A stretch of DNA of 35,391 nt from Treponema sp. (GTDB taxonomy: Bacteria; Spirochaetota; Spirochaetia; Treponematales; Breznakiellaceae). Location: NCBI GenBank assembly GCA_009786455.1, contig WQTD01000003.1, positions 12,882-48,272 on the forward strand, read 5' to 3'. Shown here one piece after another: positions 1 through 35,391 of this stretch (its first letter is position 1; every line of letters starts with the position of its first letter). The notes under the pieces were generated by a model. That model was not told the DNA's origin. It worked only from the letters and a program-made list of their open reading frames with translations, and searched no databases. The position numbers and the translations under genes are program-made.

Positions 1-1437
1 TCTTACCCCGTCGGTATGAAAGAGAACTATCGCAATTCCGCCTGCGTCAATTATATTTCTTATATCCTGCGTTGATTTTAACGGTTGAAGGCTTGCGTTT
101 ACACCCTGGTTTTTTATAACCTTCAGAAGTTCATCAAAACTGGTTCCTCCGTTTCCCTGCCAGCCTATAGCCTGACGTACTGCGGACACGGGGAAATATT
201 TTCCGGTTGCCCAGCTAATGCCCATGGATGCGGAAGCCGGTCCGCAGTTGGACGGAGTGCCCGTATTAAACTGCGTTCTGTACCAGTTAAAATTATTTGT
301 CATAAAATCGACATGAACTGACGGAACAGGGCTTACAAAAATCGAGTAATACTGTTCAAACCCTCTTTCATCACGCACTGTCACGCCGAAAAATCCGCTT
401 GCGTTAAACCGCACTTTAGTCAGGAAGCGGTCTGATTCGCTTAAATCCAGAATATCCTCAGGATTGGCGTATCTTTCAACCTTTGTAATGGTTCCGTTAA
501 CAACAAAATACTCGTTGGGAGAAGAAAGCGTAACAAATTTTGTAGTGCTGTATTCCACTGTAGAAGTGGGATAGGGAATATCGATATAAATGGGGTTGGA
601 TCTATAAATATTACCCGCATTGTCCTGGGCTGTTAAGCGGACAGTATATGTTTTGGGTTGCGAGTAATCATGACTGGGGTTGTCATTGAAACTGCGTCTG
701 CCGTCTCCCAAATCCCACTCGTATGATTTTAATTCTGAAGGAGGATTGACAATTGAAAAATGAACTGTCAGTCCTGATGATCCATTGTTGCGGCTTTCAT
801 GGGTAATTACAACATTCCTTACCGTTCTGGCGGCTGTAGTAACCTGTCTTTGCCTTGCTCTCTGCTGCTGATATTCAGTTTCTTTTATTTTTACATTCTC
901 ATATGAAGGAATGATAATAACCGTTCCCATCCGGATACGGTTGGCATTGCTGATATTGTTGTACCACGCCAGAAATTCATAGGATATATCGTAAACATAG
1001 GCGATTTCAGACAGGGTTTCTCCGGGACGCACAGGATATTCAAAATCCTTGGTGCGATCCTGCGTTTGAGAGCCGGAACCTTTTTCAAATTCTTTATCGT
1101 CGAATAAAGTTAAAGATACCCAATTGTCTCCTGATGAACAAAGAACAACTTCCGATACCGGATAATTCATCTCATTACCGGAAACATCCTTTATCGTAGT
1201 AAATAAATTTTCAGGAGGAAGCTCAGGAGAAACAACAGCAAACAGAACTAAAAGGAACGAGCCTGAAAAAAGAGTCGTCACGCAGGAAGCAATTGTTACC
1301 TTATGAAAGACAGGGTTATAACGAATTATATCCAAAAGCCGTAAAAACAACTCTTTCAGAAGCCGCAAAAATCTGCCGCCCATGGCAAGAGAAAATTTAA
1401 ATAAAAAATTTATAGAATTATTAAGAAATGAAATCAT
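1..1437 (-). CDS. LysM - PKD-like - C39-like cysteine peptidase domain protein, membrane anchored (C-terminus truncated by window edge)
   Basis: Hand translation of the minus strand from ATG at 1437 stays open to base 1 (479 codons): MISFLNNSINFLFKFSLAMGGRF...; SD-like GGGGG upstream; hydrophobic segment VTIASCVTTLFSGSFLLVLFAVV; LysM-like VRPGETLSEIAYVYDISYEFLAWYNNISNANRIRMGTVIIIP; PKD-like YEWDLGDGRRSF...YTVRLTAQDNAGN; C39-like PSNCGPASASMGISW. Absent from the ORF track because it has no stop in the window. Confidence 0.85.
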   Translation of the reverse strand, partial: MISFLNNSINFLFKFSLAMGGRFLRLLKELFLRLLDIIRYNPVFHKVTIASCVTTLFSGSFLLVLFAVVSPELPPENLFTTIKDVSGNEMNYPVSEVVLCSSGDNWVSLTLFDDKEFEKGSGSQTQDRTKDFEYPVRPGETLSEIAYVYDISYEFLAWYNNISNANRIRMGTVIIIPSYENVKIKETEYQQQRARQRQVTTAARTVRNVVITHESRNNGSSGLTVHFSIVNPPSELKSYEWDLGDGRRSFNDNPSHDYSQPKTYTVRLTAQDNAGNIYRSNPIYIDIPYPTSTVEYSTTKFVTLSSPNEYFVVNGTITKVERYANPEDILDLSESDRFLTKVRFNASGFFGVTVRDERGFEQYYSIFVSPVPSVHVDFMTNNFNWYRTQFNTGTPSNCGPASASMGISWATGKYFPVSAVRQAIGWQGNGGTSFDELLKVIKNQGVNASLQPLKSTQDIRNIIDAGGIAIVLFHTDGVR

Positions 1438-1675
1438 ATTACCCCCCACGGCAGAGAAAAGCCCTCCAGAAAAGCTGCTTCGTCTGACATTAATATGAGG
1501 TAAGTATCGACGTTTTATTATGTTTTGATGAGAATATAATCCTCCCATACGAATAATATATTATGTTTTAAATATTTTGTCTACTTTTTTTTACAGTATA
1601 TTTATAAAAATATTTAGAATCTTTTTTCCAATAAAAATTGTATACTTTTTTATACACTTGGCTTAAAAAATTCCA

Positions 1676-2722
1676 TTAAATTTCATCAGGAACGGGTGTA
1701 CTGTAAGAAGCTCCGGCATCATCCCTGAATGGAATGAATTTTACACTCTGTCCGTTGTAAACATCCCTGCGGCTAAGGGTTATGGAGCCGTCCTCCGCTT
1801 CATGTTTAACGATTTCCATTATGTACTGGCGGTTCGGAGGACCAAGGGGAAGCACCATTATTCCGCCGGGTTTTAACTGGCGCAGAAGCGGAGGCGGAAT
1901 GTGATCAATTGAACATGTAACAATGATTTTATTAAAAGGGGCAAATTCTTCCCAGCCGTAATAGCCGTCGCCCAATTTCCTGTTAATTACAGAATAAGAC
2001 GGGAAATTTTTCTCCAGTTCGGTGTAAAGAGCGTCAGTCTCAACATAAAGAGGTCTAATTATCTCTATTGTATATACATCCCTTGTCAGGTAGGAAAGAA
2101 TAGCTGCCTGATAACCGGAACCAGTGCCGATTTCAAGAACCTTGTCACCGGGTTGTACATTTAAAGTCGTCGTCATCATTGAAACGACATCAGGGTCAGT
2201 AATGGTAGCGCCGTACCCTATGGGAAGCCAGGTATCGGCGTATTCAAGACCTTTATTGGCTGCCCGTACAAAATGCTCCCTTGGGGTCAATAAAAAAGCT
2301 CTTACGTCTTCAGGCCGTTTAAGCTCCGATGAAATAACAAGATCCTGCGCCCAATCCCACCTTTGATCGAGAAAGACCGGATCGTCGCTGCGATTCCGGC
2401 TCATCCATGAAAGCCAGGTCTCCTTTGTTCCAATGGGCATGGATTGGGCAAGGCGGGGACCGTCGTATTTTTGAATGCCGGGTAGGGTTACATAACTAAA
2501 CCCCGCTTCTTCCAGACTGGAGCTTCCGGTAAACCGCAAAGCTTCCTCAACCATGGAACTTGCCGCTACTTCTTCATAGGTGGATACTCTTTCAAAATTA
2601 GTCACAAAAATATGCGGAATGGAAAGCCCGAAAGCTGTCCCAATAAGAACCCCAAAAAACACGGTAAACACGAGAGGAGCCGGTATGGTTTTTTTGAAGA
2701 AATCCAATATCATACTTATCAT
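1676..2722 (-). CDS. protein-L-isoaspartate O-methyltransferase-like protein with N-terminal membrane anchor/signal
   Basis: 348 aa ORF; SAM-binding VLEIGTGSGYQAAILSYL, KIIVTCSIDHIPPPLLRQLKPGGIMVLPLG typical of the PCMT family; N-terminal hydrophobic helix. Confidence 0.88.
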   Translation of the reverse strand: MISMILDFFKKTIPAPLVFTVFFGVLIGTAFGLSIPHIFVTNFERVSTYEEVAASSMVEEALRFTGSSSLEEAGFSYVTLPGIQKYDGPRLAQSMPIGTKETWLSWMSRNRSDDPVFLDQRWDWAQDLVISSELKRPEDVRAFLLTPREHFVRAANKGLEYADTWLPIGYGATITDPDVVSMMTTTLNVQPGDKVLEIGTGSGYQAAILSYLTRDVYTIEIIRPLYVETDALYTELEKNFPSYSVINRKLGDGYYGWEEFAPFNKIIVTCSIDHIPPPLLRQLKPGGIMVLPLGPPNRQYIMEIVKHEAEDGSITLSRRDVYNGQSVKFIPFRDDAGASYSTPVPDEI

Positions 2723-2800
2723 TTTAACACCAAATTCAATTTACAGATGAAAAAACTAAATGTCAATATTACTTAAAACTAAAGGTTTTAAATACTTTTA

Positions 2801-2828
2801 TTGAATAAAAACAAAAAATTTGATACAA
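2801..2828 (+). promoter_or_regulatory. candidate sigma70-type promoter (TTGAAT - 16 bp - TACAAT)
   Basis: TTGAAT at 2801-2806, TACAAT at 2823-2828, about 10 bp before the ATG at 2838. Confidence 0.35.
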
Positions 2829-2837
2829 TCCCCGTTA

Positions 2838-5351
2838 ATGAAGAAAAATCAATTAGCAGCTCTATTTTTTATATCTGTAGCTGGAATAGCTTTTGAGCTT
2901 TATGTAATGCGGGTTTTTTCAGTCGGGAGCTGGTCAAACTTCGGCGCACTGGTAATATCAACTGCTCTGCTTGGCATCGGGCTGGCGGGCATTATCCTCA
3001 CTTTTGTTGAAAAAACCATAATGAAACGACCGGAAATGTATATGTCAATTCTGGCTATACTTTTACCTCTGTTCATGTCCGGAGCGGTTATCCTCGCCCA
3101 GATGGTTCCGTTTAACCCGATATTCCTTGCTTCCGATACAAGACAGCTCTGGTTTATCGGAGCCTATTATATCATTTACGGTTTGCCGTTTTTTTTAATC
3201 GCCGCTTTTACGGGAATTACCTTTATTGTCCTGAAAGACAGAATCCAGGGAGTTTACTTTTGGAATATGATCGGCTCAGGTATCGGAGGTTTATTCATCG
3301 TTTTATTCATGTTTTTTCTTCCTCCGCAGTACCTTTTACTTCCCATCCTTGCTCTTACAATAATCGCCGCTCTTTTAAGCTCCTGCAGAACCGAAGGAAA
3401 ATGGAATTTCCCGGTTCCGTATATTATAGGTCTTTCAATAACTGCGATAGGTTCTCTTCTTATGACCTTTTTATGGGGAAACATCAGAATATCGGATTAT
3501 AAAGACATCAGTTATGTCAGAAGATACGCAGATTCCGCTCTGGTTCATCATTCATACGGACCTGCGGGGGAATTTCATACTTACGCATCAAGATATTTCC
3601 ATTTCGCTCCAGGGCTTTCAGATAACGCTGTACTAAAAATCGAAAACCTGCCGACACAGCTTTACTGGGGATTATTTATTGACGGCTCAGGTCCGATTGG
3701 GATAATGGGTCAGCTTAAGGAAGATGAAAAAGTTTATATGGATTTTCTTCCGATGGCGGCTCCATATACGATGTTGAGTAATCCTGACGTTCTTCTTGTA
3801 AATCTCTGCGGAGGCATCAACGCCAATGTCGCGTTATACAACGGAGCCCGCTCTATTGACATAGTGGAGCCGTCTCAGGAATTTATCGATCTGTTGCGCG
3901 GTGATCCTTCAATTTCCCGCTTTACGGGTAATCTTCTGGAAAATGAAAAAATAAATGTTATCAGGGGAGAGGGACGCTCGCAGTGCGCAAATCATGAAAA
4001 CTCCTATGATCTAATCGAAATAAGCCTGATTGACTCTGTAGGTCTTACAGATTCGGGAGGTTACGCGGTACACGAAGATTTTAAATATACAGTGGAAGCC
4101 TTCAAGGAATATTTTAACGGATTAAGAGACGGCGGCGTTCTTTCCGTGACTGTATGGGACAGATTAAATCCTCCCAGAAACGTACCGAGATTGTTAAACA
4201 CAATAATCCGCGCGATGCATGAAGCTGGTTTTGAGGAACCTGAAAAATCCCTTTACTCATTCGGGCTTTTAAGGTCTACTTCAACCATTCTTGTCAGAAA
4301 AGGAGGTTTCAGTCCGCGTGATATTAACGACCTTAATACATTTACAAAAAATTGTTCGTTTGAACTTTTTTACGTTCCCGACGAAGACATACCTGTGCGC
4401 AACTTTGATATTCTGATGAGAAGCTACCGTAACCAGTTTGAAGCTGACATAAACGGAGATGATACCGAAGAATCTGAAACATTTACAAACGCCGATATGT
4501 ACCGGACTGTTATACCTCTTTTCTTTGCAGGAGAATCCCAGAGGATAGAAGAAGAATATATTTTTGACATAAGACCCATCATGGATTCCCGTCCCTACTA
4601 TACTGGTTTCCTGAAAATGGACGAACTGCGGATATATCTGGATCAGTTAGGTGACATCTCCGAAGAGTGGGGATATCTTTTGTTATTCGCAATGTTGATA
4701 CAGGCGTGTTTATTCGGTCTTATTGTAATACTGCTCCCCGTTATAGGCAAAAGAAAAACATTGTTCAAAAAAAGAAGGGGAACCTTCGGGGTAATTCTTT
4801 ATTACGCAGGTCTGGGTCTTGGCTATATGTTGATTGAAATTTATCTTATACAGCGCCTTGCTGTGTTTTTATCAAATCCCACATATTCGACAAGCATGGT
4901 AATAACAGTAATGCTGATATCATCCGCTCTCGGAAACATTACAAGCAGTCTCTTTAAGAAATACAGAATGTTTGTCGTTCCGATTGCCTGTGTTCTAATT
5001 GCCGGAGGGTTTATCTTTTATATCCTTGGGTTGGACAGCTTCCTTGCCATGTTTAATTCTGCGTCCATGATGACCCGCTTTTTAATATCGGCGCTTGTAA
5101 TCGCGCCTCCTGCGTTTTTTATGGGTATTCCGTATCCAAACGGGCTTGACAGCTTACAGGAAAGAAAACCTCATCTTCTTCCGTGGGCATGGGGTATGAA
5201 CGGCGGACTTTCTCTTGTAGGAAGCGCTCTTGCGCGACTGCTTTCAGTATCAAGCGGTTTCCCTGTGCTGTTAAAAATTGGAATCGGCATTTATTTATTG
5301 GTAGGACTTCTTTTCCCAATCAACCAGAAACTGACTCAGGAAGAGGAATAG
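2838..5351 (+). CDS. multi-pass membrane protein with central spermidine synthase-like domain
   Basis: ORF 2820-5351; ATG at 2838 (MKKNQLAALFF) is the likelier start. N-terminal TM block, soluble block with VLLVNLCGGINANVALYNGARSIDIVEPSQEFIDLL, then C-terminal TM block. Confidence 0.75.
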   Translation: MKKNQLAALFFISVAGIAFELYVMRVFSVGSWSNFGALVISTALLGIGLAGIILTFVEKTIMKRPEMYMSILAILLPLFMSGAVILAQMVPFNPIFLASDTRQLWFIGAYYIIYGLPFFLIAAFTGITFIVLKDRIQGVYFWNMIGSGIGGLFIVLFMFFLPPQYLLLPILALTIIAALLSSCRTEGKWNFPVPYIIGLSITAIGSLLMTFLWGNIRISDYKDISYVRRYADSALVHHSYGPAGEFHTYASRYFHFAPGLSDNAVLKIENLPTQLYWGLFIDGSGPIGIMGQLKEDEKVYMDFLPMAAPYTMLSNPDVLLVNLCGGINANVALYNGARSIDIVEPSQEFIDLLRGDPSISRFTGNLLENEKINVIRGEGRSQCANHENSYDLIEISLIDSVGLTDSGGYAVHEDFKYTVEAFKEYFNGLRDGGVLSVTVWDRLNPPRNVPRLLNTIIRAMHEAGFEEPEKSLYSFGLLRSTSTILVRKGGFSPRDINDLNTFTKNCSFELFYVPDEDIPVRNFDILMRSYRNQFEADINGDDTEESETFTNADMYRTVIPLFFAGESQRIEEEYIFDIRPIMDSRPYYTGFLKMDELRIYLDQLGDISEEWGYLLLFAMLIQACLFGLIVILLPVIGKRKTLFKKRRGTFGVILYYAGLGLGYMLIEIYLIQRLAVFLSNPTYSTSMVITVMLISSALGNITSSLFKKYRMFVVPIACVLIAGGFIFYILGLDSFLAMFNSASMMTRFLISALVIAPPAFFMGIPYPNGLDSLQERKPHLLPWAWGMNGGLSLVGSALARLLSVSSGFPVLLKIGIGIYLLVGLLFPINQKLTQEEE

Positions 5352-5357
5352 AAAATA

Positions 5358-5765
5358 ATGAGAATTGCCGTTGTTAGCGCGCCTGCTGTTAAAAGGCAGC
5401 CTCCTGACTATGTGCAGTCTCTTGCAAAAGGAATGCAGTTAATGGGTCACCGCGCGGATATTATTGATTTATGGACAGACGACGGCATGAGACTTCCCGG
5501 TTATGAATATATCGCAATTGCGGCTGAACCTGTTTCTTTCTTTTCAGGAAAGATAAATGATAAAATTCCAAGGCTGCTTGCAGCAGGCAGCACTCTTTCG
5601 GGGAAAAAAAGCGCCGCTTTTATAAAAAAAACAGGACTGTTCAGCAATCGCGCGCTTTCCCGCCTGATGTACGCAATGGAAAAAGAAGGAATGATTGTTA
5701 ACTGGAGCGATTTGTTATTGAGCGCTCCTCACGCAGAAGCTCTTGGGAAACATATCGGCGCATAA
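5358..5765 (+). CDS. conserved hypothetical small protein, possibly flavodoxin-like fold
   Basis: 135 aa ORF starting 7 bp after the upstream stop; MRIAVVSAPAVKRQ... alternating beta/alpha pattern. Confidence 0.6.
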   Translation: MRIAVVSAPAVKRQPPDYVQSLAKGMQLMGHRADIIDLWTDDGMRLPGYEYIAIAAEPVSFFSGKINDKIPRLLAAGSTLSGKKSAAFIKKTGLFSNRALSRLMYAMEKEGMIVNWSDLLLSAPHAEALGKHIGA

Positions 5766-5776
5766 CGGCATTTTTT

Positions 5777-6481
5777 ATGGCAGATAACGCGGGCAAACCT
5801 GCTGACTATTATGAACTTTTGGGAATTGAACAGGGCGCTTCGTCTTCCGAAATAAAAAAGGCGTTCAGGGAAAAAGCAAAACTGCTTCACCCTGACATCG
5901 CGGGTTCTGACCAGAGCGAAGCAATGCGCGCTCTTATAAACGCTTATGAAATTTTATCAAGCAGGGAACGCCGTTATGATTACGACAGAATATACTCGCG
6001 CTTTTTAAAAAAACACGCTTTTAATTACAGAACATGGCTTAATGATCAGGAAAATCCCGCAAGTCAGGCAAAATTAATATTTTTTGAACTGCTTCATTTT
6101 GAAGAAGAAAGAGCAATCGCGATCTGGCGGAAAAACGGAGGCTTGCGGTTTACTCTTGAAAAATATCTTGATCGTGAAGACTGGATGGACTGCCAGTACA
6201 TCCTCGCCGAAGAACTTGACAAAAGGGATTTTTCTTTTGAAGCGTTTAAACTGATGTCCGCTGTTCTTGCGGAAGAAAGACGCCGTTCTTATTTTAAGCT
6301 TTTCACGCCGGAAATAGAAAACTACCTGAAGAACATCGTCAGGTTCAGGCTTGGCGCGCAGGTAGACGAAGAAACATGGATTGACTGCCTTGAGACAATG
6401 ATGAAGCTTGGTTTTTCTGCGCAGGATGAAAAACGATTTAAAAAATCAATGGCAAAAACACTGGAGAAATTAAGAGCATGA
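5777..6481 (+). CDS. J-domain (DnaJ-like) protein
   Basis: N-terminal DYYELLGIEQGASSSEIKKAFREKAKLLHPDIAG with HPD motif; C-terminus does not look like DnaJ. Confidence 0.88.
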   Translation: MADNAGKPADYYELLGIEQGASSSEIKKAFREKAKLLHPDIAGSDQSEAMRALINAYEILSSRERRYDYDRIYSRFLKKHAFNYRTWLNDQENPASQAKLIFFELLHFEEERAIAIWRKNGGLRFTLEKYLDREDWMDCQYILAEELDKRDFSFEAFKLMSAVLAEERRRSYFKLFTPEIENYLKNIVRFRLGAQVDEETWIDCLETMMKLGFSAQDEKRFKKSMAKTLEKLRA

Positions 6482-7257
6482 TTCGCCTTAAAAATGAAAA
6501 ACAAATTGACGGCATCAGAAAATCATGCAAGATGTTATCTGCAATGTACCGCGAATTGATTCCTCTTGTAAAACCGGGAGTTCAGACAATAGAGATTGAT
6601 ATGTGGGTGAGAGACTGGATTGCAAAAGCGGGAGGCAGACCAGTATTCCTGGGTTACACCATAAAAAAAATAAACGCCCCCTACCCTGCCGCGATTTGTA
6701 TTTCCATCAATGAAGAGGTGATCCACGGTATTCCGTCAAAAAGACGTATCCGCGAGGGAGACCTTGTTTCGCTTGACTGCGGCATTGAACTTGGCGGTTT
6801 TATAAGCGATCAGGCTGTAAGCATAGAAGCCGGAAATGTGAGCGGAGAAATACGCAAGTTGAATAAAATAACCATGGAATGTTTATACAGGGGAATAGAA
6901 GCGGCAAAAGCCGGAGACAGACTCTTGCAGGTTTCGCGCGCGGTTGAAAATCACGCTAAGTCTCACGGATACGGAATAGTGCAGGAATACTGCGGACACG
7001 GAACGGGGCTGTACCTGCACGAAGATCCGCAGGTGCCGAATTACCCGCACGGACCGAATCCAAAAATGAATAACGGTATGGTCTTCGCGATTGAGCCGAT
7101 GATAAATGCAGGCGCAGGAAACATTGAAATTCTTAATGATGAATGGACAGTTGTTACAGCTGATGAAAAAATATCGGCGCATTGGGAACATACAATTGCT
7201 GTTCACGGCGGCAAAACCGAGATACTGACAGACCCGCTTGAGCAATATGTATTTTAA
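6478..7257 (+). CDS. map: type I methionine aminopeptidase
   Basis: 259 aa; VSLDCGIELGGFISDQAVS, GYGIVQEYCGHGTGLYLHEDPQVPNY, GMVFAIEPMINAG; overlaps upstream stop by 4 bp. Confidence 0.95.
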   Translation: MIRLKNEKQIDGIRKSCKMLSAMYRELIPLVKPGVQTIEIDMWVRDWIAKAGGRPVFLGYTIKKINAPYPAAICISINEEVIHGIPSKRRIREGDLVSLDCGIELGGFISDQAVSIEAGNVSGEIRKLNKITMECLYRGIEAAKAGDRLLQVSRAVENHAKSHGYGIVQEYCGHGTGLYLHEDPQVPNYPHGPNPKMNNGMVFAIEPMINAGAGNIEILNDEWTVVTADEKISAHWEHTIAVHGGKTEILTDPLEQYVF

Positions 7258-7261
7258 AAGC

Positions 7262-7290
7262 TTGACAGTTTTTTTATAAAATAATATTAT
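7262..7290 (+). promoter_or_regulatory. sigma70-type promoter TTGACA - 17 bp - TATTAT
   Basis: TTGACA 7262-7267, TATTAT 7285-7290; GGAG then ATG 7329 downstream. Confidence 0.6.
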
Positions 7291-7328
7291 AGGAAATTGA
7301 TTAAATTAATTTAAAAGGAGTGTCTAAA

Positions 7329-7541
7329 ATGAATATTAACAAATTTGTGGATAAAAAATATGAAAAATTATCTCTAAAACAGATCGCCGCGTCTCCTGTC
7401 GACGCGCTTCAGGGTATCAGTGAAGGAGACGCAAAACTTCTCAAAGAAGCCTTTAAAGTGAAAACCGTTGCCGATCTTGCAAAACTCAAATATGTAAGAT
7501 GGGCAAAGGCGATCTGCGTGCTTGCTGAAGGCGAAGAATAA
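7329..7541 (+). CDS. small helix-hairpin-helix-like protein (tandem paralog 1)
   Basis: ATG at 7329 with AAAAGGAG SD (track starts at GTG 7320); MNINKFVDKKYEKLSLKQIAASPVDALQGISEGDAKLLKEAFKVKTVADLA...LAEGEE; paralogous to the next ORF. Confidence 0.75.
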   Translation: MNINKFVDKKYEKLSLKQIAASPVDALQGISEGDAKLLKEAFKVKTVADLAKLKYVRWAKAICVLAEGEE

Positions 7542-7547
7542 TCAAAA

Positions 7548-7745
7548 ATGAACATAAACAAGTTAGTTGACAGGAAATACGAAAAAAACTCTTTCAACCA
7601 GCTTAAAAAACTTCCCATTGACGTGCTACAGGGTGTCAGTGAAAATGACGCCCTGCTTCTGGAAGAAGCCTTTAATATAAAAGAACTTTCCAAATATGTT
7701 CAAAGGGCGCAAGCCATCGTTACCCTCGCCGAAGGCGAAGAATAA
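7548..7745 (+). CDS. small helix-hairpin-helix-like protein (tandem paralog 2)
   Basis: 65 aa; MNINKLVDRKYEKNSFNQLKKLPIDVLQGVSENDALLLEEAFNIKE...LAEGEE; starts 6 bp after the first paralog's stop. Confidence 0.72.
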   Translation: MNINKLVDRKYEKNSFNQLKKLPIDVLQGVSENDALLLEEAFNIKELSKYVQRAQAIVTLAEGEE

Positions 7746-7857
7746 TGGCGTTTTTCGCCCTGTAACTATCAAGGCATTTATATATTTGTTATTATATGGA
7801 ATCTGCAATGTTACTGTTTCTGCAGACAAATAAAAAATAAAAATTTCAGGAGTTATT

Positions 7858-9360
7858 ATGAACATTACTCAAAAATTATCATCAAAAAACCTGTTCATCT
7901 TCAATTTAGTTCTGATTGGCGCCATTTTTGGTTTTACCATGGCTTTTTTCTCTTTTTCCTGCTCTTCAGGGACACGGGTGCAGGCGCAGGAAAGTACTGT
8001 TATAATTCCGGCAAGCTCCCTTGCTGTAGCCGAAAATTTACAGACCGTCTTTCGATCCATAACGGATAAAACGCTGCCTTCTGTCGTAGAGCTGAAAACC
8101 GTATCTGTAAGAAGGCAGCAAGTGCCGAATTTTAACGGAATTCCCTGGGAGTTTTTCTTCGGACCGCGTGACAGAGGAGGACAGGACGGTCAGGAACGCG
8201 AGTTCCGTTCAGCCGGTCTTGGATCGGGGCTTATTGTCCGTCATAAAGACGGTATTTATTATGCGCTTACAAATAACCACGTTGTAGATAACGCAACTGA
8301 AATCAGGATCGCGACAAAAGAAGGCAAGGAATATCCTGCGGAACTTGTAGGAAAGGATGAACGCAAAGACCTTGCCCTCGTTTCTTTTAAAACCAACGAT
8401 CACTATCCGCTGGCAGTGTTAGGTGATTCTGACACAGTCGCTGTCGGGGACTGGGCGATTGCGATGGGTAATCCGCTCGGAGAGCAGTTTTCATTTTCAG
8501 TGACCATGGGCATTGTAAGCGCAGTCGGCAGAACAGGAGGTCCGGGCGGAAACATCAATGATTTTATACAGACAGACGCTCCGATTAATCAGGGTAACTC
8601 AGGCGGTCCCCTTGTAAATATCCGCGGAGAAGTTATCGGTATCAATACATGGATCGCAAGCAATCTTTCAGGCGGCGGAAACGTCGGTCTTGGCTTTGCC
8701 ATTCCAATCAATAACGCGAAAAGATCAATTGACGAATTTATCGAAACCGGCACAACAAGTTACGGATGGCTCGGCGTATCACTTATTGATCCAAACAGGG
8801 ATACTGTTACTGAACTTGGGCTTGAAGGAAAAAGAGGAGCTCTTGCTTCGCAGGTTTTCATCGGCTCTCCTGCGGATAACGGCGGATTAAAAGCCGGCGA
8901 TTTTATAACACATGTAAACAACAGGGAAGTAAGAGGCGTAAATCAGCTTCAGATGATAGTAGGAGACCTTAAACCCGGAGATCGCGCGACATTTACAGTT
9001 ATCAGGGATAAACAAAACAGGGACTTCCCTGTGCGTATAGAAGCGCGTACGGATCAAATTGCATCAGATAATAAAAAACTCTGGCCGGGTGTTTCATTAA
9101 TTCCACTGACTGATCAAATCAGGCAGAATTTAAATATTGATGAGAATGTAAAGGGACTCTTTGTTTATCAGTTGGTTGCCGGAAGCCCGTCCGATATTAT
9201 CGGCATAAAACAGGGTGATTTGATTACTTCAATAAACGGCGAGAATGTGAGTGATATGGCGGTGTTTTACAAGGTGTTACGTGAAAAAACAGCGAGTGAA
9301 TTATGGTTCGGCATCCGCCGCGGAGAATCAACCCTTGAGTCGCTCAGGTTTAAAAAGTAG
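7858..9360 (+). CDS. HtrA/DegP-family trypsin-like serine protease with two PDZ domains
   Basis: 500 aa; ALTNNHVVDNA, RKDLALVSF, QTDAPINQGNSGGPLVN (His/Asp/Ser triad motifs), two C-terminal PDZ-like regions; SD CAGGAG before the ATG. Confidence 0.95.
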   Translation: MNITQKLSSKNLFIFNLVLIGAIFGFTMAFFSFSCSSGTRVQAQESTVIIPASSLAVAENLQTVFRSITDKTLPSVVELKTVSVRRQQVPNFNGIPWEFFFGPRDRGGQDGQEREFRSAGLGSGLIVRHKDGIYYALTNNHVVDNATEIRIATKEGKEYPAELVGKDERKDLALVSFKTNDHYPLAVLGDSDTVAVGDWAIAMGNPLGEQFSFSVTMGIVSAVGRTGGPGGNINDFIQTDAPINQGNSGGPLVNIRGEVIGINTWIASNLSGGGNVGLGFAIPINNAKRSIDEFIETGTTSYGWLGVSLIDPNRDTVTELGLEGKRGALASQVFIGSPADNGGLKAGDFITHVNNREVRGVNQLQMIVGDLKPGDRATFTVIRDKQNRDFPVRIEARTDQIASDNKKLWPGVSLIPLTDQIRQNLNIDENVKGLFVYQLVAGSPSDIIGIKQGDLITSINGENVSDMAVFYKVLREKTASELWFGIRRGESTLESLRFKK

Positions 9361-9380
9361 CAGATAACGCAGATATAAAG

Positions 9381-9418
9381 AGCCTGTCTCCGGTTGCTCC
9401 GCAGGCAGGCTTTTTTTT
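9381..9418 (+). terminator. rho-independent terminator after htrA-like gene
   Basis: AGCCTGTCT...AGGCAGGCT stem followed by T8. Confidence 0.8.
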
Positions 9419-9420
9419 AG

Positions 9421-10044
9421 TCAGATATCGACTTTGAAAACAGGCTGCCTGCTGCGGTTAATATCGTAATTGATTATATCCATATTAAAACGTCGTTCAG
9501 CTTCAAGCGTTGAAGGAGGACCGTGTCCGGGCAGCACAATAAAATCGCCGGGAAGCGAAAGAAGACGGCTGCGCAGCTTGTTCATCTGCGTAGTGGCTCC
9601 GTAAGCGCTTGCTGTGCTGCCCAATAACCCCGCCGTAAGAACATCGCCTGTAAAAAGCAGATTCCCTATCCGGTATACAACAGAATCAGAAGAATGACCT
9701 GGTATGGAAATAATTTCCACCTGAAAACTGTCGATGATAAACCTGTCGCCGTCTTTTACCATTATTGTTTTATGATCCATGATGCTCTGATTCACGGCAA
9801 ATACCTCTGCGTTGTATATGCGTTTTAACGTTCTAAGTCCACGGACATGATTTGAATGATCGTGAGTCACCAAAACAGCTTTAAGAAAAAAATTATTGTT
9901 TTCGATGTAGTCAAGAATCGCATTATCCATACCTCCTGGATCTACAACGATTGCGGCATTCGGTCTGTCTTTTCCCGCTTCTTCCTCTCCCAGAATGTAG
10001 CAGTTGCTGAACCCAAATGTACAGTATTGAAAAAAAAGTTTCAC
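9421..10044 (-). CDS. metallo-beta-lactamase fold hydrolase (glyoxalase II-like)
   Basis: 207 aa; VTHDHSNHVRGL, IPGHSSDSVVY, LFTGDVL, VLPGHGPPST. Confidence 0.9.
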   Translation of the reverse strand: MKLFFQYCTFGFSNCYILGEEEAGKDRPNAAIVVDPGGMDNAILDYIENNNFFLKAVLVTHDHSNHVRGLRTLKRIYNAEVFAVNQSIMDHKTIMVKDGDRFIIDSFQVEIISIPGHSSDSVVYRIGNLLFTGDVLTAGLLGSTASAYGATTQMNKLRSRLLSLPGDFIVLPGHGPPSTLEAERRFNMDIINYDINRSRQPVFKVDI

Positions 10045-10631
10045 TGGTCTTCCTTCTCGAATATTGCTTCCGCTGTATTTGACGCTTTAAATACCATATC
10101 CTTCTGTTTCGCACTTGCAAAATAAACCCTTTTTAAATTGCAATTAATAAAAGTCACTTTTGATAAATCGGCGCTGATAAAACGGCTGTTGTATAAATTG
10201 GTATTGTCAAACGACGTATTAATTATTGCAGCTCCTTCATAATTAATATGCACAAGTTCTGAATTTGAAAAATCACAATTATTAAAACTGGAACCTGCGA
10301 ATGAAATAAACTGGGAATCTGTTTTTGTAAAATCACAATTTATGAAACTTGAAAAATCAAAAAAACTCATTCTTATTTTAAAGCCAGAAAAATTACAATT
10401 ATTAAACGAAGCTTCCTTGAAATTGCAGCCGTAAAAATGGTGATTGGAAAAATCTACATCTTCAAAATGCATCCCTGAAACATTTAAATTCCTGATTGTA
10501 CTATTTTCCTCAATGTAATTACAAATACGCAAATATTCCCGCTCCGGATTTGCAAGATGAATAATACACAAATTATATCCTGTAACTGCGGGTCTGCCGC
10601 ATCCTGCGGCGCACGGCTTGTTCGTAAACAT
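10041..10631 (-). CDS. pentapeptide repeat protein with N-terminal Cys/His-rich motif
   Basis: 196 aa; repeated (N/C)C(D/N)F(S/K) units such as NNCNFSGFKI, INCDFTKTD, NNCDFSNSEL; N-terminal CAAGCGRPAVTGYNLCIIH. Confidence 0.82.
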   Translation of the reverse strand: MFTNKPCAAGCGRPAVTGYNLCIIHLANPEREYLRICNYIEENSTIRNLNVSGMHFEDVDFSNHHFYGCNFKEASFNNCNFSGFKIRMSFFDFSSFINCDFTKTDSQFISFAGSSFNNCDFSNSELVHINYEGAAIINTSFDNTNLYNSRFISADLSKVTFINCNLKRVYFASAKQKDMVFKASNTAEAIFEKEDQ

Positions 10632-10694
10632 CCTGAATTCAAAGTATCACATATTTATCTTTACAGCCAGTCATGTAAAGAGTACAATGAACCC

Positions 10695-10988
10695 ATGTGC
10701 TGGTATTGCGGATCGCCAATTACAAACGAGCAGCCAATCGGCCGTTCTGCCTGCTGCCCTGACTGCAGAAAAGATCTGCGCTCATGCAGAAACTGCCGTT
10801 TTTATCTTCCCGGATCTGGAGGCGGCTGCCGTGAAAGCAGCGCGGAGGCTCAGCCTGACAGGGAACGCGCAAATTTTTGCGACTGGTTTTTTCTTGACGA
10901 AAAATACCGCCGTCAGAGCGGCAGGCAGCAGGGAGACATGGAAAAAGCTAAAGTATCAAGGGCGGCATTCGATGATTTATTCAAGTAA
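10695..10988 (+). CDS. Cys-rich zinc-ribbon-like protein
   Basis: In frame with ORF 10557-10988, internal ATG at 10695: MCWYCGSPITNEQPIGRSACCPDCRKDLRSCRNCRFYLPGSGGGCRESS...NFCDWF; repeated CxxC pairs. The upstream part overlaps the divergent pentapeptide gene. Confidence 0.7.
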   Translation: MCWYCGSPITNEQPIGRSACCPDCRKDLRSCRNCRFYLPGSGGGCRESSAEAQPDRERANFCDWFFLDEKYRRQSGRQQGDMEKAKVSRAAFDDLFK

Positions 10989-10990
10989 AA

Positions 10991-11788
10991 ATGAAAGAAA
11001 AACCCGTATTGTTTATTGATTCCGGCATTGGCGGAATTCCTTATTGCAGAGATTTTTTAAAAAACAATCAGCAGGAATCTGTTTTTTATCTCGCTGATAA
11101 AAAAAATTTTCCTTACGGTCCGCGTGATAAAGAAGAAATAGCTTCCATTCTTGTATCGCTCATGGAAGAATTCCTGAAAAAAACAGAGCCCAAAATAACC
11201 GTGCTTGCCTGTAATACAGCTACAATCTCGGCTATCAATGCGTTACGGGAAAATTTTCCGCAAATTCCGTTTGTAGGAACAGTTCCCGCGCTGAAACCTG
11301 CGGCAATCTCATGCGGCAACGGAAAAGTGGGGATACTTGCAACAGAACGTACAATTGAAGAGCTTGACAGTCTGGACTTAACCGATAAATACTGCGAGAT
11401 AACCGGAATAGCCGCTCCCGAACTTGTTGAATTTGTTGAAAAAAAATTTGACGCGGCAAACGGCAGCGAAAAAAAAGAAATTGTAAAAAAATATATTAAT
11501 AAATTCCGCGGCGAAAATGTAAATACCCTTGTTCTTGGATGCACTCATTTTCTGTATCTTCTTGAAGAATTCCAGAATGAAGCCAGTCCTTCCATCATCG
11601 TCTTTGATTCGATTGCCGGCATTACAAAACGCATTGAATACCTGTTGGATAAAAATAATTTGCGCGCCGGTAAAAATTCAAAAGCTGAATATAAATTTCT
11701 TCTAACAGGCAGTAAAATGGAAGACCCCTTATGGAGAGCCAGAGCTTTAAAAATGGGATTTGAATTATTTTATTTTGATGAACCATGA
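10991..11788 (+). CDS. murI: glutamate racemase
   Basis: 265 aa; FIDSGIGGIPYCRDF, VLACNTATISAI, LVLGCTHFLYL. Confidence 0.94.
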   Translation: MKEKPVLFIDSGIGGIPYCRDFLKNNQQESVFYLADKKNFPYGPRDKEEIASILVSLMEEFLKKTEPKITVLACNTATISAINALRENFPQIPFVGTVPALKPAAISCGNGKVGILATERTIEELDSLDLTDKYCEITGIAAPELVEFVEKKFDAANGSEKKEIVKKYINKFRGENVNTLVLGCTHFLYLLEEFQNEASPSIIVFDSIAGITKRIEYLLDKNNLRAGKNSKAEYKFLLTGSKMEDPLWRARALKMGFELFYFDEP

Positions 11789-12738
11789 AAAATGAAACAG
11801 ATATTATAAGAGGCGAGATTTTCTGTGGTTCGCGCAATGTTCTTACGGTCAGAGCGGAGACTGAAGATGGATTGAAAGAACTTGAATGCCGTATAAAGGG
11901 AAAAGTATTAAAATCCTGTGAAAATTTTTACAATCCTCTGGCTCCAGGAGACTGTGTAAATATTGAATACAATAAAAAATCCGGCACAGCACAAATTATA
12001 TCGGTAGAAAAAAGAAATAATATTTTCAGCCGCTATAACCAAAAAGAAGGACTAAGCCAGCTTCTTGCGGTAAATGTTGATATGGTTTTATGCCTTTGCA
12101 CCCCGCTCTCCCCTCCTTTCAGACCGCGCTTTGTTGATCGCGTTCTTTTACAGGCGGACATCGCCGGAATTAAAGCTCTTGTTATCTGCAACAAAATCGA
12201 TCTTGAAAATGACGATATTGATGTTTACGAACGTCTGGAAGAATATAAAAATATTGGATATAAAGTCCTTTTTCTGTCCGCAAAAACAGGAGAAGGTCTT
12301 GATGATCTTCGCCGCGAAACAGAAGGCAAAACCTCTGTTTTAACAGGTCAGTCAGGAGTTGGAAAATCGAGCCTTCTAAACGCTCTTCAGCCCGGCTTGA
12401 ATATCAGGGAAGGTAGCCTTAATGAAAAATACGACCGGGGAGTTCATACAACTACAATGTCTTTCATGGTTGAACTGCCGGGAAAAACGCGTTATATTGA
12501 TACGCCGGGAGTGCGGCTTTTTATACCTGATGGAATAAAAGCGCAGCAGCTTATTTATCACATGAAGGAATTTACGCCTCTTGCAGGCAAATGCAGTTTC
12601 GGTCTGTCCTGCTCTCACAGAACAGAACCGGGATGTAAAATAATGGAGGCAGTCGCCGCCGGCGTTATTCACGAAGATCGTTATGAGAGTTTTCTGAGAA
12701 TATACGATGATTTAAAGGGAAATATTAGTGATTATTGA
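11785..12738 (+). CDS. rsgA: ribosome small-subunit-dependent GTPase A (circularly permuted GTPase)
   Basis: 317 aa; VICNKIDL, TGQSGVGKSSLLNAL, IDTPGVRLF, zinc knuckle CSFGLSCSHRTEPGC. Confidence 0.95.
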   Translation: MKNETDIIRGEIFCGSRNVLTVRAETEDGLKELECRIKGKVLKSCENFYNPLAPGDCVNIEYNKKSGTAQIISVEKRNNIFSRYNQKEGLSQLLAVNVDMVLCLCTPLSPPFRPRFVDRVLLQADIAGIKALVICNKIDLENDDIDVYERLEEYKNIGYKVLFLSAKTGEGLDDLRRETEGKTSVLTGQSGVGKSSLLNALQPGLNIREGSLNEKYDRGVHTTTMSFMVELPGKTRYIDTPGVRLFIPDGIKAQQLIYHMKEFTPLAGKCSFGLSCSHRTEPGCKIMEAVAAGVIHEDRYESFLRIYDDLKGNISDY

Positions 12739-15139
12739 CAGGGAAAAATTAACAGAAAAAACTTTAAATCTGCTTGAATATCCGAAAATACTTGAAAAGG
12801 TATCTTCAATGGCATTAAGCGCCGAAGCCGCCCAAATACTCAAAAATTCCGGACCGTTATTCAAAGACTGCGCGGAAGAATTAAAAGCAAAAACAAAAGC
12901 GATTCAAATCCTGATAAAATTCTGCGATGACGAACCGCGTTCATGGCTTCCTTCAATAGGATTTCTCCTTCCGAAAATTGAAACAGCAGGCACTGTACTT
13001 GATTTGGATGAAGCGCTGGCAACCGGTCTTTTTATCGAGCGCAGCGAGGAACTTAAAAAATGGATTATAAAAGAGAGAAACGGAATCACCATTGATGAAG
13101 GAAGACAGGCTCTTCTTGACATGCTGAACAGCGATTTGTTTCCTGACTGCTCTCCTGCCGCTATGGAAATATTCAAAATAATCGACAGGGAAGGGAATTT
13201 ACGCGACCTTCCGGCGTTACGCGCCATAAGAAGGCGGATTGAAAGCCTTGAAAAGGATTTAAAAACAGCTGTCAGCCGCTATTCATCAGACGACGAGTAT
13301 AAAAGAATGCTTCAGTCTCCTCTTCCCTCGCAGCGCGACGGACGGGCGGTTATCGCCGTTAAAGCAAATTACCGCGGACGCATCAGCGGGATAATTCATG
13401 AGACTTCATCCAGCGGGCAGACGGTATTTATTGAACCTCTTGATGTAGTTGATAAAAATAATGAACTTCTTCTTGAAAAACGAAATTTTGATGCGGAAAT
13501 CCAGAAAATACTGCGTGAATTAACTGAAAAAATTTCTTTTTATTCAGAAAGCGTAAAAACACTTCACATAACAATTATGGAACTTGAATGTTTAAGGGCA
13601 AGAGCAAGATACTCGGCAGAAACAAAAGGCTGCTTTGCGAAAAACAGGGACGCGCTTGTTTTAAGGCAGGCTCGCCACCCCATGCTGAAAAAAGCTGTTC
13701 CGGTTGACATCACCATGAGCGGAAGCACGCGGACGCTTATAATCACAGGACCGAACACGGGCGGAAAAACTGTCGCGCTTAAAACACTGGGGCTTTTTGC
13801 CGCGATGAATCAAAGCGGACTGGCTCTCCCGCTTGAAGAAGAAAGCGCTCTTCCCGTATTCGACGGAATATTTGCTGATATCGGCGATGAACAATCCATT
13901 GATCAGTCCCTTTCAACCTTTTCCGCGCACATAACAAATATTTCCGCGATAACTTCCCATGCAAGTGAAAAATCACTTGTTCTCCTTGACGAACTTGGCT
14001 CAGGCACCGATCCTGAAGAAGGCGGGGCGATTGCCATGTCTATTCTCGATTTTTTGATCGATAAAAAATCAAGAATGATTATTACAACCCATCACGGTAT
14101 TTTAAAAAATTACGGGTACACAAGAGCGGGTGTAGAAAACGCCTCTGTCGAATTCAATACGCAGACATTGTCGCCGACATATAAAATTGTAGCCGGGCTT
14201 CCCGGTGAAAGCAGAGCGCTTGATATAGCCCTTGCGAACGGTCTTGACAGCGGAATTGTCGGGAGAGCAAGAAAATACATAAGCGAAGAAGCATCCGACA
14301 TATCGGCAATAATAAGCGGACTTGAAAAAAAACAGAGGGAACTTGCCGGCATTGAACATAAAAGCGCGATTGAATTGAAAAAACTGAAAGAAGAAAAAAG
14401 AAATGCTGATCTAAAGGAACTGCGTCTTCGTCAGAAGGAAGCAGAATTAAAACGCGAACACGTAGGCAAACTCCAGCTTCTGTTAAGAGAAAGCCGCAAA
14501 ACGCTTGAAAACCTTGTCCGCGAGCTGAAAGAAGGAGAAGTTACCCGCGAAAAAACCCTGAAGGTCAAGGAATTCCTTAACGAGCTTGCGCGTAACGTTG
14601 AAAATGAAAGCGACTCCCTTGATGAAGAAGAGCAGGCGATCAGAAAACAATTTTCATTTTCATCAAATGAAGAAAGCTCAGCCGCCTTCGCTCCCGGCAT
14701 GGAAGTAATGGCAGGAATCTCAAAACAGCGCGGCGTAATTATCCGCTCAGATAAAAAAAGCGCGAAAACGGCTTCGTGGATAGTGGAAGTCGGCTCATTA
14801 AAGATGACTTTTTCAGAGAAAGATTTGATTCCCGTTTCTGCGGAAAAAGCCGCTGTGCGTCCCTCCTGGGCGGCTGAATATAGTTCGCAATACAGCGCGG
14901 TATACGAACTGAAATTACTGGGGATGAGGCTTGAAGAAGCAAAAGACGCTCTTCGCCGCCAGATCGAAGCTGCTTCTCTCAGCGGTTTAAAAAATTTCGC
15001 CGTTGTTCACGGAAAAGGAAGCGGAATTCTTCAAAAGGGCATTCATGACTACCTCAAAAAGGAACCGGCGGTAGCAGATTATTATTTTTCAAGACCGGAA
15101 ACCGGCGGATTTGGAAGGACGGAAGTCGTACTTAGATAA
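12728..15139 (+). CDS. mutS2: endonuclease MutS2 (MutS ATPase plus C-terminal Smr domain)
   Basis: 803 aa from GTG at 12728; ITGPNTGGKTVALKTLGLFAAM, LVLLDELGSGTDPEEGGAIAM, C-terminal LRLEEAKDALRRQIEAA...FAVVHGKGSGILQKGIHDYL. Confidence 0.95.
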   Translation: MIIDREKLTEKTLNLLEYPKILEKVSSMALSAEAAQILKNSGPLFKDCAEELKAKTKAIQILIKFCDDEPRSWLPSIGFLLPKIETAGTVLDLDEALATGLFIERSEELKKWIIKERNGITIDEGRQALLDMLNSDLFPDCSPAAMEIFKIIDREGNLRDLPALRAIRRRIESLEKDLKTAVSRYSSDDEYKRMLQSPLPSQRDGRAVIAVKANYRGRISGIIHETSSSGQTVFIEPLDVVDKNNELLLEKRNFDAEIQKILRELTEKISFYSESVKTLHITIMELECLRARARYSAETKGCFAKNRDALVLRQARHPMLKKAVPVDITMSGSTRTLIITGPNTGGKTVALKTLGLFAAMNQSGLALPLEEESALPVFDGIFADIGDEQSIDQSLSTFSAHITNISAITSHASEKSLVLLDELGSGTDPEEGGAIAMSILDFLIDKKSRMIITTHHGILKNYGYTRAGVENASVEFNTQTLSPTYKIVAGLPGESRALDIALANGLDSGIVGRARKYISEEASDISAIISGLEKKQRELAGIEHKSAIELKKLKEEKRNADLKELRLRQKEAELKREHVGKLQLLLRESRKTLENLVRELKEGEVTREKTLKVKEFLNELARNVENESDSLDEEEQAIRKQFSFSSNEESSAAFAPGMEVMAGISKQRGVIIRSDKKSAKTASWIVEVGSLKMTFSEKDLIPVSAEKAAVRPSWAAEYSSQYSAVYELKLLGMRLEEAKDALRRQIEAASLSGLKNFAVVHGKGSGILQKGIHDYLKKEPAVADYYFSRPETGGFGRTEVVLR

Positions 15140-15146
15140 ATAGACT

Positions 15147-15656
15147 CTACATATCCAAAAGCGGTTCGTTATTATCCATCAGATCGGGTATTGCATAAAC
15201 CAGAGAACCAGACTGACGAACGCGAAGCTCTGCAAAACCTTTTGAAACCATTGCATCAAGATTATTTTTCGCTTCTTCAATTGAAATATTTCCTGCAAGC
15301 GCCAGTTCGCTTGCGGTAAGAATTCCCTTATTTGTCTTCGCCAATTTTAAAATGGTTCTTTCAATATGTTCTTTGTCACGGACAATACGGGTTTCTCCGT
15401 CACCTACGCTGCGCCATGACTGACCGGAGACATTATTGGTTCTTACAGTTCCGTCAAGAATAGCCTTGCGGATATTCGCTTCCCTTACCTGATTCGGCAA
15501 AGTTAAAAAATCATAAATCGTGCCTACCACAAAGAAGCCGCCGGTAAACATCCACAATATTCCCGTTGGTATTTTTCCAAGATAAAAACGATGAAACCCA
15601 AAAAGCCCAAAGCAGGAAAGGAACCAGAGAAGATATGCTATAAACGTACTGTACAT
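15147..15656 (-). CDS. TM2 domain-containing protein with C-terminal winged-helix-like region
   Basis: 169 aa; FGLFGFHRFYLGKIPTGILWMFTGGFFVVGTIYDFL is TM2-like; C-terminal NKGILTASELALAGNISIEEAKNNLDAMVSKGFAELR. Confidence 0.82.
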   Translation of the reverse strand: MYSTFIAYLLWFLSCFGLFGFHRFYLGKIPTGILWMFTGGFFVVGTIYDFLTLPNQVREANIRKAILDGTVRTNNVSGQSWRSVGDGETRIVRDKEHIERTILKLAKTNKGILTASELALAGNISIEEAKNNLDAMVSKGFAELRVRQSGSLVYAIPDLMDNNEPLLDM

Positions 15657-15687
15657 TAGTATAGATTACAGATAAATAACTCTGCCG

Positions 15688-16602
15688 TCAATGTCTTGAT
15701 TTATCATAAGGCTGTCCCAGAGACGCGGGAGTGTAATCTTTTCCGCTGAAAATAACAAGGGTAAGAAGGGTTATCAAAAAAGGAAGCATGCTGAAAAATT
15801 CCGATGGAAGAAAATCCAGGCTTTGCAGATTGACGATATTAACCGCCATTCCTGAAGAAGCTCCGAAGAGCAAACTGGAACCTAGAATGCCGAGTGGCAG
15901 CCAGCGTCCGAAAGAAACCGCAGCAAGAGCGATAAAACCTTTTCCGTTAATTGTGTTAACTGTAAATTGAATATCCTGGGTAAGAACAATGCAGGCACCT
16001 GCAAGACCGGCAAGAAGACCGGAAATTAAAACTGCTGTATAACGAATACCGATAACATTGGCTCCCGATGAAGCAGCAGCATGAGGATATTCGCCTGCGG
16101 CGCGAAGACGCAAACCCCAGGGACGCTTGTAAATCATAAACCACGCGGCAAGTAAAATCAAAAGCGCAATCCAAATAGTAGGATAAATTCCAAAAATCCC
16201 CGATCTCATTCCCATCCTGTAGTTCATGCTTCTGTCCATTCGGAATATTAACTGACAGATAAATACGGTTATCCCATTTGATAAAAGATTTATACCGGTG
16301 CCGGAGATAACCTGATCGGCTCTCAGGGTGATGCTGGCAAATGCGTGAATAAGCGAAAAAAGACAGCCTGTCAGTGCGGCAAATATTAAAGACAGCGGAA
16401 TTGAAAAACCGGTTTTTGTTTCCAAAAGAACATGCGTGATCGCTGCTGTCATTGCGCCCATTGCCATAAGCCCTTCAAGAGCGATATTGACAACTCCTGA
16501 ACGTTCACAAATCATGCCGCCTGTTGCAGCGATGAGTATTGGAGCGACAATCATTAAAGTTGAGGGTATCATCGCGGTAAAAAATAAAATATGTTCCATC
16601 AA
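15688..16602 (-). CDS. BMP/nucleoside-type ABC transporter permease (YufQ/NupC-like)
   Basis: 304 aa multi-TM; GGMICERSGVVNIALEGLMAMGAM, AAGEYPHAAASSGANV. Confidence 0.9.
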   Translation of the reverse strand: MMEHILFFTAMIPSTLMIVAPILIAATGGMICERSGVVNIALEGLMAMGAMTAAITHVLLETKTGFSIPLSLIFAALTGCLFSLIHAFASITLRADQVISGTGINLLSNGITVFICQLIFRMDRSMNYRMGMRSGIFGIYPTIWIALLILLAAWFMIYKRPWGLRLRAAGEYPHAAASSGANVIGIRYTAVLISGLLAGLAGACIVLTQDIQFTVNTINGKGFIALAAVSFGRWLPLGILGSSLLFGASSGMAVNIVNLQSLDFLPSEFFSMLPFLITLLTLVIFSGKDYTPASLGQPYDKSRH

Positions 16603-17723
16603 CGAGTTTCCATATTCATTTTACGTGCTTTTTCTTTTAGACGCCATTCAATAAATAACTGTATTCCGGTGCGCAGCGCGATAAAAACAACAACCAACCC
16701 CATAATGATCGAAGCAATCTCACGCGGTATCTGGCGGGATTGCATTAGGGGCTGCGCTGATTTTAACATTCCGAAAAGAAGTCCGACCACCGCAATCCCT
16801 ACGGCTGAACAATTCCCGCCAAGCGCGACAGCGATACCGTCAAATCCATAACCGTCAAACGCGGTAAGAATACGCCCGTTTACAAATATTCCCAGAGAAA
16901 CAGAAACTCCGGCAAGACCCGCGAACGCTCCAGCGATTGTCATTGAGGAAGTTATGTTCAAATTAACATTCATGCCTGAATAAAAAGCGGCATTCCTGTT
17001 AAGGCCGGTCGCCTTAAGTGAATAACCCAGCGCGGTTTTATTCATTATGATCCAGTAAATAATAATTGCCGCGATTGTAAACCAGAGAGCATAATTAAGT
17101 CTTGAACCGTTTGTAAGGGATGACAGCATCGAACTTGATAAAGATGCTGTTGCGGGAAAATCAGGAGTCCTGAAACTATTGCTTCCCGGAATCCTCAATG
17201 TAACAATGCGATGCGCATAAAGAGCGATATAATTCATCATTATGGTTGCTACAACTTCCGAAACTTTATAGCGCGCTCTGAAAAAACCGGCAATGCCTCC
17301 CCATAAAGCGCCCGCAAAAACCGCGCCTGTTACAGCGACAATCAAATGCAGAACAGGAACAGGCGGAAAATAAAAAGCTATAAGCTGAGCGGCTGTAAGA
17401 CCTGCAATGTACTGCCCCTCCGCGCCGATATTAAAAAGTCCTGAACGCGCGGCAAAAGCCATGCTCAGGGCGCAGAGAATGAGGGGAATGGAACTTACAA
17501 GCCATTCGCCGATATAACGCACATTCCACGTTCCGTGCCGCGAATCAAAACCGCTCACTACCTGTAAAATCGCCTGATACATGTTTAACGGATTTTTTCC
17601 AATCGCTGCAAGAATAAAAGTCGCCGTCAGGAAACCGAGAATAACAGCCGCTGCGGATGTAAAGGCGTTTCCTGTAAAGGCGCGAAGAATTTTATTTTCT
17701 ATTTCTTCAATCTTAGTCGTCAA
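16599..17723 (-). CDS. BMP/nucleoside-type ABC transporter permease (YufP/NupB-like)
   Basis: 374 aa multi-TM; SGLFNIGAEGQYIAGL, GYGFDGIAVALGGNCSAVGI. Confidence 0.9.
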   Translation of the reverse strand: MTTKIEEIENKILRAFTGNAFTSAAAVILGFLTATFILAAIGKNPLNMYQAILQVVSGFDSRHGTWNVRYIGEWLVSSIPLILCALSMAFAARSGLFNIGAEGQYIAGLTAAQLIAFYFPPVPVLHLIVAVTGAVFAGALWGGIAGFFRARYKVSEVVATIMMNYIALYAHRIVTLRIPGSNSFRTPDFPATASLSSSMLSSLTNGSRLNYALWFTIAAIIIYWIIMNKTALGYSLKATGLNRNAAFYSGMNVNLNITSSMTIAGAFAGLAGVSVSLGIFVNGRILTAFDGYGFDGIAVALGGNCSAVGIAVVGLLFGMLKSAQPLMQSRQIPREIASIIMGLVVVFIALRTGIQLFIEWRLKEKARKMNMETR

Positions 17724-18813
17724 TTGCTCTTAAGTTTTGCGGGAAACCTGGAAGACGCATTGCTTCTGCAAGAGTAGGAGCAATTTGAATTTCACCGTTT
17801 GTAATTTTTCTTTTTACAATTTCCAGTTGATCAGTTATGGCTTTACTTATGGCGGAGTTGGCTGTTGAATAACCGACGCCTTCAGCTTTTAAGTCAAAAG
17901 TAATTATCTTGCCTGAAAAAGAATTATTTTTAACCGCGTTAAGCGCGTAAAGAACGCTGCTCTCTACCCTTTTTAGCATGGAAGTAAGCACGGCGGAATC
18001 CCCTGCATTGTTGTAAATTCCCTCTTCATGCTGATCGGAATCTACGCCGATAGCCCAGACATTTCTTCCAGCATCACGATATTCTTTAGCCTGCGCGATT
18101 GTCCCGTTTCCGCTTCCGCCCGCCGCCGAATAAATCGCATATACGCCGGAGTCATACCAGTTTTTTGCCTGAGTTTTCGCAAGAGCAGGCTCACCCCAAC
18201 TGTTTACATAATAATCAACAATCTGCGCGTCGGGGATTATGGAAAGAATTCCCTGAACATAACCAACTTCAAATTTTGTGATAACAGCGCCCGGTACACC
18301 GCCGATAAAACCAAAGCGAGGATTAACAATTCCGTCTTCAAGCGCTTTTAACGCCGCGGCAACGCCGACCAGAAATGAACCTTCATGCTCGGCGTAAACA
18401 GCCTGCATTACGTTTGTCGATTCAAGCCAGTCAACATCAACAATAAGATATTTCTGCTGGGGATTTCCCGCAGCGACAGTATCGACAGCCATATCCCATG
18501 TAAAACCTGTGGCGATAATCAGATCATAGCCTTCATCTGTAGCCTGCCTGAGATTGGGAATATACATATCCTGAGTTTGAGCGGTAACCCAGTCATAAAC
18601 GCTCCCTCTCTGTCTGGGATTCTCCCATGTGTCTCCGTAATATTCCAGAATCCCCCGCCACGCTGCGGCGTTAAATGATTTATCATCAACGCCGGTGGCA
18701 TCGGTAAGAAGACGAACAGTCATTCCGCTTGTTTGTTGGTTTGAATTATTTTTTTGACAGGAAATATAAGCTACGGATAAAACAATAATACAAATACAAA
18801 GCAGCTTTTTCAC
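17713..18813 (-). CDS. BMP family ABC transporter substrate-binding lipoprotein (PnrA/BmpA-like)
   Basis: 366 aa from GTG with GGAGG SD; lipobox-like SVAYISC; TGVDDKSFNAAAWRGI, FIGGVPGAVITKFEVGYVQGI, YSAAGGSGNGTIAQAKE. Confidence 0.92.
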   Translation of the reverse strand: MKKLLCICIIVLSVAYISCQKNNSNQQTSGMTVRLLTDATGVDDKSFNAAAWRGILEYYGDTWENPRQRGSVYDWVTAQTQDMYIPNLRQATDEGYDLIIATGFTWDMAVDTVAAGNPQQKYLIVDVDWLESTNVMQAVYAEHEGSFLVGVAAALKALEDGIVNPRFGFIGGVPGAVITKFEVGYVQGILSIIPDAQIVDYYVNSWGEPALAKTQAKNWYDSGVYAIYSAAGGSGNGTIAQAKEYRDAGRNVWAIGVDSDQHEEGIYNNAGDSAVLTSMLKRVESSVLYALNAVKNNSFSGKIITFDLKAEGVGYSTANSAISKAITDQLEIVKRKITNGEIQIAPTLAEAMRLPGFPQNLRAIDD

Positions 18814-18836
18814 AATTATCCTCCGTTATCAAAACA

Positions 18837-18910
18837 TGGGCATACCCGGATTCGAACCAGGGACATCTTGCGTGTAAAGCAAGCGCTCTAACCAGCTGAG
18901 CTATACGCCC
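18837..18910 (-). tRNA. tRNA-Val (anticodon UAC)
   Basis: Reverse complement GGGCGTATAGCTCAGCTGGTTAGAGCGCTTGCTTTACACGCAAGATGTCCCTGGTTCGAATCCGGGTATGCCCA; acceptor GGGCGTA/TATGCCC, anticodon stem CTTGC/GCAAG with loop TTTACAC, T-loop TTCGAAT. CCA not encoded. Confidence 0.95.
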
Positions 18911-18918
18911 TATAATTA

Positions 18919-19157
18919 AGCGGCTGCCCGAAGGCAGACGCTCATACTCTTTGATTCATTATCAAAAAAACCTTACAGAGCGGCTGCCCGAAGGCAGACG
19001 CTCACGCTCTTTGATTCATTATCAAAAAACCCTACAGAGCGGCTGCCCGAAGGCAGACGCTCATACTCTTTGATTCATTATCAAAAAAACCTTACAGAGC
19101 GGCTGCCCGAAGGCAGACGCTCATACTCTTTGATTCATTATCAAAAAAACCTTACAG
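18919..19157. repeat. four-copy tandem repeat of a 60-bp unit between two tRNA genes
   Basis: Unit AGCGGCTGCCCGAAGGCAGACGCTCATACTCTTTGATTCATTATCAAAAAAACCTTACAG; copies at 18919-18978, 18979-19037 (59 bp variant), 19038-19097, 19098-19157. Copies 1, 3 and 4 read as identical. Confidence 0.97.
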
Positions 19158-19229
19158 AGCGGCTGATGGGAGTCGAACCCACGTCTCCAGCTTGGAAGGC
19201 TGGGGTAATAGCCGTTATACGACAGCCGC
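19158..19229 (-). tRNA. tRNA-Gly (anticodon UCC)
   Basis: Reverse complement GCGGCTGTCGTATAACGGCTATTACCCCAGCCTTCCAAGCTGGAGACGTGGGTTCGACTCCCATCAGCCGCT; acceptor GCGGCTG/CAGCCGC, discriminator U, anticodon stem CCAGC/GCTGG with loop CTTCCAA. CCA not encoded. Confidence 0.95.
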
Positions 19230-19264
19230 TGATACCCTGATATTTGCAAAAAAGGAGAAAAAAG

Positions 19265-19531
19265 TCAATATCTTTTCCTGTTATCCATTTGTATCACAAA
19301 AGAGAGAACCTTTGCCGCGGCTTCCCAGCACCAGGGTGGTATTAAATCGCCGGGTTTAGCGCTTGTGTCAAGAAGAACGGCAAGAGCCGTATCTTCCACC
19401 ACGGCGATTCCGGCTTCTTCGGCAATCGCGATGATCCGCTCGGCTTCCCTGCCCCTTCCCGATGCAAGCAGGACAGGCGCCGCCTCGCCTTTGTTATATC
19501 CGACTGCCGATGCCAGTTTTTTCTTTTTCAT
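19265..19531 (-). CDS. FlhB C-terminal-domain-like protein (FlhX/YlqH-like)
   Basis: Internal ATG of ORF 19265-19591: MKKKKLASAVGYNKGEAAPVLLASGRGREAERIIAIAEEAGIAVVEDTALAVLLDTSAKPGDLIPPWCWEAAAKVLSFV resembles the FlhB cytoplasmic C-domain; no NPTH site. Confidence 0.78.
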   Translation of the reverse strand: MKKKKLASAVGYNKGEAAPVLLASGRGREAERIIAIAEEAGIAVVEDTALAVLLDTSAKPGDLIPPWCWEAAAKVLSFVIQMDNRKRY

Positions 19532-19532
19532 A

Positions 19533-20537
19533 TTATACCGCCTGATCAAGTGCAGGAAAATCTTCCAGTTCCGCTTCGCAAAAAAAATCATCCGATAGAG
19601 GTTTGAAAAATATTCTCTCAGACGGAATGCCCAATAATTTTGACAACTCGCTCTTTATTTTTAATTCCGGCTTTGGCATTAAATCAGGTTTAAAGCATAC
19701 AGTAAGCCTCGAATGGTTTCCGTTAACAGTTTCAAAAATAAATAGCTGTCTCTGAGATTCTTCATAATTAATATTTTTATTTTTAACTTGTTCGATATCA
19801 TTTATTTGAACATCGACAGCCATGAGGATGTTGCGATCAACAGCCTGTCTTTCATCAAGCAATAACCTTATTGACACGCGGAACTGTTTGCCGTCCTGCA
19901 GGAAATTAAAAGGAAGCACGAGCCAGCGCTGACCGTCTTTTCCAGGCAGTCTGTTTAATACATAAAGCAGGGGATTTTTTTCAGCAGTATCAAGAGCGAT
20001 CTGTTTTAATAATGAAGGGTTAACAAGAGCGGTTTTGGATGCAGTGTTTTCTTCATTTTGATGTTCATTCTGATTTTTATCGTTTCGCTTTTCACCGTCA
20101 CGGCGTTTTTGCCAGCCGGGATCGATCGTTTCAGCGTATAATTCAAATCCCTTCGGCGGAAGTTCCGCCGCTTTGCTTTCCGCGGCGCAAGCCGCCAGAG
20201 CAAGCGCCTGCCGGTTTTTGACATCGTTATGTGAAATCAATGAAGCGGGTTGTTTTGCATCGGTCTGTTTTACGCCAGCCTGTTCCGCCGTTAAAACCTG
20301 ACGGCGGATGTCCGCCAGAAGCTGCGGTTTCAGCGGGAGATAAAAAAAACGCGCAATTGAAACAATGGAAGCGGAAAGTTTATCGGATGGAAGACCTGCT
20401 GAAGCAGCCAGCGAAGCGGGAGAACGAAGAGCGGCTGAAACGGATGTCTTTACAGTTTGCGGCGGCGGTATTTTTGACTTCTGAACATTTTTATCTGTTT
20501 CAATGGAATTCTTTTGCGGATTTATTTCCTTAATCAT
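19533..20537 (-). CDS. hypothetical protein, possibly FliK/YlqG-like
   Basis: 334 aa; low-complexity N-terminal half, C-terminal WLVLPFNFLQDGKQFRVSIRLLLDERQ...LTVCFKPDL; abuts the FlhB-C-like gene. Weak motif-level support only. Confidence 0.5.
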   Translation of the reverse strand: MIKEINPQKNSIETDKNVQKSKIPPPQTVKTSVSAALRSPASLAASAGLPSDKLSASIVSIARFFYLPLKPQLLADIRRQVLTAEQAGVKQTDAKQPASLISHNDVKNRQALALAACAAESKAAELPPKGFELYAETIDPGWQKRRDGEKRNDKNQNEHQNEENTASKTALVNPSLLKQIALDTAEKNPLLYVLNRLPGKDGQRWLVLPFNFLQDGKQFRVSIRLLLDERQAVDRNILMAVDVQINDIEQVKNKNINYEESQRQLFIFETVNGNHSRLTVCFKPDLMPKPELKIKSELSKLLGIPSERIFFKPLSDDFFCEAELEDFPALDQAV

Positions 20538-20543
20538 TTCCGC

Positions 20544-21083
20544 TTACTTCCGAATTTCTTTCTCTCTCGCTTTCTCTGCAATTAAATCCGTGATTTCCCT
20601 CGGTGTCCTGTTATCAGTATCAATAATCAGATCGGCAAAATCATAAATGTCGGTATCAATATTGTAAATGCGCAGATATCGTCCGTGATCCTGCCTGTCG
20701 CGCTGCTCGGTAAAAGCCGCAACTTCATAAATATCTCCGCCTTCCCTGCTTATAATGCGTTTTGCCCTCACCTCCGCTGTCGCGTAAAGATAAACTTTTA
20801 AATCAGCTTCTTCAAGCATCCAAATCGCAAGCCGTGAACCAAGTACGCAGCCGCCGCCTTCACGCGCAAGAGAAACCTGGCGGCTGTCCACTTCCCTGTC
20901 AATAGAATCATCATTTGAAGCAAGAAAAAGCATTTCATTCAGATCAAGACTGCGCTCTCCTGCAAGGGAACGAAACGTAAAATTTATGAACCGCAAACCC
21001 AGACTGTCCGCGACCATTTTGCTGACTGTCGTATTTCCGCAGCCGCTTCTTCCTGAAATGGCGATCTTTAAATCTTTCCTCAT
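20544..21083 (-). CDS. cytidylate kinase-like P-loop protein
   Basis: 179 aa; LKIAISGRSGCGNTTVSKMVADSLGLRFIN, LAREGGGCVLGSRLAIWML. Confidence 0.85.
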   Translation of the reverse strand: MRKDLKIAISGRSGCGNTTVSKMVADSLGLRFINFTFRSLAGERSLDLNEMLFLASNDDSIDREVDSRQVSLAREGGGCVLGSRLAIWMLEEADLKVYLYATAEVRAKRIISREGGDIYEVAAFTEQRDRQDHGRYLRIYNIDTDIYDFADLIIDTDNRTPREITDLIAEKAREKEIRK

Positions 21084-21098
21084 ATGCCCTATCCCCTG

Positions 21099-21965
21099 TT
21101 ACTCGACATTTCTTAGCTGTTCCCTTATATTTTCCAGAGCTTCCTTCATTTTTACAACTTCGGCGCTTACCTCTATTAAAGCGCTCTTGGAACCGATTGT
21201 ATTTATTTCCCTGTTTATTTCCTGGCATAAAAAGTCGAGTTTCTTTCCCGGCTTTGAATTATTTTCAGTTTCCGTTTTAAACTCATTTAAATGCGAATTA
21301 AGCCGCGAAATTTCTTCAGAAATTGTATATTTCAGCAATAAAGACGCGATTTCCGCCAGTATTCTGTTTTCATCAACATGGCTGCCAAGAACTTCTGCAA
21401 ACCTTGTTTTGATATTTTCCTTGATTGTGTTTTCAGCGGCAGGAACCAGTAACGAGATTTTTTTTATTGAGGATTCAATAATACTTAAGTTTACAAGTAT
21501 ATCATCCTGGGTATGTTTTCCCTCTCTTTCGCGTTCAGCGCGGAAGTCGTCTGACGCTTCATTTAACAGCGGCTCTATCTCTTTCCAGTACCGTTCATCG
21601 TCGCGGTTTTTTTCAATATCAAGAACACCGTCCAGTTCCAAAAGAGTACATAGAGCCGGTTTTTCATCAAGGTTAAGTTCATTTGCAAGAACATTAATCG
21701 CGTTGTAATAGGCTTTTGCCGTATTTGTATTTACGCTGATACTGACAGGAACATTAAATTCACGTACACGGATATAAACTTCAACTTTTCCCCTGCCGCA
21801 TACAGAGGAAATTTTTTCGCGTATTCCCGATTCAAGCATTGAAAGCCACTGCGGAAGATTTACATAAATTTCAAGGTAACGGCTGTTGTATCCCTTGATC
21901 TCAACAGAGATTGACATATCATCTCCTGTTTTACCGGCGTAACCGTATCCTGTCATGCTAACCAT
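21099..21965 (-). CDS. YicC family endoribonuclease-like protein
   Basis: 288 aa; MVSMTGYGYA...EIKGYNSRYLEIYVNLP; C-terminal GKKLDFLCQEINREINTIGSKS is a YicC hallmark. Confidence 0.93.
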   Translation of the reverse strand: MVSMTGYGYAGKTGDDMSISVEIKGYNSRYLEIYVNLPQWLSMLESGIREKISSVCGRGKVEVYIRVREFNVPVSISVNTNTAKAYYNAINVLANELNLDEKPALCTLLELDGVLDIEKNRDDERYWKEIEPLLNEASDDFRAEREREGKHTQDDILVNLSIIESSIKKISLLVPAAENTIKENIKTRFAEVLGSHVDENRILAEIASLLLKYTISEEISRLNSHLNEFKTETENNSKPGKKLDFLCQEINREINTIGSKSALIEVSAEVVKMKEALENIREQLRNVE

Positions 21966-23412
21966 TTCCGGCTTCCCTGTAATGAGCGAAAAGTTTTTCC
22001 GCCAAAGGCCAGTTGTTTCCCGCGCCCAGCGTGATAAATATATCTCCTTTCCTTAATATTTCACATAACGGGGAGAAGGCGTCGCCGGGTTCATCAGCAT
22101 AACGGGTTTCTCCGCCGCGGATTGCCAGCGCTTTTTCATAAAGAGTCCTTCCGTTAACGCCGCCTTTGTAGTCCTCCCTTGCAGACGCATAAATCCTGTG
22201 CAGAAAAAGAATGTCAGCGTCAAAGAATGCGGACGCAAATTCTTCCAAAAGAGCTGATGTTCTTGTATATGTATGCGACATGAAACTGACAACAAGCCGC
22301 CTTTTCGGATAGAAACTTTTCAGACCGGCAAGGGTTGTTCTGACGGCAGTGGGATGGTGAGCGTAATCATCCATAAATGTAATTCCGCCTGCTTCGCCGA
22401 TTATCTCACTCCTTCGTTTTGTACTCCTGAAGTTATCCAGCGCATTTTTAACAGACTGGATTTTCTCTTTTTCAAAAACATTTTCGGAAGATTCCTGTTT
22501 TGCCAATGAAGCGGTAAGCGCGATTGCCGCCGCAGCATTCAGCGTTTCATGCCGTCCCGGAATCCGTAATTTAAATTCAACGGGAAATCCAGCAAGGGAA
22601 AAAACGCTTCTTTCATTTTCTACCCTGAATGAAACAATTTTAAAATCACCGGCGGCGGAAAACCCATATGGTATCAATTTAACTTCCGGTTTCTCTTTTT
22701 CAACTATACCTGCGACTTCGCTCGCTCCCGCGTCATCAGCGCAATAAATAAGCTGTCCTCCTTCGGGAAGCAGACTGCAATATCTGACAAAAGCGCCGCG
22801 GATTGATTCATAAGTTTTAAAATAATCCTGATGATCAATTTCTACCGATGTAAGAATAATGCGCGATGGATGAAATGACAGAAAGTGTTCGCGGTATTCG
22901 CAGGTTTCGGCGATAAAATATTTTTTTCCCAGATCGAGAGTTGATCTTCCCCCAAAATCAAACGCGGCGCTGCCTGTAAGTATTTGCGCAGGAAGAAATG
23001 CGGCTTTTGCCGTTACTCCGCACATTGCGGCGGTTGTGGTTTTTCCGTGAACGCCGCAGACTCCGGTTGAATCAAATTTTTCAGACCACGCGCCAAGAGC
23101 TTGCGGATATCCAAGAACGGGAATATTTAATTCCAGAGCACGGGCAAGTTCGGGATTGGATTCGGCGCTGTACGCCGGAGAATGGATGACAATATCTACC
23201 TCCGGACCAATCCGGGAAGCGTCAAAGTTTTCATAAAAGGGAATATTCAGTTCTTTAAGAATTTTGTCGGTATAAAAAACTTCACTTGTGTCACTGCCGG
23301 AAACTTTTAACCCTGTATTATACATGAGCTCTGCAAGCGCACAGACTCCCGTCCCCTTTATCCCGACACAATAAACTGAAGAGTTAGGTTTGAAAATTTC
23401 TTCAGTATTCAT
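21958..23412 (-). CDS. murC: UDP-N-acetylmuramate-L-alanine ligase
   Basis: 484 aa; VYCVGIKGTGVCALAELMYNTGLKVSGSD, GVHGKTTTAAM, FMDDYAHHPTAVRTTL. Confidence 0.92.
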   Translation of the reverse strand: MNTEEIFKPNSSVYCVGIKGTGVCALAELMYNTGLKVSGSDTSEVFYTDKILKELNIPFYENFDASRIGPEVDIVIHSPAYSAESNPELARALELNIPVLGYPQALGAWSEKFDSTGVCGVHGKTTTAAMCGVTAKAAFLPAQILTGSAAFDFGGRSTLDLGKKYFIAETCEYREHFLSFHPSRIILTSVEIDHQDYFKTYESIRGAFVRYCSLLPEGGQLIYCADDAGASEVAGIVEKEKPEVKLIPYGFSAAGDFKIVSFRVENERSVFSLAGFPVEFKLRIPGRHETLNAAAAIALTASLAKQESSENVFEKEKIQSVKNALDNFRSTKRRSEIIGEAGGITFMDDYAHHPTAVRTTLAGLKSFYPKRRLVVSFMSHTYTRTSALLEEFASAFFDADILFLHRIYASAREDYKGGVNGRTLYEKALAIRGGETRYADEPGDAFSPLCEILRKGDIFITLGAGNNWPLAEKLFAHYREAGNG

Positions 23413-23452
23413 ACTTCATTTTACCTTAATGCGCAGGATTTTCAATAGTAAA

Positions 23453-24196
23453 TTATCCGCATTCTATTAAGGCGTCTATTCGTATCTCCCTTTTTTCACC
23501 TGCTGGATCGAAAAAAAACAAAGCTTGAGCGCGTAAAGCAAGTTCCGGACTTTCTTTTTTTTCCTGCGGATATAAAGGATCGTTTTTTACAGGAAAACCT
23601 ATCCAGCAAAGATGGCATCTTATCTGATGACGGAAACCGCGCATTATCTGCGCTGTAAAGACATTTCCGTCTTTTTTAAGAATTTCCGTTTTATAAAAAC
23701 TTTCCTTATCTGCTGCAATTTCCCTGTGTTTTTTTCCGTCTTCTATAACAGGACGCACCAGTTTTCTACCGGGACCAAATGGACGAAACCAGCTCTCTAT
23801 TGTAAAAGGTTTGTCCAGTGAAGAAAAAACAGGAGGCGCAGGAAAACCGGAAATGAAATCCAAACCGGAAGGAACGCAAACCGCAGAATATTCTTTTTTA
23901 AATTCCCCTCTATCCTGTATAAACTTAAAATATTCATAACTACTTTTATTTTTTGCAAAAAGAACAAGCCCGTGCGTTTCAAAATCAAGGCGATGCATGA
24001 CGTCAAAGACTGAAGAAGAATTCGCTGAATACCAGTCAAGCAAAGTGTTATTTTCGCATAAAAACAAATGACTTTCATTTTTTGAATCCCTTTGTTTAAA
24101 AGAAATATTTTTAGCGGCAGTATGCATTTTCGGCGGTTTAAATACAACCGCGAAATCTTTATTTTCTTCAAGAATATAAGGAGTGTTAATTTCCAT
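23453..24196 (-). CDS. RluA-family pseudouridine synthase without S4 domain
   Basis: 247 aa; catalytic-type motif MHRLDFETHGLVLFAK, QIMRGFRHQIRCHLCWIGFPVKNDPLY. Confidence 0.88.
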   Translation of the reverse strand: MEINTPYILEENKDFAVVFKPPKMHTAAKNISFKQRDSKNESHLFLCENNTLLDWYSANSSSVFDVMHRLDFETHGLVLFAKNKSSYEYFKFIQDRGEFKKEYSAVCVPSGLDFISGFPAPPVFSSLDKPFTIESWFRPFGPGRKLVRPVIEDGKKHREIAADKESFYKTEILKKDGNVFTAQIMRGFRHQIRCHLCWIGFPVKNDPLYPQEKKESPELALRAQALFFFDPAGEKREIRIDALIECG

Positions 24197-25118
24197 TTCC
24201 GCTCTCTAACCTGTCCAGTTTTTTAATTATTTCAATAAATCTCTGCGGAACAGCGGAAGAAAAAACACGCGCCTGTGATTCCCCGGGAAGCGTGATTTCA
24301 AGACGCCTGGAATGAAGCATCAAATTTGCTTCGGGGAAAATTTTATCTTTGCCGCCGTAAACAGGGTCTCCCATAATTGGATTTCCCAAATATTTTAAAT
24401 GTACGCGCAGCTGATGCGTGCGTCCTGTCTTTGGACGGAGTAAAACAAGACAATGATTTTTCCAGATTTTTACAGTTTTATAGAAAGTGACAGCTTTTTT
24501 TCCGGCGGAAGATACGGAAAAATATCTGCGATCCTTCGGATCTCTGGATAAAAAAGTTTCAATGCGACCAGTTCTTTCTTTTAACACACCCTGAACTATT
24601 GCGATATAAGTCTTTCTTGCCCTGCGTGTTTTAAACTGATGCGCCAGAAAAGCGTGCGCTTCTTCATCATAAGCGGCAATGATGACGCCTGATGTCTCCT
24701 TGTCCAGACGGTGAACAATACCGGAACGCAGATTTATATTATCATCGGATAAGTTCCTGTTCATCATCCTGAAATAAAGCGCATTTGCCATCGTTCCCTG
24801 TCTGTTGCCCGCTCCGGGATGAACAACCATTCCCTGAGCCTTGCTGATTACAACGCATCTTTCATCTTCATAAATTATTTCAAGCGGGATAGGTTGCGGG
24901 ATAATATATTCAGGAGAAAAATCATCCCAGAATAGTTCCAGAACATCATTGCGTTTAACAAACCTTGAAAATTTAACATCTTTTCCGTTTACTTTGGCTC
25001 TTGCATTACGCGCTTTAATCTGGGAGCGGGAAAACAGACGCAGGATTTCTGACACATAACGATCAAGCCGCAGATCAGGCGGAATTTGTTCATTTATTAC
25101 ATGGGAAATTTCCGGCAT
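24186..25118 (-). CDS. RluA/RluD-family pseudouridine synthase with S4 domain
   Basis: 310 aa; RLDRYVSEILRLFSRSQIKARNARAKVNGKDV (S4), GIVHRLDKETSGVIIAAYDEEAH, PKTGRTHQLRVHLKYLGNPIMGDPVYG. Confidence 0.94.
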   Translation of the reverse strand: MPEISHVINEQIPPDLRLDRYVSEILRLFSRSQIKARNARAKVNGKDVKFSRFVKRNDVLELFWDDFSPEYIIPQPIPLEIIYEDERCVVISKAQGMVVHPGAGNRQGTMANALYFRMMNRNLSDDNINLRSGIVHRLDKETSGVIIAAYDEEAHAFLAHQFKTRRARKTYIAIVQGVLKERTGRIETFLSRDPKDRRYFSVSSAGKKAVTFYKTVKIWKNHCLVLLRPKTGRTHQLRVHLKYLGNPIMGDPVYGGKDKIFPEANLMLHSRRLEITLPGESQARVFSSAVPQRFIEIIKKLDRLESGNGN

Positions 25119-25690
25119 TATTCCAAATCAGACGCCGCTAAATCAGAAATTTTCAGAACATTTTCATCAATAATTGAAGCGTCATCAGTATAATTTATTT
25201 CTTCTGTTTTCACATCCGGTGATATTTTTTCTATGGTATACGTTCCTCCGGAAACAGGAGGGCTGCTGTCAGTCCTGCGTTTCTCATCTCTCTGTCTCAG
25301 CTTTACAATGAGTAAATCGGCAAACGCAAGAGCCGCCGACAATCCGACCGCAATCCAGATGTTTCTGGTAAACTCTCCGCTTGTAAGCTCAACCGCTCCT
25401 GCGGATTTAAACGGCCATGGCGCATAACGGCGTCCTTCCATGGAAAAACTAAAACCGCTTTCAAAACCCCATCGGAATATATCAACCGCAAAAGCGGTAA
25501 AAAACATGGAAAATGGAAAAGTGCCGAAAGCAATGATATCCCAGCGGCGCACGTCTTTAACCCAATCCGGCAGACCTGAAGTATTAAAGACAATTTCTCC
25601 GTCTTCAAGAACACTGCTTTGAGCCGCCGCCTTAGACAGCGGAGTTAAAAGAAAAACAAATAATAAAAAAATAAAAACTTTCTCTTTCAT
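25118..25690 (-). CDS. hypothetical exported/membrane protein
   Basis: 190 aa; signal-like MKEKVFIFLLFVFLLTPLSKAAAQ; later TM segments. Confidence 0.65.
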   Translation of the reverse strand: MKEKVFIFLLFVFLLTPLSKAAAQSSVLEDGEIVFNTSGLPDWVKDVRRWDIIAFGTFPFSMFFTAFAVDIFRWGFESGFSFSMEGRRYAPWPFKSAGAVELTSGEFTRNIWIAVGLSAALAFADLLIVKLRQRDEKRRTDSSPPVSGGTYTIEKISPDVKTEEINYTDDASIIDENVLKISDLAASDLE

Positions 25691-25697
25691 GAATAAA

Positions 25698-26387
25698 CTA
25701 ATCCTTAAAAATCAGGCTTCCTATTCTTAGCATTGTGGAGCCTTCCTCAATTGCCGTTTCAAAATCGTTTGACATGCCCATCGAAAGACAGTTCCAGTTT
25801 TCCTTTACAGGAAAACGCCTGCGCAGTTCACTCTGCGCTTTAACAAGCTGCCTGAATGACGCGCGTATTTCCTCAGTATCATCCGTAAAAGGCGCCATCG
25901 TCATAAGCCCGGCGGGTTTTAAACCGGTCTTCTCCAGCGTTAACTGCGCAGCTTTGTAAAGTTCGTCCAATGATGAAAAACCGTTCTTTGTTTCTTCTCC
26001 CGTATGCAGCTCAAGTAAAATCTCAAGTGGTTTGTTACGCGCAGGAACATGCTTTGCAAGCTCTTCTATTAGCTGCCACCTGTCCGCCGATTGAATACAG
26101 TCAAAAAAAAGAGAGGCTTGTTTTGCCTTGTTCCTCTGCAAAGAGCCTATCATATGAAGACTTACCTGCGGATGTTCTTTTTTGAAGGAATCGAATTTTT
26201 CCATTCCTTCCTGTACCCTGCTTTCACCGAAATATTCAATACCGGCGCGGAAAGCTTCCTCCACGGCATTTAAAGGCATGAACTTTGAAACACCCATCAG
26301 GATAATTTCGTCCCGCTTTCTGCCGGATAAATCGCAGGCTTTTTGAATCCTCTCCTCGACTTTAGCAATATTCCCGGTTATCGACAT
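25698..26387 (-). CDS. YggS family PLP-binding protein
   Basis: 229 aa; LMGVSKFMPLNAVEEAFRAGIEYFGESRVQE, LHMIGSLQRNKAK, CLSMGMSNDFETAIEEGSTMLRIGSLIF. Confidence 0.94.
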   Translation of the reverse strand: MSITGNIAKVEERIQKACDLSGRKRDEIILMGVSKFMPLNAVEEAFRAGIEYFGESRVQEGMEKFDSFKKEHPQVSLHMIGSLQRNKAKQASLFFDCIQSADRWQLIEELAKHVPARNKPLEILLELHTGEETKNGFSSLDELYKAAQLTLEKTGLKPAGLMTMAPFTDDTEEIRASFRQLVKAQSELRRRFPVKENWNCLSMGMSNDFETAIEEGSTMLRIGSLIFKD

Positions 26388-27253
26388 CCCTTTTTATATA
26401 CTCGCATATTCTCGATAGACTTGGCAAGAGATAAAAAAACCTCCGGTTCCAGATTTTCCGCGCGTTCATTTCCTGTCAGGGCGTTTTCGCGCAGAAGAGA
26501 TTCGCATATTTCCCCGCCTGCTGACGGTACCATTGAAGCTATAAAATTTTTTAGATTGTTTTTTATCATTTTACGCCTTGAGGAAAACAAGACGCGGACA
26601 AGCGGGGTGAAAACCTCAGGACGGCAAGAAGCGTTTTTATTTTCAAAAAGAACTCCCATGCTGTCTACATTCGGCTGCGGAAAAAACGACGAAGGTTTTA
26701 TTGTCATAAGAGGTTTTACCCTGTAGACGCTGGCGCATAACACCGATAAAGATGAATAATCAGGTGAGCCTGAAGACGCCGCCATTCTCAACGCGGTTTC
26801 TTTCTGCACTGTAATAACCATGCGTTCAAACAGGCAGCTATCCTCTATTAACTCAGCCATTAATACAGCGGCAATATTATACGGGAGATTCCCAAAAAGG
26901 TAGCGCGCTTTTTCCTTCTGTTCAGCGCGAGTTTTCATTACATCGCCTTCGACAAGTAAAAAATTTTTGTTATCTGAAAATAAATCTTTTAATAAGCGGA
27001 TAAATCCCTTGTCGATTTCAAAAGCACGGACTTTCAATCCCTTTTCAAGAAGCAGAACCGTCATTGCGCCGAGCCCCGGACCAATTTCCCATACTTCCTC
27101 TCCGCTGATAATATCAGATACGCAAAGCGTATCGGCAAGCGTCTGCCTGACAGATGGATTTATCAGAAAATTCTGTCCGAATTTTTTCCGCATGCCAAGT
27201 TCTTCCCGTTCAAGAAAAGTTTTTAGGGCAGATGAAGAATTATAATTGATCAT
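26378..27253 (-). CDS. rsmA: 16S rRNA (adenine1518/1519-N6)-dimethyltransferase
   Basis: RKKFGQNFLINPSVRQTLAD, VWEIGPGLGAMTVLLLEKG, YLFGNLPYNIAAVLMAEL; start placed at MINYNSSS (27253) rather than the Ala-rich upstream extension. Confidence 0.92.
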   Translation of the reverse strand: MINYNSSSALKTFLEREELGMRKKFGQNFLINPSVRQTLADTLCVSDIISGEEVWEIGPGLGAMTVLLLEKGLKVRAFEIDKGFIRLLKDLFSDNKNFLLVEGDVMKTRAEQKEKARYLFGNLPYNIAAVLMAELIEDSCLFERMVITVQKETALRMAASSGSPDYSSLSVLCASVYRVKPLMTIKPSSFFPQPNVDSMGVLFENKNASCRPEVFTPLVRVLFSSRRKMIKNNLKNFIASMVPSAGGEICESLLRENALTGNERAENLEPEVFLSLAKSIENMRVYKKGCR

Positions 27254-28737
27254 AAAAACGGCTGCAGCCGCAGCCGCCATTTGCGGCGCGTGTTTTCAAA
27301 AATAATTATGAACAACAAAACGGCAATTGATAAAAGAAGGATAAATTGGGGATTCATGGAAACAGACGGCAGCTTTCCGGCGGTAAAAGCCGTTTTTTCC
27401 ATCAATTGATACAGGAGAGACATGGGAAAATCAAGTAAGGCGGAAAATGAAAAAAAATCCAGAACAAGAAAAATTATTGAACCTATCATAAAAACAGTCG
27501 TTGCAGGAACTACGATAAGACCTGCAATGATTCCTGCAGGAGCCAAATCACCGAAGGTATAACTGCAAACGCCTGCTGTCGCCAAAAAAGCTCCGCAAGA
27601 TACCGCTAAAGGCTGCAGGAGAAAATCAGGAATTTTTCCTGAAAAAAGCGATACAATGGCTTTTGTAATTATTAAAATGCCAAGCATCGCAAGATACGAA
27701 AGAATAAAAGAGATTGTATTTCCGGATGAAGGAGAAAAAATAACCTGAATTAGAAAGGAGAGCGCCAGAATTGAAATTGAATTTTTGGGAAGAGCCCCGA
27801 GTACTGCAAGCGTTCCGAGAAGATACATAAGAGCCGCGCGGTTCAGGCTTGGCATCGGTCCCACTATAAAGCAGTAAAGAACAATTATTACAGCACCTGC
27901 AATCGCAGCCGCTCTCAGACCGAGCGGTTTTTTAAGAAGGAAAGCGATTAATGCAGCTAACACCGCAAGATGCATTCCAGAGAGCGCCAGAATATAGGAA
28001 AGCCCGGCGCTTCTGTAAGCGTCCGTCAGATTATTGTCAAGATTATCGCGTATACCGACAAGCATCGCAAGCGAAAGAGCGCTCCAGTTTTTACCGTCAA
28101 ACCGCCTTACAAGATCAAGCCTTATCCCCGTTCTCATCCGCTCAACCGCAGACGCGCCCCTGACAACATGAAGAGAGTCTGCGCTGAATGTCCATTGCGG
28201 CTGCCGGGAAAAGGAATTGCTGTTTAAATAAAGTCTTCCTTCCGCGAATACGGAAGTTCCGCGTCCGAATTCCCGCAGCTTTCCGGCGTTCTCCTGCGCA
28301 AAGAAAACAGTTATCTCTCCTTTTGAACCTGCTCGCAGCCCGCCATTTGCGGCGCATCTTTTAAGGGAAAGTGAAACCATCGCTTTCCCTCCTGTGATAA
28401 TGCGCGGGTCTTCAAGAAGGACTCCTTCGACAGCGATAATTTTTTCCGGCGGAAGGGTAAACTGCGCGTCATTTCTTCCCGCTCCTGCCGCGCAAATTCC
28501 AAGCATAAGTCCCGCCGCGCAGGCAGTGCCGCATACAGCAGCCATGCGCAATTCGCGGTTCTGCGGATCAAACAAAGATAAAACGCGGAATAGACACATA
28601 ACAGCAAGCGATAAAATTAAAACCGTTATGCAAAATGCGGCAGTCTGCTGGGACAAAAAATAAAACCCAATTGCCGCGCAGACAGCCGTACACAGAAGAG
28701 GACGAGGATTTATGTTTTTTATTTCAGGAATTACCAT
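27250..28737 (-). CDS. ComEC/Rec2-family competence domain membrane protein
   Basis: 495 aa; AYRSAGLSYILALSGMHLAVLAALIAFLLKKPLGL, multi-TM; ends without a beta-lactamase-type domain. Confidence 0.88.
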   Translation of the reverse strand: MVIPEIKNINPRPLLCTAVCAAIGFYFLSQQTAAFCITVLILSLAVMCLFRVLSLFDPQNRELRMAAVCGTACAAGLMLGICAAGAGRNDAQFTLPPEKIIAVEGVLLEDPRIITGGKAMVSLSLKRCAANGGLRAGSKGEITVFFAQENAGKLREFGRGTSVFAEGRLYLNSNSFSRQPQWTFSADSLHVVRGASAVERMRTGIRLDLVRRFDGKNWSALSLAMLVGIRDNLDNNLTDAYRSAGLSYILALSGMHLAVLAALIAFLLKKPLGLRAAAIAGAVIIVLYCFIVGPMPSLNRAALMYLLGTLAVLGALPKNSISILALSFLIQVIFSPSSGNTISFILSYLAMLGILIITKAIVSLFSGKIPDFLLQPLAVSCGAFLATAGVCSYTFGDLAPAGIIAGLIVVPATTVFMIGSIIFLVLDFFSFSALLDFPMSLLYQLMEKTAFTAGKLPSVSMNPQFILLLSIAVLLFIIIFENTRRKWRLRLQPFL

Positions 28738-29705
28738 TTAAGGCGATCTACCGCCTCCCTTGCAGCGATCTTTATGTAGTCCGGATAAGATAAATAACTG
28801 ACATAAAACAAATGATCAAAAGCGGCATTTGTTCCAATATAACCCAGGGCTTTTACAATCGCGAGGGTTACTTCAGGATCGAAGCTGCCTGTTCTTTCAG
28901 TTCTGGCATTAATGAGTCCAAGCTGCAGTCCAAGTAAAAGAGCCGCCTGTGAATTTCCAACCGCGCCGAGACAGGTAATCGCTTCGATATAACGGCTTTT
29001 TGAAATATTCCCCTGATGATAATCATTCAATATTCGGTAATAATGCCTGACAGCCAAAGAGTTTGCATGCGTCCATCTCAGCGAAGCGAGTTCCAGAACA
29101 GCGGCATAACGCATCGCGTCCAAATTGGCGTTTTCTTCTTCTTCGTCCAAAAGAGCCTGTTCAAGAGCAAACATAGCGAGCTGTCCGCGTTCGGACATGC
29201 TCAGCCTCTCACTGGCAATTCCGGCTTTTACCGCGGCAAATTTTTCCACGGGAGGATTATTGTTAACCACATCCGACAAAAATAAAAATAAATTTCCATT
29301 AATAAAATCAATCGCCCCGCGCGCTTCTGACGCAATTACTTCAGGATAACCGGCGCATAAAACTGTAAAAAGAACGGGGTATGAGGAGATGTCGTCAAGT
29401 TCCATTATTGCGGAAATTGATGCGGAAACCATCAAGTAATTTACATTCTCTCCCGCTGCAAATTTATCATTTAATTCTGTCAGGTAATTATTGATTTTTT
29501 CAGTGATACCGGCATTGTTTTTTCCCATTATGCCGAGAGCAATCAGCATATCGGCTTTAGACACAGAATCGGGATACTCTGTAAAGACCTGCCATAGTTC
29601 GTCAATGTTTAAATTTCCGTTTACGCTGAATTGAGACGGAGCCTGGCTGAAAGCGGAAGAAGAGAGAAAAACAAGCAAAACGAGAATTTTAACCTGTTTA
29701 GGCAC
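28731..29705 (-). CDS. exported HEAT-like alpha-helical repeat protein
   Basis: 324 aa; signal-like MPKQVKILVLLVFLSSSAFSQ; helical repeats such as EVTLAIVKALGYIGTNAAFDHLFYV and YIKIAAREAVDRLKW. Confidence 0.65.
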   Translation of the reverse strand: MPKQVKILVLLVFLSSSAFSQAPSQFSVNGNLNIDELWQVFTEYPDSVSKADMLIALGIMGKNNAGITEKINNYLTELNDKFAAGENVNYLMVSASISAIMELDDISSYPVLFTVLCAGYPEVIASEARGAIDFINGNLFLFLSDVVNNNPPVEKFAAVKAGIASERLSMSERGQLAMFALEQALLDEEEENANLDAMRYAAVLELASLRWTHANSLAVRHYYRILNDYHQGNISKSRYIEAITCLGAVGNSQAALLLGLQLGLINARTERTGSFDPEVTLAIVKALGYIGTNAAFDHLFYVSYLSYPDYIKIAAREAVDRLKW

Positions 29706-30759
29706 TGGCTTCCTCCTTTACAGCGGCTTCTTCTTCAAGCACCCTGAACGGCAGTTCTTCTTCATCGTCTTCAGGTAATAGATCAAACACTTCACAGAGA
29801 ATATGGTTTCGCGTTCCGATTGGAAGAGGGTCAGATTCCATGCGCACCAGGGAAATATTGGCTTCCTGATTGTATTCAACAGCCCTTACCGTTCCGGGCA
29901 TACAAACAGGGATTCTGCCAAGAGAGAACTGTACCTTCAGACGAAGCCCTGATGAAGCCTGTCCGCTTACCCTGAAAGAGCAGCCTGTATCGGAAATATC
30001 CTCAAGCATAACGCGCAGCCCTGCGGTTTTTTCCAGCTTGTGCGGATTATCAACTTCCTTAACAAGATACAGAAAAGCAGGTTTTGTAAATTTGATTCGT
30101 AGGGACTTTCGCTTCTGCGTCCTGAAAAGCGAATCGTTATGCTCAACTTTCAGCGAGGAAATGCCCTTTGAGAAAACCTCGTCAATAACAATAGTATCAA
30201 AAACATAGCCGGCGTCATCTTCACGCCAGAAATAAACTGATACTTTCATGTTATACCATTGCATGGAAGCGCTTGATTTTGAGCCGACAGGACGGGAAAT
30301 GGTAAGATAATTGCCGAAATTTTTAACAACCTCCGATTTAAAAACGCCGGTATTTGGAACCAAAATCTTTAATGTCTGACCTTCGCTGATCTGGCGGGAA
30401 TTTGTTATGCGGGTTTTACTGTCAGATGTTTCCATTTCGATTTTTTTACAATAATCAAAAAGTCTGGAAAGAAAATCCTGAACAGCCCAATCGTTGATTT
30501 CTCCGGATGTCCGCACAGAACTAACCATGGAGCGTATTATTAATTCCATTTGTTTTTGAGATTTAAAAATCGATACAGGGTTGGGAATATTACAGGAAGT
30601 CGCAAGACGCCTGAGCTGCTCCATATCCCTGATGGTAAAACCAGCCTCTTTTCCTTTCGAGAAAAACTGCAGCCAGCCGCCGGAACTGTCTTTTTTGAAC
30701 CTCGTCAAATATAAAACAGCGCCGAGTATTACCAGAGAAAAAAAGAAAAAAGGTATCAA
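29698..30759 (-). CDS. membrane-anchored PilZ domain protein
   Basis: 353 aa; N-terminal TM, then RKSLRIKFTKPAFLYL ... LEDISDTGCSFRVSG (PilZ c-di-GMP motifs RxxxR and D/NxSxxG). Confidence 0.88.
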   Translation of the reverse strand: MIPFFFFSLVILGAVLYLTRFKKDSSGGWLQFFSKGKEAGFTIRDMEQLRRLATSCNIPNPVSIFKSQKQMELIIRSMVSSVRTSGEINDWAVQDFLSRLFDYCKKIEMETSDSKTRITNSRQISEGQTLKILVPNTGVFKSEVVKNFGNYLTISRPVGSKSSASMQWYNMKVSVYFWREDDAGYVFDTIVIDEVFSKGISSLKVEHNDSLFRTQKRKSLRIKFTKPAFLYLVKEVDNPHKLEKTAGLRVMLEDISDTGCSFRVSGQASSGLRLKVQFSLGRIPVCMPGTVRAVEYNQEANISLVRMESDPLPIGTRNHILCEVFDLLPEDDEEELPFRVLEEEAAVKEEASA

Positions 30760-30790
30760 GGCTTACTCCGATTTCCTGTTAATAATCATC

Positions 30791-30809
30791 ATATTATAGA
30801 TTATAATAT
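30791..30809. promoter_or_regulatory. perfect inverted repeat ATATTATA-gat-TATAATAT with -10-like TATAAT on both strands
   Basis: 8-bp arms, 3-bp centre, in the divergent intergenic region 30760-30853. Confidence 0.5.
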
Positions 30810-30853
30810 AGAAATACATCAGTGTCATGAAATAATCCGCAGGGACGAAGAAT

Positions 30854-31477
30854 TTGAGAATTTACATAGAAGCATTACTGCTTTTTATAATAATTTTTTT
30901 CTCCGGTCCGCAAACAGCGGCGGAAGGTTTTTCCGTCACTGCGGAACTTCAAAAAATATTCCTGTACAGTGTTCCTTCGATTGCCCTGATTTGGTTTATG
31001 ATTTTAAGGGTAAAGCAGGTTAAAGACTGTAAAATCAAACCGTGTAAAAACGATATAATTTCGTGTCTGATCGCTTTTCCGTGTCTTTTAATTATTGGGT
31101 TTGCGGCTGCGTTTTCATCGTCGTATTTTGGAGAAACTCTCATGCGGATGCCGGCGCGTTCTCCTTCGACCGCCGCAGGATGGGCGATACTGAGTTTATC
31201 CTGTATTTTCGCCGCATACCTTGAAGAGAGTTTTTTCCGGTTTTATTTCCTTGCAAGAAGAGATGAACTGAAACTAAACGCGGTATCGGCGGTATTTTTT
31301 TCCGCGGTGTTATTTTCAATCTGCCATATTTATGAAGGACCGTGGGGATTTTTAAATTCGCTTTTTTCAGCCGTGATTCTTGCTTTTATTTATCTGCGTT
31401 TTCAATCTCTTCACGGAATCGCGTTCGCTCACGGTTTTTACAATATAACGGCTTTTATACTTACTCAGCCGGCATAG
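30854..31477 (+). CDS. CPBP family intramembrane metalloprotease (CAAX protease-like)
   Basis: 207 aa from TTG with AGGGA upstream; multi-TM; EESFFRFYFLARR, SICHIYEGPWG, HGIAFAHGFYNITAF. Confidence 0.87.
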   Translation: MRIYIEALLLFIIIFFSGPQTAAEGFSVTAELQKIFLYSVPSIALIWFMILRVKQVKDCKIKPCKNDIISCLIAFPCLLIIGFAAAFSSSYFGETLMRMPARSPSTAAGWAILSLSCIFAAYLEESFFRFYFLARRDELKLNAVSAVFFSAVLFSICHIYEGPWGFLNSLFSAVILAFIYLRFQSLHGIAFAHGFYNITAFILTQPA

Positions 31478-31877
31478 CAGGCGCCGCGCCTGTTAATTGC
31501 CTATATGCCTGTTCGGCAAGACCGAAGTTCGCTTTTTTCGTGAAGCTTTTCGCGTATTCATCGTATAACATGTCTTCGTACATTTTTCCGGCAAAGCTGT
31601 CGTCAACAAGACCGGATTTCTGCACTGTACTTCTCATGCTGGATAAAAGGTTTTTCACCAAAAACGTTTCAAGCTCAAGGCATAACTCATAAAGCCTGTC
31701 GTTTTTATCAATAAGCTGGCTGTGTGCCTGAACAGCAGAACCGGCGTTTTGGCTTGCTAAAGCTCTTTTTAAAATTTCAACAAAGCTTTCAGCGCCGGCT
31801 GCCGGAGATGAGGACATATTGATACTGTCAGCATAAAACGAAGCCGGATTTTGTATATTTAAACCTGTAATATCCAT
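31461..31877 (-). CDS. flagellar rod-binding protein (FlgJ N-terminal domain-like)
   Basis: 138 aa; CLELETFLVKNLLSSMRSTVQKSG...GKMYEDMLYDEYAKSFTKKANFGLAEQAYRQL; downstream of flgG. Confidence 0.88.
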   Translation of the reverse strand: MDITGLNIQNPASFYADSINMSSSPAAGAESFVEILKRALASQNAGSAVQAHSQLIDKNDRLYELCLELETFLVKNLLSSMRSTVQKSGLVDDSFAGKMYEDMLYDEYAKSFTKKANFGLAEQAYRQLTGAAPAMPAE

Positions 31878-31923
31878 ATTTAAACCCTCACAGACTGCTG
31901 TTTATTAAACTTCAAATCAATCT

Positions 31924-32724
31924 TTATCTCTTTAATGTTGTTGCCGTACCAAGCATATTGTCGCTTGTTTGAATGGTGCGCGAATTAAATTCATAGGCGC
32001 GCTGGGCGACAATTAAATTCACCATTTCCTGCACAATGGAAACATTTGACATCTCCAGGAATTTATGCTGAAGCGTTCCCATTCCTTCATAACCCGGTAT
32101 TCCGGCGATTGCCTCTCCTGAAGCCTGACTGACCCTGAACAGGTTTTCACCCAGCGCTGTAAGACCGACGGGGTTTGGAAAGCGGTAGAGTTCAATCCTG
32201 CCGACATCAACATCAACAAGATCGTCGCCCAGGGGGATTTTCACGCTGACCCTGCCGTCTTTGGTAACATTAATAGTGTCAGGCAAAAAACCCTCGGGCA
32301 TCATTATATCCGGAATAAGCCAATAGCCGTTGCTTGTTGTCATTCTGCCGTCATTATCGACCTGAAAATTACCGTTACGCGTATACGCCATGCTGCCGTC
32401 GTACATCTGTATTTTAAAGAAACCTTCGCCTGTAATGGCGATATCTGTGGATACGCCTGTATTCTGCAGCGCTCCCTGGGTAAAAACCCGTTTTGTATCT
32501 GCGAGCTTGACGCCGTGCCCCATTTGAATACCGACAGGAACAACAGTATCTTCCGTAGCTGGAGTCCCCGCAACTTTTATAGTCTGATATATGAGATCTT
32601 CAAAATCAGCCCTCTGCATCTTATAACCGTGCGTATTTACGTTTGCAAGATTATTTGAAATTGTATCAATATTGGCCTGTTGACCAATCATACCTGACGC
32701 ACCTGTCCATAAACTTCTGACCAT
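31924..32724 (-). CDS. flgG: flagellar basal-body rod protein FlgG
   Basis: 266 aa; MVRSLWTGASGMIGQQANIDTISNNLANVNTHGYKMQRADFEDL; C-terminal SNVSIVQEMVNLIVAQRAYEFNSRTIQTSDNMLGTA. Confidence 0.95.
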   Translation of the reverse strand: MVRSLWTGASGMIGQQANIDTISNNLANVNTHGYKMQRADFEDLIYQTIKVAGTPATEDTVVPVGIQMGHGVKLADTKRVFTQGALQNTGVSTDIAITGEGFFKIQMYDGSMAYTRNGNFQVDNDGRMTTSNGYWLIPDIMMPEGFLPDTINVTKDGRVSVKIPLGDDLVDVDVGRIELYRFPNPVGLTALGENLFRVSQASGEAIAGIPGYEGMGTLQHKFLEMSNVSIVQEMVNLIVAQRAYEFNSRTIQTSDNMLGTATTLKR

Positions 32725-32744
32725 TGTTTACTATCTCCTGTAAA

Positions 32745-33596
32745 TTACGCGAATTTCGCTACTTGGTTAATCAATGTACCCAGAGCTTGATCCTCTGACT
32801 GAATTACTTTTTGATTTGCTTCATACGAACGGTTTACTTCTATCATCTGAACCATTTCAACTACAGGATCAACATTTGACGCCTCTGTAAAACCCTGAAA
32901 AACACGGGGACGGCTGCCTTCTTCAAGAATTATCGCAGGTCCGGAATACTCTGTTTCACGGTAAAGGCTTGATCCCTGTTTTTGAAGATAACGATCTAAC
33001 TCAAAATCGACTATTTTAAGGGTATCCAGCAGAACAGTTTCTTCCCAGATATTTGATTCCCTTCCCACCATAACATCAGGATCATCAGGATATGCGGCAT
33101 TTACCCATACCCTGCCGTCTTTATCAATCTGAAAATTGTTTGCTTTTACCCTGATTGGACCGTTTTCACCCATAACAGGATAACCTTCTTTTGTTTCAAG
33201 GTATCCTTCCTTGCCTAAAACAAATGAACCGTTTCTTGTATAACGCTCGCCGTAAGGAGTAGCGACAGAGAAAAACCCCTTTCCGTCCATGGCAAGATCA
33301 AAATCGCTGGAAGTCTCCTTCAACGCGCCCTGGGTAAAAACGGTGAAAAGTTCGTTAAGTTCAACGCCCGTTCCCATTTTCCCTATTATGGGAGCGGCAT
33401 CAGCCGAACCAAAGGGATGCAAATAGACCCCGTCATCATCCTGCCGCCGCAGCAGCAGTTCCGGAAAAGCCTTAAAAGCAGCCGTTTCCTTCTTGTAACC
33501 GTCTGTATCGATATTGGCAAGGTTATTGGCTACAGCGTCGAGCCGCCATTGCTGCGCCCTCATACCGCTGGCGCCGGTATACAATCCTCTGATCAA
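32745..33596 (-). CDS. flgF: flagellar basal-body rod protein FlgF/FlgG-like
   Basis: TTG start at 33596 behind GGAGG gives (M)IRGLYTGASGMRAQQWRLDAVANNLANIDTDGYKKETAAF; C-terminal SNVDPVVEMVQMIEVNRSYEANQKVIQSEDQALGTLI. The track start at 33635 lies upstream of this RBS. Confidence 0.9.
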   Translation of the reverse strand: MIRGLYTGASGMRAQQWRLDAVANNLANIDTDGYKKETAAFKAFPELLLRRQDDDGVYLHPFGSADAAPIIGKMGTGVELNELFTVFTQGALKETSSDFDLAMDGKGFFSVATPYGERYTRNGSFVLGKEGYLETKEGYPVMGENGPIRVKANNFQIDKDGRVWVNAAYPDDPDVMVGRESNIWEETVLLDTLKIVDFELDRYLQKQGSSLYRETEYSGPAIILEEGSRPRVFQGFTEASNVDPVVEMVQMIEVNRSYEANQKVIQSEDQALGTLINQVAKFA

Positions 33597-33793
33597 AAAA
33601 ACCTCCGGTAGTGAGAATTTACCACTACTGTTCAATTATCGGCGGGTTTAGGGAGGAATTAAGAGAATCCTGATTTTGCAGCGGAAGCTCCTTCAGCGCT
33701 CCTCGCCGCTTCATGCAGATGAATTTCGTTATTTTTGTCTATATTAAACGAGTAAAATGGAAGATAGAAAAGATGCGAATAAGAACGAAAACT

Positions 33794-34120
33794 TCACCTA
33801 ATTTTTGATTTTTTTAGATATTTTGTATGAATTTGTTCAACTGCAGAATGAATTTCTTCTGCAAATTTATTAATGAAGCTATTATAATTTTCTGGTATTA
33901 AATCTATTGGTTTTAGAAGTTCATAAGGTTTTACATTAAAAATATCTGCAAATTTTACCATTGTTATCGGCGAAGCCCATTTTTTTCCTGTTTCAATGTC
34001 ACTCAAAAAATTTATTGAAATGTTAATATTTTCTGCTAATTCAGCCTGGGACCATTTTAGACGGACTCTATAAAGTTTTATGTTTGAGCCAAAAATTTTT
34101 AATAATTCTCTCTCTGTCAT
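33794..34120 (-). CDS. XRE-family helix-turn-helix regulator
   Basis: 108 aa; IKLYRVRLKWSQAELAENINISINFLSDIETGKKWASPITMVKFADIFNVKPYEL. Confidence 0.92.
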   Translation of the reverse strand: MTERELLKIFGSNIKLYRVRLKWSQAELAENINISINFLSDIETGKKWASPITMVKFADIFNVKPYELLKPIDLIPENYNSFINKFAEEIHSAVEQIHTKYLKKSKIR

Positions 34121-34157
34121 ACTACACCTTTTAGTATATGTGTATTATTCTTTTGGC

Positions 34158-34185
34158 TTGACAAACTTGGAAACATCTGTAAAAT
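34158..34185 (+). promoter_or_regulatory. sigma70-type promoter TTGACA - 16 bp - TAAAAT
   Basis: TTGACA 34158-34163, TAAAAT 34180-34185; palindrome TGTATACA at 34190-34197 near the expected start point. Confidence 0.6.
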
Positions 34186-34259
34186 GTAGTGTATACATCG
34201 TATAGATGGATATAAGAAAATTGCCAAAAAGGCAAAAAATTTTGGATTAGGAGGACATT

Positions 34260-34841
34260 ATGAGTGATTACAAAAGTAAAACATTAAAAGATGGGGTGAA
34301 AAAAGGAGCTTCAATTATCGGGAAAATAATAAAATGGGTTATAATTGCCATTTTTCTTATTATTGCCGCTGTCTGTGCATATTCCTGTTACACATGCACT
34401 GCTGTAACAAAGGCTGTTGTTGATGTTACTTCCGACAGTTCTATTGTTAAAGATGCTGTTCGATCTGCTACTGGCGGAGAAGATAGAGCAAAAATGGCTT
34501 CCGAAGCAATGCCTGTAACTTCAATTGCTCTTTATAATGCTTATGAGGAAAATACATTAAGAGCTGATAATACCTATAAAGAAAAATTCTTAAGAGTAAC
34601 TGGTATTGTGAAAGGCATTGATCAAGATCTGCTGACAAAAAAACCATACGTAAAATTAGTAACTACCTGGAAAGGAAGTTCAGGATCCGAATATGAAGCT
34701 GATTATGTGTATGTATATTTTAAGGATTCAGAACATAATATGGTTGCAGATTTGGACATTGGAAAAAATATAACCATTGTCGGTTTGTGTGAAGGAAAAG
34801 GAATTTTATCTGTAAATATCAAAGATGCTTTCTTTGAATAA
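34260..34841 (+). CDS. membrane-anchored OB-fold (tRNA_anti-like) protein
   Basis: 193 aa; TM IIKWVIIAIFLIIAAVCAYSCYTC; C-terminal LYNAYEENTLRADNTYKEKFLRVTGIVKGID...VYVYFKDSE...IGKNITIVGLCEG; AGGAGG upstream. Confidence 0.78.
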   Translation: MSDYKSKTLKDGVKKGASIIGKIIKWVIIAIFLIIAAVCAYSCYTCTAVTKAVVDVTSDSSIVKDAVRSATGGEDRAKMASEAMPVTSIALYNAYEENTLRADNTYKEKFLRVTGIVKGIDQDLLTKKPYVKLVTTWKGSSGSEYEADYVYVYFKDSEHNMVADLDIGKNITIVGLCEGKGILSVNIKDAFFE

Positions 34842-34941
34842 TAATTAACAGATATTATTGAGAGAATAATTACTGAAGACAGAATTATTTTGCCTTTCAG
34901 GTTATGTTTCATCATTTTTTTAGTTTTACCACAACGATTGA

Positions 34942-34999
34942 TAAAAAAAAGACCTGTCAGACATTTTCCGCATGTCGGAAAATGCCTGAAAAGGTCTTT
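34942..34999 (-). terminator. rho-independent terminator downstream of the H1-like gene
   Basis: AAAGACCT-gt-CAG-a-CATTTTCCG-catgt-CGGAAAATG-c-CTG-aaa-AGGTCTTT; the A8 run reads as T8 on the minus strand just after the stem. Confidence 0.85.
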
Positions 35000-35037
35000 C
35001 CTAAAAATAACATTTTTATATAACCAAAAAACCCTTA

Positions 35038-35337
35038 CTAAACGGTTTTCTTGGCTGCTGCTTTTTTTGCAGCGGGTTTCTTTGCAACGGCTTTCTTTAC
35101 CGTTGTCTTTGCAGCTGTTTTTTTCTTCGCAACGGCTTTCTTTGCCGTTGTTTTTGCAGCTGTTTTTTTCTTTGCAACGGTTTTCTTTGCAGCTGTTTTT
35201 TTCGTTGCAACTTTCTTTGCCGCGGCTTTTTTAACTGTTTTTTTCGCCGCAGTTTTCTTTGCAGCCGGTTTTTTCGCAGTGGTTTTCTTTGCCGCTGGTT
35301 TCTTCACCGCCGTTTTCTTCGCAGATGTTACTGCCAT
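35038..35337 (-). CDS. Lys/Ala/Pro-rich histone H1-like protein (start uncertain)
   Basis: [33 protein letters not shown]...KKTV; AGGGGGAC SD-like before ATG 35337; the frame stays open upstream to the window edge. Confidence 0.82.
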
Positions 35338-35391
35338 CTTCTTGTCCCCCTTCGCAGGTTTTTTACTGCCTTTCACCTTGGCAGCGGCGGG

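Follow-up and report, generated by a model that had tools for sequence, protein, structure and literature searches.

On its minus strand, the window (the whole stretch of DNA analysed here, 35,391 nt) carries the genes for tRNA-Gly(TCC) and tRNA-Val(TAC), with a tandem array of four short units lying between them. The source genome amounts to 2.35 Mb in 85 contigs, with a completeness of 86%; because the 240-bp array consists of near-identical units, its copy number in such an assembly may be wrong. The features of the locus are the following:

19158..19229, minus strand: tRNA-Gly(TCC), from which the 3'-end copy derives (ARAGORN, Rfam RF00005)
18919..19157, minus strand: tandem array of four units resembling tRNA-linked repeats (TLR-like; TRF, unit decomposition)
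19098..19157, minus strand: unit 1, 60 nt, adjoining tRNA-Gly
19038..19097, minus strand: unit 2, 60 nt
18979..19037, minus strand: unit 3, variant copy, 59 nt
18919..18978, minus strand: unit 4, 60 nt, adjoining tRNA-Val
18919..18942, minus strand: GC hairpin AGCGUCUGCCUUCGGGCAGCCGCU of unit 4, an acceptor-stem mimic, one in each unit (fold; R1 40.8 bits)
18919..18926, also 18979-18986, 19038-19045 and 19098-19105, minus strand: CAGCCGCT, repeating the final 8 nt of tRNA-Gly
18947..18969, minus strand: AT hairpin of unit 4, 9 pairs, 5-nt loop
18837..18910, minus strand: tRNA-Val(TAC), bounding the spacer downstream (ARAGORN, Rfam RF00005)

The units are phased on the minus strand from the base just past the tRNA-Gly discriminator. 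TRF reports the repeat at 18919-19165 (period 60, 4.1 copies, score 466), the surplus 0.1 copy arising because the tRNA-Gly 3' end itself is counted in. The initial annotation had four 60-bp units filling the gap exactly; four copies are indeed found, with lengths of 60, 60, 59 and 60 nt, and 8 nt next to tRNA-Val (TAATTATA) are left unfilled. Units 1, 2 and 4 are identical, and the differences previously listed for a single deviating copy are all present in the 59-nt unit at 18979-19037, where they lengthen the AT stem (MFE -8.8 vs -4.8). The two hairpins described for each unit are likewise there: an AT-hairpin spacer is followed by a minimal hairpin, in which AGCGUCUG forms the 5' arm and, across a short loop, the final 8 nt of tRNA-Gly are copied as the 3' arm. 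This GC hairpin has a 9-pair stem with a single U.C mismatch mid-stem and a cUUCGg loop.

What the initial annotation overlooked is the copy of the tRNA 3' end, the feature that defines the class. In every unit the GC hairpin has as its 3' arm CAGCCGCT, the 8 nt with which the upstream tRNA-Gly ends; this sequence is found four times in the 239 nt, where 0.0035 occurrences are expected. It pairs with the 5' arm AGCGTCTG lying upstream of it, which occupies the place of the tRNA's own 5' acceptor strand GCGGCTG, so that the hairpin imitates the tRNA-Gly acceptor stem. CCA is not encoded in the tRNA-Gly gene, and GGA is absent from the unit. The fold of the two tRNAs with the spacer is far more stable than that of shuffled sequences (-156.2 vs -125.3 kcal/mol, z -6.25), a value of which a large share comes from repeat-to-repeat pairing. 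A scan of the window with Rfam returned tRNAs only, and no intrinsic terminator was found in the array, whose T run is set off by 8 nt from the GC hairpin. An attC or integron-like array was rejected, no GTTRRRY-type core being seen by eye. Elsewhere in the window, degenerate 15-75 bp repeats at 35041-35324 look by eye like a minus-strand coding repeat rich in Lys and Ala, and the same genome has, at G000:C4:54273-54334 (L044), an incomplete extra copy of tRNA-Val(CAC) behind the intact gene.

Short arrays in related genomes

Relatives were searched with a 24-nt covariance model of the short-unit hairpin (R1). Across 40 genomes of the genus, strong matches lie almost exclusively at the tRNA-Gly(TCC) locus; about 18 of the 40 carry short units, 1-8 each, and none were found in the others, these genome counts being lower bounds since the MAGs are incomplete. 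Among 120 genomes of the family the model added one genome, from a different genus, in which the unit is likewise behind tRNA-Gly(TCC). No unit is present in the tRNA-Gly spacers of the sister genomes G022, G034 and G014, which were read directly. Copy number in relatives thus ranges from 0 to 8. Units in the spacers of sister species measure about 25-97 nt; they share a core formed by the hairpin AGCGTCTGCCTTCGGTCAGCCGCT and its close variants, and copy about 9-10 nt of the tRNA 3' end. In a scan of GTDB for exact patterns the array-bearing relatives are Treponema MAGs, apparently from termite guts to judge by their isolate names, and outside Treponema only isolated single matches were obtained. 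At one locus (L078, G035:C63) the 5' half of tRNA-Gly(TCC) is gone, and the 3' half is kept with one short unit.

In the spacer parts of the units, identity falls from 76% within a species to 51% between species, which indicates a concerted turnover of units; together with the 0 to 8 copies of relatives, this agrees with the recent amplification or homogenisation proposed initially. AT hairpins of differing sequence occur in most species (mean z -2.1 over 38 distinct spacers, 22 of them below -1.5), and since G008 and G020 have GC hairpins and almost no spacer hairpin, the AT hairpin is not required. The non-tRNA 5' arm AGCGTCTG, on the other hand, is nearly invariant although the spacers diverge, and this conserved arm appears to be the best sign of constraint. 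The core hairpin is kept among relatives, which leaves a tRNA precursor element or a structured small-RNA array, both proposed initially, as candidate roles. Its covariation is weak, most positions being invariant; the mid-stem position is unpaired in 17 of the 24 distinct GC hairpins.

The long element of the Treponematales

In G006, G018, G002 and G020 the tRNA-Gly spacer contains an element of ~146 nt that ends in the tRNA-Gly 3' end (copy of 17-20 nt where measured), and G006 and G020 have both forms, short next to long. In G027 the long element is behind tRNA-Gly(CCC) and bears the 3' end of that tRNA. With covariance models built from the long elements of sister species (R2 and R3), it was found in 37 of the 40 genus genomes, with up to 20 copies each; a covariance-model search of the order recovered it in 120 of 197 Treponematales genomes, belonging to 52 of 75 genera, and it is sparse elsewhere in the phylum (45/296 in all). 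The genome of the window has a single long element, behind tRNA-Ser(GGA) (G000:C22:34756-34908, L108); example loci in relatives are L082-L111 and L166-L224. Most of the long elements examined (74/85) lie behind a tRNA on the same strand, usually 53-65 nt from its end, and at least two others lie, by eye, behind an apparent tmRNA 3' end. Where a tRNA lies upstream (74 loci), 18-20 nt of its 3' end are copied in most cases. In the closing helix, the 5' strand is a match to the T-arm of the element's own tRNA: the longest exact match averages 11.7, compared with 5.9 for other tRNAs.

In 34 aligned sequences, 36 of the 44 pairs of the element have changed on both sides, and the observed covariation was reached by no shuffle; as the alignment was fitted to the structure, these pair counts lean towards it. 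Tandem long elements, at least four copies behind one tRNA with a spacing of ~185-205 bp, were observed at L113 (G032:C49), L213 (G065) and G401:C1:2259350-2260223. In 13 of 49 cases the flanking ~60 nt are partly repeated past the element, which makes insertion with target-site duplication possible, though not general. Neither the short arrays nor the long elements gave a credible Rfam match, lax thresholds included, and no earlier account of tRNA-linked repeats in spirochaetes was found in the open-licence literature. The long elements are more novel than the short array: they form a candidate new TLR family of spirochaetes, a large and apparently undescribed set of tRNA-linked repeats across the Treponema order.

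GGA stands in two of the hairpin loops of the long element, in 89/93 and 83/95 copies within the genus and, outside it, in 24/24 and 19/23; the stems of these hairpins vary freely while the loops stay GGA. A frequent loop context is ACAGGAUGU, near the CsrA consensus. Several GGA motifs in hairpin loops, as in a CsrA-sequestering RNA of the CsrB/RsmZ/RrB type, are present in the long element and absent from the window array. At L120 and L136 (G032) large extra hairpins are inserted in both GGA-loop hairpins. A CsrA gene was detected in 109 of the 120 genomes that have the long element and in 55 of the 77 that lack it (Fisher p 0.0007, with ancestry ignored), a suggestive co-occurrence whose exceptions are mostly incomplete MAGs. 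In family f4, the listed genomes with no detectable CsrA gene (e.g. G044, G047, G050, G059) also have no long element and those with the element have CsrA, possibly owing to a single joint loss of both. Motif, structure and co-occurrence suggest that the long elements may bind CsrA. The scarcity of G-U pairs points the other way (2.2% vs 8.2% in tRNAs, one G-U-rich position set aside), and the apparent terminator seen by eye ahead of some long elements makes a role at the DNA level possible.

Long element and window array are alike in occupying the same spacer in sister species, in the copy of the tRNA 3' end, in the antisense 5' strand and in their tandem habit; they differ in that the long form has a copy of 18-20 nt, follows many tRNAs at a distance of 53-65 nt and possesses a conserved core. 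Common descent of the two forms is a candidate reading only. A derivation of AGCGTCTG from the long element was rejected, the sequence being present in just 4/96.

Origin and possible role of the short array

Anatomy, confinement to tRNA-Gly(TCC), turnover of copy number, homogenisation within species and retention of hairpins are matters of observation. On balance it is probable that they reflect a short TLR-like tandem array, its hairpins retained, that is transcribed and cleaved with the tRNA precursor. The array would be transcribed as part of the tRNA-Gly/tRNA-Val precursor, and enzymes of the RNase Z type, which cut past the tRNA discriminator base and are proposed here because CCA is not encoded, could also cut after each copy, since each hairpin presents a tRNA-like 3' end. 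RNA 3' ends would then fall at the CAGCCGCU copies, and such cuts would set short hairpin RNAs free and trim the precursor. New units would come from unequal recombination or slippage between copies, the hairpin-forming sequence being kept and the array nonetheless being dispensable, as it is missing from many sister species. This explanation is favoured by the 3'-end copy in all units, by a locus and core hairpin common to about 18 of 40 genus genomes and a second genus, by the TLR-type long elements in the same spacer of sister species, and by the similar layout of the E. coli tyrT TLRs, with their antisense 5' strand and tandem units; the near-constant 5' arm, the AT hairpins that persist with differing sequences and the mapped 3' end of the E. 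coli RrB TLR also speak for the explanation. It is weakened by a tRNA copy of 8-10 nt instead of 18-19, by the two species whose spacers form almost no hairpin and by the weak covariation of the GC hairpin, and the several sister spacers with no array count against an important role.

The same weak covariation, the strong homogenisation and a copy number that varies down to zero would also be expected of a passive minisatellite, in which a tRNA 3' end was duplicated with a quasi-palindrome and multiplied by slippage, template switching sharpening the palindromes and the RNA having no role. This explanation is possible, if rather doubtful: template switching would erase the U.C mismatch that the 5' arm has kept over many species, and the core is conserved despite diverged spacers, also in the second genus. 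It is improbable that the units form a small-RNA array sponging a protein or RNA such as CsrA, as suggested for the long elements; CsrA-type GGA loops do occur in long elements of the same spacer, but the window unit is devoid of any GGA. The dispersed REP-like element that the initial annotation also considered, or a remnant of another mobile element, was rejected as very improbable. The GC-rich imperfect hairpin with its mid-stem mismatch recalls REPs, yet REP elements should be dispersed over many intergenic places, and here a single locus is occupied per genome, strong model matches in relatives sit behind tRNA-Gly(TCC), and beyond Treponema the GTDB-wide pattern gave only the isolated single matches. 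Viral contigs in IMG/VR contain no exact match to the sequence, and a phage-borne origin was rejected on the same ground.

Besides the processing of a TLR-like array with its precursor, a broader proposal may be advanced tentatively: the window array may be the shortest form of an order-wide spirochaete TLR system whose long forms, freed at a tRNA-like 3' end, would sequester CsrA. If true, the amount of CsrA sequestered would scale with tRNA transcription and so couple the CsrA network to growth rate. TLR-type arrays, short and long, in another phylum offer comparative material that E. coli by itself could not give; the short array illustrates how units copying a tRNA 3' end multiply and are homogenised in a tRNA operon, and the strong covariation and conserved CsrA-type loops of the long form make TLR function testable.

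Comparison with known repeats

TLRs were first found in E. coli in 1978 (Egan and Landy 1978, then Rudd 1999; reviewed in PMC8144298), where 22 are known at ten loci, and their defining trait is that they copy 18-19 bp from the 3' end of the tRNA or rRNA upstream (PMC8144298). The function of those in tRNA operons is not known, and in vitro binding of CsrA and Hfq has been reported for the three behind 5S rRNA (RrA/RrB/RrF). For the RrB TLR, mapping placed the 3' end 3 nt beyond the repeated sequence, and recognition by RNase E was proposed (PMC8144298). The window array resembles RrA/RrB/RrF in repeating the 3' end of the upstream gene and differs from them in having no GGA loop and in following a tRNA instead of 5S. 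RrB itself has a CAGGACG hairpin loop, also found in long Treponema elements, with a terminator ahead and no antisense strand comparable to that of the tyrT units. With REP/BIME sequences the array shares tandem GC-rich imperfect hairpins, but it is not dispersed.

The closest known kind is formed by the E. coli TLRs, e.g. the tyrT/tyrV rtT/RttR repeats (Rfam RF00391). GGGGAAGGAT, at the start of the tyrV-proximal units, is the reverse complement of ATCCTTCCCC, which belongs to the copied end of the tRNA; this antisense opening is 62 nt from the discriminator base, and 59 for the unit behind tyrT. Membership in the rtT family was rejected, as the RF00391 model matched 0/40 genus genomes and did match the E. 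coli control; homology of the long element to rtT is likewise not supported, R3 scoring a non-significant 6 bits on tyrT and RF00391 being unmatched. Like the E. coli TLRs, the window array lies directly downstream of a tRNA in an operon, between tRNA-Gly and tRNA-Val on the same strand, is tandem, with four units (up to eight in a relative) where TLR loci have 1-5, and ends in a copy of the tRNA's 3' end. Unlike them (178-nt unit, 18-19 nt copy), it has a 60-nt unit, lacks a multi-helix core and copies 8 nt (9-10 in relatives), so that it is called TLR-like and not a TLR; a copy of the defining length is found in the long element, at mostly 18-20 nt over 74 loci.
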